A stretch of 64,000 bases of DNA. It comes from Bacteroidales bacterium (GTDB lineage Bacteria > Bacteroidota > Bacteroidia > Bacteroidales > UBA932). The notes beneath the pieces are model-generated. The model was not told the origin of the DNA and made no database searches. It was given only the letters and a program-made list of their open reading frames with translations. The stretch's first letter is position 1. Each line of letters opens with the position of its first letter. Location: assembly GCA_017430365.1 (NCBI GenBank), contig JAFRNC010000006.1, positions 186,001 to 250,000 on the forward strand, written 5' to 3'. Both the position numbers and the translations under genes were made by a program. Positions 1-64,000 of the stretch are shown piece by piece.

Positions 1-2068
1 CGTCTCCCATCCAGCCCATGCGCTCGTCACGCTGGGGGCAGTCGGTCGGTATGGAGAGGAAATTGCCGCGCTGGCCCCATACGATGTTCTCGTAGAGGCG
101 GTTGACATCCGCGTCGGAAGTCTCGAATCCACTGAGCTGGTCGCCCACGGATTCCAGCACCACACCTTCCACTTCCCCGGGAAGCAGGGGTTTGTCCAGA
201 CCGTGGATTTCTATGTAACGGTATCCGTGGAAAGTGAATCTGGGCTGGAAAGTTTCCGGCCCGCCGCCTTTCATGATATAGTGGTCCGTCGAGAGGGCGC
301 CGCGGTAATTGTCGGTATAAACATAACCCTTGCGCGCTTCATAAATTTCGGATGTCAGCGGGGGAAGCGGATCCTCGGGCAGCACTTCCGGATAGGTCAT
401 TTCACCGTAGCGGAATGTCAGTTCCTTGCCTCGCTCGCCGCTGAGCCTGATACGCGGAACCCCGACCATGTTCTGTCCCATGTCATAGACATATACTCCG
501 GGTTCAGGTTCAGAAACCGATACAGCCTTGAGAACTATATGGTTGCGCACGGGAGAACCCGTGTAGGAGCAAATAGTGACGCTGTCGGGAAGGGCCTCTG
601 CCACAGTGGCATATGCCCATGAGGAATCGTCGTAACGGGCCTCGCTCCATCCCTGGACCTCGCGCCGGGCATCATAATCCTCGCCGTTCTGGAAGCTGTC
701 ACTGATGACCGGGCCTCCGTTGAATGCCTTCCAGGAGCCGTCGGATACGATAACTTCGCTGGTGCCGTCGGAATAGCTGAGAACTATCTTGGCCAGCAGC
801 GAGAGTCCGGTTCCGAACTGGTCCTGCCAGGCGGTCGCATAACCGGTGAAATCGGAATACCATCCGGCACCGAGCATCGCTCCGACCGCATTGGTACCCT
901 TGTGGAGGAAAGGAGTTATATCGTATGTATTGTAGAATATCCTGTAGCGGTAGTCAGACGAACCCGGATTGAACCAGTCGTCGGCCATCTTCCGTCCGTT
1001 GACTTCGTATTCGTAAATACCGCGGGCTGTCGTATAGAGTCTCGCGGAAACGAGATCCTTCCTCACGTCGAAACTCTTCCGCAGCATTGGAGCACCGCTC
1101 TCTTCGGCTGGGGACTTGACGAGGGTCTCCCCGCCTGCAACCTGAAATTCTTCATCACTTTCATAGAGAGTCGTGTGCCACGTATCCTCGCCTATTTCAA
1201 GTCCGGAGAATGTGGCGGGACTGCCCTCGGGCTGGGAAAACGCTATCCTGTTGAAACGGCTGAACGGTTTCCACTCCTCCGCGTCATAAGGCCGGATCGA
1301 GACCGGTTCTTTCTCCAGGGGCTTGCCGTTGACCGACGGAAGGATCATGTATCCCTTGGCATAATCATGTGCCTGGACCTGCAGCCTGACAGCCGCGGCG
1401 ATATCGCCTGTCGCAGGACGGAACATCCCTTTGAGCGGCTTCTCGTAGTCGCATGTCATAGTCCCGTCGGTCATGTGCCAGAGCGCGAATACAGGAGCCG
1501 CCTTCTCACGCCTCAACTGCATTCTCACATAATTATTCTCATCCACATATCCGAAGAGGAAATCAGCCTCGTAACTCTCAGTGGGCAGAAGCAGGTCGAA
1601 TCCTATGTTGTATCCGGAACGATACTTGGAGAAATGCGGCTGCCCGCCGGATATCCACTGCGCATCCGACCATCCGCTCCCCATCAGGCCGGTCTCGAAC
1701 CATGACGACGCCCTGGACGTGTGTTCCCCGCTGCCGCTGACTTCTACGGTCCACTGGTACCGAGTACAAGGCTTGAGCGCTTCGCCGCCATAATCTATGC
1801 CCACGGATTTTCCGGAAGGCACGGTTCCGGAATCCCATACGCACACGCCAGAGGGAAGCTCGGAAACGACTATCCTGTACGAGGCCTGGCTCTGGGCATA
1901 CTTGCGGCTCTCCATTTTCCAGCTGAAACGCGGACTCGGAGTGTCGATACCCATGGGGTTGGTCATATAATCCACCTGAAGGTCTGTCAGGCGGAACGGG
2001 CCCCGGAAATCCCGGGTGCAGGCCGACAGCGCGAGTGCTGCCAGCAATGCGGTGAACAATCGTTTCAT
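1..2068 (-). CDS. GH78 alpha-L-rhamnosidase, C-terminus beyond left edge
   Basis: Exported glycosidase that removes terminal alpha-L-rhamnose from plant or bacterial glycans. The ATG at 2068 opens a lipoprotein-like signal (MKRLFTALLAALALSAC), followed by the usual GH78 opening of the form LQVDYMTNPMGIDTPSPRFSW (split as LQVDYMTNPMG and IDTPSPRFSW). 689 codons lie in the window with no stop noticed. The last ones encode TDCPQRDERMGWMGD, the family's catalytic-domain signature that supplies acidic catalytic and binding residues. The remaining (alpha/alpha)6 barrel and C-terminal domain lie outside. It starts 20 bases after the M19 dipeptidase stop, so it is probably the third gene of an operon with 2089-3996. 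Family call is firm; substrate is inferred. Confidence 0.9.
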   Translation of the reverse strand, partial: MKRLFTALLAALALSACTRDFRGPFRLTDLQVDYMTNPMGIDTPSPRFSWKMESRKYAQSQASYRIVVSELPSGVCVWDSGTVPSGKSVGIDYGGEALKPCTRYQWTVEVSGSGEHTSRASSWFETGLMGSGWSDAQWISGGQPHFSKYRSGYNIGFDLLLPTESYEADFLFGYVDENNYVRMQLRREKAAPVFALWHMTDGTMTCDYEKPLKGMFRPATGDIAAAVRLQVQAHDYAKGYMILPSVNGKPLEKEPVSIRPYDAEEWKPFSRFNRIAFSQPEGSPATFSGLEIGEDTWHTTLYESDEEFQVAGGETLVKSPAEESGAPMLRKSFDVRKDLVSARLYTTARGIYEYEVNGRKMADDWFNPGSSDYRYRIFYNTYDITPFLHKGTNAVGAMLGAGWYSDFTGYATAWQDQFGTGLSLLAKIVLSYSDGTSEVIVSDGSWKAFNGGPVISDSFQNGEDYDARREVQGWSEARYDDSSWAYATVAEALPDSVTICSYTGSPVRNHIVLKAVSVSEPEPGVYVYDMGQNMVGVPRIRLSGERGKELTFRYGEMTYPEVLPEDPLPPLTSEIYEARKGYVYTDNYRGALSTDHYIMKGGGPETFQPRFTFHGYRYIEIHGLDKPLLPGEVEGVVLESVGDQLSGFETSDADVNRLYENIVWGQRGNFLSIPTDCPQRDERMGWMGD

Positions 2069-2088
2069 GACAAGGGATGTTATTGATC

Positions 2089-3204
2089 TCAATCCGCCAT
2101 CTGCTGGACAGTTTCCATCACCCTGAGGAAATTGCCTCCGGCTATAAGGCGGATGTCTGATTCAGAATAGCCGCGTCTGCGAAGTTCGATGATGATCTTC
2201 TGCATGCGGGAAATGTCTTCAAGGCCGTCAGGGCAGGTTTCAATGCCGTCGAAATCGCTGCCCAGGCCGACATGCCTGACTCCCACGAGTTGTACTACGT
2301 GGTCGATATGGTCCACTATTTTCCTGTAGGAAGGACGGGGTACGGCGTTCATCGCCTCCACGGCGGCACGCATGCGCTCCTGAAGCGCGGGATCGGAAGG
2401 ATCCTTTAGCCACTCCACCTGCGTAACCTCTTCAACGTCGATGAGTTCCGAAACCTTCGCATTATAGTCGCTGTCGAGGAACGAGGGATAGAAATTTATC
2501 TGGATCACCCCTCCCCGCTCAGCCATGGCGCTTATCATTTCATCGGTCATGTTGCGCGGATGGACGTTCAACGCCCTGCAGCAGGAGTGGGTTGCGACCA
2601 CAGGGGCTTTCGAGTACTTCAGCACGTCCCAGAACGACTCGTCGGATATGTGCGAAACGTCGATCATCATCCCCAGACGGTTCATCTCAGCGATCACCTC
2701 GCGTCCGAAAGGGCTGACACCGTGCCAGCGGGGTTCGGGGGATGTGCATGAATCGCAAATTTCATTACTGCGTGCGTGGGTCAGGGTCATGTAGGTTATT
2801 CCCAGCCTCCGGAACATCCTCAGCATGGAGAGGTCCTTCTGGATGGGCGCCCCGTTCTCCATCCCCATGAATATGGATATCAGGCCGTTCCGGGCGTTGC
2901 GCCTGGCCTGCGAGGGAGTCGTCGTGAGGCTGACCAGATCCAGATTTCGTTCGACGGCGTCATATACCCTGGATATCAGTTCGAGCGCCCTCCGTGTAGC
3001 CGCGTCGGGCTGGAGGGCGTTGGAAGTATAGATGGCGAAGAAAGAGCCGTTGACACCGCCCTTTTTCATCCGCCGGAAATCCACATGTGTTATCGGAAAC
3101 TTGCCGGGGGTGTATCCCTGTTCAACCCGCCGGCCGAAATCGGCTCCCTTGGCAAGCATCAGAGGAGCGTCGCAGTGGGAATCTAGCAGGAACATCATAG
3201 GCAC
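2089..3204 (-). CDS. Membrane dipeptidase-like M19 zinc peptidase
   Basis: Peptidase family M19 (renal dipeptidase type), 371 aa, hydrolysing dipeptides, with some members acting on D-residues. Metal ligands expected for the family are visible: H10 and D12 in DSHCD, E116 in MGMENG, H185 in DVSHIS and H206 in ATHSCC. No convincing signal peptide is seen, so a cytoplasmic location is likely. An internal ATG at residue 3 or 4 could also be the start. It lies 12 bases after the head-GIN gene and 20 bases before the rhamnosidase, all on the minus strand, which suggests co-transcription although no shared pathway is obvious. Confidence 0.9.
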   Translation of the reverse strand: MPMMFLLDSHCDAPLMLAKGADFGRRVEQGYTPGKFPITHVDFRRMKKGGVNGSFFAIYTSNALQPDAATRRALELISRVYDAVERNLDLVSLTTTPSQARRNARNGLISIFMGMENGAPIQKDLSMLRMFRRLGITYMTLTHARSNEICDSCTSPEPRWHGVSPFGREVIAEMNRLGMMIDVSHISDESFWDVLKYSKAPVVATHSCCRALNVHPRNMTDEMISAMAERGGVIQINFYPSFLDSDYNAKVSELIDVEEVTQVEWLKDPSDPALQERMRAAVEAMNAVPRPSYRKIVDHIDHVVQLVGVRHVGLGSDFDGIETCPDGLEDISRMQKIIIELRRRGYSESDIRLIAGGNFLRVMETVQQMAD

Positions 3205-3216
3205 CTCCTGTCTGCG

Positions 3217-3996
3217 TTAGTTGCCCCGCTTGAGGGTTGAAGCTCCCGCTATCTTTTCGGTCATGATCTTGAGATCCTCGTAGTCGCCGAAATAGCGGCA
3301 CTTTGAAGCGCCGGAAAGTTCGACCCGGAGAGACTTCGTGGGAAGTACGTCCGCCGTCGAAGCGCCTTTCGCCACAACGCTCACATCTTCGGTATCGAGT
3401 TCGTTGGCCGTCAGGCGCGAGGCACCGGCAATCTTGGCATCGAGGAAATTGCAATCCCCCTGGATGTCGAGTCTGGAAGCGCCGCCGAGTTCGACTCCGA
3501 TCTCACCCGAACGTATGCTGAGCACCGCCTTGGAAGCACCGGTGAGACGGATATCCGCCTCGGGACTCTTAGCGTTGAGGTTCTTGATCTCGCTGCCGCC
3601 GCTGAGGTCGATCGTCAACTTTTCCATGGGGCTGGTAAACTGGTCGTTGCTGATCAGCGAGGAAGCTCCGGACAGAGTGACATATGTCAGCGTGGGCATC
3701 TTGATGAGCGCCCTTACAATTTTGTTGCGGTTTTTCTGCTTGAGGCGGAAAGGAAGGCGCGTGAATTTGATCTCGAGCACGCCGCCGCGGTTCTTGACAA
3801 GGAGGAAGGGAAGGAATTCTTCGGATATTTCAATTTCCACACGGTATTCGTCGGAATGTTCCAGCACGACCTCGAAGGCGCTGGTGGCATTGATGCCGGT
3901 GAAATCGTCGATATCATACACTTTTTTTACGGTACGTGCGTCCGCGATAAGGACTGACAGAAGCAGGGCTGCCAGCACAATTCCGAATTTTTTCAT
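3217..3996 (-). CDS. Head-GIN domain (DUF2807) exported protein
   Basis: 259 aa protein with an N-terminal signal peptide (MKKFGIVLAALLLSVLIADA) followed by a DUF2807 putative auto-transporter adhesin, head GIN domain. The body consists of repeated short strands with the recurring motif GAS(S/K/T), as in LSGASSL, LTGASKA, LGGASRL, IAGASRL, AKGAST and LSGASKC. These form the rungs of a right-handed beta-helix in known members. Such proteins are common in Bacteroidetes and sit in the periplasm or at the surface; their function is not established. It is the first gene of the 3996-1 minus-strand group. A 12-bp palindrome lies about 40 bases upstream. Confidence 0.85.
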   Translation of the reverse strand: MKKFGIVLAALLLSVLIADARTVKKVYDIDDFTGINATSAFEVVLEHSDEYRVEIEISEEFLPFLLVKNRGGVLEIKFTRLPFRLKQKNRNKIVRALIKMPTLTYVTLSGASSLISNDQFTSPMEKLTIDLSGGSEIKNLNAKSPEADIRLTGASKAVLSIRSGEIGVELGGASRLDIQGDCNFLDAKIAGASRLTANELDTEDVSVVAKGASTADVLPTKSLRVELSGASKCRYFGDYEDLKIMTEKIAGASTLKRGN

Positions 3997-4036
3997 GTCT
4001 GTACGCTTATTTTACTCTAAAAAAACTCTATTATGC

Positions 4037-4048
4037 CCTAAATTTAGG
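4037..4048. promoter_or_regulatory. 12-bp perfect palindrome upstream of the head-GIN operon
   Basis: CCTAAATTTAGG reads the same on both strands and lies between the stop of rlmB and the start of the head-GIN gene, 41 bases before that ATG. Its place fits an operator, but only one copy is seen and no regulator is known. Confidence 0.25.
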
Positions 4049-4074
4049 CAATATAAATGAATAATGCAAATCCG

Positions 4075-4815
4075 TCACTTTCTCTGGCGCACCGCCTCGT
4101 AGAGGATTACCGCAGCGGCGACGGAAACATTGAGCGATCCTGTCAGGCCGGCCATGGGGATCCTCGCGCCCACGGTGCAGAGGCCGAGCACAGGTTCGGA
4201 TATTCCCTTTCCCTCGGAGCCCATCACTATGGCGGTGGATTTCCTGAAATTCACATCGTACATTTCGTCTTCAGCCTTCTCGCTGGCGGCGACGATCTGG
4301 AACTCGGAATCACGGAAATAGTAGAGAGCCGCCCTGAGATTGGGAACACGGGCGACAGGAACACGGAGAAGGGCGCCGGCGGATGCCTTGACTGCGTCGG
4401 CGTTGATGGAGGCGCTGCCTTTGGCCGGCACTACGATGCCGTCTACACCTGCGCACTCCGCGCTCCTTGCTATCGCACCCAGATTACGGACGTCGCTGAC
4501 TCCGTCCAGGACTATGAACAGCGGATTGGCCTTGCGGGAAAGCGATCCTTCGACCATCTCCTCGAAAGGGACATAATCAATCTGGGCCAGGAAGGCGATG
4601 ACCCCCTGATGGGCACCCCTGACTATGGAACCCAATTTCTCCGAAGGAACGAACTGATAAGGGATTTCCCGTGCCGAAAGTTCCTCCATCAGTGTGCGGA
4701 ACTGCTCCCCCTCCATTCCCTTCCTGAGGAGCACCTTTTCAAACCTGCGTCCCTGCCGCACAGCTTCGGTCACGGGATGCATTCCGTAGAGATAAAAGCC
4801 TTTTCCGTTTTCCAT
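4075..4815 (-). CDS. rlmB: 23S rRNA 2'-O-ribose methyltransferase, RlmB/TrmH family
   Basis: SPOUT-class SAM-dependent methyltransferase, 246 aa, expected to methylate the 2'-OH of G2251 (E. coli numbering) in 23S rRNA. The N-terminus FYLYGMHPVTEAV is the RNA-binding substrate domain; DGVSDVRNLGAIARSAE, MGSEGKGIS and LNVSVAAAVILYE are the three trefoil-knot motifs. The start at 4815 (MENGKGF) is chosen because homologues begin there and the extra upstream 25 codons run through a TAAATTTG promoter element. Divergent from the DUF4199 gene. Confidence 0.92.
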   Translation of the reverse strand: MENGKGFYLYGMHPVTEAVRQGRRFEKVLLRKGMEGEQFRTLMEELSAREIPYQFVPSEKLGSIVRGAHQGVIAFLAQIDYVPFEEMVEGSLSRKANPLFIVLDGVSDVRNLGAIARSAECAGVDGIVVPAKGSASINADAVKASAGALLRVPVARVPNLRAALYYFRDSEFQIVAASEKAEDEMYDVNFRKSTAIVMGSEGKGISEPVLGLCTVGARIPMAGLTGSLNVSVAAAVILYEAVRQRK

Positions 4816-4839
4816 GTCTTCAGAGTACAAAATCCAAGG

Positions 4840-4847
4840 CAAATTTA
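4840..4847 (-). promoter_or_regulatory. -7 promoter element of rlmB
   Basis: TAAATTTG on the minus strand matches the Bacteroidetes TAnnTTTG element and would place transcription start about 18 bases before the rlmB ATG. A clear -33 TTG at the usual distance is not seen. Confidence 0.45.
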
Positions 4848-4878
4848 GCAAAAAGAAGGGCAAAGACGATTTATTTCT

Positions 4879-4886
4879 TAACTTTG
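4879..4886 (+). promoter_or_regulatory. -7 promoter element of the DUF4199-GT2-lpdA unit
   Basis: TAACTTTG fits TAnnTTTG. It is 25 bases upstream of the TTG start at 4912. No good -33 TTG is present, so strength is uncertain. Confidence 0.4.
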
Positions 4887-4911
4887 CCAAAATTGATAAA
4901 CGAATCCTACC

Positions 4912-5466
4912 TTGGAACAGACAGTTAATCCAGGCGACTCCAAGTGGAGCCTTGCCGCAAAGGACGGCCTGATACTGGCGGCAGTCACGGTCGTGGTATC
5001 GACACTCACTTTCCTGACGAAGAATTCAATCCTTGGGGCCCTGCTCTGGATCGTCAAATTCGGTGGCAGCATCTGGCTCCTCAATGTCATAATGAAACGC
5101 TATGGCAAGGAGCATCCTGACGAATCCACCTTCGGATACGGTGTGATAGTCTGTACACTCTCATCCCTGGTCTGCGCAGTGTGGGCATTCGTGGAATACC
5201 AGTTCCTCTTCCCCGGAGCAGTTGCAGAGGCTTTCGAGCAGATGTACGCCGGCCTTGACCAGATGGGCGGCATGCTTCCTGACAACTTCTCGGACATGAT
5301 GTTGAAGATGGAGGACAACTACTCCCAGATCAACTGCATCAGCACCTTCATCTGGTGTGCGCTGTTGGGCCTCATATTCAGCGCCATACTCTCAGCTCCG
5401 TCCAGGCGCAAGAGCGTATTCACCGAGGAGGAGATGAAGCAGAACAACGACGATTTCAATTTCTAG
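4912..5466 (+). CDS. DUF4199 membrane protein, TTG start
   Basis: 184 aa inner-membrane protein with about four hydrophobic helices (near residues 17-35, 38-52, 70-92 and 142-162) and a short acidic C-terminal tail. It matches the Bacteroidetes DUF4199 family by layout and by its place immediately before a DPM1-type glycosyltransferase, a frequent pairing. Function unknown; a partner role in lipid-linked sugar transfer is an inference from the pairing. No ATG is available before the first helix, so the TTG at 4912 is the likely start. Three bases separate its stop from the next ATG, implying tight coupling. Confidence 0.75.
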   Translation: MEQTVNPGDSKWSLAAKDGLILAAVTVVVSTLTFLTKNSILGALLWIVKFGGSIWLLNVIMKRYGKEHPDESTFGYGVIVCTLSSLVCAVWAFVEYQFLFPGAVAEAFEQMYAGLDQMGGMLPDNFSDMMLKMEDNYSQINCISTFIWCALLGLIFSAILSAPSRRKSVFTEEEMKQNNDDFNF

Positions 5467-5469
5467 CGC

Positions 5470-6423
5470 ATGGACCTCTCGATAGTCATTTCGCTTTTCA
5501 ACGAAGAAGAGTCCCTTCCCGAACTGGTCGAATGGATCGACCGGACGATCACCCCGCTGGGATATGAATACGAAATAATCATGGTCGACGACGGCAGCCG
5601 GGACCGTTCATGGGAAGTCATCACCGGCCTGGCGGAGAAATACCCCGTCATCCGCGCCATCGGATTCCGCCGCAATTACGGCAAATCGGCAGCCCTGTAT
5701 TGCGGCTTCGAGGCCGCCCGGGGCGACATTGTCGTGACCATGGATGCGGACCTTCAGGATTCTCCGGAAGAGATTCCCGAGATGATGCGCATGATACGCG
5801 AGGAAGGCTACGACCTGGTTTCCGGCTGGAAAAAGAAACGCTACGACAACGTGGCCACTAAGAATCTCCCTTCGAAACTTTACAACGCCACCGCCCGCAA
5901 GGTTACGGGCATAAAGCTGCATGACATGAACTGCGGCCTGAAAGCCTACAGGAACGAAGTTGTCAAGAATATCGAAGTATACGGGGAAATGCACCGGTTC
6001 ATCCCCTATCTGGCCAAGCAGGCCGGTTTTGACAAGATCGGGGAAAAGGTCGTACATCACCAGGCCCGCAAATACGGAAAGAGCAAATTCGGCTTGAACC
6101 GCTTCATCCACGGTTTCCTCGACCTGCTCTCAATATGGTTCCTGCAGAGATTCGGGAAGAAGCCCATGCATCTGTTCGGCGGCATAGGCACCCTGACATT
6201 CCTTGTCGGCGCCGTCATAGCCATATGGTTGATCATCGACAAACTGGTCGCCCAGGCTCACGGGGCCTATTTCCGTCCCGTCGCCGACCAGCCGCTGTTC
6301 TATCTCGCCCTTGTCGCCGTAATACTCGGCGCCCAGCTTTTCCTGACAGGATTCCTCGGGGAGATGATAGCCCGCAATGCCAGTGAACGCAATAAATACA
6401 ATATAAGACGTACCATACGATAA
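5470..6423 (+). CDS. Family 2 glycosyltransferase, DPM1/GtrB type
   Basis: 317 aa. The N-terminal GT-A domain has SIVISLFNEEESL, the nucleotide-binding IIMVDDGSRDRSW and the metal-binding MDADLQDSPEEIP. The C-terminal third carries two transmembrane helices (roughly residues 230-260 and 270-305). Such enzymes transfer a sugar from a nucleotide donor to polyprenyl phosphate at the inner membrane, giving a donor for glycan or lipid A modification. The exact sugar is not readable. Follows DUF4199 by 3 bases and precedes lpdA by 18, probably one transcript. Confidence 0.88.
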   Translation: MDLSIVISLFNEEESLPELVEWIDRTITPLGYEYEIIMVDDGSRDRSWEVITGLAEKYPVIRAIGFRRNYGKSAALYCGFEAARGDIVVTMDADLQDSPEEIPEMMRMIREEGYDLVSGWKKKRYDNVATKNLPSKLYNATARKVTGIKLHDMNCGLKAYRNEVVKNIEVYGEMHRFIPYLAKQAGFDKIGEKVVHHQARKYGKSKFGLNRFIHGFLDLLSIWFLQRFGKKPMHLFGGIGTLTFLVGAVIAIWLIIDKLVAQAHGAYFRPVADQPLFYLALVAVILGAQLFLTGFLGEMIARNASERNKYNIRRTIR

Positions 6424-6441
6424 CCCAAGATACAGCAAGCC

Positions 6442-7830
6442 ATGAAATATGATGTGATCGTCATCGGCGCGGGCCCGGGAGGCTACGTAGCCGCCATCCG
6501 TTCAGCACAGCTCGGATTCAATACAGCAGTAGTCGAACGCAGCGAACTGGGAGGCATATGCCTCAACTGGGGATGCATCCCCACAAAAGCCCTGCTCAAA
6601 AGCGCGCAGGCCCTCCACTATGCGGAGCGCGGAGCTGAATACGGATTTGCCGCCGATAACGTCAAACCCGACCTGGCAGCTATCGTCGCCCGCAGCCGCG
6701 GCGTTTCCGCCACTATGAACAAAGGCGTCGAATACCTTTTCAAGAAGAACAAGGTCACCGTCCTCAAGGGGACAGGCAGGGTTCTGCCCGGCAAACAGGT
6801 CAGCGTGATGGACATGCAGGGCGCGACTACCGTATATGACGCGGAACACATCATCCTGGCTACGGGCTCCCATCCGGCCGAACTTCCTTTCGCCCCGATC
6901 GACGGCGAAAAGATATGGTGCTATTACCAGGCCCTCGTTCCCGAAAGCCTTCCCAAGTCGCTTGCCGTTATCGGAAGCGGCGCCATAGGCAGCGAATTCG
7001 CCTTCTTCTACCGTTCTCTCGGCGTGGAGGTTACCATCATTGAATTCATGGACCGCGTTCTCCCGATAGAGGATGACGATACCTGCGCCCAGATCAGCCG
7101 TTCATTCAGGAAAGCCGGAATCAAGGTCATGGTATCATCTTCCGTCAAGAGTGTCGACACTACAGGCGAACTCTGCCGCCTGACCGTCGAGACCCGGAAG
7201 GGAGAAGAGACCGTGGAGGCTGAAAAGGTCCTTTCCGCCGTCGGCGTCCGTCCCAACACGGAGAACCTGGGTCTCGAGGAAATCGGCATCGAACTCAACC
7301 GCGGCAAGGTTCCGGTGGACACATTCTTCAGGACCAAAGCCGAAGGCGTTTATGCCATCGGCGACATCATAGCCACTCCCGCCCTCGCACACGTGGCTTC
7401 CGCCGAGGCCATCTGCTGCGTGGAAGCTATCGCCGGGCTCAACCCCGACCCCGTGAACTACGACAACATTCCCGGTTGCACATACATCACTCCTGAAGTG
7501 GCTTCCGTCGGCATGACCGAGCGCAAGGCCAAGGAACTCGGTATCGAATACCGCATCGGCAAATTCCCGTTCACGGCTTCCGGCAAGGCGACCGCCGCCG
7601 GAGCACGCGACGGATTCGTGAAACTAGTCGTCGATGCTGCTACCGACAAAGTCCTCGGCGCGCATCTGGTAGGAGACAACGTGTCCGAGATGGTCGGCGG
7701 CATCGTCGCAGCACGCAATCTGGGAATAACCGCCAGACAACTTGCAGGATCGATGTTCCCCCACCCCACGATGAGCGAAGCAGTCATGGAGGCGGCTGCC
7801 GCCGTCCACGGCGAGGCGATCCATATCTGA
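6442..7830 (+). CDS. lpdA: Dihydrolipoyl dehydrogenase (E3)
   Basis: 462 aa FAD flavoenzyme that reoxidises dihydrolipoamide with NAD+ in 2-oxoacid dehydrogenase or glycine cleavage complexes. Visible: FAD-binding GAGPGGYVAAIRSAQLG near the N-terminus, the redox-active disulfide in GGICLNWGCIPTKALL, the NAD-binding IGSGAIGSEFAFFYRSLG in the middle, and the C-terminal active-site base in FPHPTMSEAVMEA. No E1 or E2 genes lie in the window, so its partner complex is unknown. Confidence 0.93.
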   Translation: MKYDVIVIGAGPGGYVAAIRSAQLGFNTAVVERSELGGICLNWGCIPTKALLKSAQALHYAERGAEYGFAADNVKPDLAAIVARSRGVSATMNKGVEYLFKKNKVTVLKGTGRVLPGKQVSVMDMQGATTVYDAEHIILATGSHPAELPFAPIDGEKIWCYYQALVPESLPKSLAVIGSGAIGSEFAFFYRSLGVEVTIIEFMDRVLPIEDDDTCAQISRSFRKAGIKVMVSSSVKSVDTTGELCRLTVETRKGEETVEAEKVLSAVGVRPNTENLGLEEIGIELNRGKVPVDTFFRTKAEGVYAIGDIIATPALAHVASAEAICCVEAIAGLNPDPVNYDNIPGCTYITPEVASVGMTERKAKELGIEYRIGKFPFTASGKATAAGARDGFVKLVVDAATDKVLGAHLVGDNVSEMVGGIVAARNLGITARQLAGSMFPHPTMSEAVMEAAAAVHGEAIHI

Positions 7831-7930
7831 TCAGAAAAAAAATCATTAACAAAAGCGGGAGCTGTGCGTCTTGTTATCGGGTCGCACGGATAGCGCGCAC
7901 TCGATGCGGCCGGACTTAATTCAAACTGAC

Positions 7931-8437
7931 ATGAAACGCTTACTGCTTATAATTTGTATCCTTATCCCCGTAGCCGCAATGGCTTCGACTCCCGGGAAGA
8001 GAGTCTCCAAATCCCGCATAACCTCCTTCATTTCGGAATGCCGGCATTATGACGGAGTGGAAGTCGTGAGGCTCGGCAGGATTGCAACCGGAGCGCTCAG
8101 GGGCGTGATGCGCGTAGCCGCCGTGGGCGATCCCGACGTCAGGGATGCCCTGCGCCTGATGAAAGGCGTCAACGGGGTCGCAGTCTTCGATTTCGAGGAT
8201 TGCTCGGAATACGACAAGTCGAGGATCACCAGCAGGCTCAACCGCATGCTCTCTGGTTCGGAAGTATTAATGGAAGCCAGTGACGGAGGCGACAAAATGA
8301 GGATTTACGGTGTTGTGGACGAATCCGCCGACAGCGTGAAGGACTTTGTACTATACACGCCTTCCGACTGCGCCCTTATATGTATCTTCGGTTCCATTTC
8401 CATGGACGCCGTTGCCAAGATAGCCTCCAATGACTGA
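7931..8437 (+). CDS. DUF4252-type exported protein (first of the cassette)
   Basis: 168 aa with a signal peptide (MKRLLLIICILIPVAAMA) and a small domain ending in a LYTPSDCALICIFGSISM-like strand, resembling the DUF4252 family seen beside sigma factors in Bacteroidetes. An in-frame ATG at 7871 would add 20 polar residues before the signal peptide, so 7931 is preferred. The stop overlaps the next gene by 8 bases. It shares its general layout, not close identity, with the protein at 9304. Role unknown; probably an output or sensor part of the sigma cassette. Confidence 0.7.
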   Translation: MKRLLLIICILIPVAAMASTPGKRVSKSRITSFISECRHYDGVEVVRLGRIATGALRGVMRVAAVGDPDVRDALRLMKGVNGVAVFDFEDCSEYDKSRITSRLNRMLSGSEVLMEASDGGDKMRIYGVVDESADSVKDFVLYTPSDCALICIFGSISMDAVAKIASND

Positions 8438-8909
8438 CTCCCGGTTCCATAGCGAATTCCTTCCGCTTGCGGACACCCTCTACCGGATTGCCCGGTACAT
8501 ACTCGAATTGGGGCCGGAGGCCGAGGACGCCGTCCAGGAACTTTACCTGAAGCTCTGGGAATCGAGGGACAGCCTCGACGGGATAAGGCAGCCCAAGGCA
8601 TACTGCATCAGGATCCTCAAGAACATCTGCCTCGACCGGATAAGGAAAGCCCGGCATCTCACATTTCCGGAACGCTTGCCAGAAACCGGAATACAGCAGC
8701 CCCAGGATGATGAAATAGACTCCAGGACCCGGCTCGAAAAGGTCCTCGAAGCGGTGAAGGCCCTTCCGGAAAGGCAGAGGCAGGTACTCGTCCTCCGTGC
8801 TGTGGACGGCCTCTCATACGATGAGATCTCCCGCAAGACAGGGATCAATTACCTTACCTGCCGTGTATTGCTTTCGCAGGCACGGTCAAAAATAAAGACA
8901 AAGGCATGA
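8430..8909 (+). CDS. ECF-type RNA polymerase sigma factor
   Basis: 159 aa. Region 2 (about residues 10-75) includes LYRIARYILELGPEAEDAVQ and the DNA-melting part KAYCIRILKNICLDRIRKAR. Region 4 (about 105-155) includes LPERQRQVLVLRAVDGLSY and DEISRKTGINYLTCRVLLSQ, the -35 recognition helix-turn-helix. It directs RNA polymerase to a small regulon, most likely including its own operon. It overlaps the upstream gene by 8 bases and the downstream anti-sigma-like gene by 4, so the four genes 7931-9789 form one unit. Confidence 0.9.
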   Translation: MTDSRFHSEFLPLADTLYRIARYILELGPEAEDAVQELYLKLWESRDSLDGIRQPKAYCIRILKNICLDRIRKARHLTFPERLPETGIQQPQDDEIDSRTRLEKVLEAVKALPERQRQVLVLRAVDGLSYDEISRKTGINYLTCRVLLSQARSKIKTKA

Positions 8910-9307
8910 AAACGATCGAAGAAATAGAGAAGATGGATCCGGAGCAACTGGAGTCCGCAGCCCTTCAGGAGGTGACCTCAGTCCCTTCAGACCTGGAAGG
9001 ACGGATCAAGGGCGCCATCGCCGCCAAGGCCATGCTCGAAAGACAGAAGTCCGGAGGAAAGCTGCGCTGGCTCCCCTACGCTGCGATGGCCGCCGCGGCA
9101 GCCACTGCGGCAGTGGTCGCCATACCCTTGAGCGGCAGACATTCGCCCAAGGACACTTTCGACGATCCCTACCTTGCCTATGCTCAAGTGGAAGCCACAT
9201 TCCAGAAAATATCCGACAAGATGGCCCTGGGCGTCGGAATGGCTGAAGAGGCCGGGGGCACTGCCGGAAAACCCATCGAAATAATCAGAAAAATCAACGG
9301 AAAATGA
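8906..9307 (+). CDS. Single-pass membrane protein, probable anti-sigma factor
   Basis: 133 aa. A charged, Glu-rich cytoplasmic part (residues 1-50) precedes one hydrophobic helix around LPYAAMAAAAATAAVVAIPL (about residues 53-73), then a short outer segment. No zinc-binding anti-sigma motif is seen. The position directly after an ECF sigma gene with a 4-base overlap, and the topology, support an anti-sigma role; sequence alone does not prove it. Its stop overlaps the next ATG by 4 bases. Confidence 0.6.
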   Translation: MKTIEEIEKMDPEQLESAALQEVTSVPSDLEGRIKGAIAAKAMLERQKSGGKLRWLPYAAMAAAAATAAVVAIPLSGRHSPKDTFDDPYLAYAQVEATFQKISDKMALGVGMAEEAGGTAGKPIEIIRKINGK

Positions 9308-9789
9308 AACGCATATTTATAATCGCAGCCCTGCTGCTCGTCTCGGCTGCTACTTTCGCCCAGAACGGTAAAAGCATATACCAGAAGTATTCCGATGAGG
9401 ACGGCGTGAGTGCCGTCTACATCTCCCCTGCGATGTTCAGGATGATAGGAAAGATCCCGGACCTGAAGGTGGAAGGAGACGACATCGACCTTTCTCCAAT
9501 CATCCGCTCTCTCACCGGGCTGTACATCATTGACAGCGAGAACCCGGGCATCAACGCCCGGCTCAAGGCCGACGCCGAGAGATTCATATCAAGCGGCAAC
9601 TACGAATTGCTGATGGAGGCAAAGGATTCAGGTGAGACGGTCAGGATGTTCACCGTGGGTACCGAAGCGATCGTCAAGGGTTTCGTGATGATAGCGGTCG
9701 ACGGTGAAGAGACGACTTTCATATGCCTTGACGGCAATATGAACCGCGACGAGCTCGAAAAAGTCCTCGCCGAAAAGATGAAAAACTGA
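9304..9789 (+). CDS. DUF4252 domain exported protein (second of the cassette)
   Basis: 161 aa with a clear signal peptide (MKRIFIIAALLLVSAATFAQ) followed by a DUF4252 domain: an N-terminal SIYQKYSDEDGVSAVYISP segment, a middle LTGLYIIDSENPG strand and a C-terminal TFICLDGNMNRDELEKV segment. Periplasmic or surface location expected. Function is unknown; linkage to the ECF sigma factor is the main clue. A strong hairpin follows at 9810-9847. Confidence 0.8.
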   Translation: MKRIFIIAALLLVSAATFAQNGKSIYQKYSDEDGVSAVYISPAMFRMIGKIPDLKVEGDDIDLSPIIRSLTGLYIIDSENPGINARLKADAERFISSGNYELLMEAKDSGETVRMFTVGTEAIVKGFVMIAVDGEETTFICLDGNMNRDELEKVLAEKMKN

Positions 9790-9809
9790 TTGAAGGAAAA
9801 GCAGCAATG

Positions 9810-9847
9810 AACTGCCACGGGCGCTATGCTTCGCGTCCGTGGCAGTT
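9810..9847. terminator. Bidirectional hairpin overlapping the end of secA
   Basis: AACTGCCACGG at 9810-9820 pairs perfectly with CCGTGGCAGTT at 9837-9847, with a few more pairs inside. On the plus strand it follows the DUF4252 gene; on the minus strand it contains the final codons and stop of secA and is followed after some bases by GCTGCTTTTCC. Without a long uniform T run on either side its efficiency is uncertain. Confidence 0.6.
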
Positions 9848-12800
9848 CTTGTATTTCTTGCCGCTGCCGCAAGGGCACGGGTCGTTTCGGCCGACCTTCT
9901 TCTCGACATGGATCGGAGCCTGTGTCTTGGGCTCGGAGCTGTTGGTGAGAAGGTCCGGACGGCTGGTCTGCATCCGGCTCATGTCGGAACGCTTTTCATG
10001 GCCTTCGGTCACTACATCCTCGGGCTGCTGCTCCTGGCGGAGGAAAATCTGGGCGCGGAGCAGGAACGCGAGCACGTCCTTGCTGAGGTTTTCGAGCATC
10101 GTTATGAAGAGGCCGTAACTCTCGGTCTTGTAGACAACGATAGGGTCTTTCTGCTCGTATGCCGCATTCTGTACCGACTGCTTCAGATCGTCCATCTCGC
10201 GGAGATGGTTCTTCCAGTAGTCGTCGATGACACGGAGCGTGATGGTTTTCTCAACCGCGCGTACCAGTTCCCTGCCCTTGGTCTCATAAGCTTTCCTGAG
10301 GTCAACGAGGACAGTATAGACCATCTTTCCGTCCGACACGGGGATGGCGATGTTCTGGTAAAACATGCGCTTGGTCTCATAGACGTATTTGATGATAGGC
10401 CAGGCACGTTCGACGAGTGCGTCGAAACGGCGCTGCTGGACTTCGAGTATGGTCTTCTGGAGTTTCTCCACCAACTGGTCTTTCTTCGCCCGCTCATAGA
10501 ACTGTGCGTCGAAGTCTGGCTCGACCGAAAGAGTCTGGCGAAGCGCCTCGCAGAAACCTTCGTAGTCGAGGTCCTTGTTCTGGTCGACGAACATCTCGCA
10601 GTAGTCGGTGGCCATATTGAGCACGTCGACGTCGATGCGTTCGCCGGTAAGGGCGCTGCGGCGCTTCGAGTAGACGACCTCGCGCTGATTGTTCATCACG
10701 TCGTCATAGTCCACCAGGCGCTTACGGGTGCCGAAGTCGTTCTCCTCGACCTTGCGCTGCGCACGCTCGATGGCTTTCGAGAGCATGGATGCTTCCAGGG
10801 CCTCGTCGTCGGGCATGTTCATCCTGTCGACTATCCCGGATATACGCTCGCTGCCGAAGATACGCATCAGGTCGTCCTCGAGCGACACATAGAAGACGGA
10901 GCTTCCCGGGTCACCCTGACGTCCGCTTCGGCCTCGCAGCTGGCGGTCGACGCGGCGGCTGTCATGTCGTTCCGTGCCTATGATCGCAAGGCCGCCCGCA
11001 GCCTTTACTTCGGGAGTCAGCTTGATATCGGTACCACGGCCGGCCATGTTGGTTGCGATGGTTACGGTGGAAGGTTCGCCTGCGTGCGCCACGATCTCGG
11101 CCTCGCGTGCGTGCTGCTTGGCATTCAGGACCTGATGCTTTATGCCGCGGATCTTGAGCATGCGGCTGAGCAGCTCGGATATCTCCACGGATGTGGTGCC
11201 CACGAGCACCGGACGTCCCTGTGAGATATATTGCTGTATCCTGTCTATGACGGCGGCGTACTTGCTCTTCTTGGTCTTGTAGATCAAGTCGTTCATGTCG
11301 TCGCGTATGACCGGACGGTTCGTAGGGATTACGACCACGTCGAGCTTGTATATGTCCCAGAACTCCTTGGCCTCGGTCTCGGCGGTACCGGTCATGCCGG
11401 AGAGCTTGTGATACATACGGAAGTAGTTCTGGAGGGTAATGGTCGCAAATGTCTGGGTAGCAGCCTCTACCTTAACGTTTTCCTTTGCTTCTACGGCCTG
11501 GTGGAGGCCGTCGCTCCAGCGGCGTCCCTCCATGATACGGCCGGTTCCTTCGTCGACAATCTTGATCTTGCCGTCGATGATGACGTAGTCCACGTCCTTG
11601 GCGAACATCGCGTATGCCTTGAGGAGCTGGTCCACGGTATGCATTCGCTCGGCCTTGAGGGAGTAGTTGGCGTAAAGTTCGTCCTTGAGGCGCTGCTTTT
11701 CTTCCGCGCTTCCCTCGCCTTTCTCGATTCGGGCAACCTCGTCACCGAGACGGGGCATGAGGAAGAAGTCCTTGTCTCCGACTGCCTGAGCCAGCACCTC
11801 GTTACCCTTGTCGGTAAGCTCTACGGTGCGCTGCTGCTCGTCGATGACGAAGAAGAGTTCGTTGGTTACCACGCGCTGCTCGATGTCCTTGTCCTGGAAT
11901 GCGGCGCGGATGATCTTGCTCTCGGCGTTCTGCAGGATCTGTTTGATGCCGGGCTCGCTGAGGTATTTGATCAGCGGCTGATACTTGGGAAGACCCTTGT
12001 GTGCGCGGAGCAGCAGGATCTCGCCCTTGTCGTTTATCTCTCCGGCGGCAATGAGTTTCTTCGCCTCGTTGAGCGTCTGGTTGACGAAATTCTTCTGGGC
12101 GTTGTAGAGACGCTCCACGTACGGCTTATATTGGATGAATGTCTCATCGCCCGCCTTTTCGACCGGACCGGAAATGATGAGAGGGGTACGGGCATCGTCA
12201 ATGAGCACGGAGTCGACCTCGTCCACGATGGCGAAATGATGTTTGCGCTGCACAAGGTCCTTGGGATTGATGGCCATGTTGTCGCGCAGGTAATCGAAGC
12301 CGAATTCGTTGTTGGTACCGAAGGTGATGTCGGCCTGGTACGCGGACTTGCGGGCGTCAGTGCTGGGCTGGTGTTTGTCGATGCAGTCGACACTTAGGCC
12401 GTGGAACATATAGAGGGGGCCCATCCACTCCGAGTCTCGTTTGGACAGGTAGTCGTTGACGGTCACTACGTGCACGCCTTTCCCTGCCAGGGCGTTAAGG
12501 AATACGGGAAGGGTCGCGACAAGGGTCTTGCCTTCTCCGGTGGCCATCTCCGCGATCTTCCCCTGATGGAGCACGATACCGCCGATCAGCTGGACATCAT
12601 AATGGACCATGTCCCATGTAATCATGTTCCCGCCGGCCATCCAGGAGTTGCGCCATATGGCATATTCCCCGTCCACGTTTACGAAGTCGTGGCTTGCGCT
12701 GAGGTCGCGGTCGAAATCGGTAGCCTTTACCTTGATCCTTTCATTCTCCTTGAAGCGGCGTGCGGTGGACTTCACGATGGCGAAAGCCGTGGGAAGTACA

Positions 12801-13114
12801 TCGTTCAGCACCTCTTCTATTTTCTTGTCTATAGTCTTTACGAGTTCGTCAAGTTCGGTGGCGAGTTTCTCCTTCAGGGCGACCTCCATCTCCGGATCGG
12901 AGAGCTGCTCCCGTATCTTCGACACCTTCTCTTCCTCCGCTGCCGTATAGGCGCGGACCTTCTCCTTCAAGCGTGCGCTCTCGCCGCGCAGGTCATCGTC
13001 GCTGAGACGGTCGACGCGGTCAAATTCCGCAAGGACCAGTTTCAGGGTCGGATTAATTTCCCTTATGTCGCGGTCCGCCTTGGTTCCGAACAGTTTCTTC
13101 AGAAAGTTAGCCAT
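9824..13114 (-). CDS. secA: Protein translocase subunit SecA
   Basis: 1096 aa motor ATPase driving unfolded preproteins through SecYEG. Visible: MATGEGKTLVATLP (Walker A), VDEVDSVLIDDARTPLIISG (DEAD-box region), MAGRGTDIKL and GRSGRQGDPGSS (second nucleotide-binding fold), and a C-terminal zinc-binding DPCPCGSGKKYKNCHG. It is longer than E. coli SecA (901 aa) owing to insertions typical of Bacteroidetes SecA. It starts at MANFLKKLFG. The last codons take part in a hairpin. meaB lies 30 bases upstream on the same strand. Confidence 0.97.
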   Translation of the reverse strand: MANFLKKLFGTKADRDIREINPTLKLVLAEFDRVDRLSDDDLRGESARLKEKVRAYTAAEEEKVSKIREQLSDPEMEVALKEKLATELDELVKTIDKKIEEVLNDVLPTAFAIVKSTARRFKENERIKVKATDFDRDLSASHDFVNVDGEYAIWRNSWMAGGNMITWDMVHYDVQLIGGIVLHQGKIAEMATGEGKTLVATLPVFLNALAGKGVHVVTVNDYLSKRDSEWMGPLYMFHGLSVDCIDKHQPSTDARKSAYQADITFGTNNEFGFDYLRDNMAINPKDLVQRKHHFAIVDEVDSVLIDDARTPLIISGPVEKAGDETFIQYKPYVERLYNAQKNFVNQTLNEAKKLIAAGEINDKGEILLLRAHKGLPKYQPLIKYLSEPGIKQILQNAESKIIRAAFQDKDIEQRVVTNELFFVIDEQQRTVELTDKGNEVLAQAVGDKDFFLMPRLGDEVARIEKGEGSAEEKQRLKDELYANYSLKAERMHTVDQLLKAYAMFAKDVDYVIIDGKIKIVDEGTGRIMEGRRWSDGLHQAVEAKENVKVEAATQTFATITLQNYFRMYHKLSGMTGTAETEAKEFWDIYKLDVVVIPTNRPVIRDDMNDLIYKTKKSKYAAVIDRIQQYISQGRPVLVGTTSVEISELLSRMLKIRGIKHQVLNAKQHAREAEIVAHAGEPSTVTIATNMAGRGTDIKLTPEVKAAGGLAIIGTERHDSRRVDRQLRGRSGRQGDPGSSVFYVSLEDDLMRIFGSERISGIVDRMNMPDDEALEASMLSKAIERAQRKVEENDFGTRKRLVDYDDVMNNQREVVYSKRRSALTGERIDVDVLNMATDYCEMFVDQNKDLDYEGFCEALRQTLSVEPDFDAQFYERAKKDQLVEKLQKTILEVQQRRFDALVERAWPIIKYVYETKRMFYQNIAIPVSDGKMVYTVLVDLRKAYETKGRELVRAVEKTITLRVIDDYWKNHLREMDDLKQSVQNAAYEQKDPIVVYKTESYGLFITMLENLSKDVLAFLLRAQIFLRQEQQPEDVVTEGHEKRSDMSRMQTSRPDLLTNSSEPKTQAPIHVEKKVGRNDPCPCGSGKKYKNCHGREA

Positions 13115-13144
13115 TTCTCTTATAAAAATCTTACTATGTTAATC

Positions 13145-14272
13145 TTACAGTTTTCCCTGGTATTTGTCAATCAGTTCAGTAGCCGCGGAGAACGATTCCA
13201 GGTCGCCGCGAAGGACGGCAGCCTCATATTCGGGCATCAGTTTTTCAATGCGCTCATCCTCATAGAACATGTTCTTGAGGCTCTCGTTGATGCTTTCATA
13301 CATCCAGTAGCGCGACTGTTCGCGGCGCTTCTTGTGATAGTAGCCGTTCCCCTTGACGAGTGCGAAATAGTCCTCGATCTTCTTGAGAATCTCGGGAAGT
13401 CCTTCCTTGGTCACCGCCGACGATGTCACAGCGGTCGGAACCCAGGTCGACTCGGTCGGAGGGAACAGATGCAGTGCGTTGGAATAGAGAGCCCTGGCCA
13501 TCTGGGCCTTTTCCACATTCGTCCCGTCGGCCTTTGTGATGGCGATAAGGTCGGACATTTCCATGATGCCGCGCTTGATTCCCTGCAGGTCGTCTCCGGC
13601 TCCGGAGAGCATGAGCAGCAGGAAGAAGTCGCTCATCGAATGGACTGCGGTCTCGCTCTGTCCTACGCCCACGGTCTCTATGAACACCACGTCGAAACCC
13701 GCGGCCTCGCAGAGCAGGATGGTCTCGCGGGTCTTGCGTGCAACGCCTCCCAGCGAGCCTGCGCTCGGGCTGGGACGGATGAAGGCGTTGGGATCGTGGC
13801 AGAGGGTCTCCATGCGTGTCTTGTCGCCGAGGATGCTTCCCTTGCTCTTTTCCGAACTGGGGTCGATTGCCAGGACGGCCAGCCTGTGCCCCTCGGATGT
13901 AAGATATGAGCCGAACGCCTCGATAAAGGTGCTCTTTCCTGCTCCGGGCACTCCGGTGATGCCGATCCGCATGGTCTCCTTTTCATTGGATATGATCTGG
14001 CAGCGCTGGATGATCTGCTGCGCCACGGCACGGTGCTGCGGCAGCGAGCTCTCAACCAGCGTGATCGCCTGACTCAGCACGGTGGTGTCGCCGCGCTGTA
14101 TGCCTTCCATATATTCGTCCGCCGTCATTATCGACGGACGTTTCTTGAAAACTTTCTTGAGGTAAGGATTGACTATCGGGGGTTGTTTCACCCCTTTGTT
14201 AATGATCAGGCTGGTATCTTCGTTGTGGTAGTCATCGAAGAAATCGCCCTGATGATCCTTGTCTATTTCCAT
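13145..14272 (-). CDS. meaB: Methylmalonyl-CoA mutase-associated GTPase MeaB
   Basis: 375 aa G3E-family P-loop GTPase that gates cobalamin loading of methylmalonyl-CoA mutase and protects it from inactivation; this fits the succinate-propionate route of Bacteroidales. Walker A is GITGVPGAGKSTFIEAFG, followed by AVLAIDPSSEKSKGSILGDK, FIETVGVGQSE and the base-specificity ITKADG. The mutase genes are not in this window. It follows the DUF1573 gene by 4 bases and precedes secA by 30, all on the minus strand. Confidence 0.94.
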   Translation of the reverse strand: MEIDKDHQGDFFDDYHNEDTSLIINKGVKQPPIVNPYLKKVFKKRPSIMTADEYMEGIQRGDTTVLSQAITLVESSLPQHRAVAQQIIQRCQIISNEKETMRIGITGVPGAGKSTFIEAFGSYLTSEGHRLAVLAIDPSSEKSKGSILGDKTRMETLCHDPNAFIRPSPSAGSLGGVARKTRETILLCEAAGFDVVFIETVGVGQSETAVHSMSDFFLLLMLSGAGDDLQGIKRGIMEMSDLIAITKADGTNVEKAQMARALYSNALHLFPPTESTWVPTAVTSSAVTKEGLPEILKKIEDYFALVKGNGYYHKKRREQSRYWMYESINESLKNMFYEDERIEKLMPEYEAAVLRGDLESFSAATELIDKYQGKL

Positions 14273-14276
14273 ACGG

Positions 14277-15401
14277 TTATTTGACGTTTCCTGTAATGAA
14301 CAGATTGAAAATGGGTTTGGTGGGCGCGTCGGTTATGACGGTGAGCACTTCGATAACCTCTCCGGTATAGTCGAGAGAGGAGGAATCGAACTTGACCTTG
14401 ATATCGGCCTTGCCGCCGGGCTTGATGGTCAGGGGCATCCCTGTCAAGACCGTGGAGGCGGTCCCCTGCCCTTCGGTGTGATGGATCACAAGCGGGCTCT
14501 TCCCCTTGTTGCGTATGCTGTACGTGGCCGTAACGGTCGCGCCTTTCTTAATCTCTCCGAACTCGAAATAGCTGCGGTCGATGACGGGTATTCCCGCCCT
14601 CTCGATCTCGGCCTTCGTGAGTTTCTCGAAATTGTCCTTTATGACACCCGTGATTGTCAATTTGTCAGTGTAGCTTCTGCCATTGAGCTTGAACGATGCG
14701 TCGAACTTCTGCTTTCCCCACGCGGTACGGCCCATCGCCGCAGGATTGACAGCATATGACAGTCTGGCCATGCTGCGGGCCGGGATCGGGTTGGGGGTCA
14801 CGGTAATCGTAAGCCCGGGGGTGGCCGATGCCGTTTCAACCGTCAGATCGCTCTTGGAAAGGTTTGCAACCTGCATCTGGTCGGACTTCACGACTCCCTG
14901 GTCGATGTAGCCGATCGACGTCTCGGTCTTGCGTATTCCGAGGCTCCCTATCCTGGTCGTGAAGAGTTCGTCGAGGTCTTTCTTCTGGTCATGCGAGACA
15001 CCGCGGAGCCTCAGCACCACGGGACGGTCGAGGCTGGAGCGTCCTACACCGACATATACGGTAAGAGTCTTCTCGAACGGGAAGGGGCCCTGGTCGTTGC
15101 TGAAAGTGGCCTGGATGGTTCCGGTGGCGCCCGGACGGACAGGTTCCTTGGTCCATTCCGGCGTGGTGCAACCGCACGAGGAGATGACATTGTGGATCAC
15201 CAGCGGCTGCGTGCCGGTGTTGGTGAATGTGAAAATGCAACTGACAGGGCCTTCGGCAATCAGAACGTCACCGAAATCGTGGACCTTCTTGTCGAAACGT
15301 ATAACGTCGGCTTCCTTGTAAAAAGACTCTTCCTGTGCGAAGAGAGCCGCGCAGGAAAACGCGAGCGAAGCCAATATCATGAATACTTTTTTCATTTTCA
15401 A
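14277..15401 (-). CDS. DUF1573 exported protein with repeated Ig-like domains
   Basis: 374 aa with a signal peptide (MKMKKVFMILASLAFSCAALFA) and at least two or three DUF1573-type beta-sandwich repeats: VHDFGDVLIAEGPVSCIFTF with SCGCTTPEWTKEPVRPGATG near the N-terminus, and SYFEFGEIKKGATVTATYSI with the related lysine- and glycine-rich loop near residue 300. These resemble ASPM-SPD-2-Hydin-type modules. Likely periplasmic; function unknown. Divergent from the M16 peptidase, with short shared promoter space. Confidence 0.85.
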   Translation of the reverse strand: MKMKKVFMILASLAFSCAALFAQEESFYKEADVIRFDKKVHDFGDVLIAEGPVSCIFTFTNTGTQPLVIHNVISSCGCTTPEWTKEPVRPGATGTIQATFSNDQGPFPFEKTLTVYVGVGRSSLDRPVVLRLRGVSHDQKKDLDELFTTRIGSLGIRKTETSIGYIDQGVVKSDQMQVANLSKSDLTVETASATPGLTITVTPNPIPARSMARLSYAVNPAAMGRTAWGKQKFDASFKLNGRSYTDKLTITGVIKDNFEKLTKAEIERAGIPVIDRSYFEFGEIKKGATVTATYSIRNKGKSPLVIHHTEGQGTASTVLTGMPLTIKPGGKADIKVKFDSSSLDYTGEVIEVLTVITDAPTKPIFNLFITGNVK

Positions 15402-15411
15402 ATTATTTGTG

Positions 15412-15419
15412 CAAAGATA
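15412..15419 (-). promoter_or_regulatory. -7 promoter element of the DUF1573-meaB-secA unit
   Basis: TATCTTTG on the minus strand, 10 bases before the DUF1573 ATG. A TTG lies 23 bases further upstream, slightly more than the usual spacing. Confidence 0.45.
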
Positions 15420-15432
15420 CCATTTGTTTGAT

Positions 15433-15440
15433 TACTTTTG
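15433..15440 (+). promoter_or_regulatory. -7 promoter element of the M16 peptidase gene
   Basis: TACTTTTG on the plus strand, 28 bases before the chosen ATG at 15469; TTTG at 15406-15409 is a possible -33 at a somewhat long 23-base spacing. It supports the 15469 start over the upstream ATG at 15379. Confidence 0.45.
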
Positions 15441-15468
15441 TCCAAAATTACATAAATCGAGCCAACTT

Positions 15469-18369
15469 ATGAAACGCATTTCAATCTGGATCATGATGGC
15501 GGTTCTCGTATTCGCTGCGGCTTCATGCAGCAAGTACAAATACGAAACCGTCAAGGACGACCCCACGGGGGCACGTATTTACACTCTGGACAACGGACTC
15601 AAAGTCTATATGATCGTCAACAAGGACGAACCGAGGATCGACGCCCATGTCGCCGTCAAGGTCGGCAGCAAGAACGATCCCCAGGAAACCACCGGTCTCG
15701 CCCACTATTTCGAGCACCTGATGTTCAAGGGCACGAAACAGCTCGGCACGACGGACTACGCCAAGGAGGAGCCGCTCCTCAACCAGATCGAGGAACTCTT
15801 CGAGGTCTATCGCAAGACCACCGATCCCGAACAGCGCAAAGCCATCTACCACCAGATCGACTCCATTTCGTATGAAGCCTCCAAGATCTTCATCCCCAAC
15901 GAGTACGACAAGGCGATGGCGGCTATCGGCGGCCGCGGCACCAACGCCTACACCAGCAACGACGTGACCTGCTATACCGAGAACATCCCTTCCAACCAGC
16001 TGGAGAACTGGGCCAAGATCCAGGCCGACCGCTTCGAGAACGTCGTTCTCCGCGGCTTCCACACCGAGCTGGAGACGATCTACGAGGAGTACAACATGTA
16101 CGCGGTGATGGATCAGGAGAAAGTCCAGGAAGCGGCCTTCGCCGCCCTGTTCCCGAAACACCCGTACCACACTCCCGTCATCGGCTGGGGTGACCACCTC
16201 AAGAACCCGTCGATCACCAACGTGAAGAAATACCACGACCAGTGGTACGTGCCCAACAACATGGCAGTCTGCCTTGCCGGCGATTTCAATCCCGATGAGG
16301 CCATCAAGGTCATCGACAAGTACTTCGGCCCGCTGAAGCCCAACAAGGACCTCAAGAAGATGGAATTCGAACCGGAAGACCCCATCACCGCCCCGGTGGT
16401 GAAGGACGTCCTCGGCCTTGAATCGCCAAACCTCCTCCTCGCCTGGCGCTTCCCGGGTGCCAACAGCCCCGAAGCCAAATACATCGACCTGATCAGTTCC
16501 ATCCTGACCAACGGCAAGGCCGGTCTGATCGACCTCGATGTAAACCAGCAGCAGAAGGTCCTCAGCATGTACGCCTTGTCCGAGACAATGGCCGACTACT
16601 CGGCTTTCGTGGTGATGGCCGAGCCGCTGCAGGGCCAGAGCCTGGAAGAAGTCAAGCAGATCGCCCTCGCTGAGATCGAGAAGGTCAAGAAAGGCGAATT
16701 CGACGCCGACCTGCTGACCGCCATCATCAACAACGCCAAGCTCCAGTTCATGCAGCAGTGCGACCGCTCCCGTTTCCTGGTGAGCGCCGAAGTGAACTGC
16801 TTCATCAACGACATAGAATGGAAAGACTTCGTCCATGAAATCGACGACCTTTCCAAGATCACCAAAGAGGATATCGTGGCTTTCGCCAACGAACATTTCA
16901 AGGACAACTACGTTCAGATCAACAAACTCGAGCAGCCCGATCCGACCGACACCCGCATCGCCAAGCCGGCCATCACCCCGATCATGATGAACCGCGACGC
17001 TTCCAGCCAGTTCCTGCGCGATCTCCAGGCCTCGACTGTCACGCCCATCGAGCCCGTGTTCGTGGATTACAAGAAGGATATGTCGATCCTCAGCGCGAAG
17101 AACGACATCCCCGTGCTCTACAAGAAGAACGTGAGCAACGGCACCTTCCAGCTGTCCTACTACTTCGAGACCGGCAGCTATGCTGACAAGGTGATGCCTT
17201 TCGCCGCCAACTACCTCAATTTCCTGGGCACCGATGACATGACCCCGGAAGAAGTGCAGAAAGCCTTCTACAAACTGGCCTGCAGCATGTACGTCAGCTG
17301 CTCCGGGGAAGAGACCCAGGTGACGGTGAGCGGCCTTGCCGAGAATATGGAAGAGGCAATGCAGCTGGCCGAGAAGGTCATCGCCCACGCGAAAGCCAAC
17401 CCCGAGGCCCTGCAAATGCTTAAGTTCAATACCCTCTACGAGCGCCGCAACGCCAAGCTCAACCAGCGCAGCAACGCCCAGCAGATGTCGGCCTACGCCA
17501 TGTATGGTCCTAAGAACCCGCAGACCAACGTCCTCTCTTCCGCCGAACTGATGCAGCTTGGCGACGAGGCCCTGATAGAGAAGATCCACCACATTTTCGA
17601 CAATGAGCACAAGGTGCTCTACTACGGTCCGCTCGGCGAAAATGAAATCGTCGACGTAGTCAACAAGTATCACCAGATTCCCGGGAAACTCAACCCCGTG
17701 GTCAAGGGCGATCCTTTCGCCTACCTGCCGACGAAAGAGAATCAAGTCGTCCTGGCTCCCTACGACGCCAACCAGCTCACCCTCCAGGCCTACTATAACA
17801 CAGAACTTCCGTTCAGCGTAGAAACCGCGCCGATCATACGTCTCTACAACGAGTACTTCGGCGGCGGCATGAACTCCATCGTCTTCCAGGAGATCCGCGA
17901 AGCCCGCGGACTCGCCTACAGCGCCCGCGCCAACTACTCGATTCCGGCCGACCTGGACCACCCGTCGCTTTTCACCTACTCCATCGGTACCCAGAACGAC
18001 AAGTTGATCGACGCCCTGAGCGCCTTCGACGATATCATCAACAACATGCCTGTCTCCGAGAACGCCTTCAACATCGCCAAGGAGTCGTTGATCTCGAACC
18101 TCCGCACCGCCCGCACCGTCAAGGGCAACGTCCTGGCTTCGTACCTCGCCGCCCAGAAGCGCGGCCTCGACTATGACCTCAACAAGGTCATCTACGAGAA
18201 AGTCCCCGCCCTCACCCTCGACGACGTGATCAAATTCCAGCAGGAATATGTCAAGGACAAGCCGTACACCATCGGCATCCTCGGCCGCAAGGGCGACCTC
18301 GACCTCAAGGCGCTGGAAAAATACGGCAAGATCAAACAAGTCACGACCGACGAAATTTTCGGTTATTGA
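15469..18369 (+). CDS. M16 family zinc metallopeptidase, lipoprotein
   Basis: 966 aa insulinase/pitrilysin-like protease. A lipoprotein signal (MKRISIWIMMAVLVFAAASC) places it in a membrane facing the periplasm or surface. The N-terminal lobe carries the inverted zinc motif HYFEH (HxxEH) within TTGLAHYFEHLMFKGTKQLG, and the second lobe starts around residue 520. One chain carrying both halves is the usual arrangement in Bacteroidetes. Codon use is strongly GC3-biased (AAC, AAG, GAC, GCC), more than most neighbours, which suggests high expression and explains a 938-codon antisense reading frame. Downstream gene is a ferredoxin with its own promoter. Confidence 0.93.
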   Translation: MKRISIWIMMAVLVFAAASCSKYKYETVKDDPTGARIYTLDNGLKVYMIVNKDEPRIDAHVAVKVGSKNDPQETTGLAHYFEHLMFKGTKQLGTTDYAKEEPLLNQIEELFEVYRKTTDPEQRKAIYHQIDSISYEASKIFIPNEYDKAMAAIGGRGTNAYTSNDVTCYTENIPSNQLENWAKIQADRFENVVLRGFHTELETIYEEYNMYAVMDQEKVQEAAFAALFPKHPYHTPVIGWGDHLKNPSITNVKKYHDQWYVPNNMAVCLAGDFNPDEAIKVIDKYFGPLKPNKDLKKMEFEPEDPITAPVVKDVLGLESPNLLLAWRFPGANSPEAKYIDLISSILTNGKAGLIDLDVNQQQKVLSMYALSETMADYSAFVVMAEPLQGQSLEEVKQIALAEIEKVKKGEFDADLLTAIINNAKLQFMQQCDRSRFLVSAEVNCFINDIEWKDFVHEIDDLSKITKEDIVAFANEHFKDNYVQINKLEQPDPTDTRIAKPAITPIMMNRDASSQFLRDLQASTVTPIEPVFVDYKKDMSILSAKNDIPVLYKKNVSNGTFQLSYYFETGSYADKVMPFAANYLNFLGTDDMTPEEVQKAFYKLACSMYVSCSGEETQVTVSGLAENMEEAMQLAEKVIAHAKANPEALQMLKFNTLYERRNAKLNQRSNAQQMSAYAMYGPKNPQTNVLSSAELMQLGDEALIEKIHHIFDNEHKVLYYGPLGENEIVDVVNKYHQIPGKLNPVVKGDPFAYLPTKENQVVLAPYDANQLTLQAYYNTELPFSVETAPIIRLYNEYFGGGMNSIVFQEIREARGLAYSARANYSIPADLDHPSLFTYSIGTQNDKLIDALSAFDDIINNMPVSENAFNIAKESLISNLRTARTVKGNVLASYLAAQKRGLDYDLNKVIYEKVPALTLDDVIKFQQEYVKDKPYTIGILGRKGDLDLKALEKYGKIKQVTTDEIFGY

Positions 18370-18391
18370 TCGGATATTTTAAATTTGGTAT

Positions 18392-18399
18392 TATCTTTG
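18392..18399 (+). promoter_or_regulatory. -7 promoter element of the ferredoxin gene
   Basis: TATCTTTG, 40 bases before the ferredoxin ATG; a TTG at 18366-18368 is 23 bases upstream. Confidence 0.45.
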
Positions 18400-18439
18400 C
18401 CAACGTTTTCGACAACATCAACACTTAAACTTTTATAAA

Positions 18440-18607
18440 ATGGCTTACAAAATCACTGAAAACTGCGCTGCTTGCGGCACCTGCATCGATGAGTGCCCGG
18501 TAGGAGCCATCTCCGCCGGCGACATCTACAAGATTGACCCCAACGCATGCGTCGACTGCGGAACCTGCGCCGGCGTCTGCCCGATGGGTGCCATCGAACA
18601 GGCATAA
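18440..18607 (+). CDS. 2[4Fe-4S] ferredoxin
   Basis: 55 aa clostridial-type ferredoxin. Two cluster motifs are complete: CAACGTCIDECP and CVDCGTCAGVCP, each CxxCxxCxxxCP, sharing the Cys swap expected for two [4Fe-4S] centres. It is a low-potential electron carrier for pyruvate:ferredoxin oxidoreductase, Rnf or hydrogenase; the presence of hydE at the right end of the window fits ferredoxin-linked hydrogen metabolism. The start ATG follows an A-rich leader. A GC-rich hairpin (GGGGCTCCGCCCC) begins shortly after the stop. Confidence 0.95.
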   Translation: MAYKITENCAACGTCIDECPVGAISAGDIYKIDPNACVDCGTCAGVCPMGAIEQA

Positions 18608-18610
18608 TTT

Positions 18611-18834
18611 TACCGGGGCTCCGCCCCGAACCCCGCGCCTCCCGGCCTTAGTACTTTGCTAATGCCGGGAGACGTGCATTTATCGGCAGAGGTCAGCAAA
18701 GTACCGGCCTCCGGCGGTCGCCTGATGGCGACTTCTATACCGGGGCTCCGCCCCACCCGAGCCACAGGCGAGAGCACGACCGAAGGGAGTAAACCCCGCG
18801 CCTCCCGGCCTTAGTACTTTGCTAATGCCGGGAG
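18611..18834. repeat. Duplicated palindromic intergenic repeat
   Basis: Non-coding stretch between the ferredoxin and the Na/Pi transporter. Unit A, TACCGGGGCTCCGCCCC, occurs at 18611-18627 and 18738-18754. Unit B, about 43 bases beginning AACCCCGCGCCTCCCGG, occurs at 18629-18671 and 18792-18834, identical apart from its first one or two bases. Unit B folds: CCTCCCGGC pairs with GCCGGGAGG and inner TTAG with CTAA around a TACTTTG loop. Between copies, AGCAAAGTAC is the inverse complement of GTACTTTGCT within unit B. It resembles a REP or non-autonomous element; unit A may also terminate ferredoxin transcription. No ORF is seen. Confidence 0.7.
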
Positions 18835-18866
18835 GTCGTTTTATACGGCATCGTAAAAAGAGTCTA

Positions 18867-18897
18867 TTGTATTTTTCGAATAGTTGCCGTATTTTTG
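18867..18897 (+). promoter_or_regulatory. Promoter of the Na/Pi cotransporter gene
   Basis: TTG at 18867-18869, 20 bases, then TATTTTTG at 18890-18897: a full Bacteroidetes-type promoter. The start codon is 20 bases after the -7 element. Confidence 0.7.
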
Positions 18898-18916
18898 TAG
18901 ACTAAATTGCCGAAAT

Positions 18917-20641
18917 ATGTTGATTGCACTGAAACTGCTGGGATCGATCGCCCTGCTGATGTACGGAATGAAGGTAATGAGCGAGGCACTCCAGAAAATG
19001 GCTGGCCCCCAGTTACGACACCTTCTCGGAGCAATGACCACCAACCGTTTCACAGGTGTAGCAACAGGCGCCTTGGTCACTGTCGCCGTCCAGTCATCCG
19101 CAGCGACCACTGTCATGACGGTTTCGTTCGTCAACGCCGCCCTCCTCACCCTGTCCCAGGCAATCTCCATCATCATGGGCGCCAACATCGGCACCACACT
19201 TTCGGCATGGATCATGTCGGCCGGCTTCTCGTTCGATGTGACCAACCTTGTCTGGCCTGTTTTCCTCGTAGCCATCATCCTGATCCAGCTCGGAAAGCAC
19301 CGCTATCTCGGAGATTTCCTTTTCGGTCTTTCGTTCCTGCTCTTCGCCTTGGGCATGCTTCGTGTCACGGGCGTCGAAATGGACCTGGCGCACAACGCAT
19401 CCGTCGTCAAATTCTTCGACTCTTTCGATTCGGGCAGCTATCTGACAATACTGCTGTTCCTGCTTGTCGGCACCATACTGACGTTCATCGCCCAGTCATC
19501 CGCCGCAATCATGGCCATAACCATGGTATTGTGCTCCACAGGCGTGATCGACATCTTCCAGGGCATTGCATTGGTCATGGGTGAAAACATCGGTACGACC
19601 CTGACCGCCAACATCGCCGCCATGTCGGCCAACACGCAGGCCCGCAGGGCCGCGGCCGCCCACCTTTTCTTCAATGTATTCGGCGTTGTCTGGATCCTCT
19701 GCTGCTTCTTCCCGTTCGTGCGGCTCGTCTGCCGCATAGTCGGCATGGATCCCTCTGCTGAAATGCAGGAACCCGCCCAGCTCTCGTTTGCCCTGGCAAC
19801 GTTCCATACCGCATTCAACGTCACCAACACCATGATCCTCATCTGGTTCATCCCCCAGATCGAGAAACTGGTGTGCCGTATCATACGTCCCAAGCAGAGC
19901 GAGGAAGAAGAAGAGTTCCGTCTCAAGTATATACGCGGCGGTCTTATGAAGACGCCTGAAATCTCGGTGCTTCAGGCTCAGAAGGAGATTGCCGTATTCG
20001 GTGAAAGGATGATGCGGATGTCGACGATGGTAAGGGATCTGTACAGGACGAACGACGAAACCGAATTCAAGAAACTGTTCGACCGCATCCAGAAATACGA
20101 GCAGATCAGCGACAACATGGAGAACGAAATCGGCAAGTATCTCGGACAGGTCGGCGAAGCCCATCTCAGCGACGAGACCAAGGAGAAGATCCGTGCCATG
20201 CTGCGCCAGATCGGGGAACTGGAGAGCATCGGAGACGCCGGTTTCAACATGGCCCGCGTCATAAGGCGCAAACACGAAGCGAAGATCAACTTCACCACGG
20301 AGCAGGAATCCGGCATCAAGGAGATGCTGGCACTCGCCCAGAAAGCCGGCGAGCGAATGCTGGAGATGCTCAACGGCCGCCGCGAGGACTTCGACTTCCG
20401 TCCTTCCGAAGATATCGAGTCACAGATAGACGCCTGCCGCGAACGTCTCAAGGAGCAGAACCTTCGCAACCTGGACGACCATATCTACGGTTACGACAGC
20501 GGCAGCATCTACATGGATCTGGTCAACGAAGCCGAAAAGGCCGGCGACTATATCATCAATGTGGTCGAAGCCCGTCTGGGCACCTCACACCGCGTTTCAG
20601 AACAGAACCCGGATTACCGTATCGATATCCTCGAATACTGA
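18917..20641 (+). CDS. Na/Pi cotransporter family protein with PhoU-like domain
   Basis: 574 aa inner-membrane protein. Two inverted Na_Pi_cotrans repeats (about residues 5-150 and 170-300) carry the family QSSAA signatures (VAVQSSAATTVMTVSFVNA and FIAQSSAAIMAITMVLCSTG) and GANIGTT / GENIGTT loops. Residues about 345-560 form a helical PhoU-like cytoplasmic domain. Predicted to take up phosphate with sodium. The ATG at 18917 is chosen because the extra 11 upstream codons overlap the -7 promoter element. Its last 45 bases overlap the convergent fucosidase gene. Confidence 0.9.
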   Translation: MLIALKLLGSIALLMYGMKVMSEALQKMAGPQLRHLLGAMTTNRFTGVATGALVTVAVQSSAATTVMTVSFVNAALLTLSQAISIIMGANIGTTLSAWIMSAGFSFDVTNLVWPVFLVAIILIQLGKHRYLGDFLFGLSFLLFALGMLRVTGVEMDLAHNASVVKFFDSFDSGSYLTILLFLLVGTILTFIAQSSAAIMAITMVLCSTGVIDIFQGIALVMGENIGTTLTANIAAMSANTQARRAAAAHLFFNVFGVVWILCCFFPFVRLVCRIVGMDPSAEMQEPAQLSFALATFHTAFNVTNTMILIWFIPQIEKLVCRIIRPKQSEEEEEFRLKYIRGGLMKTPEISVLQAQKEIAVFGERMMRMSTMVRDLYRTNDETEFKKLFDRIQKYEQISDNMENEIGKYLGQVGEAHLSDETKEKIRAMLRQIGELESIGDAGFNMARVIRRKHEAKINFTTEQESGIKEMLALAQKAGERMLEMLNGRREDFDFRPSEDIESQIDACRERLKEQNLRNLDDHIYGYDSGSIYMDLVNEAEKAGDYIINVVEARLGTSHRVSEQNPDYRIDILEY

Positions 20642-21934
20642 TACCGGCAGCGTAAGCGTCAGGAAACCGTCCCTGGAAACCTCATAATCCAGTTTATCCC
20701 CCGAAACCAGCAGGGAGACGGCTCCTTTGCGTGCCGGTTCCATGCCTTTCGCAAGAGGGACCGCCAATTTGCATAGGCCATCCCTGGAAGGTATCCTTTC
20801 CGGAGAAAGGATATGCAGGAAGAGTGCATTCCCGTCCTGCGTCGTCACGCCCCACGGCTGCTCGGGAATGGAGGTTGACGTGGTTCCGTCCACCGAGACC
20901 GAGTGAGAGTGCATCCACTTCCCTATCCCGGCAAGGAGGTCCAGCGACTGGGGCGGAAGTTCACCGTTCGGCATAGGGCCGATATTGAGCAGCAGATTGG
21001 AATTCTTGGCTGCCGCCCTGACCAGCAGATGCACCAGTTCCTTCACGCTCTTGTAGTCCGTGTCCGCGATGCGGTAGCCCCATGCGCCGTTCATGGTCTG
21101 GCACATTTCGAGCGGCAGGGAACTGATATCCTGGCCCGATAGGCCAGCCTTGTTCTCACCCGGCAGGTCGCGCTCGAACATCTGGAAATCTTCCCCGTCG
21201 AAGGGAAGGAGATGATGATTGTTCCCTATCAGGAGTTCAGGCTTGAGGCTGTGTATGTATTCATAGAACTCGGGCATCCTCCAGTCGAAATCCGGATCCC
21301 GGTCGTGGTCCCATATGCCGTCGAACCACAGTGCCGCGAGATTAGGATACTGCGTGATCAATTCCCTGACCTGAGTCTTCATGAACGAGAAATACGATTC
21401 GTAATCCTGCCTGTCGCCCCTGCGTCCGGTGCGCAGGCCGGTACGGCCCTGAGGATAGTCCTCGCGCATCCAGTCGAGCGTAGAATAATAGAGATGGAAC
21501 CGTAAGCCGCCGTCGGCGCAGGCCTTCGCCAACTCTCCCACGACGTCGCGGCCAAAAGGGGTGCCGTCCACTATGTTGTAGTCCGACGTAACCGTCTTGA
21601 ACATCGAGAAGCCGTCGTGGTGACGGGAAGTGAATGTAATATAGCCGGCGCCGGCGTCACGGAATGCCCGGACCCACGAATCCGCATCGAATTTCACCGG
21701 ATTGAAACTCTGTGCCGCTACGGCATATGAGGCGTTGTCGATCCCTGAATTCTGAAGATACCATTCTCCCTGGGCATAGGTCGCGTAGATACCCCAATGA
21801 AGGAAAATGCCGAGACGATGCTGCTGGAACTCAGCCCTCTGACGGAGGTTTTCAGGGGAAGGAGTATAGGACTGTGCATAGACTGTCACGCCCAGAAAGA
21901 GGATGGCGGACAGAATTGGAAATATACGTTTCAT
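20597..21934 (-). CDS. GH29 alpha-L-fucosidase
   Basis: 445 aa exported glycosidase releasing alpha-L-fucose, for example from mucin or blood-group glycans. Signal peptide MKRIFPILSAILFLGVTVYAQ. The family signatures HRLGIFLHWGIYA, ITFTSRHHDGFSMF and NLAALWFDGIWDHD are present; the Asp of WFDG is the expected nucleophile. The start at 21934 precedes the signal peptide; the 129 extra upstream codons lie antisense to the next gene. The short length suggests a catalytic domain with a small C-terminal beta-sandwich. Its 3' end overlaps the cotransporter gene convergently by 45 bases. Confidence 0.92.
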   Translation of the reverse strand: MKRIFPILSAILFLGVTVYAQSYTPSPENLRQRAEFQQHRLGIFLHWGIYATYAQGEWYLQNSGIDNASYAVAAQSFNPVKFDADSWVRAFRDAGAGYITFTSRHHDGFSMFKTVTSDYNIVDGTPFGRDVVGELAKACADGGLRFHLYYSTLDWMREDYPQGRTGLRTGRRGDRQDYESYFSFMKTQVRELITQYPNLAALWFDGIWDHDRDPDFDWRMPEFYEYIHSLKPELLIGNNHHLLPFDGEDFQMFERDLPGENKAGLSGQDISSLPLEMCQTMNGAWGYRIADTDYKSVKELVHLLVRAAAKNSNLLLNIGPMPNGELPPQSLDLLAGIGKWMHSHSVSVDGTTSTSIPEQPWGVTTQDGNALFLHILSPERIPSRDGLCKLAVPLAKGMEPARKGAVSLLVSGDKLDYEVSRDGFLTLTLPVSVFEDIDTVIRVLF

Positions 21935-21974
21935 TTTTTCTGTTTTCAACCAGACAAATGTAAGGAAATATACG

Positions 21975-21982
21975 TATATTTG
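21975..21982 (+). promoter_or_regulatory. -7 promoter element of the GlsB/YeaQ-type gene
   Basis: TATATTTG lies 24 bases before the ATG at 22007. No matching -33 TTG was found. Confidence 0.4.
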
Positions 21983-22006
21983 GAATGATAAAAAACTCAA
22001 ACAGTT

Positions 22007-22267
22007 ATGAACCTCACCTCCATCCTCGTCAGTATCATCATCGGCGCCCTGGCCGGTTTCCTTGCAGGGAAAATCGTTAAAGGCTCGGGTTCCGGATTTC
22101 TGCTGAACCTCATCATCGGCGTCATCGGCGGCTTTATCGGCGGCAACCTGCTGAACTGGATCGGCGTCAAATCCGCTTTCTGGGGCACGTTCTGGGGCGT
22201 CCTTCTGACTGCCGTCATCGGCGCCTGCGTGCTGCTTTGGATCGTATCGCTCTTCAAGAAGAAATAG
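22007..22267 (+). CDS. GlsB/YeaQ/YmgE family small membrane protein
   Basis: 86 aa with three glycine-rich hydrophobic helices: IIIGALAGFLAGKIVKGSG, LLNLIIGVIGGFIGGNLLNW and a C-terminal VLLTAVIGACVLLWIVSLF, ending KKK. This is the transglycosylase-associated or stress-response membrane protein family; the biochemical role is not established. It lies 19 bases before the GH31 gene on the same strand and may be co-transcribed with it. Confidence 0.88.
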   Translation: MNLTSILVSIIIGALAGFLAGKIVKGSGSGFLLNLIIGVIGGFIGGNLLNWIGVKSAFWGTFWGVLLTAVIGACVLLWIVSLFKKK

Positions 22268-22286
22268 CGCCCCGCTCTTCCATATT

Positions 22287-24650
22287 ATGAAACGACTTGT
22301 TTCCCTTTTGGCCGTCGCCATGCTGACGGCCAGTGTGGTTGTCGCCCAATCTTACGACCCCGTAGCCCGGCCGGATGCCATTGTCACAGCCGGAAACGCC
22401 CGCTTCACCGTCCTTACCGACCGTCTGATCCGCATGGAATGGTCTCCCTCTGGCCGATTCGAGGACCACGCCACCCTGGCCATCGTCAACCGGAACCTGC
22501 CGGTCCCTGAATTCAAGGTCCAGCGACGTGGCGGCGAACTGTCAATCAGGACATCAGCATTAACCCTGTCATACCGGCAGGAAGACGGACCGTTCTCGGC
22601 CGGCAACCTCAAGGTTTCATTCCGCATGAACGGCAAAACCGTCACATGGCATCCCGGCATGGATGCATCCGGCAACCTCATGGGAACTGCCCGTACCCTC
22701 GACGGCTGCTCCGGCCCTGACCACATAAATTACAGCGACCCTATGGAACAGGGCATCCTGTCAAGGGACGGATGGTCCATAGTGGACGAAAGTTCCCGGC
22801 ATATTTATGTCAGGGATGACAGCGACTGGAAAGAATGGGTTTCAGTCCGTCCCGAGACCGGTGTCCAGGACCTTTATATCTTCGCATACGGGCACGACTA
22901 CAAAAGAGCCCTTGCCGACTATGCGAAAGTCGCCGGTGCGGTCCCGCTCCCTCCGAAGTTCGTCTTCGGCTATTGGTGGAGCCGCTACTGGGCATACACG
23001 GACGATGAATTCATCGGTCTGGCAAAAGAGTTCCGCAGCCGTAACCTGCCGATCGACATCATGGTCATCGACATGGACTGGCACGAAACCTGGCAGGGCG
23101 CAGCCAAGCGTTACGGGCGGGACGAGTTCGGACAGGGCATCGGCTGGACAGGCTATACCTGGAACCGCGACCTCATCGCGGACCCTGAGGGCATGCTGAA
23201 AGAGATCCACTCCATGAATCTCAAGACCGCGCTCAACCTCCATCCCGCCTCCGGGATAGGTGTGCGTGAGGATGTATATCCGGTATTCGTGGCCGACTAT
23301 CTTTCCCGTACAAATGACTATGACGGTCCCGAGGGATATGTCAAGGACAACGGCTATCATGCGCCTGTCCCCTTCCGGATCGACCAGAGGGAATGGGCGG
23401 ATGCCTATTTCAACAGCGTCATCCATCCTCTGGAGAGGCAGGGTGTAGATTTCTGGTGGCTGGACTGGCAACAGTGGAAACAGAGCAAATACGTTCCCGG
23501 ACTGAGCAATACCTTCTGGTTAAACCACACTTTCTTCAACGACAAGGTAAGGCGCAACCGCGGCGTCGCTCCGGAAGAGGCTGAACGTCCCATGATCTAC
23601 CACCGCTGGGGCGGGCTGGGCAGCCATCGCTATCAGCTCGGTTTCTCGGGCGACACTTTCATCAAATGGGAAGTGCTCGGCTTCCTGCCATGGTTCACCT
23701 CGACGGCGTCGAACGTGCTTTACGGTTATTGGGGGCACGACCTTGGCGGCCATATGCAGAGGGAAGAGGTTCCGACCGATCCCGAACTCTACACGAGATG
23801 GCTCCAGTACGGCGTATTCTCACCCATATTCAAGACGCACAGCACCTCGTCGTCAATTCTGGAACGTCGCTTCTGGGTATTCGACACCCATTTCCAGTAT
23901 ATGCGGGATGCCCTGGAACTCCGCTATGCCTTGAGTCCCTACATCTACGGAATGGCACGCAAGGCCTATGACACCGGAATCTCCATATGCCGCCCGCTCT
24001 ATTATGAGTATCCCGAAAAGGAGGAGGCCTATACCTGGAACCAGGAGTATTTCTTCGGCGACGATATCCTGGCTGCAACGGTCTGCGAACCGGTGGACAG
24101 CACTACCGGTCTTGCCCGCCGTGACGTCTGGCTCCCCGCAGGCAACGACTGGTACGACATGGCGCACCACAAGATGCTTCGCGGAGGAACCGTGCAGCAT
24201 CTCACCTACACAATCGCACAGAATGCCTGGTTCGTGAAGGCCGGCAGCATCATTCCGATGGCTGAAACCGGAATCCAGGACCTGCAGCACAAGAGTAACG
24301 CGCTCCGCCTCTACCTTGCTCCCGGAAAAGGGGAAGGATCATGTATCTATTATGAGGACGATGAGACCAGTCAGGCTTATCCCACCCAGTTTGCCAACAC
24401 CCGCATAACACGGAAAGGTTCGTCCAGCGGACTGACCGTCACCATCGGGGCACGGCAGGGCGCCTACAGCGGCATGCCTGCCACCCGCAGGCTGACACTG
24501 GTTCTGGGTGGCCTGGACCGCAATCCCGCCTCCGTCATGATGGATGGAACCGTACTCATGAGCACTTACAACCCTGACGCCCGTGAAGCTGTCATCGAAC
24601 TGCCGGAGCATCCGGCCGCTTCCCCGAAGACGGTAACGGTCAGATATTGA
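22287..24650 (+). CDS. GH31 family alpha-glycosidase
   Basis: 787 aa exported enzyme with signal peptide MKRLVSLLAVAMLTASVVVAQ. An N-terminal beta-sandwich leads into a TIM barrel near residue 220 (VFGYWWSRYWAYTDDEF, IDIMVIDMDWHETW). FWWLDWQQW probably carries the nucleophile Asp and GFSGDTF the acid/base Asp. GH31 includes alpha-glucosidases, alpha-xylosidases and alpha-GalNAc-ases; the substrate cannot be read from sequence. Next to a fucosidase and the sialic acid locus, a host-glycan substrate is plausible. Only 3 bases separate its stop from the convergent nanM stop. Confidence 0.9.
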   Translation: MKRLVSLLAVAMLTASVVVAQSYDPVARPDAIVTAGNARFTVLTDRLIRMEWSPSGRFEDHATLAIVNRNLPVPEFKVQRRGGELSIRTSALTLSYRQEDGPFSAGNLKVSFRMNGKTVTWHPGMDASGNLMGTARTLDGCSGPDHINYSDPMEQGILSRDGWSIVDESSRHIYVRDDSDWKEWVSVRPETGVQDLYIFAYGHDYKRALADYAKVAGAVPLPPKFVFGYWWSRYWAYTDDEFIGLAKEFRSRNLPIDIMVIDMDWHETWQGAAKRYGRDEFGQGIGWTGYTWNRDLIADPEGMLKEIHSMNLKTALNLHPASGIGVREDVYPVFVADYLSRTNDYDGPEGYVKDNGYHAPVPFRIDQREWADAYFNSVIHPLERQGVDFWWLDWQQWKQSKYVPGLSNTFWLNHTFFNDKVRRNRGVAPEEAERPMIYHRWGGLGSHRYQLGFSGDTFIKWEVLGFLPWFTSTASNVLYGYWGHDLGGHMQREEVPTDPELYTRWLQYGVFSPIFKTHSTSSSILERRFWVFDTHFQYMRDALELRYALSPYIYGMARKAYDTGISICRPLYYEYPEKEEAYTWNQEYFFGDDILAATVCEPVDSTTGLARRDVWLPAGNDWYDMAHHKMLRGGTVQHLTYTIAQNAWFVKAGSIIPMAETGIQDLQHKSNALRLYLAPGKGEGSCIYYEDDETSQAYPTQFANTRITRKGSSSGLTVTIGARQGAYSGMPATRRLTLVLGGLDRNPASVMMDGTVLMSTYNPDAREAVIELPEHPAASPKTVTVRY

Positions 24651-24653
24651 CCG

Positions 24654-25781
24654 TTACCTCGCAGGGAAAGTAATCAGCGTGACTTGCGGGCTGCGTACGC
24701 CCGGCATCAGTTCACCGCAGATATTGGCGAAAATCCTGCCGTCTCCAACCAGCGCGGCCCCTGCCCTTGCTGTCTCACCACTGTTGGCAGCGACTGACCA
24801 GGTCTCCGTCGAAGGATCGAAGACCAGTATGTTGCGGCCGAATTTGAACCATTCCGGATCATGTTCAAAGTAGCCTTCCGGCAATTTGACAAGGGCATTG
24901 TAGAAGATATCCTTGTCCACACCGCCGGTCGCCACAACCTTGTCCCCGCCAAGTACTGCAGCCGCCCCGCCTCCGAGGCTGATGTCTATACCTTCGGCGT
25001 CCTTCGGCCCGGCGACAGCCGTCCAGCGGCCCGTCGCCGTCTCATATTTCAAGCCGTCCACCGAAAGGGTGACAGGATCGCCGTCGGTAGCTCCTGCAAA
25101 ACCGCCCCAAAGGTAGAAGGTGTATTCCCCGTCCTTTTCGAAAAGTGCTGAAACAGGCTGCGTGCGGCGCGGTCCAGGGAAATCGGGAAGCGGCTGCCAG
25201 CCTTTTTCCAGATTCCCGAAGTCGAGGAACAAAGCCTTGCGGTCAGCCTTACCGTCATAAGCGCCCCCCGCGACTATAATCCTGCCTCCGGCATATGCGC
25301 CGGTGAAATTGTCCATACCTGCCGGAAGGGAAGGAAGAGGGTCAAGGACCGCATCGTCTTCAACCAGCCGGATACGGAACACCGTATCGAGTTGTCCCCC
25401 GGCATTGTTCCCGCCGATGCATATAATTCCCTCTGGAGTCGTGACGCTTACGCCATAGGCGGCCGGAAAAGGCAATCTGCCGACCTTGCGCCATACAAGC
25501 GCGGTATCACCGCTCAACCGGGCAGTATAGATTCCGTCGTAATACTTTTTCGCGCCGCCGAGTCGGGGCGGAAGCCCGGGAAAATTGCATCCGCCGGCCA
25601 TCACAAGCCGGCCGTCGATCAATCCCGCATAACAAGCTGATACACCTTTGGCTATGCCTTCTTCGTCACAGGGAAATCCGTGGAGCGGAGTGACCTGCAC
25701 TTTATCAGTGCCGTTACAGGCCGCTGCGGCGAATCCGCAAGCGGCAAGGAATATATTTCTCATGATTTTCAGGATTTTCAT
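24654..25781 (-). CDS. nanM: Kelch-type mutarotase, NanM-like (N-acetylneuraminate epimerase)
   Basis: 375 aa. Lipoprotein-type signal MKILKIMRNIFLAACGFAAA ending before Cys (AAAC). The rest is a six-bladed kelch propeller of the cyclically permuted mutarotase family, with repeats such as GRLVMAGGCNFPG, GIICIGGNNAGG, GRIIVAGGAYDG, FYLWGGFAG and DKVVATGGVDKD. NanM speeds interconversion of alpha-sialic acid, the form released by sialidase, to the beta form. The ATG at 25781 overlaps the hexosaminidase stop as ATGA, which favours this start and indicates translational coupling. Last gene of the nanS-nanH-hex-nanM unit. Confidence 0.9.
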   Translation of the reverse strand: MKILKIMRNIFLAACGFAAAACNGTDKVQVTPLHGFPCDEEGIAKGVSACYAGLIDGRLVMAGGCNFPGLPPRLGGAKKYYDGIYTARLSGDTALVWRKVGRLPFPAAYGVSVTTPEGIICIGGNNAGGQLDTVFRIRLVEDDAVLDPLPSLPAGMDNFTGAYAGGRIIVAGGAYDGKADRKALFLDFGNLEKGWQPLPDFPGPRRTQPVSALFEKDGEYTFYLWGGFAGATDGDPVTLSVDGLKYETATGRWTAVAGPKDAEGIDISLGGGAAAVLGGDKVVATGGVDKDIFYNALVKLPEGYFEHDPEWFKFGRNILVFDPSTETWSVAANSGETARAGAALVGDGRIFANICGELMPGVRSPQVTLITFPAR

Positions 25782-27646
25782 ATTTCTATAGCGAATGTAA
25801 ACATCCATTTCACCAGACGTACTTCCGGGGTAGTGAACTCCCCTACGGGAAGCTTGAGCAGTACCCAGTTCCATCCCTCATCCAACTGCACGTTCATGGG
25901 ATAGCGTCCGGAACAATTCTCGTTGCCGAAAGGGGTCTCCCAGCCGACAGTGCCCGAATCTCCGACCCAGACAGGCGGAATCAAGGCTACCCCGTTGAAC
26001 CATATGCGGCTTCCACGCCAGTCCCATTCTCCCTGCGGAGGGGCCTGGTCACGTTCGGAACGGCTGTAATTCTGGGTCTCGAAACGCAGTCGGGCCAGCC
26101 GCCTGCGATCCGACCATATGCGTCGCCAGGCATATACGGTACGGTAAGGCTGCGGATCCTTGAAATAGCCCGCCACCGTTCCCGGCCCCCAGACATGGCG
26201 GAAATAGACACCGTTGCCACGCGCCTGGCCCGCTTGCAGTGAACACAGATATGTCCAGGGATCCTCCTGGGCCAACGCTTCTTCCGGTTTGAAAGCGCGT
26301 CCAAGGTCGCCCTCGTTGGAATATGAGTCAGATATCTGCCACAGCACATCCGCCTGGGGGATATAGACATGGGGCGCATTCTCAGGCAATCTTTCCAGAG
26401 CATGTACGAGCCGCCGCTCGAAATCCGCGAAATCCCTGGTTGCCGGATGCATGGGATCTACCGGGAGGCATGTGCCGAAATCGTCGAAGTACTGATATCC
26501 CCCACCCTGCCAGGCCCGTGACGCAAGGGCGACAGCGGAGGGATAGAAATTGTTCTGCACGACTATCTGCCTTTCGTCGGGCAGGTCGCGGTCGTTCCAT
26601 ACAGCCACGATGCTGCCTGCTATGTCTTCGCTTCCCTCCTTTTCTCCACAGATCGTGCTGGTATATAAAGCCACGATGTCGCCATAGGTATCGAAATGGT
26701 TGATGTAGTGAAGCCGGCAGTCTATCGCCGGAATACCCGGCTGCGCCTTGCCGCGGTAACTCCACAACTGGGTCATGTCGATCTCGCCGGGCCGGTAGTT
26801 CCAACCCGGATTCCACGAAACGACCTTCTTACCTTTCGAACGTATCAAGGCTACGATTCCGGGTACCAGTTCCTGATCGGTGAAACGGACCTCGTCGGAA
26901 CCTATATGGATATACGGCACGTCGAAAAGAGCGCAGACTTCTTCGAATATGGTCTTCAGCGCGGCCTTGCCCTCAGGAGTCTGCATCCCGAATCCCATCG
27001 CCCGTTCGAATGCGGCGCTGTGGCCCGGTATATCTATCTCCGGGATGAGCGTAACATGACGCTCGCGGCAGAAGGCTACCAGTTCGCGCACTTCATCCTG
27101 AGTATAAAAACAGCCCGGCTGGCGTATCATCGACCCGGGGGAGGTCAGCTGGGGGAAAGCCCTGATCTCCAAACGCCATGCCTGATTCTCCGTCAGGTGC
27201 CAGTGGAAAACATTGACCTTGAACCTTGACAGATTGTCTATCTCACGCTTGAGTTCATCAAGTGAGATATAACGCCTGCCGACATCCTGCATGAATCCGC
27301 GGATCCGGAACGAAGGCCAGTCGGTAATTGTGCAGCGCGGAATGTCGCCGTTCTCATCGGCGAGCTGGGCGAGAGTCTGGCGGGCATTCCAGACGCCATG
27401 GTCGGTAATGGCGTCTATGCGGATCCCCAGACGGGTCACATGGATCCGGTAAGCTTCGTCCGCATTGCGTTCAACTCCCGGAATCTTCTTCACATAACGC
27501 ACCCGCACATGACGCGGGTGTACCGTTCCCCTGCCGGCTTCCACCTGCTTGGGCCGCGGCAGCAGGTCTTCCACACCGGCATTGGCTGACGGTATCGTTA
27601 TCAGCAGCAGGAATGATATCAGCAGGAACCTTGCGACAGGTTTCAT
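25778..27646 (-). CDS. GH20 beta-N-acetylhexosaminidase
   Basis: 622 aa exported enzyme removing terminal beta-GlcNAc or beta-GalNAc. Signal peptide MKPVARFLLISFLLLITIPSANA; an N-terminal GH20b-like domain; the catalytic barrel starts near residue 110 with FRIRGFMQDVGRRYISLDEL and FHWHLTENQAWRLEIRAFP. HIGSDEVRF holds the catalytic Asp-Glu pair for substrate-assisted cleavage. The C-terminal part is extended by a beta-rich region that may bind carbohydrate. ATG at 27646 shares its A with the nanH stop (TGATG); a GTG one codon upstream is the alternative. It would trim glycans after desialylation. Confidence 0.92.
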   Translation of the reverse strand: MKPVARFLLISFLLLITIPSANAGVEDLLPRPKQVEAGRGTVHPRHVRVRYVKKIPGVERNADEAYRIHVTRLGIRIDAITDHGVWNARQTLAQLADENGDIPRCTITDWPSFRIRGFMQDVGRRYISLDELKREIDNLSRFKVNVFHWHLTENQAWRLEIRAFPQLTSPGSMIRQPGCFYTQDEVRELVAFCRERHVTLIPEIDIPGHSAAFERAMGFGMQTPEGKAALKTIFEEVCALFDVPYIHIGSDEVRFTDQELVPGIVALIRSKGKKVVSWNPGWNYRPGEIDMTQLWSYRGKAQPGIPAIDCRLHYINHFDTYGDIVALYTSTICGEKEGSEDIAGSIVAVWNDRDLPDERQIVVQNNFYPSAVALASRAWQGGGYQYFDDFGTCLPVDPMHPATRDFADFERRLVHALERLPENAPHVYIPQADVLWQISDSYSNEGDLGRAFKPEEALAQEDPWTYLCSLQAGQARGNGVYFRHVWGPGTVAGYFKDPQPYRTVYAWRRIWSDRRRLARLRFETQNYSRSERDQAPPQGEWDWRGSRIWFNGVALIPPVWVGDSGTVGWETPFGNENCSGRYPMNVQLDEGWNWVLLKLPVGEFTTPEVRLVKWMFTFAIEI

Positions 27647-29289
27647 CACAATTCTTTGACTATATCTCTAAGGGGAACGGTCTGGAATGTCATATGGGCG
27701 ACAGAGGACTCATACAGGATGCCGACAGTCTCCGGATCCACCATCGTAAGGCAGGAATAGCCCCAGCCTTCATCTTCGTCGAGCAGAACCTGATCGGCCT
27801 CTTTCCAAGTCATGCCGTCATCAAGCGAAGCTTTTATGGTGATATGGTTCCGGCCACGTACGGTATCGGGATTCGAGAAGAGCAGGATGTGCCGTCCCAG
27901 CACATTCTCCTCCGCTTTGACCGAAATCAGCGAAGCCATGCAGACCGGTTCGCGCAGGGCGCTGCGTGAAGTCGGATGCTCGGTCCAGGTGCGGCCGAGG
28001 TCCTGGGTGGTGGCGATGGAGCGGGAGCCGCCCCTGTTGTCGCGCATGTTCAGCATAAGGGTGCCGTCGGACAATTCTGCCACCTGCGCTTCTGTAGTGG
28101 AGTCCTTTGCGGCTACATGGCGATTCCACGTCCTGCCATGGTCCTTGCTGTAGATGATTCCGGCGTGCGGCGTCCGGCCGGCATCAAATTCGGTATACTG
28201 GCTTGCAAAGACTATTGTGCCGTCGGAAGTCGTGATGCCCCGGCCAGGCCCCTGGAAGAAAAACGCCCAGGTAGAATCCTTGATCTGCGGAGTCACGCTG
28301 ACAGGCCGGCTCCAGGTCTTGCCGTCATCCGAACTTTTCACCATAACCAGCTGGGCGGTATAGTCGGGTGAGATACCAGGGACCGTGCTCCACCACGCCG
28401 TTGCCACGCCCATGCCGTGTGTCCATATCGAGGCAATCCAGGCATCACCCGTTTCCCTGTCAACCAGGATGGCGGGATCCCCCGCCCCGTTCTGTGCCTG
28501 CGGCAGGCCGCCCCATTCCCCGAAAGATATAGGACGACGCATCTTCTCCCACGTACGGCCTCCGTCCGTTGAACGGCTCAGGCCTATATCGATATGCTCC
28601 TGAAGGTCCTTGCTGTTGTTATAACGCACGTCATAGACTGCCAGAAGGGTCCCTTTGTTGGTCGTCACCAGACCGGGGATGCGGTACGCCTTGCTGCCGT
28701 CGTCACCCGCTTTGCGGACCCCGACGCCCATACGATGGACGATTCCCTTAGGCGATACGGTCGCGACAGCGGCAGGGGTACCGTCTACGACAGCACCGCT
28801 CAGGGTGGCGGTGACCACATCGGCAAGCCTGGCCTTTCGATGTTTCATCTCGACGCTGATCCAGAAATAATTGATACCGGGGAAAAGCGGCTGCTCCGCT
28901 TTGAGTACCAAATGGGAACCAGGCCTGCGGACCCTTGATTTGCAGATGGAATACGAAGGGTTGGCCTTCAGCGTGTTCCCGGGATCCATCGATGAGATAT
29001 AATCTATGGGATGGAAAGCATCCTTTCTGGAAGTCCTGGTTTCAGTGCCGCCATAATAGAGCTTTATGGCACGGATATGTTTGACATTGGTCTGTGGTCC
29101 GAGGTCAAGCACGACCTCGTCCAGCCGCTGCGCCGAAGTGGCGGTGAGTTTGAGTTCGAAAAGCACATTGTCTTCACGCTCTATCAGGACAGGAACCTGT
29201 TTTTCGCGGACGAAGAGCGTGTCCGCAGCAAAGGCATCGGCGGCCAGAAGCAAGGCGGAAGCGGCAACTGATAATATGAATCGTCTCAT
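27646..29289 (-). CDS. nanH: Exo-alpha-sialidase (GH33)
   Basis: 547 aa exported sialidase. Signal peptide MRRFILSVAASALLLAADAFA. An N-terminal beta-sandwich domain (about residues 25-180) precedes the six-bladed propeller. The YRIP motif is in KAYRIPGLVTT. At least five Asp boxes appear: SRSTDGGRTW, KSSDDGKTW, YSKDHGRTW, TTQDLGRTW and ASLDDGMTW. Catalytic GDPAIL and RDNRGGS arginine regions are visible. It cleaves terminal sialic acid from host glycoconjugates and provides the substrate for the whole locus. It starts 36 bases after nanS. Confidence 0.95.
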   Translation of the reverse strand: MRRFILSVAASALLLAADAFAADTLFVREKQVPVLIEREDNVLFELKLTATSAQRLDEVVLDLGPQTNVKHIRAIKLYYGGTETRTSRKDAFHPIDYISSMDPGNTLKANPSYSICKSRVRRPGSHLVLKAEQPLFPGINYFWISVEMKHRKARLADVVTATLSGAVVDGTPAAVATVSPKGIVHRMGVGVRKAGDDGSKAYRIPGLVTTNKGTLLAVYDVRYNNSKDLQEHIDIGLSRSTDGGRTWEKMRRPISFGEWGGLPQAQNGAGDPAILVDRETGDAWIASIWTHGMGVATAWWSTVPGISPDYTAQLVMVKSSDDGKTWSRPVSVTPQIKDSTWAFFFQGPGRGITTSDGTIVFASQYTEFDAGRTPHAGIIYSKDHGRTWNRHVAAKDSTTEAQVAELSDGTLMLNMRDNRGGSRSIATTQDLGRTWTEHPTSRSALREPVCMASLISVKAEENVLGRHILLFSNPDTVRGRNHITIKASLDDGMTWKEADQVLLDEDEGWGYSCLTMVDPETVGILYESSVAHMTFQTVPLRDIVKEL

Positions 29290-29325
29290 TTTTGTATGGA
29301 GGCTATATTTCTGATTATTAATAAA

Positions 29326-31437
29326 CTACTTACCCTCCAGCCCATCGGCTTGGACCCGGAAGGTGGACGCCGGAAGACCTGCGCCATTATAGAGATTGGC
29401 ACGGGTATAGGGTTCCCATGCGTAGCGTACGATCCTGGGATGTTTCACTTCGGGACAGGTCAGTATTATCGTCTCCCCCGCTATTTCGGCCTTGGCCGGA
29501 TGGAAGCAGCCTTCGTATTCTGCGACTTCGAAGCCGACAATCGGATTGATACGCATACCTGAAGTATCACCTGCTGAAAGGCCGCATGCATAATCGAACG
29601 AAACTACAACACGCTCGCCGTCAGCAACTGCACTGCGTACCAGCGGACCGGACGGTACTACACCCGAGAAACCATATGTGTCATGCAACGCCCACCGGGC
29701 AAGCCGGAGTCCGACAGGCCGTTTTTCTTTGTAATGTACGTCAGCCGGATCGCCGAGATCGGAGGTGACCGCCATTCCGAGCCCGGGACGGGCAGCCAGA
29801 AGACGTCTCTGGCTGTCGCGGAACCACGGCCACGAAGGCCTGTTCAGACTTGACAGCTGGACATAGTAGAATGGCATCCGGGGCTGTGCCCAATAATCCC
29901 GCCAGCTGTCGACAAGCAGGCCGAACAACTTTTCGTGAGCAGCATAGTTGTGTGCGTTCGATTCCCCCTGATACCAGATTACGCCCCTGACGGGATACCG
30001 GTCGAGCGGCAGGATGCCTGCTTCGAACAGATAACACGGCTGATAAGGATGGCGGTCACTTTTGCCTGTACGGTTTTCAAGGTTCTTTTTCGCCCTTCCG
30101 CGCGCCCAGTCCTGGATGAAATCATTTCCGAGCCAGTTCTCGAGAATCTTGGGAAACTCTACCTCAAGGGTATTCCTGTCGATCCATGACTCGCATGTCG
30201 ATCCTCCTACTGCATTGCAGATCAGGCCTACGGGCACCTGCAGGGAATCGCGCAGCATCCGCCCGAACCAATAGCCGACTGCAGAGAAGTCGCGGGCCGC
30301 TGCAGGTGAACTGACAGTCCAGACAGTTTCCTTGAAATAGTCAAGATTGTCCACACTGTCGAGTGCAGATGCAGGCCAGGCCACGTTGTCGGTTCGCCAG
30401 CGTGCCTTCATGTCGTACAAGCGCAGGTCGGAGTCACCGGCAGATGCTATAACCGATTCCGGAGAGACAGTCTCTTTCAGCATGAACTCCATATTTGACT
30501 GCCCGCTGCAGAGCCAGACCTCCCCCACGGCTACATTGCTGAAAGAAAACTTGCGGTCGCGGGTGGAGACAGTCAGTTTTATTCCTGTCGTCGCAGCCAT
30601 GGGGTCGAAAACGACGCTCCAACGGCCGTTCCTGCCCGCAAACGCCTTCCGAACTTCCCTGCCCAGCCGGACAGTAACTTCTTCGCCGGCATCGGCAGTA
30701 CCATGTATGTCCAGCGGCACATCCCGCTGCAGCACCATATTGTCGGTATACAGTTCGGAGAGCTGCAATCCGCCATAATCACCAGTAATCTCCTGAAACA
30801 CCGTCCTGGCGAGCTGTTTTGCGCCGAATGCGTCAGGGTGGACCGCATCGGGAATGTGCTGCGGATAAGGATAGAGAGGCGTATGGAAATCTATGAGTTC
30901 GGCTCCGGAAAGTTCAGCCACCACCTTTATCGACTCCTGTATCTCGTCATGCCACTGCTTGGTCCCGGACTGGAAACGCCAGTGGCGGTCAGCAAGTGGC
31001 GTCATGAGGGCGATAATCAGGCGCGCGTCCGGACTGACAGTCTTGAGGGAATCTATCAGCGCAAGGTAGTCGCCCACGAATTCATCCCGGTAGTTCGGCC
31101 AGTTCCGCGGGTCGGTATCGTTGATTCCCAAATGCATGACAATGATATCGGCCGGCCACTGCATTGCGGCGCGGAATTCCTCCTGCTCCATATAGGGCCG
31201 GTGTCCGTGACGCAGCAGAGTCGCGCCGTTCTTGCCGAAATTCCCCACGACATAACTGTCGCCGAGCATCTGCTGCAACCTGGCGGGATAGGATTCGGTC
31301 TCCCGGTCCTCCAGGGTCATACCGTAGGTGATGCTGTCACCTATACATGCCACGCGGACCGTTTTGCCGGCGGGACGGGCAGCCGTCAGAAGCAGCGCCG
31401 AAAGCACCGCGGCGATAATTATGAAATATCTTTTCAT
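29326..31437 (-). CDS. nanS: Two-domain sialate O-acetylesterase (SGNH + family DUF303)
   Basis: 703 aa exported esterase removing O-acetyl groups from sialic acids so that sialidase and lyase can act. Signal peptide MKRYFIIIAAVLSALLLTAA. The first domain (about residues 25-200) is GDSL/SGNH: CIGDSITYGM, NFGKNGATL, LGINDTD and DAVHPDAFG. The second (about 210-690) is the sialate O-acetylesterase family: CSGQSNMEFML, NAVGGSTCESWI and VIWYQGESNAH. Dual-domain NanS of this kind is known in Tannerella and Bacteroides. The 31437 ATG is preferred because the promoter at 31466-31496 would start transcription about at the other candidate, 31461. Confidence 0.93.
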   Translation of the reverse strand: MKRYFIIIAAVLSALLLTAARPAGKTVRVACIGDSITYGMTLEDRETESYPARLQQMLGDSYVVGNFGKNGATLLRHGHRPYMEQEEFRAAMQWPADIIVMHLGINDTDPRNWPNYRDEFVGDYLALIDSLKTVSPDARLIIALMTPLADRHWRFQSGTKQWHDEIQESIKVVAELSGAELIDFHTPLYPYPQHIPDAVHPDAFGAKQLARTVFQEITGDYGGLQLSELYTDNMVLQRDVPLDIHGTADAGEEVTVRLGREVRKAFAGRNGRWSVVFDPMAATTGIKLTVSTRDRKFSFSNVAVGEVWLCSGQSNMEFMLKETVSPESVIASAGDSDLRLYDMKARWRTDNVAWPASALDSVDNLDYFKETVWTVSSPAAARDFSAVGYWFGRMLRDSLQVPVGLICNAVGGSTCESWIDRNTLEVEFPKILENWLGNDFIQDWARGRAKKNLENRTGKSDRHPYQPCYLFEAGILPLDRYPVRGVIWYQGESNAHNYAAHEKLFGLLVDSWRDYWAQPRMPFYYVQLSSLNRPSWPWFRDSQRRLLAARPGLGMAVTSDLGDPADVHYKEKRPVGLRLARWALHDTYGFSGVVPSGPLVRSAVADGERVVVSFDYACGLSAGDTSGMRINPIVGFEVAEYEGCFHPAKAEIAGETIILTCPEVKHPRIVRYAWEPYTRANLYNGAGLPASTFRVQADGLEGK

Positions 31438-31465
31438 ACAATGAGAAATCTGATTATCCATTCTT

Positions 31466-31496
31466 CAAATTTATAAAAACCGCTTCACTCCTGCAA
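31466..31496 (-). promoter_or_regulatory. Internal nan promoter, upstream of nanS
   Basis: On the minus strand TTG (31496-31494), 20 bases, TAAATTTG (31473-31466). This full-length match gives nanS-nanH-hex-nanM its own transcription start, independent of the nanT promoter. Confidence 0.65.
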
Positions 31497-31545
31497 GCAC
31501 ACAGCCGCTGCGAAGGAGTATCCCAGCCGGCCCTGGCCTGAAAAG

Positions 31546-31569
31546 AAGGGCGGCATCCGAGCCGCCCTT
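31546..31569 (-). terminator. Hairpin terminator after susD
   Basis: AAGGGCGGC / GCCGCCCTT, a 9-bp perfect stem with a 6-base loop, followed on the minus strand by CTTTT. It separates susD from nanS and could end or attenuate the upstream transcript. Confidence 0.7.
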
Positions 31570-31600
31570 CCAACCTAAAAACTCATTTATGCTATTTATA

Positions 31601-33151
31601 TCAATAGCCGGGATTCTGCTGCTCGAAAATGAGAGGGTCACCGTTGAGCACGTTGACGTCGATAGGCCACAGGAGCTTATATGCCTGGCTGCTGGAGAGG
31701 ACCGGAGTTGCAGTGCCCCCGAGTGTCTCGGGATATGCCGCAGCGGCGGAGAAGGCCAGCGGCTGGCCGGAAGCGTCGTGCATTCGGATCAGATCGAACC
31801 AGCGGCTTCCCTCGCCCACGAATTCCTTGTCACGCTCGCGGAGGATCGCGAGTTCCGTAGTGGCGAAATCGGATACCGGGAACATGGGAGTGTTCACGCC
31901 CTGGTATGCGCGCTGGCGGATCTGGTTGATGTAATTCGCGGCCGCGGCATAGTTACCAAGGCCGTTCTCGACCTCAGCCATCATAAGGACCGCGTCGGAA
32001 TAGCGGAAAATGATGACATCGGAGTCGTAGTAGCGGTTGGAACCTTCCGCATGACCCATATATTTGAGCATGGCGGATCCGAAGGTACGGTTGGCCGGAT
32101 CCGGCGAGGAGTAGCACTCGTGGAAAGTTGCCGCTCGCCTCTGGTCCTCCTTGTCGAACGCCTTCACGAACGACTCGATATATTCGTCACGGTGCATGCC
32201 GCCGCCTTTGAGGTCGAGCGGGTCGCCCAGGATATTGCCATTCTCGTCATAGAACGAGTTGCACCAGATGGCCGCCTGATACACGAACTGGGTACCGGCA
32301 TTGGTGGTCTCGTCCTTGCTGAAGTACAGGGCGAAGATCTCCTCCCTGTTGCCCTTGTTGGAAGCGCTGAAAATCGAGGCGTAGTCGGACAGAAGTTCGA
32401 ACGGGCCGCTCAGCACATTCTGGAGCGCGGCCTTTGCGGTATTCAGGTCGGCATTGCCGGTCGCATTGTGCTTTGCGATTCCGTCGTCTGTTGTCACCTT
32501 GGCGGCCCACATGTAGATCTGGGCTTTCAGCATCTCGGTGGCATAATAGCTCCATGCGTGACGGTCGATGGTGCGGTCGGTGCCGAAAGCGGCTTCAGAA
32601 CGGCCGATCTCGTCCTTGAGGAACTGCATCACCTCGGCTGCGCCTGAACGGGCCTTGTAGTACTCCTCAAGCTGGGTGGTCCGGAACAGCACCACGTCCT
32701 GCTCAAGCGGGACACCGCCGTAAGTGCGGTAGAGCATGAAGTAGTAATAGGCGCGGATGCCATAGGCACGGGCCAGATAATAGTTCCTGCTGGTTTCAGT
32801 CAGGAAATCGCAGTTGCCGCTGACCTGTTCGATGAAATTGTTGACCTGGAGAAGACGGCTGTAGTAGCCGGCCCAGTTGGTGACACCCGTGTCATCCTTG
32901 TTGATGGCATTACGGGCTATGGTCTGGTAGGAAGTGGACACGCCTTCGATAGTGGCGTTCTGCTTGAGCGTGCCGCCACGGACTTCACCGAGCACGAAAG
33001 GATAGGAATACATGCCGCGCATATGTGTAAGCAGGCCATAGTATTCACTTTGAACTTGCGATTCATTCTTCCAGTAACTTCCGGAAGCGGAGTAGTCGAT
33101 AGGAGCCAGATCCAGGATGTCGCAGCCACCCAGGAACAACAGTCCTGCCAT
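31601..33151 (-). CDS. nanU: SusD/RagB family lipoprotein (NanU-like); signal peptide interrupted by amber codon
   Basis: 516 aa if started at the ATG at 33151. Typical SusD: LLFLGGCDILDLAPIDYSAS at the lipobox, tetratricopeptide-like region (YYLARAYGIRAYYYFMLYRT), C-terminal SRWFDLIRMHD and terminal FEQQNPGY. It would cap the SusC pore and bind sialic acid. The natural start should be the ATG at 33178, 18 bases after the SusC stop, giving MK-stop-FFAYIAMAGLLFLGGC: codon 3 is TAG. Starting at 33151 leaves only nine residues before Cys and no positive n-region, so export would be poor. No other disruption was noticed. Confidence 0.88.
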   Translation of the reverse strand: MAGLLFLGGCDILDLAPIDYSASGSYWKNESQVQSEYYGLLTHMRGMYSYPFVLGEVRGGTLKQNATIEGVSTSYQTIARNAINKDDTGVTNWAGYYSRLLQVNNFIEQVSGNCDFLTETSRNYYLARAYGIRAYYYFMLYRTYGGVPLEQDVVLFRTTQLEEYYKARSGAAEVMQFLKDEIGRSEAAFGTDRTIDRHAWSYYATEMLKAQIYMWAAKVTTDDGIAKHNATGNADLNTAKAALQNVLSGPFELLSDYASIFSASNKGNREEIFALYFSKDETTNAGTQFVYQAAIWCNSFYDENGNILGDPLDLKGGGMHRDEYIESFVKAFDKEDQRRAATFHECYSSPDPANRTFGSAMLKYMGHAEGSNRYYDSDVIIFRYSDAVLMMAEVENGLGNYAAAANYINQIRQRAYQGVNTPMFPVSDFATTELAILRERDKEFVGEGSRWFDLIRMHDASGQPLAFSAAAAYPETLGGTATPVLSSSQAYKLLWPIDVNVLNGDPLIFEQQNPGY

Positions 33152-33196
33152 GGCGATATATGCAAAAAACTATTTCATGATGTCTCTGGATTGTGA

Positions 33197-36100
33197 TTAG
33201 AAGGTGATGTTCGTACCGAAAATGATCGTGCGCGGCAGTGAGTATGCGCCCCAGTTGTCTGCGCCGTACTCGGGAGAGCACAGGAGTTTGGCCCTGGTGA
33301 GATAGCCGAGATTCTGGCCGGTAACGAAGATGTTAAGGCGTTCCATGTTGATCTTGCCGACGATTGACTTGGGAATGTCGTAGCTGAGGGTGACTTCACG
33401 GAAAGCCAGGTAAGATGCGTTATAGGTAAACATCGACGTATTGTCGTGATAGTAGTTGCGCTTGCCCAGCTGGTCCGCCCAATAATACATCGGGTATTTG
33501 CCTTCCTTCGTATCAGGATTGAAGGACTCGCGTGTCTGGACGAGGGTGTTGAAGGTTCCCTGCATGTTACCCATGAACCAGGGGGTCACACCGTCGAACA
33601 CAGTGTGTCCGAGCGCATAGTCGAAACGGGCGGTAAGGGCAAGGCCTTTCCACGCCGCGTTGGCGACGAAACCGCCGGTCCACTTGGGAACGGAATTGCC
33701 GAGTTTGACGCGGTCGTAGTTGTCGATTATGCCGTCACCGTTGACATCTTTCCACTTGACGTCACCGGGCTGCACAGGGAGGGCTCCCTTCTTCTCAGCA
33801 TCGGTAAGACGTTCCCATGCGGCCGGGCCGTAGAGCCAGATGGAAGATGAAGCCCAACCTGCGGTGGACTGGTCGACCAGTTCTCCGGGAATCTCGCTGT
33901 AGTCGCGATAGATACCTTCAGCGACGAAACCGTAAAGGTCACCGGGCTCCTGCCCTTCCTGATAGCCGCCTACCCAGATCAGTTTGCCGGTATTGGGATC
34001 GTAACACTGGAAAGCGCTCTGCCGGTTGTTATCGAGGCCGTTATAAGGGAGCTTGATGATCTTGTTGCGGTTGTAGGCGCCATTGAGAGTCAGATTGACT
34101 TTCCAGTCCTGCGTATTGACGGCGCGCCAGTTGATTTCGAATTCGAGACCGCGGTTGCGGATCTCACCGTTGTTTGAAGTGATGCCGGTTACGCCGGTAT
34201 GACTGGGAACGGTGATGCTTGCGATCTTGTCGGAAGTATGGCGGTTGTAGAATGTGAAATTCGTATTCAGTCTGTTCTCGAAGAAACTCAGGTCGATACC
34301 TGTCTCGAAAGTCCAGGATTTCTCCCAAAGGAGGGCAGGTACGGGAAGGGTGCTCAGGAGGATGGTCTTCTGGCCGTTATACTCGGTCTGGGAGCCGTAG
34401 GCGCCCTGCACGGTATAGGTACCGATAACGTTGTCGAGGTTACCGTTGGCACCGTAGGATACACGCAGCTTGGCGAACGAGATCACGTCGCGTGCACTTT
34501 CCATGAAATCTTCTTTCGAGAATACCCAACCTGCGGAAACGCCCGGGAAGAAGCCCCAGCGGTTCTGCTTGGCGAGACGCGAGTAGCCGTCATAACGGGC
34601 GACGACCGAAAGCAGATATTTTGCATCGTAGTCGTAATCGATCTTGGAGAAGAACGAGAGGACGCGGTTCTGGCTGTGCCAGGAGTCGATGTCGCGCGTA
34701 TCCTTGGCCGCATATGCCAGATCCTGGAACTCGTCTGTCGGGGCGTTGTAGCCGTAGGCGTCGAAGCCCTTGGTACCCTGGTCGAGGAATTCAGTACCGA
34801 GCATCGCGGAAACCGTATGCAGGCCGAAAGACTTATTGAAGTTCAATATGCCCGTATAGGTCTGGTTCAGGTTGCGCTGATAGTAGTCATATGATTCACG
34901 GGAACGATACCAGTTGTTAGGTCCGCGGAGATAGTCCTTCATGAAGTACTCCTGCTTTGTATCTTCATAGTACCAGCTGGCACTTGCCCTGAAGTTGAGC
35001 CAGGGAGCGAAGATAATGGTAAACTCCTGGTTCATGTTGAACTTGTCCGTATTGTAATCATAGGTACGGTACGGGTTCGAAAGACCGACGGCAGCGTCCT
35101 GGATATTGCCGCGGGGGCTGGGGTTGTACTCGCCGTCGGCATTATAGACGCGGAAGGTCGGAGGAAGCGAGAGGGCTCGGGCGAAATAGTTGCGATGGCT
35201 GTTGCCGTTCTTGATCGGAGTCCATGTGTTGTGCGAGAAATTGAACGAAGAACTCGACTTGAGCCATGTCCTGATCTTGTAGTCACCGTTGAACACGAAG
35301 GAAAGGCGGTTGTAGTCATTGTCGAGGGCGTTGCCTTCGGAGTGGTTGTATCCGATTGAAGCATAGTAGCTGCCCTTGTCATTGCCTCCCTGGAAGTCGA
35401 TGCCGTAGTCCTGCGAGAGGGCCGGTGACTTGAAGTTGATGTCGGAAACGGTCTCTCCCTGCCAGAATACGAGTTCATGGCCGGTGACGGGGTCGGTCAT
35501 CTTTCCCCAGCGGGAATCGGAAAGCAGTGAACTGTACTGTCCTGAAGCGTTGTCGAACACTCCCCACAGGGCACGGCTGTTCACCCGGCCGTCAAGTACA
35601 TTCCCGTCAGCATCCCAATACATGTTGCCGGTACCATAGGGCTGCACGCCTGTGAGTGAAGACATGTTGGCGAAACCGCGCCAGGAGCCGTCGGACAGTT
35701 TGGCCACCTCGGCGCCGCGCTTGTAAGACAGACGCATATAATACAGGTATTCATCGGAAGGAAGGAACTCATACGGCGTCCAGAAATAGTTGGCCGACAG
35801 TTTTGCACGTACGTTTATCGCGCTGTGGCCTTCCTTGCCGCGCTTTGTCGTTACGAGGATGACCCCGTTTGCCGCACGGGCACCGTAGATGGCCGTGGCG
35901 CCGGCATCCTTGAGGACCTCCATCGATTCGATGTCGTTGGGGTTGATGTCACTGAGGCTGGAGCGCTGGGCACCGTCCACGATGATCAGGGGGGAACCCG
36001 TACCGTTGAGAGATGTTCCGCCGCGGAGGACTATGCTCGGAGTGGCACCGGGGTCACCGGAAGTCTGCGACACACGCAAACCGGCCACAGCACCGGAAAG

Positions 36101-36544
36101 GGCCTGTGCAGGGTTTGTGTGCATACCGGAAGCGAGGGTCTCCTCTTTCACGGACGCGATCGAGTTCGTAACCTTGGAGCGGAGCTGACGGCCGCCGTAA
36201 GCCGTTACCACGGTCTCGGCGAGCATCTCATTATCCTCGGTAAGGGTTACGTCTATCACGGAACGGCTCGATACGAGCACCTCCAGATCCTTGTAACCGA
36301 TGCAGGTAAACTTCAGGGTGCCGCTCGCGGGGACGGACAGGCTGTAAGCACCGTCGATGTCGGTCGACGTGCCTACGGTCGTTCCCACCAGCACGACATA
36401 AGCACCGATAATCGGTTCATTGTTGCTGTCCACCACCTTGCCGGTGACGGTCACATTCTGTGCGAAGGCCGATACCGACAGGGCCAGCATCGCCATTGCA
36501 GCAAACATAAACCGTTTGAGGTTTGATAGTTTTTGATGGAACAT
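33197..36544 (-). CDS. nanO: SusC/RagA family TonB-dependent outer-membrane transporter (NanO-like)
   Basis: 1115 aa. Signal peptide through SVSAFAQ (about residue 29), then a carboxypeptidase-D-like regulatory domain (VTVTGKVVDSNNEPIIGAYV to about residue 110), TonB box region (ETVVTAYGG), plug domain with SIVLRGGTSLNGTGSPLIIV and MEVLKDAGATAIYGARAANG, and a large beta-barrel ending in FGTNITF. With the SusD partner it would import free or bound sialic acid; homologous to NanO of Tannerella by context. It follows nanE by 33 bases without its own promoter, so it is read from the nanT promoter. Confidence 0.94.
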   Translation of the reverse strand: MFHQKLSNLKRFMFAAMAMLALSVSAFAQNVTVTGKVVDSNNEPIIGAYVVLVGTTVGTSTDIDGAYSLSVPASGTLKFTCIGYKDLEVLVSSRSVIDVTLTEDNEMLAETVVTAYGGRQLRSKVTNSIASVKEETLASGMHTNPAQALSGAVAGLRVSQTSGDPGATPSIVLRGGTSLNGTGSPLIIVDGAQRSSLSDINPNDIESMEVLKDAGATAIYGARAANGVILVTTKRGKEGHSAINVRAKLSANYFWTPYEFLPSDEYLYYMRLSYKRGAEVAKLSDGSWRGFANMSSLTGVQPYGTGNMYWDADGNVLDGRVNSRALWGVFDNASGQYSSLLSDSRWGKMTDPVTGHELVFWQGETVSDINFKSPALSQDYGIDFQGGNDKGSYYASIGYNHSEGNALDNDYNRLSFVFNGDYKIRTWLKSSSSFNFSHNTWTPIKNGNSHRNYFARALSLPPTFRVYNADGEYNPSPRGNIQDAAVGLSNPYRTYDYNTDKFNMNQEFTIIFAPWLNFRASASWYYEDTKQEYFMKDYLRGPNNWYRSRESYDYYQRNLNQTYTGILNFNKSFGLHTVSAMLGTEFLDQGTKGFDAYGYNAPTDEFQDLAYAAKDTRDIDSWHSQNRVLSFFSKIDYDYDAKYLLSVVARYDGYSRLAKQNRWGFFPGVSAGWVFSKEDFMESARDVISFAKLRVSYGANGNLDNVIGTYTVQGAYGSQTEYNGQKTILLSTLPVPALLWEKSWTFETGIDLSFFENRLNTNFTFYNRHTSDKIASITVPSHTGVTGITSNNGEIRNRGLEFEINWRAVNTQDWKVNLTLNGAYNRNKIIKLPYNGLDNNRQSAFQCYDPNTGKLIWVGGYQEGQEPGDLYGFVAEGIYRDYSEIPGELVDQSTAGWASSSIWLYGPAAWERLTDAEKKGALPVQPGDVKWKDVNGDGIIDNYDRVKLGNSVPKWTGGFVANAAWKGLALTARFDYALGHTVFDGVTPWFMGNMQGTFNTLVQTRESFNPDTKEGKYPMYYWADQLGKRNYYHDNTSMFTYNASYLAFREVTLSYDIPKSIVGKINMERLNIFVTGQNLGYLTRAKLLCSPEYGADNWGAYSLPRTIIFGTNITF

Positions 36545-36577
36545 AGAATAGATTTTAAGTTAATGTTGTTTGGTGTG

Positions 36578-37762
36578 TTATTGGTTTCCTGTGATTTCCA
36601 GACAAAGTTTCCTGGCCTGGACCATCATCCTGGGGATGTGGAAGGGGCCTTTGAACAGATTGCCCTTGGCGTGATGTGCGGGAGTGCCGTCACGGTGCAG
36701 ATAGCCGTACCATTCGCCGCACACGGCGTCGGGGAAATGGGAGTAGGTCCATTCGCTGACGCGCCTGTGGAGTTCGAGATACTTTTCATCACCGGTGGCC
36801 TCATAGGCATATAGGGTGCATATGATGGCCTCGCAGTGCGGCCACCAGAACTTCATATCCTGCGAGTAGTCCTGATTAGGGAAACCCTTGCAGTCCCGGA
36901 AATTGAGCAGGCCGCCGAATTCATCGTCCCAGCCCCAGTCCCATGACCAGTCGAAAATGGTAAGGGCCATATCCGTAAGGGCTTTGTCCCAGCCGCGGTG
37001 TTTCGACTCTTCGAGCAGGAACCAGGCGGTCTCGATGCAGTGGCCCGGATTGATCGTGCGTCCGTTCAGGGTATCGATGAACTCGCCGTCCGGCCCGACG
37101 GTCTCAAGCAGGCATTTGTATTCAGGATGCATGAAGTATTTGCGAAGGGCAGTGATGGAACGGTCGATCTGTGCGTCCAGGCAGGGATCGGATATGGCCT
37201 TTCGTATGCAGGCGGCCGTGTTCACGAGAATCATGGTGATGGAGTGTCCCCGAGTCTTCATGACCGGCTCGTACTTGGCGGGCAGGAAACCCGGCTCGGC
37301 GAGGAAGCGCTGCATGCTTTTGAACAGTTCAAGCGCCTTTCCCGCATATGACATGTCTCCGGATGCAAGGGCATATTCGCTCATTGCGATGGCCGCAAAA
37401 GACTCGGAGAATACATAACGGCGCTTGCGCAGCCCTACCCCATCCTCCGTCACTTCGAAATACATGTGGCCGTCGGGGGCGAAGCAGTGCGCTTCAATGA
37501 AATCGATGCAGCTTTTCGACGCCTCAAGCCATTCGGGATTCTTCTCCACATTGTTGTAGGCGAAGGCGGCAGTAAAGCCGAAGCGTCCCTGAAACCACAC
37601 GGACTTGGTGGTGTCCATTATGGTTCCGTCGCGGTCGAGGCAGGTATAGACTCCGCCATGTACGCGGTCCAGGCCATGCTTCATCCAGAACGGCAGGATG
37701 TCGTCGACAAGGTCTTTGCGGTAACGCTCAGCCCACTCTTTCAAATATAGGTCGGCGTCCAT
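36578..37762 (-). CDS. nanE: N-acylglucosamine 2-epimerase (AGE/RenBP), converts ManNAc to GlcNAc
   Basis: 394 aa (alpha/alpha)6-barrel epimerase. Recognisable segments are VHGGVYTCLDRDG, WFQGRFGFTAAFAYN, RGHSITMILVNTA, NPGHCIETAWFLLE and FWWPHCEAI, which carry the conserved His residues. In Bacteroides fragilis an epimerase of this type acts after the lyase, producing GlcNAc without the ManNAc-kinase route of E. coli. The start at 37762 is 2 bases after the nanA stop; longer upstream reading lies inside nanA. No NagC-type GlcNAc kinase lacking an HTH is in the window, so the next step must be encoded elsewhere. Confidence 0.92.
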   Translation of the reverse strand: MDADLYLKEWAERYRKDLVDDILPFWMKHGLDRVHGGVYTCLDRDGTIMDTTKSVWFQGRFGFTAAFAYNNVEKNPEWLEASKSCIDFIEAHCFAPDGHMYFEVTEDGVGLRKRRYVFSESFAAIAMSEYALASGDMSYAGKALELFKSMQRFLAEPGFLPAKYEPVMKTRGHSITMILVNTAACIRKAISDPCLDAQIDRSITALRKYFMHPEYKCLLETVGPDGEFIDTLNGRTINPGHCIETAWFLLEESKHRGWDKALTDMALTIFDWSWDWGWDDEFGGLLNFRDCKGFPNQDYSQDMKFWWPHCEAIICTLYAYEATGDEKYLELHRRVSEWTYSHFPDAVCGEWYGYLHRDGTPAHHAKGNLFKGPFHIPRMMVQARKLCLEITGNQ

Positions 37763-37764
37763 CG

Positions 37765-38682
37765 TCAAAGAATGTTGCAGTGATTGAAGAAATCGATGGC
37801 TTCGAGTTCGGCACGGAGCTGTTTCTCCTCGTCGTCGGTGACATTGCGGAAAGGAGTGCGGTTGGGACCGAGGTCCAGTCCGATGAGCTTCATTATGCGC
37901 TTGCCTCCAACAATGTTTCCGCGGAAGTGGCAGATGACGTCGATGACGTCCTGGGCGTAGTTCTGGAGTTCGCGGGCCCTTTCCATATCCCCGGCATAGA
38001 AGGCATCCTGGATGCCCACCAGGCAACGGCCGTTATAATTGGAAGTACCGCAGATGCCGCCGCGGGCTCCGCCGAGCGCCATGGAGGCGAGAATGGTCTC
38101 GTCCTGGCCGTGAAGCATGTCGAACCGGCCGTCCTTGTAACGGCGGCACTGGTTGTACTCGTAGAGGCTTTCGAATGTATACTTGATGCCGGCGAAGTTG
38201 GGCACTCGGCCGTCGAGGGCTGGCAGCAGGTCTGTCATCGGCAGGAAAGCGCCGTTGAAAGCCGGAATGTGGTAGTAATAGAACGGCAGGTCAGGAGCGC
38301 CGCAGGCGATTTCCTCTATGTACTTGCAGAGTTCCTCGATGCGCCCGATCTTCGGGAAGGGCGGAGCCATTGCGCCGATGCCCCAGGCTCCTATCGCCTG
38401 GGCGTGCTCGGCGAGCCTGCGCGAATCGCGTACGCAGCAGCTGCCCACGTGCACGATCACCTTGAATTCCCCGGGAGCGTATTTGATCCAGGTTTCAGCG
38501 AGCTTGATGCGCTCTTCAGTCGTAAGCATGTAGCCCTCACCCGAAGATCCGTTGATGAATACGCCGGTGAGGCCGTTTTTCTTGAGCATCGCAGCATAGG
38601 CCGGGATGGGTTCGTAGTTGACGTCGCCGTTCGGAAGGAACGGGGTGAACGGTGCGTCGATAAGTCCGATGATTTTTTTCAT
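37765..38682 (-). CDS. nanA: N-acetylneuraminate lyase
   Basis: 305 aa class I aldolase of the DapA/NanA family, splitting Neu5Ac to ManNAc and pyruvate in the cytoplasm. Visible: LIDAPFTPFLPNGDVNYEPI at the N-terminus, INGSSGEGYMLTTEER (substrate loop), YYYHIPAFNG with the catalytic Tyr, and FAGIKYTFESL with the Schiff-base Lys. It lies 8 bases after nanT and 2 before nanE, within one operon. Confidence 0.95.
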   Translation of the reverse strand: MKKIIGLIDAPFTPFLPNGDVNYEPIPAYAAMLKKNGLTGVFINGSSGEGYMLTTEERIKLAETWIKYAPGEFKVIVHVGSCCVRDSRRLAEHAQAIGAWGIGAMAPPFPKIGRIEELCKYIEEIACGAPDLPFYYYHIPAFNGAFLPMTDLLPALDGRVPNFAGIKYTFESLYEYNQCRRYKDGRFDMLHGQDETILASMALGGARGGICGTSNYNGRCLVGIQDAFYAGDMERARELQNYAQDVIDVICHFRGNIVGGKRIMKLIGLDLGPNRTPFRNVTDDEEKQLRAELEAIDFFNHCNIL

Positions 38683-38690
38683 GATATATA

Positions 38691-39944
38691 TTATTCCATA
38701 TTGTCGGTTTTGGGCTTGAGGAAAATGAGCTGCATGGCAAGGGCGGCGATGACGATGCAGCCGAGCACGGCGAAGCTCACTCCGAGGCTGACCCCGTGGT
38801 CTTTCCAGCGGCCAAGAAGTGTCGTTACCAGGGCTCCCATGGCCACACCGGTCATGTTCATGATACCGTAAGCCGTGGCGCGATATTTCGAGGAGATGAA
38901 CTGGCAGAGGATAGGCATGTTGTTGGCATCGAACAAGCCGTAGCCGACGCCGAAGAGCAGGCCTGCCGCGATGAGTGGCACCATGCTGTGGCCAAGTCCC
39001 AGCAGGATGAGCGCCGGTACAGTCAGTCCGAGGCCTATGGCGCCGGTGTAGACACGGCCGCGTATGTTCTTCCTGACCCAGTTGTCGGAGAGGCGTCCGC
39101 CCAGAATCACGCCGACGAACGATGCGGCTGCGATTGTCAGGGTGGATATTATACCGGCCCTTTCCGGCGAGATGCCGAGGTTGTCGCGGAAAAGTGTGGG
39201 CAGCCAGTTCTTGGTAGCCCAGCCCGGCAGCGAAGGCACGGCGAAATAGATAAGGATGACCCAGAACGCCCAGGTGCCGAGCACCACCCCGAGACCTTTG
39301 AAGATTGATTCCTTTTTCACCGGTCTGTCGGAGATACGTTGAGCCGGAGCCGCTTCATGCCCGGGATTCTCGTGAAGGAAGACTATCAGGATAATGCCGT
39401 ATACCACGCCTATTATGCCGAACCAGTGGAAAGTCAGACGCCAGGAAAGCGCGGCGGCGAGTATGGCTCCGAAACCGCCTATTGCCTGGCCGACATAAAG
39501 TCCGGTCATGTGGACCCCCACGGCGAGGCTGCGCGATCTGCCTTCATGCCAGTCGGCGATGAGCGACAGCGCCGAAGGGATGTAGAGAGCCTCGCTGATG
39601 CCCATCAGGGCGCGAAGCGCATAAAGGGTCCGGAAATTCTCGGCATAGCCCATCAGGAAGGTAACGGCGGACCAGACGATCAGCGAGCCTACGATCAGCC
39701 ATTTGCGGCTGAGACGGTCCGCCACCATTCCGGCGAAAGGACTCAGGACTGCATAAACCCACAGAAATACCGCCATCAGGGCGCCGAAGGCTTCGGCTTT
39801 CTGAAGTTCCACTATATCGGCCTTCATCGCCTCCTGCATTGTGGAGAGCATCTGCCGGTCCATATAATTGAGCAATGCGACGACCCAGAGAAGGCCGACC
39901 ACCACCCACGGATATCCCTTTGCGCTTTTGAGTTTTTCCAGCAT
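38691..39944 (-). CDS. nanT: MFS sialic acid transporter NanT-like
   Basis: 417 aa inner-membrane MFS permease with 12 predicted helices. Typical motifs are WVVALLNYMDRQMLSTM in helix 1, GMVADRLSRKWLIVGSLIVW in the loop 2-3 motif and RALMGISEALYIPSALSLIA near helix 5. Substrate is assigned from its position as first gene of the nan operon. The 39944 ATG is chosen because the promoter -7 element lies at 39962-39969; a longer reading to 40022 would run through it. Confidence 0.9.
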   Translation of the reverse strand: MLEKLKSAKGYPWVVVGLLWVVALLNYMDRQMLSTMQEAMKADIVELQKAEAFGALMAVFLWVYAVLSPFAGMVADRLSRKWLIVGSLIVWSAVTFLMGYAENFRTLYALRALMGISEALYIPSALSLIADWHEGRSRSLAVGVHMTGLYVGQAIGGFGAILAAALSWRLTFHWFGIIGVVYGIILIVFLHENPGHEAAPAQRISDRPVKKESIFKGLGVVLGTWAFWVILIYFAVPSLPGWATKNWLPTLFRDNLGISPERAGIISTLTIAAASFVGVILGGRLSDNWVRKNIRGRVYTGAIGLGLTVPALILLGLGHSMVPLIAAGLLFGVGYGLFDANNMPILCQFISSKYRATAYGIMNMTGVAMGALVTTLLGRWKDHGVSLGVSFAVLGCIVIAALAMQLIFLKPKTDNME

Positions 39945-39961
39945 AATTCCAACTTTGCCTA

Positions 39962-39991
39962 CAAAGATAAGTTTATATTTCAAAAAACAAA
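39962..39991 (-). promoter_or_regulatory. Promoter of the nanT-nanA-nanE-susCD operon
   Basis: On the minus strand TTTG (39991-39988), 18 bases, TATCTTTG (39969-39962), 17 bases before the nanT ATG. Direct TTTTTGAAAA repeats lie immediately upstream. Confidence 0.7.
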
Positions 39992-39996
39992 TCCGC

Positions 39997-40044
39997 TTTT
40001 TGAAAATTTTTGAAAAATTCATTCCGCATTAATTCAAATTTGAA
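39997..40044. promoter_or_regulatory. Candidate operator region between nanT and the ROK regulator
   Basis: Two adjacent copies of TTTTTGAAAA (39997-40006, 40007-40016) and a perfect palindrome TTCAAATTTGAA (40033-40044). Related TTCAAAAA half-sites lie at 39979-39986 and 40072-40079. ROK repressors bind AT-rich palindromes with TT/AA arms. The region is AT-rich in general, so chance matches are possible. Confidence 0.45.
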
Positions 40045-40084
40045 GTATATGGTAATAATTTTACCACTTAATTCAAAAATCAAT

Positions 40085-40092
40085 TATATTTG
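40085..40092 (+). promoter_or_regulatory. -7 promoter element of the ROK regulator gene
   Basis: TATATTTG, 19 bases before the ATG at 40112. No clear -33 TTG at the right distance. Confidence 0.45.
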
Positions 40093-40111
40093 TCTAAAAA
40101 TCAATAAACTA

Positions 40112-41281
40112 ATGGAAAAGAACGGGAGAAGGATCGTAGCACGGCTCATCGAAAAAGGAGGTGCGACCCTGCCGGAACTGGCGGATTATCTCAGTGTCAG
40201 CATAGGCACAGCAACTAAGGAAATCACGGCCCTGCAACAGGAAGGCCTGGTACGTGACACCGGCAAAATCGAAACCGGAAGCGGACGCAAACCCCGGCTG
40301 TACTCCCTGGAGCCCGATGCAGGTTACTACGGCGGCATCGACCTCAACGACAAATACGTAAGCCTCGGTCTGATGGATATGGCGGGCAACATGGTGCGGG
40401 AACGCACCAATGTCGCGTACAAACTTGAAAACACGCCTGCCGCCCTTCACACGCTCTGTGACATCGTCAGGGCCCTGATGGGACGTATCCCGCAGTACCT
40501 TCCCCGGATCCGCCGCTTCTGCGTCAACATCCCCGGGCGCATCAACCGCATCACCGGCTACAGCTACACCAACTTCAATTTCACAGACCGTCCCCTCGCT
40601 GAAATATTCTCCGAACAGTTCGGCCACCCGGCAAGCATAAGCAACGACACCCACGCCATGACTTATGCCGAATACCTGAAAGGATGCGGCAACGGCGAAA
40701 GGGACTTCATTTATGTAAACGTCAACTGGGGACTCGGCAGCGGCCTGATTCTGGGAGGACGCCCGTATTTCGGCAAGTCCGGCTACTCCGGTGAATTCGG
40801 CCACATCCATGCCTTCGACAACGGGATCCTCTGCCGCTGCGGCAAAAAGGGATGCCTCGAAACAGAGGTGTCGGGGCAGGCGCTCCGCCGGAAGATCCTT
40901 GAACGCATCCGCAGGGGCGAGTCCTCTATCCTCTCGGAGCGGGTACTCTCATCCGATATCCCCCTGACTCTTGAGGAGATTACAGATGCGGTCCGACGCG
41001 AGGATCCGCTCTGTATAGAAGTGATAGAAGAAATCGGCAGTCTGCTCGGGGTTCAGATTGCCAGCATGATCAACATCTTCAATCCGGAGACCCTTGTCGT
41101 CGGAGGGGAACTGGCCGCCACGGGCGACTACCTGCTCCAACCTCTCAAGACAGCCGTCAACAAACACGTACTCAATCAGGTCAGCCAGGACACCGTGATC
41201 CGTATCGCACGCCTTGGCGAAAATGCGGGAGTAATCGGCGGCTGCCTGATGGCACGCAGCATAGATTTCGGTCTCCTGTAG
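40112..41281 (+). CDS. ROK family transcriptional regulator, probable nan repressor
   Basis: 389 aa. Residues about 5-60 form a winged helix-turn-helix (GATLPELADYLSVSIGTATK, then LVRDTGKIETGSGRKPRLYS). The rest is a ROK sugar-kinase fold: YYGGIDLNDKYVSLGLMDM, GLGSGLILGGRPYFGKSGYS and the zinc motif CRCGKKGCLE. The HTH and divergent position from nanT argue for a regulator that senses a pathway intermediate such as ManNAc or GlcNAc; retained kinase activity cannot be ruled out. The 40112 start is set by the -7 element and the HTH; the frame opens upstream at 40010. Confidence 0.88.
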   Translation: MEKNGRRIVARLIEKGGATLPELADYLSVSIGTATKEITALQQEGLVRDTGKIETGSGRKPRLYSLEPDAGYYGGIDLNDKYVSLGLMDMAGNMVRERTNVAYKLENTPAALHTLCDIVRALMGRIPQYLPRIRRFCVNIPGRINRITGYSYTNFNFTDRPLAEIFSEQFGHPASISNDTHAMTYAEYLKGCGNGERDFIYVNVNWGLGSGLILGGRPYFGKSGYSGEFGHIHAFDNGILCRCGKKGCLETEVSGQALRRKILERIRRGESSILSERVLSSDIPLTLEEITDAVRREDPLCIEVIEEIGSLLGVQIASMINIFNPETLVVGGELAATGDYLLQPLKTAVNKHVLNQVSQDTVIRIARLGENAGVIGGCLMARSIDFGLL

Positions 41282-41330
41282 AGGATAATTCCCGAGAAAT
41301 CATTATATTTGGACTAAATAGCATATAAAA

Positions 41331-42596
41331 ATGAAAAGACGTTCCTTCATTAAAGGCATGGCGGCCGCAGGTGCCACCACCCTCATTCCGGCAGGTGCGC
41401 TAGGCGGACTCCTCTCATCCTGCAAACAGGAGCCCAAGACCCCGGGCTGGAACTTCGACGAAGTCCTCGACAGGTCCGGGACATGGAGCATAAAATACGG
41501 CCGCGCCAAGGAGGGACAGCTTGCAATGTGGATCGCCGACATGGATTTCAAGACTGATCCCGCCGTAAGCGCCGCCCTGAGGGAGCGCATCGACCGGGAC
41601 ATCATCGGTTACACCTCCATGCCGGACGATTTCCAGGATTCCGTCCGGGACTGGCAGCGGAGCCGTAACGGCTTCAATGTCGAGCGCGACTGGATCAGTT
41701 TCTGCCCCGGTGTCATCGCCTCGATAAACCAGGCCTACCTGACCTTCACCGAACCCGGCGACAAAATAATCGTCCAGACACCGGTATATGACCCGTTCTT
41801 CCGCTATGCCCAACGGCTTGGCCGCGTGCCCGTCGAGAATCCCCTCATATACGAGAACGGCCGTTACAGGATGGACCTCGAAGGGCTCGAACGCCTGTTC
41901 GACGAACGCACGAAGATACTTGTACTGTGCAACCCCCACAACCCTGTCGGCATACTCTGGCCACGTGAGACGCTGGAAGAACTTGCTGAGATCTGCGCAC
42001 GCCACGGAGTCCTGGTCGTATCGGACGAGATACATTCCGACATGCCCCTATTCGGGAAGAAGCATCTCCCCTTCTGCAGCATCAGCGAAACCGCGGCCCG
42101 AATAGGCATCATGTTCGGCAGCCCTACCAAATCTTTCAACTTCGCCGGACTGGCAGCAACGGCATGGTGCATAATTCCAAACCCGGAATTGAGGAAACGC
42201 TACGTGGACGGACTCCAGAATGCGAAACTAGCCGAGGCCTCGGTGCTGTCGGTCATAGCCACAATAGCAGCCTACAATCACGAACCCGTATGGCTGAACG
42301 ACCTGATCAGGTATCTGGAAGGCAACATACTCCGCGTGGAGCAGTTCTTCAGGGAAAACGACCTCGGAATAACCGCGGTCAGGCCGGAGGCATCCTTCCT
42401 CGTATGGCTGGACTGCAGGGCGAAAAACCTCAGCCAGGAAAAACTGATCTCCTGGTTCCAGGACGACGCCGGCATACTGGTCAACAACGGCGCATCCTAC
42501 GGAACCGGCGGAGAAGGTTTCGTACGGCTCAACGTAGGATGTCCCCGGAGCATCGTTGACGAAGCCCTGGGGCGCATTCTCAAACTGAAAGGATAA
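41331..42596 (+). CDS. PatB/MalY-type PLP C-S lyase with Tat signal
   Basis: 421 aa fold-type I PLP enzyme of the cysteine-S-conjugate beta-lyase / aminotransferase family. PLP lysine is in SPTKSFNFAGLAATAW; VLCNPHNPVG and VVSDEIHSDM are the usual cofactor-contact motifs. Unusually, the N-terminus MKRRSFIKGMAAAGATTLIP is a twin-arginine signal, followed by GGLLSSC, which resembles a lipobox. That predicts export of the folded, PLP-loaded enzyme. It is 49 bases after the ROK gene on the same strand and could be co-transcribed; a link to sialic acid use is not evident. Confidence 0.88.
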   Translation: MKRRSFIKGMAAAGATTLIPAGALGGLLSSCKQEPKTPGWNFDEVLDRSGTWSIKYGRAKEGQLAMWIADMDFKTDPAVSAALRERIDRDIIGYTSMPDDFQDSVRDWQRSRNGFNVERDWISFCPGVIASINQAYLTFTEPGDKIIVQTPVYDPFFRYAQRLGRVPVENPLIYENGRYRMDLEGLERLFDERTKILVLCNPHNPVGILWPRETLEELAEICARHGVLVVSDEIHSDMPLFGKKHLPFCSISETAARIGIMFGSPTKSFNFAGLAATAWCIIPNPELRKRYVDGLQNAKLAEASVLSVIATIAAYNHEPVWLNDLIRYLEGNILRVEQFFRENDLGITAVRPEASFLVWLDCRAKNLSQEKLISWFQDDAGILVNNGASYGTGGEGFVRLNVGCPRSIVDEALGRILKLKG

Positions 42597-42926
42597 TTAC
42601 CGGGTATCGGATACCTGATACCCGAACCATTCGTCGAGTTTCATCTCGACGTGCTGTTCTATGGCCGGGGTCAGTTTCTTACTGACTTTGCTCACGACAT
42701 AGGCGACCGCGGCTGCGTCATCCATGAGGCCGATGACATGGAATATCCTGCGGGGCAGAATGTCGCCGGGAATCAGCACATAGACCAGGGCCGCATATAC
42801 CAAAACCCTTTCTGTGGAAGAAAGATCTCCTTCCTTGAGTACATAGAAGAGACGGAGCGCCTGCCTGGCGGCGACACGGCCGGCCTTGAGGGCGAACTGG
42901 CGCAGTGTGGTGAGGATGTTTTCCAT
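42597..42926 (-). CDS. DUF1232 (YkvA-type) small membrane protein
   Basis: 109 aa with the DUF1232 core VYAALVYVLIPGDILPRRIF and GLMDDAAAVAYVVSKV, seen in many small membrane proteins of unknown function. Its stop abuts that of the convergent PLP lyase gene. The start overlaps the psd stop, placing it at the end of the rsfS-ftsH-cdsA-psd operon. Confidence 0.88.
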   Translation of the reverse strand: MENILTTLRQFALKAGRVAARQALRLFYVLKEGDLSSTERVLVYAALVYVLIPGDILPRRIFHVIGLMDDAAAVAYVVSKVSKKLTPAIEQHVEMKLDEWFGYQVSDTR

Positions 42927-43579
42927 TATATTTCCGCTATTATACTGCTCACGGCATTCACTTTCTCCCCTACCTTTACCAGCACTTTCGCATCGGCGGG
43001 AAGATAGTAGTCAATCCTTGAACCGAATTTGATTATGCCGCACTGACGTCCGGCCTCGACTTCCAATCCGGGTTTGGCGTAACATACAATACGGCGCGCA
43101 AAGCCTCCTGCAAGTTGCTTGAAGAGCACTTCCTTTCCCTCGTCGTTGCGGATAACGGTGCAGAAATGCTCGTTTTCCTCAGAGGCCTTGGGTTTGAAGG
43201 CAAGCAGGTGTTTCCCGGGATAATACCGGGCGAAAGACACCGTACCGGTCAGAGGCCAGAAATTGGCGTGTATATCCCAGAAATCCATGTAGACCGAAAT
43301 CATGATCGACTCGCGGTTCAGGAAGACTTTCTCGAAACAGGGCTCAACCAATACAACCTTGCCGTCGGAAACCGACGAAACGATATGGTCCGATCCCACC
43401 GGTTTACGGTCAGGGACCATATGGAAAAAAGTCTGCCATCCGCAAAGCCACAACAGGACGAATACCAGCGGCCATTTTATCCACCACTGGTCCACGAGGC
43501 AGACCAGCAGGACAATGGCTGCGGCGCTGAGCACGTAGATAAGGGCTACCGTCCCATAGGTATTCTTGTCCAGTTTCAT
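42926..43579 (-). CDS. psd: Phosphatidylserine decarboxylase family protein
   Basis: 217 aa. Two N-terminal helices (about residues 10-52) anchor it. The self-cleavage motif FGSRID near residue 195 would yield the Ser-derived pyruvoyl cofactor. It makes phosphatidylethanolamine from phosphatidylserine. It is the short form common in Bacteroidetes. It overlaps cdsA by 4 bases, so CDP-diacylglycerol synthesis and decarboxylation are encoded together. Confidence 0.92.
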   Translation of the reverse strand: MKLDKNTYGTVALIYVLSAAAIVLLVCLVDQWWIKWPLVFVLLWLCGWQTFFHMVPDRKPVGSDHIVSSVSDGKVVLVEPCFEKVFLNRESIMISVYMDFWDIHANFWPLTGTVSFARYYPGKHLLAFKPKASEENEHFCTVIRNDEGKEVLFKQLAGGFARRIVCYAKPGLEVEAGRQCGIIKFGSRIDYYLPADAKVLVKVGEKVNAVSSIIAEI

Positions 43580-44412
43580 ATGAGTGACAGAAGTTTAAGG
43601 TATACGACTATGACCGGGAGGACGAAGACAACGTCGTCGAAGCGGTCGAGCAGGCCGCCGTGACCAGGGATCAGATTGCCAGCATCCTTGACGCTTGCAT
43701 GGCGTTTGATCAGAGACTCGAAGAGGTCGCCCATGACCCCGAATACCGAAACGATCAGCGCGAGGGCCATCCAGTGAAGCAAAGGAAGGACGGTCCCGCC
43801 GAAAGTGGCAGAAACAGCCCACGCGGCAAGAAAAGTGAAAACCGTACCTCCCGCCACGCCTATCCACGATTTCTTGGGAGAGAGTGCAGGGAAGAGTTTA
43901 CGGCTGTCGGGGCGTTGACCGAAAGACATTCCCACTACATAGGCTCCTATGTCATTCAGCCACAGCAACACCATGATTCCCAGGAGCAGGCGCCATTCAA
44001 AATTGCCGCCTCCGGGATAGAGAACCGCCAGGGCGGAAAGCATGCCGGGCAGGATATATACGAGGGGGAAATAGACCGCTGTCGGAAAATCGTGTTCCTT
44101 CGCCCCGTCGAAGAGGAGGAATACCGAGGCGGCAACCACCGGAAGCAGCGCGAGGAGCATCCACTTCAACTCGATTCCACACTGGAAATGGAAGAAAAGC
44201 AGGATGACGGCGGCCACTATGGCGAGTATGACACAGGCCTCTTCCTTGAAAAAGCGGCGTTCCACCGTCATCCGGTAGAACTCTACCGACAGTCCGCATG
44301 AGACAAGACAACTGAGCGCCAGGAAGCCCCATGGGAAAAGGGTACATCCCACGACCACGACGAGGAAAAGGATCCCGCCGCCTATACGTGTCGCCAGTTT
44401 CCTGAAATCCAT
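43576..44412 (-). CDS. cdsA: Phosphatidate cytidylyltransferase
   Basis: 278 aa polytopic membrane enzyme forming CDP-diacylglycerol from phosphatidate and CTP. The C-terminal signature is visible as FGVMGDLFESLIKRHASVKD followed by LIPGHGGLLDRFD. About seven hydrophobic helices. It is 1 base after ftsH and overlaps psd by 4 bases. Confidence 0.93.
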   Translation of the reverse strand: MDFRKLATRIGGGILFLVVVVGCTLFPWGFLALSCLVSCGLSVEFYRMTVERRFFKEEACVILAIVAAVILLFFHFQCGIELKWMLLALLPVVAASVFLLFDGAKEHDFPTAVYFPLVYILPGMLSALAVLYPGGGNFEWRLLLGIMVLLWLNDIGAYVVGMSFGQRPDSRKLFPALSPKKSWIGVAGGTVFTFLAAWAVSATFGGTVLPLLHWMALALIVSVFGVMGDLFESLIKRHASVKDAGNLIPGHGGLLDRFDDVVFVLPVIVVYLKLLSLI

Positions 44413-44413
44413 G

Positions 44414-46408
44414 CTAAGCCTCCTTTTCGGGTTCGCTGTCCTCGCGCAGCATCTTGTTGGGATCTATGCCGCCCTTGCGGGGACCGAATATCGCCTCCAG
44501 GTCTTCCGAGAAGACCACTTCCCTCTCGAGAAGCAACTTGGCAAGACGCTCGAAGCCCTCACGGTTGGTCGTCAGTACCTCCATGGCGGTGGCATGAGCC
44601 TGCTCGATGAGGCGTTTCACCTCCTCGTCTATCAATTCGGCGGTCTTTTCGCTGTAAGGCTTGGTGAATGCCATGTCACGGCTGCCCGTGGAGTCGTAGA
44701 ACGAGATGTTGCCCACCTTTTCGCTCATGCCGAAATATGAGACCATGGCATATGCCTGCTTGGTCAGTTTTTCGAGGTCGCTGAGCGCTCCTGTGGAAAT
44801 CCTTCCGTTTACAATCTCCTCCGCCACCCGGCCGCCTATGGTTGCGGCCATCTCATCCATCATCTGCTCGGTAGTGGTGAGCTGCCTTTCTTCAGGCAGA
44901 TACCAGGCTGCTCCGAGGCTCTGCCCGCGGGGGATTATGGTCACCTTGAGCAGAGGATTGGCATTCGGCAGCAGCCAGCTCACAGTCGCATGGCCGGCCT
45001 CGTGATGGGCTATGGTATTCTTCTCCTCGGGAGTAATTATCTTGCTCTTGCGCTCGAGGCCGCCTACGATACGGTCGATGGCATCGAGGAAGTCCTGTTT
45101 CTCAACCTCATTCTTGTTTTTGCGGGCTGCTATCAGGGCGGCCTCGTTGCATACGTTGGCTATGTCCGCGCCGCTGAAACCCGGGGTCTGTTTGGCAAGG
45201 AAATCCATCTGGAATCCGGGGGCGAGTTTGATGTTGCGGAGATGGACCTTGAAAATCTCGAGCCGCTCCTTCAGTTCGGGAAGGTCGACATGGATCTGGC
45301 GGTCGAAACGGCCGGCACGCATAAGAGCCTTGTCAAGGATATCGGCGCGGTTGGTCGCCGCAAGGATGATGACTCCGGAATTGGACCCGAAACCGTCCAT
45401 CTCGGTAAGCAGCTGGTTCAGGGTATTCTCCCGCTCATCATTGGATGTGAATCCCGCATTCTTGCTGCGTGCGCGTCCTACGGCGTCGATCTCGTCTATG
45501 AACACTATGCAGGGAGCTTTCTCCTTCGCCTGGCGGAAAAGGTCGCGGACACGGGAAGCGCCGACGCCCACGAACATCTCCACGAAATCGGAGCCGGACA
45601 TGGAGAAGAAAGGGACCTCCGCCTCACCGGCCACAGCCTTGGCCAGGAGGGTCTTGCCTGTACCGGGAGGGCCGACCAGAAGTGCGCCCTTCGGGATCTT
45701 TCCGCCCAAAGCGGTATATTTCTTGGGATTCTTGAGGAAATCCACTATCTCCTTCACCTCGACCTTGGCCTCTTCCATGCCGGCGACATCCTTGAATGTC
45801 ACCTTCACATTGTTGGACTTCTCGTAGAGCTTCGCCTGGGACTTGCCGACATTGAATATGCCGCCTCCGGCTCCCCCGCCGCCCATGTTGCGCATGGGGC
45901 GCATGAACAGGAAGAACATGAACAGAAGCATGAGCGGGAAGATCAGCCATTCGATGATGGGGCCCCAGTAGCTCTTGTGCTCTTCCACGACCACCTTGAA
46001 ACGGTTCTCCTCCGGAAGGCTCTCCACAAGTTCATCGAGCTGGTTCTCAGCGTCGAACTTGTCCGAAACGAGGAAATAGAAATGGGGACCTCCCTTCGGC
46101 TCCCTTCCTCCGTAAAGATTCTTGTATTTGTCGAGAGACGACTGTTTCAGGAAGATCTCACCCTTGTGCTCGTTCCTTACATAGACGAGTTTGTCCACGT
46201 CTCCGCTGACGAGGAGACCCTCCTTCACCTCGATCCACTCTTTCTTGAGAGGGTCGGCGGTACCTGTGGACGACCACATGTAGGCCAGTCCAAGCAGGAG
46301 GAAAAGATAGACGAGGGAAAACCAGTTGAATCCCCTTCTCGGCTGGCGGGTCTTGCGGGGTCCGCCGTCCTGCGGCCCCTGTGAGCCTTTATTCCTAAGT
46401 TCCATCAC
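44414..46408 (-). CDS. ftsH: ATP-dependent zinc metalloprotease FtsH
   Basis: 664 aa membrane-bound AAA+ protease that degrades misfolded membrane proteins and regulatory substrates. Helix 1 is near residues 28-46, a periplasmic domain follows, helix 2 is near 150-170 (LIFPLMLLFMFFLFM), then the AAA domain with GPPGTGKTLLAKAVAGEAE and FIDEIDAVGRAR, and the zinc-binding HEAGH near residue 465. Overlaps rsfS by 4 bases. A second Met at residue 2 is the equally likely start. Confidence 0.96.
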   Translation of the reverse strand: MMELRNKGSQGPQDGGPRKTRQPRRGFNWFSLVYLFLLLGLAYMWSSTGTADPLKKEWIEVKEGLLVSGDVDKLVYVRNEHKGEIFLKQSSLDKYKNLYGGREPKGGPHFYFLVSDKFDAENQLDELVESLPEENRFKVVVEEHKSYWGPIIEWLIFPLMLLFMFFLFMRPMRNMGGGGAGGGIFNVGKSQAKLYEKSNNVKVTFKDVAGMEEAKVEVKEIVDFLKNPKKYTALGGKIPKGALLVGPPGTGKTLLAKAVAGEAEVPFFSMSGSDFVEMFVGVGASRVRDLFRQAKEKAPCIVFIDEIDAVGRARSKNAGFTSNDERENTLNQLLTEMDGFGSNSGVIILAATNRADILDKALMRAGRFDRQIHVDLPELKERLEIFKVHLRNIKLAPGFQMDFLAKQTPGFSGADIANVCNEAALIAARKNKNEVEKQDFLDAIDRIVGGLERKSKIITPEEKNTIAHHEAGHATVSWLLPNANPLLKVTIIPRGQSLGAAWYLPEERQLTTTEQMMDEMAATIGGRVAEEIVNGRISTGALSDLEKLTKQAYAMVSYFGMSEKVGNISFYDSTGSRDMAFTKPYSEKTAELIDEEVKRLIEQAHATAMEVLTTNREGFERLAKLLLEREVVFSEDLEAIFGPRKGGIDPNKMLREDSEPEKEA

Positions 46409-46767
46409 TCCTGGTTATCGGTATAAGTGGTTTTGACTGCATCTGCCCACAACTCCTCGAGCCTGTAGAACATGCGCTGGTCAGTCAGGAATATATGAAC
46501 GACTATATCGCTGTAATCCAAGATTATCCAGAATGCGTTCTCCCGTCCCTGCTTGCGCAGCACGCTCCTGCCGCACTCTTTCTCCATCATTTCCTCGACA
46601 TAATCGGAAATGGCGACCACCTGGGTGGTGGAATCCGCATTGCAGATGACAAAATGGTCCGCGATTGCGGTCCCTATGCGCGTAAGGTCCAGGGAAACAA
46701 CGTCCCTGGCTTTTTTCTCCAGCATTGCTTCGGCGATCACGCCGACTTCACTCTTCATCTTCATCAA
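46405..46767 (-). CDS. rsfS: Ribosome silencing factor RsfS
   Basis: 120 aa. Family core ADHFVICNADSTTQVVAISD and WIILDYSDIVVHIFL is present. RsfS binds ribosomal protein uL14 and blocks subunit joining in poor growth conditions. First gene of the rsfS-ftsH-cdsA-psd-DUF1232 operon, with a TATATTTG element 24 bases upstream. An ATG one or three codons later could be used. Confidence 0.93.
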   Translation of the reverse strand: MMKMKSEVGVIAEAMLEKKARDVVSLDLTRIGTAIADHFVICNADSTTQVVAISDYVEEMMEKECGRSVLRKQGRENAFWIILDYSDIVVHIFLTDQRMFYRLEELWADAVKTTYTDNQE

Positions 46768-46775
46768 AATTGAAT

Positions 46776-46783
46776 TATCTTTG
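46776..46783 (+). promoter_or_regulatory. -7 promoter element of birA
   Basis: TATCTTTG, 60 bases upstream of the birA ATG at 46844. Confidence 0.45.
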
Positions 46784-46790
46784 CAAAATA

Positions 46791-46798
46791 CAAATATA
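46791..46798 (-). promoter_or_regulatory. -7 promoter element of the rsfS operon
   Basis: TATATTTG on the minus strand, 23 bases before the rsfS start, next to the divergent birA element. Confidence 0.45.
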
Positions 46799-46843
46799 CA
46801 ATATTATTGCAAAAAATCAGCCACAAGGCTTTTTACTGAAAAT

Positions 46844-47632
46844 ATGGCAGATTCCATCACGTGGTTTGACTCGGTAGATTCGACAAATACAAGACTCGCG
46901 GCCGACAGGGCCGGCCTGCCCGACAGGACAGTATACGCTGCCGTCTTCCAGACAGCGGGACGGGGACAGAAAGGAAACAGATGGGAAAGCAAGGCCGGTG
47001 AGAACCTGACCTTTTCAGTATTGCTGAAACCTGCCGGCCTCCCGGTCCGGGAACAGTTCATCCTCTCACAGGTGACGGCGCTCTCCCTGGTCGACTATCT
47101 GCGCTCAAAAGAAATCGAAGCCGGCATAAAATGGCCCAACGACATATATGCAGGGGACTGCAAGATTTGCGGCACCCTGATAGAGAATTATCTTGCGGAT
47201 GACGGCACGGTGGGCTCCGCCGTCGCAGGAATAGGCCTGAATATGAACCAGAAGACATTCGACCCTTCCCTTCCCAATCCCACGTCCATGTCGCTGTTGA
47301 CAGGCAAAACGTATGACGTCAGGGAAGAACTACCCCTGTTCCTCAAGTTCCTCTTCAGCTATTGCGACCGTCTCGACTCACCCTATGCGCGTAACGGTTT
47401 TGACGCCATGTACCTGGAGAACCTCTACCGCAGGGGAGAATGGCATTTGTTCGAGGAGATGCCGGCCTCGGAGGTCCCGGCCGAAAAAAGGACGGGCCTC
47501 CGCATCGAAGCCCGGATACTGGGCATTGACACGGAGGCCCGCCTGATGCTTGAACACCGTGACGGCACTATACACGCCTACGGGTTCAAAGAGATAAAAT
47601 ACATCATTCAGCCTCGAGCAGGGCGCGGATAG
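46844..47632 (+). CDS. birA: Biotin-[acetyl-CoA-carboxylase] ligase
   Basis: 262 aa class I biotin protein ligase, without the N-terminal DNA-binding domain of E. coli BirA. Motifs: STNTRLAADRAGLPD, TAGRGQKGNRWES (biotinyl-AMP loop), IKWPNDIYAGDCKICGTLIE and AGIGLNMNQ. It charges biotin carboxyl carrier domains. The ATG at 46844 (MADSITWFDSVDSTN) matches usual family starts. Its last 29 bases overlap the convergent rpe gene. Confidence 0.94.
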   Translation: MADSITWFDSVDSTNTRLAADRAGLPDRTVYAAVFQTAGRGQKGNRWESKAGENLTFSVLLKPAGLPVREQFILSQVTALSLVDYLRSKEIEAGIKWPNDIYAGDCKICGTLIENYLADDGTVGSAVAGIGLNMNQKTFDPSLPNPTSMSLLTGKTYDVREELPLFLKFLFSYCDRLDSPYARNGFDAMYLENLYRRGEWHLFEEMPASEVPAEKRTGLRIEARILGIDTEARLMLEHRDGTIHAYGFKEIKYIIQPRAGRG

Positions 47633-48263
47633 CCGCCTTGGGATCCTCGGACGAGAATGTCGCCGAACCGGCTACGAATACACCGGCGCCGAGCCTTTCA
47701 AGTTCCGCGATGTTGGCGGTGCTAACGCCGCCGTCCACTTCGATGAAGCAGTCGGCTTCGGCTCCGGCTATCATCTCGGCAAGGACACCCACCTTCTCGG
47801 TAGTCTCGGGAATGTATTTCTGGCCGCTGTATCCGGGATGCACGCCCATCACCACCACATAGTCTATCTCACGCAGGAAAGGTATCAGGACCTCGGCCGG
47901 AGTCTCGGGATTCACGGCCACTCCGGCACCCATTCCGCAACCGCGGATCAATGCGATGCATTCCTTGAGATGACGGTCGTTACAAGCCTCAAAATGAACG
48001 CTCAGGTACTTAACCCCAAGTGCCGCAAAACGTTCGATGTAGCGCCAGGGTTCGACTATCATCAGATGGGCGTCCATCGGTTTTTCGGCAACCTCGGCGA
48101 TAGCTTTGCAGACGGGGAAACCGAAGGAGATGTTGGGGACGAAAATACCGTCCATGACGTCGAGATGGAACCATCCCGCCGCACTCCTGTTGACCATGCG
48201 GCAGTCCCTATGGAGATTGCCGAAATCGGCCGAAAGCATTGAAGGTGCTATGACTCTGGGCAT
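47604..48263 (-). CDS. rpe: Ribulose-phosphate 3-epimerase
   Basis: 219 aa TIM-barrel enzyme interconverting ribulose-5-phosphate and xylulose-5-phosphate. Signatures: IAPSMLSADFGNLHRD, WFHLDVMDGIFVPNISFG, MDAHLMIVEPWRY, VVMGVHPGYSGQKYIPET and FIEVDGGVSTANI. It follows pepD by 2 bases on the minus strand. Confidence 0.96.
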   Translation of the reverse strand: MPRVIAPSMLSADFGNLHRDCRMVNRSAAGWFHLDVMDGIFVPNISFGFPVCKAIAEVAEKPMDAHLMIVEPWRYIERFAALGVKYLSVHFEACNDRHLKECIALIRGCGMGAGVAVNPETPAEVLIPFLREIDYVVVMGVHPGYSGQKYIPETTEKVGVLAEMIAGAEADCFIEVDGGVSTANIAELERLGAGVFVAGSATFSSEDPKAAIRALLEAE

Positions 48264-48265
48264 GG

Positions 48266-49696
48266 TCAGATGTTCTTTAATACATCGAGCAATACGGCCC
48301 AGAACCGGTCGAGCGAAGCCAGATCAAGCCTCTCGCCGGGAGCATGGACTCCCCTGAGGGTAGGACCGAATGCTATCATGTCCATATCGGGGAACTTCTC
48401 GGTGAAGAGTCCGCACTCCAGTCCGGCATGTATGGCCCTTACTACGGGTTCGCGGCCGAAAAGACGCTTGTATGAAGCGACGCAGACATCCTTGATGCGT
48501 GAATTCATGTTCGGTTTCCAGCCCGGATATCCGTCAGAATGCTTCACCTCGGCACCGGCAAGTCCGAAAACGGCGGCGATCCTCTGCGAGAGGAAAATGC
48601 GCTGGCTGTTGACGGAACTGCGCTGCATGGTTCCGACGACTATGCGGTTGTGCTCCGCCATTTTGACAGATGCAAGGTTGGTCGAGGTCTCGACAAGTCC
48701 GGGGATATCGGCGCTCATCGCCATGACCCCGTGGGGTATGGAGACAAGGGCCGAAACCAGACGCCTTGCGGTACCGCGGTCGACCGCTCCACCCTTCCAG
48801 GCCAGAGGCTCGGCTGCGAATGTGAGGCCCGGATCGGTCACAGAGAATTCGGCCTTGAGACGGGCCGCGAAATCATTGAAGAGGGCGACAACTTTCTCCT
48901 CGTTCCTGGAAGGGATTGCAAGGACGACCTCGCCGCCTCGGGCGATCGCATTACGCTTGTTGCCGGCCGCTATGCTGCAGAGGTCGACATTGTACTGCCA
49001 TGCCTCGTTCACGAAACGGGCCACCTGCTGCACGCCGTTGATACGGCCCTTGTCGATGTCGTCACCGCTGTGCCCCCCCTTGCCGCCTGCAATCGAGAAC
49101 TTCGTGACAACCGCACCGGGAACCAGTTTTTTCTCCCTGTAGGTAAACGTACCGACGGTATCCATTCCGCCTGCGCATCCGACACAGAAATATCCCTCGT
49201 CCTCGTCGTCGAGATTGATGAGGGTCTTGCCTGTGATAAAACCTTTCTTGACTGCACGCGCGCCGTCGAGTCCGGTTTCCTCGGATACTGTGAAAAGACA
49301 TTCGACCCTTGGATGTTCGATGCCGTCATCGTCCAGTACGGCCAAGGCCGCCGCCACTCCTATGCCGTTGTCTGCGCCGAGGGTGGTGTCGTGGGCGATC
49401 ATCCAGCCGTCTTCGATCACATATTTTATGGGATCCTTGGAGAAATCGAAGTCCGAGCCGGCCTTCTTTTCACAAACCATATCGGTATGGCCCTGCAGCA
49501 CTACTGTGGGGCGTCCTTCATAGCCTTTCGACGCAGGACGGGCAATCATGACATTGCCGACCCTGTCGGTCTTGCACTCGAGCCCCCTGTCGGCGGCGAA
49601 TTTCTGCAAATAGGCTACAATCTGCTCTTCATGACCAGATTCACGCGGGATCTTGGTGATCTCGCGGAAAAAATTCAGTACTTTTTCGGTATCCAT
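48266..49696 (-). CDS. pepD: Aminoacyl-histidine dipeptidase, M20 family
   Basis: 476 aa zinc dipeptidase of the M20C group (PepD, carnosinase-like). Metal-binding segments: VVLQGHTDMVCEK, TTLGADNGIGVAAALAVLD, LFTVSEETGLDGARAV and IHAGLECGLFTEKFP. The dimerisation domain is inserted around residues 200-350. It cleaves dipeptides in the cytoplasm. It is 37 bases after dnaA on the same strand. Confidence 0.94.
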   Translation of the reverse strand: MDTEKVLNFFREITKIPRESGHEEQIVAYLQKFAADRGLECKTDRVGNVMIARPASKGYEGRPTVVLQGHTDMVCEKKAGSDFDFSKDPIKYVIEDGWMIAHDTTLGADNGIGVAAALAVLDDDGIEHPRVECLFTVSEETGLDGARAVKKGFITGKTLINLDDEDEGYFCVGCAGGMDTVGTFTYREKKLVPGAVVTKFSIAGGKGGHSGDDIDKGRINGVQQVARFVNEAWQYNVDLCSIAAGNKRNAIARGGEVVLAIPSRNEEKVVALFNDFAARLKAEFSVTDPGLTFAAEPLAWKGGAVDRGTARRLVSALVSIPHGVMAMSADIPGLVETSTNLASVKMAEHNRIVVGTMQRSSVNSQRIFLSQRIAAVFGLAGAEVKHSDGYPGWKPNMNSRIKDVCVASYKRLFGREPVVRAIHAGLECGLFTEKFPDMDMIAFGPTLRGVHAPGERLDLASLDRFWAVLLDVLKNI

Positions 49697-49733
49697 ATAT
49701 TAAAGAGATAGATGCCGTAGCGGGAAAGCCCCC

Positions 49734-51167
49734 CTATTCCGAGGAATTGAGGGCGCGCTCGATGTCGTGGACGAAACCACGGAAACTGCGGTCGGTGTCC
49801 ATCAGGTCGTTGACCGTATTGCAGGCGTGAAGCACCGTGGCGTGGTCCTTGCCGCCCAGCTGGGCCCCGATCGAAGAGAGGGAAGTCTTCGTCAGGTTCC
49901 TGCTCAGGTACATGGCGATCTGGCGGGCCTGCACGATCTCGCGCTTGCGGGTCTTGGAAAGGAAGATTTCGTCGGATATGCCGAAATAGCTGCATACTGC
50001 CTCCTGGATCTTCCCGACCGTGATCTCGCACTTGGGATCCGTGACGATCTTGTCGACCAGACGCCTTGCAAGGTCGAGGGTGATCTCCTGCTTGTTGAAG
50101 GTGGCGTTGGCTATCAGCGAGAAGAGTATGCCTTCAAGTTCACGGATATTGCTCTTCACGCTCTTGGCCACGAATGAAAGGACCTCGTCGGAAATTACGA
50201 CACCTTCGCGGGCGCACTTGGATTGCAGGATTGCCAGGCGGGTCTCGTAGGCGGGCGGAAGCAGTTCGGCTGAAAGGCCCCACTTGAACCTCGAAAGGAG
50301 ACGCTGGTCAAGTCCCTGCAGGTCCACCGGAGGTTTGTCGGAGGTCAGGATAAGCTGCTTCCCGCTCTGGTGGAGATAATTGAAAATGTGGAAGAATGCC
50401 CCCTGCGTTCCCTTCTTCTCGGCGAATTCCTGCACGTCGTCGATTATCAGCACGTCGATGAGCTGGTAGAAGCGCAGGAAATCAGCCACCTTGTTGCCGT
50501 TGTTGGCGCTCTTGGCCGTGCAGGCGGCGTTCATGTATTGATTCTGGAAAGTGTTGGCGTTGACGTAGAGGACCACCTTCTCGGGGAAACGTTCCTTGAC
50601 AGCTATGCCTATCGCCTGGGCGAGATGGGTCTTGCCGAGCCCTGGACCTCCGTAAATAAAAAGAGGATTGAAGGTGCTCCTGCCAGGATTGGCGGCAATG
50701 CTCAGTCCGGCGGAGCGGCCGAGACGGTTGCAGCTTCCTTCTATGAAATTCTCGAAATTGTAGATTGGATTGAGGCAGGGCTCGATATTGAGCTTGCGGA
50801 TTCCGGGAATCGCATAGACGCTGCCGGTATAATGCTCTCCCGCGTCAGGAATGGGCAGCTCGGCGTTGCGTACCCTGCCGCCCTTCGGACGCTGCTCGAT
50901 GAAAATATCGTCGAGTATCTTCACTTTATAGACCAGTGAAGCGGCGGGACCGATCTCACGGCGGAGGACCTTGCCGAGCAGTCCGATGAAATGTTCCTCT
51001 ATGTACTCCCGCCAGAAATCGGAAGGGACCTCGATCGTGAGACGCTGGTCTTCGAGGGAGATCGGCTTGATGGGTCCGAACCATGTCTTGAAGGAATCTT
51101 CGGGAAGATTGTCCCTCAGAATCTCAAGGCAGCGGGTCCAAACGGTTATCTGGTTATCGGGAGTCAT
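49734..51167 (-). CDS. dnaA: Chromosomal replication initiator DnaA
   Basis: 477 aa AAA+ initiator. Domain I is near residues 10-75 (WTRCLEILRDNLPEDSFKTW), domain III has FIYGGPGLGKTHLAQAIG (Walker A) and VLIIDDVQEFAEKKGTQGAF (Walker B), and domain IV ends with the DNA-binding signature GGKDHATVLHACNTV. The start at 51167 (MTPDNQITVW) fits homologues; the 33 extra codons upstream are encoded by a poly-A/T tract. The upstream 217 bases are AT-rich with one DnaA-box-like site. Confidence 0.96.
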   Translation of the reverse strand: MTPDNQITVWTRCLEILRDNLPEDSFKTWFGPIKPISLEDQRLTIEVPSDFWREYIEEHFIGLLGKVLRREIGPAASLVYKVKILDDIFIEQRPKGGRVRNAELPIPDAGEHYTGSVYAIPGIRKLNIEPCLNPIYNFENFIEGSCNRLGRSAGLSIAANPGRSTFNPLFIYGGPGLGKTHLAQAIGIAVKERFPEKVVLYVNANTFQNQYMNAACTAKSANNGNKVADFLRFYQLIDVLIIDDVQEFAEKKGTQGAFFHIFNYLHQSGKQLILTSDKPPVDLQGLDQRLLSRFKWGLSAELLPPAYETRLAILQSKCAREGVVISDEVLSFVAKSVKSNIRELEGILFSLIANATFNKQEITLDLARRLVDKIVTDPKCEITVGKIQEAVCSYFGISDEIFLSKTRKREIVQARQIAMYLSRNLTKTSLSSIGAQLGGKDHATVLHACNTVNDLMDTDRSFRGFVHDIERALNSSE

Positions 51168-51384
51168 GTTCAGGTTTTTCGACAACAAAATTGGGGAAAA
51201 AACAGTGGAAAAAAAAACTTTTTTTTGTTGTTTTTTTTGAAAAATACGCAACTCCCTAAGAATCAATAATAAAATTTTCTGACTTTTGTTTTCCCTTGAT
51301 TATCAACAATTTACAAGTATTGAAAACGTATACTGCGCTGACGTTGATTAACTTATCAGCGCAAGGAAAAATCAAAGAATGTTT
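51168..51384. other. AT-rich interval upstream of dnaA, one DnaA-box-like 9-mer
   Basis: The interval has long A and T runs around 51210-51245 and TTATCAACA at 51300-51308, one base from the TTATCCACA consensus. Weaker look-alikes (TTATCAGCG near 51354) have two mismatches. This might be dnaA autoregulation or part of an origin; a single good box is not enough to call oriC. Confidence 0.25.
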
Positions 51385-52500
51385 TTAATCGTCAACGGAG
51401 ACGACGAAGGCCCCGGAAAACTTCTTCTTGACTTCGGAAAGATGCCTTGCCGCCTCCTCTTTCGTGGAAAAGTTACCAACAGAATACTTATACATTCCGT
51501 TGATAAAACGGGCTCGGACCTGTTTCATTCCCTTGAGCTCGGGAGAGTCGTTTTTCAGTTTCCTGGTCGTGGCCAGGATCTGGATTTCGTAATGCGGGCC
51601 GTCCGAAGTACCGGATGGTTCCACCTTCTTTTCAGGGGAAGCCGCGGATTCCGAAGCTTTGGAAGGAGCGGCGGGTGCGGTAGCCGTGCCGTCGGAATCA
51701 TATTGCGCCTTGAACTCAGAAAATGCCCGGAAAATGTCGTATGCTATTTTCTGCCGGTTGCTCTCCTGAACCATGATGTTCCTGTCGGAAGTATTGGAAA
51801 GGAAACCAACCTCGATCAGGACCGACGGCATAGTCGTCCTCCAGAGGACCATGAGCGGAGCCTGCCTCACTCCCCTGCTCTTCTTGATAGGCCCGTTTTC
51901 GGAAAACTGTTTCTGGACCATCGAGGCGAAGGCGATGCTCTGCTCGAAATGGGCGTTCTGCATCAGGTTGAAAATGATATATGATTCCGGATTGTCGGGA
52001 TCGAAACCCTCGTAAGTCGTGGTGTAGTCGTCTTCCAGCAGGATCACTGAATTCTCACGCTTGCACACCTCCATGTTGGACTGGCTCTTGTCGGTACCCA
52101 TCACGAAGGTCTCCGTACCGGCCGCGGCAGTGCTTTTGGCAGAATTGACATGTATCGAAATGAACAGGTCCGCGTGGTTCCGGTTTGCTATGTTCCCTCT
52201 CTCGGCAAGTTCCACGAAACGGTCCTTATTGCGCGTGTATATCACCTTTACGTCGGGAAACTCCTTCTCTATACGGGCACCGAGCCGGAGCGCGATGTCA
52301 AGGTTTATATCTTTTTCCTTCAGTTTGGTACTCTTCGATATGGCGCCGGGATCGTGGCCGCCGTGGCCCGCGTCTATAACTACCGTCCTGAGCCGTACGC
52401 TGTTGTCACGTGCCGGAGCGAGCAGCGGGACCAGCATCAGGATGAGCGCCAGGGCCGGGAAAGCGGCCTTCCGGAAAACCATATTTAAGCTGGATGGCAT
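51385..52500 (-). CDS. N-acetylmuramoyl-L-alanine amidase with C-terminal SPOR domain
   Basis: 371 aa exported Amidase_3 enzyme cutting the MurNAc-L-Ala bond for daughter-cell separation. The signal peptide runs through LALILMLVPLLAPA. Zinc ligands are in VVIDAGHGGHDPGA, E in KEKDINLDIALRLG (Glu of the second motif) and LFISIHVNSA; VLIEVGFLSN holds the catalytic Glu. A Pro/Ala/Ser linker leads to a SPOR-like peptidoglycan-binding domain (YEIQILATT to FVVSVDD). The frame extends upstream to 52845 opposite lptD, but the signal peptide and -7 element fix the start at 52500 or 52482. Confidence 0.93.
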   Translation of the reverse strand: MPSSLNMVFRKAAFPALALILMLVPLLAPARDNSVRLRTVVIDAGHGGHDPGAISKSTKLKEKDINLDIALRLGARIEKEFPDVKVIYTRNKDRFVELAERGNIANRNHADLFISIHVNSAKSTAAAGTETFVMGTDKSQSNMEVCKRENSVILLEDDYTTTYEGFDPDNPESYIIFNLMQNAHFEQSIAFASMVQKQFSENGPIKKSRGVRQAPLMVLWRTTMPSVLIEVGFLSNTSDRNIMVQESNRQKIAYDIFRAFSEFKAQYDSDGTATAPAAPSKASESAASPEKKVEPSGTSDGPHYEIQILATTRKLKNDSPELKGMKQVRARFINGMYKYSVGNFSTKEEAARHLSEVKKKFSGAFVVSVDD

Positions 52501-52520
52501 GTTAGTTGCTGAAAAATTAT

Positions 52521-52528
52521 TAATTTTG
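52521..52528 (+). promoter_or_regulatory. -7 promoter element of lptD
   Basis: TAATTTTG on the plus strand, 27 bases before the TTG start at 52556. No well-spaced -33 found. Confidence 0.4.
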
Positions 52529-52536
52529 CCTTTCTG

Positions 52537-52544
52537 CAAATATA
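52537..52544 (-). promoter_or_regulatory. -7 promoter element of the amidase gene
   Basis: TATATTTG on the minus strand, 36 bases before the amidase ATG at 52500, interleaved with the lptD promoter space. Confidence 0.4.
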
Positions 52545-52555
52545 CGAAATTTGTT

Positions 52556-55300
52556 TTGCAAAATATAAGAATATCGTTCCGACAACTCCTGAAGGGGATT
52601 CTGCTCCTGACACTCCTGCTTACCGCCGGCAACCGCCACGCGATTGCGCAGGAACCGGATTCGCTCCTGGCGATTTCCCGTATCCCCGATTCCCTGCGGG
52701 TGGTTCCTCCGGTTCCCGATTCCCTCATGGCTTCCGCCTCGCCGAACGATTCCACAGCAACGGCGGACACGCTGTTCGTACAGCCCAAGGGCGCCATAGA
52801 CCGCCCCGCATTCTCAGCCGCACGGGATTCCGTCCTGGAGGACATCGAGCGGAATATAATATACTACTTCGGCGACGTCACGGCCAAGTACCAGGACATG
52901 GAACTCAAGGCCGACTACATGTCATACAACACGAAACTCAACGTCGTGTATGCCAAGGGCTCGCTCGACACCATCACCGGCGAGGTCACCGGCCGGCCCG
53001 TCATGACCACCGGAGGCAAGAGCTATGAAATGGACGAGGTCTTCTACAATTTCCAGACGAGGAAGGCCAAGATCAAGAATATGGCCACTCAGCAGGAAGA
53101 GGGCAAACTGGTGGGAGACAAACTGAAGATGATGCCCGACCAGTCTATCAACATCTCAGGAGGAAAATACACGGTCTGCGATGCGGAGCACCCGCATTAT
53201 TACCTGAAAATGACCGCCGCCAAGGTAATGACCGGTCCAAAGCAGAAGACCATGTTCGGCCCCGCCTACGCGGTGGTTGCCGACGTGCCGCTTCCGTTCA
53301 TCATCCCTTTCGGCTTCGTCCCCGAAAAGCCTGACCGGGCCAGCGGCGTCCTGATCCCCACCTACGGTGAGGAGAACGCCCGCGGTCTGTATCTCCGCGA
53401 CTTCGGCTATTCCTTTGTAATCGGTGATTACCTGGACCTCGCCCTTACCGGAGACATATACACCTATGGATCCTGGGCCGCCCGTCTCACCTCCCGTTAC
53501 AAGAAAAGATACGCCTTCGACGGCTCCCTTGCCCTCAACTATTCCAACGACATCACCGGGGAGCGCGATTCGGACTCCTTCTCCCAGTCGAAGAACTTCG
53601 GCGTGACATGGAACCATAACCAGGACGCCAAGGCACGCCCCGGCACGGTGTTCCGCGCTTCGGTGAATTTCTCCAGCCCGTCGAACAACCGCTACAACTC
53701 CACCAGCGTGAACGAGGCCTTGCAGAACCAGGCTTCATCTTCCATCTCCTACTCGAAGACTTGGAGCGGAATCTCGCTGTCGGTCAACATGCTGCACAAC
53801 CAGAACTCAAGGGACAGTTCGTACTCGTTCACCCTCCCGAATATCACCTTCAACGTCAACCGCTTCTACCCCTTCAAGCGCAAGAACAGGGTCGGAAAGG
53901 AACGCTTCTACGAGCAGATTTCCTTCACCTACGGAGCCACCATGCAGAACAAGGTGGCATTCAAGGCGAGCGAGTTCGAGATGAGCAAGTCGATGCTCAA
54001 CCGGATGCAGAACGGCGTAAACCACAACTTCTCGATCGGCCTGCCGGGATTCACGCTGTTCAAATACCTTCAGTTCACCCCCAGCGTGAGCTACGGCATG
54101 AACTGGTTCTTCAGGGATCAGTACAAGCAATACAATGAAGAGACCGGCAAGGTCGAAACCCTGTGGTCCGACCAGTTCAGCACATTCGGGGTAACGCAGA
54201 CCTATTCCGGAGGCATCTCGATGAACACCCGTATCTACGGTATGTTCAATTTCGGCAAGAGGAGCAAGCTTCAGGCGATAAGGCACATGATCACCCCTTC
54301 GCTCAGTTTCTCGCTCAGCCCGAACCTGGCGACCAAGGCTAACGGATACACCTCCTATACTTATACCGACAAGGACGGCGTGGTCCAGACCATAGATTAC
54401 AACCGTTTCGCCGGCCAGCTATATGCCCCTCCGGGAACCGGGAGGAACGCATCGCTGTCATTCGGGTTCGCCAACAACCTGGAGGCGAAAGTCCTGAAGA
54501 GCACCGACCCGCTGGCACAGGAGCCCGATAATCCCAAGGACAAATACGAGAAGATAAAACTGCTAGACCAGCTCAACATCAACGGCAGCTATAACTTCCT
54601 GGCCGACTCGATGAGGCTCTCCCTGATCAGCGTGACGGCAAGTACCACCATTTTCGGCAAACTCGGCATCAACGGCAACATGTCGCTCGATCCATACGCG
54701 ATCGACGGTGAAGGACGCCGCATCAACAAGTTCAACGTCCTCAAGACCGGCCGCCTTGCGCGCCTTACAAACGCCAGCGCCTCCATCTCCTATTCTATCA
54801 ATGGAGATGGCAAGTACAAGGGAAATGACGGCCACAAAGACGCCCAGGGCGGTGGCGGCAACAGCCAGTCCGACTATGCCAGGATCTATTATCACCCGAT
54901 CACGGGAGAATATATTCCCGGCGGCTGGGTATATTATCTCAACCCGGAGATTCCCTGGTCGCTGAACTTCAACTACAATTACTCCTATTCCCGTACCTAC
55001 CAGTACGCCAACGAAAGGCTTCAGACACAGCACAGCCACGTCCAGACCCTGAGTATGTCAGGACAGCTCAGGCTGACCAAGGCCATGAATTTCTCTTTCA
55101 ATACGGGCTTCGACCTGACGAAGATGCAGCTTACCACGACCCAGATCAACGCGACATACGACCTGCACTGTTTCGCAATCACGGTATCATGGGTCCCTAC
55201 CGGCCAATGGGAGAGCTGGAGTTTCCGCATCGCTGCGAAAGCCTCGGCGCTGAGCGACCTGTTGCAATTCAAGAAATCAGCCAGTTATTGGGATAAATAG
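52556..55300 (+). CDS. lptD: LptD-like outer-membrane LPS assembly protein, TTG start
   Basis: 914 aa. A signal peptide ([20 protein letters not shown] and onward to AIAQ) leads to a Pro/Ser-rich linker, an OstA/LptA-like beta-jellyroll (about residues 85-230) and a large beta-barrel. It would insert LPS into the outer leaflet of the outer membrane. Between the -7 element and the signal peptide no ATG exists in frame; TTG at 52556 is the best start. The frame stays open back to 52061 antisense to the amidase, which is not coding. In Bacteroidetes this large LptD-like family is usual. Confidence 0.87.
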
Positions 55301-55319
55301 TTTTTTATTCCTATATTTG
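55288..55319 (+). promoter_or_regulatory. Promoter of rho
   Basis: TTG (55288-55290), 21 bases, TATATTTG (55312-55319), inside and just after the end of lptD, with a 5' untranslated part of about 55 bases before the rho ATG. Confidence 0.65.
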
Positions 55320-55380
55320 CATTGTCAAAAATCGACCGGCCCGTCCTCTCCCGCGGAATCCGGTTCTCCAATTTAATAGA

Positions 55381-57243
<1,863 letters not shown>

Positions 57244-57252
57244 TCCGGCTTG

Positions 57253-58017
57253 TCACCGGGCTTTCGCTTTGCTTTTCGAGAACATCCACTCCATGAAATC
57301 AGGCATCTCGAAGGCTTTCCACCAGCATACATGGCCGCACCCGGGAAACTCATGGTAGCGTACATCCGCACCAGCAGCCTTCAGGGCACGGTATGCATCC
57401 CTGGAACCTGAAACGGGGACGGCGAGGTCGCTGTCACCGTGGTAAAGGCTGAACGACACTCCCTCGAACTTTCCGAGCCTGTCCGGATTGATGTCTCCGC
57501 AGATGGGGACAGCGGCGGCGAAGATATCAGGATGGCGTGCGACCGCGTCGAAAGCGCCGATCCCGCCCATCGACATTCCATAGATATACACCCTGTCAGG
57601 ATCCACGTCGGGACGTTGGAGGAACAGATGTACAAGTTCCATCACCTCCTTCATGATCTTGCTCTCAGGGTAGTCTTTCGGGAAATCGTAGGAGTCGGGG
57701 CTAACGTCGAACGCCCAGGTATGGTTCTCCGGACATTGCGGCACAATGACGAAGCAGGGATAATCCTCACGGTTGCAGGGGTTCAGGAACATCTGGGCCC
57801 CGAAAATGGTCCCTTCGTTGTCGTTGCCGCGTTCACCGGAAGTGTGCAGATACAGGACAAGGGGATATCGTGCGGACTTCTCCGGGTTTTCGGGGGTGAG
57901 GTAACGGTAAAGGAGCGTGTCGCCGTCCGAGCAGGGAAGTTTTCCGTATTCGTAGGATTGCGCCTTCACCGCCAGTACGGAAAAGAAGGCAAGTAACAGG
58001 AGACTCCAGCGTTTCAT
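57253..58017 (-). CDS. Secreted alpha/beta-hydrolase esterase (PHB depolymerase-like)
   Basis: 254 aa with signal peptide MKRWSLLLLAFFSVLAVKAQ. Ser-His-Asp triad positions are visible: IYGMSMGGIGAFDAV (nucleophile elbow), YHGDSDLAVPVSGS (Asp) and FPGCGHVCWW (His). Oxyanion region LVLYLHTSGERGND. It belongs with the carboxylesterases sometimes called phospholipase/carboxylesterase or feruloyl-type; the ester substrate is unknown. Convergent with rho, 9 bases between stops. Confidence 0.85.
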   Translation of the reverse strand: MKRWSLLLLAFFSVLAVKAQSYEYGKLPCSDGDTLLYRYLTPENPEKSARYPLVLYLHTSGERGNDNEGTIFGAQMFLNPCNREDYPCFVIVPQCPENHTWAFDVSPDSYDFPKDYPESKIMKEVMELVHLFLQRPDVDPDRVYIYGMSMGGIGAFDAVARHPDIFAAAVPICGDINPDRLGKFEGVSFSLYHGDSDLAVPVSGSRDAYRALKAAGADVRYHEFPGCGHVCWWKAFEMPDFMEWMFSKSKAKAR

Positions 58018-58085
58018 ATATTCAGGTTATTTACATTTGTTTTTTCAAATCTAAGAAAAAACGACGATAAATTAGTCATAAATAT

Positions 58086-58116
58086 TTTGCAAGAAGAAAA
58101 AAAGTTTCTACATTTG
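58086..58116 (+). promoter_or_regulatory. Promoter of tRNA-Lys
   Basis: TTTG (58086-58089), 19 bases, TACATTTG (58109-58116): an exact match to the Bacteroidetes consensus, 20 bases before the mature tRNA. Confidence 0.75.
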
Positions 58117-58136
58117 CAGTCCCAAACGGAAGGGAC

Positions 58137-58209
58137 ACCTCCTTAGCTCAGTTGGTAGAGCACGACACTCTTAATGTTGGGGTCCAGGGTTCGAGCCCCT
58201 GAGGGGGTA
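58137..58209 (+). tRNA. tRNA-Lys (anticodon CTT)
   Basis: 73-nt cloverleaf. The acceptor ACCTCCT pairs with AGGGGGT at the 3' end, discriminator A, CCA not encoded. D-arm GCTC AGTTGGTA GAGC; anticodon stem CGACA/TGTTG around CTCTTAA, anticodon CTT, decoding AAG; T-arm CAGGG TTCGAGC CCCTG. A terminator follows at once, and the 3' tip sequence GGGGGTACAA recurs at 60675. Confidence 0.95.
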
Positions 58210-58222
58210 CAAGTTACCAAGC

Positions 58223-58263
58223 AAAACCTATTCAGAACACAATCTGGATAGGTTTTTTGTTTT
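58223..58263 (+). terminator. Terminator after tRNA-Lys (copy 1 of a repeat)
   Basis: AAAACCTATTCAGA pairs with TCTGGATAGGTTTT (one G-T) followed by a T run. A closely similar hairpin lies at 60694-60730. Confidence 0.8.
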
Positions 58264-58309
58264 ACTCCCCTGTCAGAATGAGGTAGAAACAAGGTTATTA
58301 TCAGTACTC

Positions 58310-58343
58310 TATTTTGGTACTACTTGCGTTGTTATTTTGGTAC
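58310..58343 (+). repeat. Tandem 11-bp direct repeat TATTTTGGTAC
   Basis: Perfect copies at 58310-58320 and 58333-58343, upstream of the recombinase-like ORF. Such repeats can be integrase arm or regulator sites, which is only an inference here. Confidence 0.45.
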
Positions 58344-58359
58344 CATTTTTATAACTTTG
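58329..58359 (+). promoter_or_regulatory. Promoter before the recombinase-like remnant
   Basis: TTG (58329-58331), 20 bases, TAACTTTG (58352-58359). The ATG is only 4 bases further, so a transcript would be leaderless or start after it. Confidence 0.4.
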
Positions 58360-58363
58360 TAAT

Positions 58364-58486
58364 ATGAACGCGCGTAAAACCTTCAAAATCAAGATTGAGT
58401 GCAAAAAGCAGAAGGTCCAGTCTGACGGAGCAGGCACCTATCCGCTAAATGGATGCCTGCTTTCTTTTCCAAAACAAAAACCCTGA
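58364..58486 (+). pseudogene. Possible N-terminal remnant of a Bacteroidetes tyrosine recombinase
   Basis: 40-codon ORF beginning MNARKTFKIKIECKKQK and continuing VQSDGAGTYPL. This short pattern (basic strand, K-K, D-G-x-TYP) resembles the arm-DNA-binding start of Bacteroidetes integrases, which then run on for about 350 residues. Here a hairpin with a T-rich tail (58430-58436 with 58454-58460) and a TGA end the frame. Recognition rests on about 25 residues, so it is tentative; it could also be chance coding or a short peptide gene. Confidence 0.35.
58430..58468 (+). terminator. Hairpin with T-rich tail inside the recombinase-like ORF
   Basis: GCAGGCA (58430-58436) pairs with TGCCTGC (58454-58460), with TCC/GGA inside, followed by TTTCTTTT. 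It may stop transcription from the 58329 promoter. The stretch 58487-58633 after it holds no gene I can support; it contains CCTGACC/GGTCAGG inverted copies about 50 bases apart. Confidence 0.4.
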
Positions 58487-58633
58487 CCGAGGGGAAGTAC
58501 TGTAAACGACAACGCGTTGGCAAAGTTGAAAAGGTCAGGACACACTACGGAAGATATTAGCAATACCCGATGTAGCCGAAACCGAGCCGAAGCCGGAAAG
58601 GCCTTTATTATCATGAATTAATCAGATTGCCAT

Positions 58634-58771
58634 ATGGAAAAGAGAATCAAAAAAATGTATGTTGCTCCGGCGTCAGAGACCCTGGAACTTTGCTGCGAGG
58701 GTTTCCTTTGCGTGAGTACGAGAAGAAGCTCCCTGCAGGACTACGAACTCCAAGAGGAGGAAGACTGGTAA
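58634..58771 (+). CDS. 45-aa Cys-containing leader-type peptide of Bacteroidales
   Basis: MEKRIKKMYVAPASETLELC then CEGFLCVSTRR and a Glu/Asp-rich end with a terminal Trp (EEEDW). The layout (basic start, Y-x-x-P, L-E-L-C, L-C-x-S, acidic tail) is that of many unannotated small ORFs in Bacteroidales that precede genes for fimbrillin-like or other surface lipoproteins. It stops 24 bases before the RTX lipoprotein gene, which supports co-expression. Role unknown; a secreted or modified peptide is possible, not shown. No Shine-Dalgarno is seen. Confidence 0.6.
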   Translation: MEKRIKKMYVAPASETLELCCEGFLCVSTRRSSLQDYELQEEEDW

Positions 58772-58795
58772 TTCACCCATGAAACAAAGAGAGCC

Positions 58796-60619
58796 ATGAA
58801 ACACACAAACAAGATTCTGATTATTGCCGCCCTTCTCCTTGCAGGCGCATTTATATCTGGGTGCAGCGTCATCAATGAGGAACTGGAGACAACTCCACTG
58901 CCTCAGGACGGCAACAGCGTTACCCTGACAACCAGAGTAAGTTTCGACGCCACCACCAAGGCGCTGGATGCTGGCGGCGTGAAAACCTTTGCCGTCGGTG
59001 ACCAGATTGCCATTTTTTATACGGATTCACTGGACGACACTCATAAGGCAGTGACCCTGGCTCTGACCGCCGACGATATAAGTGACGGCGGAAAGACCGC
59101 CCTGTTCACCGTAACCCTGAAGAAACCACAACCAGGCACTGGCGTGCGTTACGTCTATCCCGCTGCGATGGCGAGTGATGACGGATATGACATTGGGGAA
59201 AATCCCCGCATTGATTCTTATGAGGGATGGGGGACCTTTAGTCTCAAAGCCCTCGACACGCAGGACGGCACGCTTGAGAGCCTTTCCGACGGTCTCGATC
59301 TCTGCTACTTCGATGGCAGTTTAACCAATGAGGCCAGACTTCCCGAAAATACGACACTTGAAAACCTGCTTGCCATATGTAAATTCACAATAAAGGATGC
59401 CGACGGATCGGACATTACAAGCACCATCTCCAAACTGATCGTAAACGACGGCGTGCATACCTACAACGTTGTGCGCAATCCTGCAGCCGGTCCCGTCTAT
59501 GTGGCCATGCTGACCACTTACAACAGACGGACCATCCGCTTTTATGCCGTCACCAATGACGGGAATGTCTACGAAAAGTGCGTGACAGGCAAGGATATCT
59601 CAGTCGGAAAAATGTATCCCGTAGGCCTTAAAATGACAATGGACGGCAGAGACATACTATTCGGCGACGCCGGTATACCCGGCATGGAAAAAAAAGTCGA
59701 ATCGGCCACTGGTACCCCAGCGGAGTCTCTTACCGACAATGATATCCTAGATTATATCTTTAATAATCCCTTTACTGTTGTAAGCAACTGGCCCGGCTGG
59801 GACAACAGCCGGACGGATCCTAATACCGACGATTCCCTGGACGATGCCGACCTGCTTGTCGGCGGCGGGGACAATGATATCCTCTTCGGCCAGGGCAACA
59901 ATGACGTCCTCTTCGGCGACACATCGGCCAACGGCATTCTCGGCTGGACAGGATTTCAATTAAAGTATTATAGTGTTGAAAATGTGAAGACGTTCATACA
60001 CTCAATGGAGATCGCTTCACTCAATGAAGAGCTGAATAGTCTGGAAAATGAAAGCGACGGGGACGACATATTATTCGGCGGCATTGGCGATGACATGCTG
60101 TTTGGCCTTGGAGGTAACGATAAGCTGTATGGAAATATAGGTGACGACTTCATCTTTGGCGGCAGCGGAGATGACATCCTCTCCGGTGGTGAAGGCAACG
60201 ACTATCTATGCGGTGGTGAAGGCGTGGATATCATCCTTTTCTCTTCCGATGACAACATTGACGGCGGTGACGGCATCGATATCCTGCTCTGCAACAGTGA
60301 ATACGATTCTTGGGAGTACATCGAGAATGTCTACAATGTGGAATTACTCCTCAAAGTGACGGAAGGACTTGTATTTGACAACTGGGGTCATGGCGATATA
60401 TGGACCATTCCCGACTTGTTGAATATGACTATTAACGAAGATGATGTGGTTCTCACTATTTCTGATGGCGATAAAGAATGGAAAAACATCGTTACCGGCG
60501 AAAACGGAATCACTACAATCACATTTACCTACGGGGAAGGTACCATCATCCTTGAAACTACGTTGTCTGTGACAGTCAATCCGGAAGACAATAATGAATT
60601 AATCCTTTCCAGGCCGTAG
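58796..60619 (+). CDS. Lipoprotein with fimbrillin-like N-terminus and RTX-type repeats
   Basis: 607 aa. Lipoprotein signal MKHTNKILIIAALLLAGAFI to the lipobox SGC (Cys about residue 23). Residues about 40-290 resemble fimbrillin/Mfa-like domains: VSFDATTKALDAGG, KTFAVGDQIAIFYTD and a late KMYPVGLKM. Residues about 350-385 and 420-500 carry RTX nonapeptides GGxGxDxxx, for example GGGDNDILFG, GGIGDDMLFG, GGSGDDILSG and GGEGNDYLCG, which normally bind Ca2+ in a beta-roll. The C-terminal 100 residues are beta-rich and acidic. No type I secretion genes or type IX sorting domain are seen. Likely surface-exposed; function unknown. Confidence 0.8.
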   Translation: MKHTNKILIIAALLLAGAFISGCSVINEELETTPLPQDGNSVTLTTRVSFDATTKALDAGGVKTFAVGDQIAIFYTDSLDDTHKAVTLALTADDISDGGKTALFTVTLKKPQPGTGVRYVYPAAMASDDGYDIGENPRIDSYEGWGTFSLKALDTQDGTLESLSDGLDLCYFDGSLTNEARLPENTTLENLLAICKFTIKDADGSDITSTISKLIVNDGVHTYNVVRNPAAGPVYVAMLTTYNRRTIRFYAVTNDGNVYEKCVTGKDISVGKMYPVGLKMTMDGRDILFGDAGIPGMEKKVESATGTPAESLTDNDILDYIFNNPFTVVSNWPGWDNSRTDPNTDDSLDDADLLVGGGDNDILFGQGNNDVLFGDTSANGILGWTGFQLKYYSVENVKTFIHSMEIASLNEELNSLENESDGDDILFGGIGDDMLFGLGGNDKLYGNIGDDFIFGGSGDDILSGGEGNDYLCGGEGVDIILFSSDDNIDGGDGIDILLCNSEYDSWEYIENVYNVELLLKVTEGLVFDNWGHGDIWTIPDLLNMTINEDDVVLTISDGDKEWKNIVTGENGITTITFTYGEGTIILETTLSVTVNPEDNNELILSRP

Positions 60620-60693
60620 CCGCAATTTAAAGATTAGACGAATAGGGAAAAACGGATCACCGGCAGAATCGGTTGGGGGTACAAATACAAAAG

Positions 60694-60730
60694 AAAACCT
60701 ATTCAGAATCACTCTGAGTAGGTTTTTTGT
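60694..60730 (+). terminator. Terminator after the RTX lipoprotein (copy 2 of the tRNA-Lys terminator)
   Basis: AAAACCTATTCAGA pairs with TCTGAGTAGGTTTT and is followed by a T run; the first 15 and last 14 bases are identical to the hairpin after tRNA-Lys. Confidence 0.75.
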
Positions 60731-60738
60731 TTATGGTC

Positions 60739-60855
60739 CTATTCGTGCCCCTCCTCCTTTTCGTCCGAATGGACCAGAGCCAGCACGAAACTTACGATCA
60801 TCGCGATGAGGCCGAGGCCCAGGAGGATGAGGAGTATGATGAAGAAGGTTTGCAT
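60739..60855 (-). CDS. 38-aa single-pass membrane peptide
   Basis: MQTFFIILLILLGLGLIAMI followed by VSFVLALVHSDEKEEGHE: one long hydrophobic helix and a short acidic tail. A TATCTTTG element lies at 60898-60905 on the same strand, 42 bases upstream. Too short for family recognition; the hydrophobic and charge pattern plus the promoter make real coding likely. Confidence 0.5.
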   Translation of the reverse strand: MQTFFIILLILLGLGLIAMIVSFVLALVHSDEKEEGHE

Positions 60856-60897
60856 ATGTCGGGAATAATGCGGAGGGGATGTTTCGCTTTATGTTTG

Positions 60898-60905
60898 CAA
60901 AGATA
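60898..60905 (-). promoter_or_regulatory. -7 promoter element of the 38-aa peptide gene
   Basis: TATCTTTG on the minus strand; a TTTTG is 23 bases upstream, slightly long spacing. Confidence 0.4.
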
Positions 60906-60983
60906 GCGATTCGGAGGCTTTTCTTTCTCAAAATTTAATCGTATCTTTATAGGTTGAAAGAAGAAATAAAAACCGAACATCAT

Positions 60984-63203
60984 ATGGAAAAGACCTCTTA
61001 CCCCTGGACCTTTACATCCGTCGGCGGAACCGTACGCGTAAAAATCACTTCCGGAGCCGACATCGCACACCTCGGCGAACTGGACCGCAAACTGTGGACA
61101 GTCCTGAGTTGTCCGACCCGCAATCTTGAATTCGACCAGAAGACCCTCGACCTCCTCGACTCCGACCACGACGGAAACATCCGCGTCGACGAAGTAATCG
61201 CATGTGCCCAGTGGCTGACAGGTATCCTGAAAGACCCGGGGCTTCTCCTGACCCGTGGGACCGAAATACAGTTCTCTGCATTCAATGAGGAGAATCCCGA
61301 CGGCGCGAAACTGCTTGCCTCCGCCAAACAGATCCTCAAGAATCTCGGGCTTGAAAAAGACAGCATCGCGCTGGAAGACACTGCCGATAATGTGAAGATT
61401 TTCGCAGACACCAAGTTCAACGGTGACGGCATCATCACTCCGGCCAGCGCTGATGACGAGGCGCTTGCCGCCCTGGTCACAACCATCATCGAGACAATCG
61501 GCAAAGCCATGGACCGCAGCGGGGTGGATGGCGTGACGGCCGAACACATAGAAGCCTTCTATACCGCCCTCGCAGAGTACGCCGCATGGCAGGACGCCGG
61601 CACGAAGGACGTTTTCCCCTTCGGTGACAAAACCGCCGACGCACTGGCGGCCGTCGATGCCCTGAAAGACAAGGTTGCCGACTATTTCATGCGCTGCAAA
61701 CTCATCGGCTTCGACGCAGGCACCGCCCCGGCCGTGGATGTCTCAGTGGAGAAAATCAAGGCCATCGACGGCAACCTGGCCCTTGCCTCTTCCGCAATCG
61801 GCGAAGAGCCCCTGGCAAAGCCCAAGGCCGACTGTGTGCTGCCGCTCGATGCCGTCAACCCTGCCTGGAAGGCAGCGGTGGACGCGATGCGCGCACTTGT
61901 GCTGGATGAAGGCACGACGACACTCACCGAGGCTGAATGGACGGAAATCGTCGGCAAATTCGCCCCGTATACCGCATGGCTGGGTGAGAAGAAGGGCGCC
62001 GCAGTTGAAGGTCTGGGTATCGACAAGGTAAGGGAGCTCCTGAAAGCCGACCGGAAAGCGGACCTCCTGAAACTCGTCGAATCCGACAAGGCCCTCGAAG
62101 AGGAAGCCCTTTCGATAGAAGCGGTGGACAAACTGCTCCGCCTGTATCACAATTTCTATGATTTCCTGAACAATTATGTGGTCCTGGCCGACTTCTATGA
62201 GGACGATCGGAAGGCCATTTTCCAGGCCGGCCGCCTGTATATCGACCAGCGTTCAACGGACCTCTGCATCCGTGTGGACGGGCCCAATCCCGATATTTCA
62301 TCGCTCAGCGGCATGTATATCCTTTATTGTGCATGCAAGAGCGAGAAGATGGGCAAGGCCATGAATATAGCGGCAGTCCTGACCGACGGCGACGTGGAAG
62401 GAATCCGCCCTGGCAAAAACGCAGTGTTCTACGACTGTGACGGGAACGACTGGAGTGCAGTCGTCACGAGCATCGTTGACAATCCCCTCTCCCTGCGCCA
62501 GGCATTCTGGTCGCCCTACAAGAAAGCGGCGCGCTGGATATCCGACAAAATCGGCAAAGTGGCCTCCGACAAGGCGGCCAAGGGAGAAGGCACTCTTAGC
62601 AACATAACTCAAAGCGCCACTACGGCTCCGGCCGCCGGTGCTGAAGCCGCCACCAAGGCCGCGCCGTTCGACATCGGCAAGATCGCCGGTATCACCATCG
62701 CCATCGCGGCAGTGACCGGTGTCGTCACCGCCATTGTCGCCACCCTGAAGAGCCTTGCATGGTGGCAGTGGATCGTACTGATCGTCGCCCTGATGCTCGT
62801 CATCTCGCTTCCCGCGGTATTCATAGCCTGGCGGAAACTGCGCAGGCGTGACCTGGGCCCGGTCCTCAACGCCAACGGATGGGCCATCAACGCAGCCTCC
62901 TTCGTGAGGGGCAAGTTCGCCAAGAGCCTTACCAAACTGGCGGTATTCCCGAAGCTCACCGCTGTGGATCCCGTCGCCCGCCGCAAGGCGGCCTGGCGCA
63001 AATTCTGGTGCTGGCTGATTGGAATCCTGGTAGTCGCCGGACTCGGCCTCTATTTCACGGACAACCTCAAATGCATCGGTCTGCCCTACCACAAGGAGAA
63101 GCCGGCCGAGCCGGTTGAGGAAGTGGTCGATGAAGGAAGTGCGGTGGTTGAAGAGACCGCCGGGGCGGAAGAAGTACCTGCCGACGACACAACCGTCCAG
63201 TAA
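60984..63203 (+). CDS. EF-hand membrane protein of unknown function
   Basis: 739 aa from the ATG at 60984 (MEKTSYPWTF). No signal peptide. A canonical EF-hand loop DSDHDGNIRVDE occupies residues 59-70, and a degenerate Asn/Asp/Gly loop (FNGDGIITPAS) lies near residue 150. The middle 350 residues are Ala-rich and helical. Three hydrophobic helices follow near 565-588, 593-615 and 674-692, then an acidic Glu/Ala/Val tail. Similar long EF-hand proteins occur in Bacteroidales without a known role. Topology suggests a large cytoplasmic Ca2+-responsive domain anchored in the inner membrane. A start at 60954 would add 10 residues. Confidence 0.75.
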   Translation: MEKTSYPWTFTSVGGTVRVKITSGADIAHLGELDRKLWTVLSCPTRNLEFDQKTLDLLDSDHDGNIRVDEVIACAQWLTGILKDPGLLLTRGTEIQFSAFNEENPDGAKLLASAKQILKNLGLEKDSIALEDTADNVKIFADTKFNGDGIITPASADDEALAALVTTIIETIGKAMDRSGVDGVTAEHIEAFYTALAEYAAWQDAGTKDVFPFGDKTADALAAVDALKDKVADYFMRCKLIGFDAGTAPAVDVSVEKIKAIDGNLALASSAIGEEPLAKPKADCVLPLDAVNPAWKAAVDAMRALVLDEGTTTLTEAEWTEIVGKFAPYTAWLGEKKGAAVEGLGIDKVRELLKADRKADLLKLVESDKALEEEALSIEAVDKLLRLYHNFYDFLNNYVVLADFYEDDRKAIFQAGRLYIDQRSTDLCIRVDGPNPDISSLSGMYILYCACKSEKMGKAMNIAAVLTDGDVEGIRPGKNAVFYDCDGNDWSAVVTSIVDNPLSLRQAFWSPYKKAARWISDKIGKVASDKAAKGEGTLSNITQSATTAPAAGAEAATKAAPFDIGKIAGITIAIAAVTGVVTAIVATLKSLAWWQWIVLIVALMLVISLPAVFIAWRKLRRRDLGPVLNANGWAINAASFVRGKFAKSLTKLAVFPKLTAVDPVARRKAAWRKFWCWLIGILVVAGLGLYFTDNLKCIGLPYHKEKPAEPVEEVVDEGSAVVEETAGAEEVPADDTTVQ

Positions 63204-63241
63204 CCGTCCGGCAGGAGGAACCGTATGTCCGCCCGGTGAAT

Positions 63242-64000
63242 ATGGGCAGCCTGGCTGATGAACTGAGAGAGCGGAAAACGCTCGATGACGAAGGTCTCCG
63301 GGATCTGTTGGAAACCGGTGACGATAGCTTAGTGGAGGAACTGCACCGCAATGCCAGGGAAGTGGCGACGGAACAGTTCGGACGCGTAATATGGCTCCGC
63401 GCGCTCATCGAGTGGAGCAATAAATGCAGGAACGACTGCCTCTATTGCGGCATACGCAAAAGCAACCGGGATATCCGCCGCTACTCCCTTCCACGCGAAA
63501 CCATACTGGAATGTTGTGACAATGCGTGGCGTCTGGGGGTCAAGACTTTCGTGCTCCAGGGCGGAGAGAATCCAAACGGAGCCGTGGCGCTCGCACCCAT
63601 CGTGGCTGAAATCCGGGCTTCATGGCCTGAGGCTGCGATCACACTGTCGCTGGGAGAACTTCCGCCCGATACCTTCCGGCTCCTCCGGCGCAGCGGCGCA
63701 AACCGTTATCTCCTGAGACATGAAACGGCTGATCCGGTGCATTATGCACGGCTCCACCCTGCATCCATGAAGTTGGAAAACCGGCTCGCCTGTCTCAGGG
63801 AACTGCGCTCGCTCGGATATCTGACCGGCCTGGGAATGATGGTCGGCAGCCCATGGCAGACGACCGGTGACCTGATCTCCGACATACGCCTGATCGAGTC
63901 GTTCAAGCCGGAAATGATAGGCACGGGCCCCTTCATTCCGCACCACGCCACTCCCCTCGGGCATTTCCCGGCAGGCAGTCCGGAACTCACGCTCCGCATC
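63242..64000 (+). CDS. hydE: [FeFe] hydrogenase H-cluster maturation radical SAM protein HydE, C-terminus beyond right edge
   Basis: 253 codons in the window. Radical SAM motif CRNDCLYCGI (CxxxCxxC) follows WLRALIEWSNK, and RYSLPRETIL, FVLQGGENP, GLGMMVGSPWQTTGDL and GTGPFIPHHATPLG match HydE closely. HydE helps build the dithiomethylamine/CO-CN iron unit of the H-cluster, implying an [FeFe] hydrogenase elsewhere. Possible starts are ATG 63242 or GTG 63236. An AGGAGG at 63213-63218 is better spaced for ATG 63225, which opens only a four-codon frame ending at 63239, next to the hydE ATG. Confidence 0.93.
   Translation, partial: MGSLADELRERKTLDDEGLRDLLETGDDSLVEELHRNAREVATEQFGRVIWLRALIEWSNKCRNDCLYCGIRKSNRDIRRYSLPRETILECCDNAWRLGVKTFVLQGGENPNGAVALAPIVAEIRASWPEAAITLSLGELPPDTFRLLRRSGANRYLLRHETADPVHYARLHPASMKLENRLACLRELRSLGYLTGLGMMVGSPWQTTGDLISDIRLIESFKPEMIGTGPFIPHHATPLGHFPAGSPELTLRI

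Follow-up and report, generated by a model that had tools for sequence, protein, structure and literature searches.

An in-frame amber codon at codon 3 of a NanU-type susD gene in the nan locus of a Bacteroidales genome

The window considered here, a stretch of 64,000 nucleotides that is part of contig C11 of an assembled Bacteroidales genome from gut or rumen, carries a nan locus on its minus strand. This locus includes a sialidase (BNR) gene (27646-29289), a GDSL/sialate O-acetylesterase gene with its own TAG terminator (29326-31461), a susD-family gene of which a coding region of 516 aa ending in TGA remains open (31601-33151), an intact SusC/TonB-dependent receptor gene of the NanO type (33197-36544), a GlcNAc 2-epimerase-family gene (conserved part 36578-37768, listed ORF 36578-38026), a NanA-like aldolase gene of the DHDPS family (37765-38682) and a NanT-like MFS transporter gene (38691-40022), with a GH20 gene also among the neighbours of the susD copy.

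The product of the susD-family gene matches SusD_RagB (PF07980, E 2.9e-24) and SusD-like_3 (PF14322, E 2.3e-12), and a phmmer comparison aligns its residues 4-506 with the NanU structure 4l7t (E 5.6e-57). The best solved relative is PDB 3nqp, of the SusD superfamily (E 5.8e-93), whose matched chain spans the mature part only. Because its neighbours encode a SusC, a sialidase, a GDSL/sialate esterase, a GH20 enzyme, an epimerase, an aldolase and an MFS transporter, the gene is, on sequence grounds, a NanU-type SusD (hereafter nanU) and a putative sialic-acid binder. Like the NanU of Bacteroides fragilis or Tannerella forsythia (NanOU; 4l7t, PMC3969230), it is the SusD-family partner of a TonB-dependent receptor, and aldolase, epimerase, MFS, sialidase and esterase genes lie nearby, as they do beside NanOU in these species. 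Unlike its counterparts there, the present copy carries a stop codon at position 3, and its binding of sialic acid is putative. The gene is thus a NanU-type SusD by descent, present here as an interrupted allele.

The assembly does contain the interruption reported in the earlier note. Read on the minus strand, the start codon ATG (33178-33176) is followed by AAA (33175-33173) and then by an in-frame amber codon, TAG (33172-33170), and the region reads identically in contig C11 of the genome. The next codons (TTT TTT GCA TAT ATC GCC) lead to a second in-frame ATG (33151-33149), itself followed by GCA GGA CTG TTG TTC CTG GGT GGC TGC, the last of which encodes the lipobox cysteine (33124-33122). 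The stop therefore breaks a lipoprotein signal peptide (33178-33122) that reads MK*FFAYIAMAGLLFLGG-C, and this allele, with TAG at codon 3, carries no export signal that is intact from the conserved start. The remainder of the gene is undamaged, as had also been claimed, with the frame open for 522 codons past the TAG and no second lesion found in it. There is no alternative start upstream, because the in-frame TAA of the susC terminus closes the nanU frame shortly 5' of the ATG, and the amber codon would in any case also stop translation from any start further upstream.

Fifteen homologues of nanU (four from genomes of the same genus and eleven named records, the partial L042 being left out) were used to examine what the interrupted codon may have been. 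All 15 have Met-Lys-Lys at the aligned ATG, which in the present gene is preceded by an A at position -3, and in place of the TAG 13 of them carry AAG and the other two AAA. A lysine codon retained at this position in 15/15 homologues is, as judged from the alignment, conservation beyond chance. The ancestral codon was previously proposed to be TAT or AAA; TAT occurs in none of the 15, and the proposal is better amended to AAG, which is both the prevailing codon and one base away from TAG. The lesion would then most simply be a single A-to-T transversion, AAG to TAG, the most parsimonious route since AAA to TAG needs two changes. Homologues that naturally start at the internal ATG, whose existence would have made the upstream stop irrelevant, were also sought, and none of the 15 uses this start. 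Nor does any of them have a methionine matching 33151, which is therefore not a conserved start.

The rest of the gene bears on the age of the stop. In comparisons with its two closest homologues nanU has pairwise dN/dS values of 0.10 and 0.12, a sign of strong purifying selection, and dN to the outgroup L003 is 0.280, against 0.307 and 0.308, so that this lineage is not accelerated. Marks of an old pseudogene (relaxed selection, extra lesions) were looked for in the nanU frame and not found, dN/dS being about 0.1 and the lesion single. Given strong purifying selection, the lack of acceleration and the absence of a second lesion, the stop should be either very young or an error, in agreement with the initial view of a recent change or a sequence error. 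Unrelaxed selection would fit either of the two equally, an assembly error as readily as a mutation that is very young.

The explanation we favour, and consider reasonably probable, is a single A-to-T transversion (AAG to TAG) that caused a recent loss of function of nanU, with TAG acting as a normal stop. The conserved lysine codon AAG would have changed to TAG very recently on this lineage, and ribosomes starting at the conserved ATG would make only Met-Lys. Only the ATG at 33151 leaves any signal peptide before the cysteine, and low expression by restart there is possible. Surface NanU would be absent or much reduced, as expected from a restart signal that is uncharged and has a short hydrophobic region. 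The intact NanO-type SusC would probably sustain some uptake of sialic acid, at any rate where the sugar is abundant, by analogy with B. fragilis nanO, which alone almost completely restored growth on sialic acid in E. coli lacking sialic-acid porins (PMC3969230). Because nanO alone almost suffices in that system, losing NanU may have a mild phenotype, one that shows chiefly when sialic acid is scarce. The earlier expectation that loss of the SusD lid would alter sialic-acid uptake in this strain is thus overstated, the loss or reduction of the lid itself being still predicted.

The main competitor of a recent mutation is a consensus or assembly error, in which the lysine codon is truly present and NanU normal. 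This we regard as rather unlikely, while noting that one wrong base would suffice, that the base in question departs from a codon conserved in every homologue, and that nanU is under full purifying selection and otherwise undamaged. Against it stand the quality of the genome (11 contigs, 98.7% completeness, 0.58% contamination) and the nature of the change, a substitution and not a homopolymer-length error. In addition, a comparison of orthologues along about 50 kb that is syntenic with the genome G010 brought up no further premature stop or frameshift. The only other stop difference in this comparison is a C-terminal end-point at 44414, where the protein tails diverge. Such a clean comparison makes a sloppy assembly less likely, although a single wrong base could still have occurred. 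No same-species DNA was found among viral contigs.

Two side observations come from the same genomes. The protein encoded at 44414-46408 ends in EDSEPEKEA, against a longer PETQETPETPETPEA-type tail in G010, the rest being 92% identical. The comparison of the nan locus, which took in G010, G064 and G065 (L178-L186), places the nanO-nanU pair (31601-36544) nearer to G064/G065 (SusD 79-81%, SusC 78-80%) than to G010 (SusD 65%, SusC 75%). For the flanking nan genes the order is the opposite, with 73-93% to G010 and about 51-77% to G064/G065. As the pair and its flanking genes have different nearest relatives, this suggests that lineages have exchanged the two transporter genes.

If the start had shifted, functional NanU would be produced from the ATG at 33151, be it directly or through reinitiation following an MK-stop minigene, and the stop would be close to neutral or would serve as a two-codon leader by which expression is tuned. 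E. coli lacI mutants with early nonsense codons are known to show translational restart, and the present arrangement resembles them in having a stop within the first codons and an in-frame ATG soon after (here 27 nt downstream), with the lipobox cysteine retained and the coding region conserved. Unlike in lacI, a putative restart here would also delete the charged part of the signal peptide. The product would begin MAGLLFLGG-C, with a hydrophobic region of about eight residues and, as previously noted, neither lysine nor arginine to form a positive n-region, whereas a Lys or Arg lies close to the start in each of the 11 further SusD N-termini recovered from the other SusD_RagB matches of this genome. 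Besides the lack of the methionine in every homologue, the internal ATG lacks the A at -3 that favours initiation in Bacteroidetes (PMC6847099) and that the conserved ATG has, and the RNA fold at the nanU start is not unusual (z 0.86). Together these points make a tolerated start shift look quite improbable, and its more specific form, a maintained two-codon leader with NanU made from 33151 at a reduced but useful level behind a short uncharged lipoprotein signal, very improbable indeed.

At the starts of other genes the motif ATGAARTAG forms no pattern that would speak for such a leader. It occurs at 70 sites genome-wide, against 43 for a reversed-pattern control; among 68 sites examined, eight have an open stretch of 80 codons or more behind the TAG. 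The two sites that look like real genes, L171 (G000:C11:353196-353204) and L163 (G000:C10:207957-207965), were considered as similarly interrupted genes and rejected, since in each the motif lies in frame shortly ahead of an ordinary ATG start that the gene has of its own. The genes behind them encode a lipoprotein and a protein that is SufB-like by eye, and both cases look like chance. A compensatory frameshift in nanU (+1 at AAA TAG T, then -1 on TTTTTT) seemed contrived and was set aside, because the nearest homologues align without gaps from the ATG through the region of Met 33151.

Decoding of the amber codon as an amino acid, by a suppressor tRNA such as the earlier note had suggested looking for or by recoding, is scarcely credible, its sole support being the open frame beyond the TAG, whereas none of the 45 tRNA genes found in the genome carries CTA as its anticodon, the genome encodes RF1 (with a match above its cut-off), TAG is the terminator of 9 of the 33 window genes sampled, among them the adjacent esterase gene of the nan locus, and no internal stop occurs within the 16 SusD_RagB matches of the genome (15 besides nanU). 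From these features TAG appears to be a normal stop in this genome, which would leave a dipeptide as the only product from the conserved start. The tRNA search also returned a weak match of 35.7 bits (L088, G000:C5:8871-8944), called as tRNA-Val with an AAC anticodon, which is additional to three ordinary tRNA-Val genes and is perhaps a degenerate tRNA.

Taken together, the TAG at codon 3 is most likely an ordinary recent nonsense change or a one-base error, with no sign of unusual decoding. At the level of titles and abstracts, nothing directly relevant to premature stops in SusD genes was found in the literature. Annotating nanU from the next ATG would mask the early stop. At most, the allele would offer a natural knock-down or knock-out of nanU, with which the need for a SusD lid could be tested when NanO is intact; otherwise it represents ordinary strain-level variation or error.
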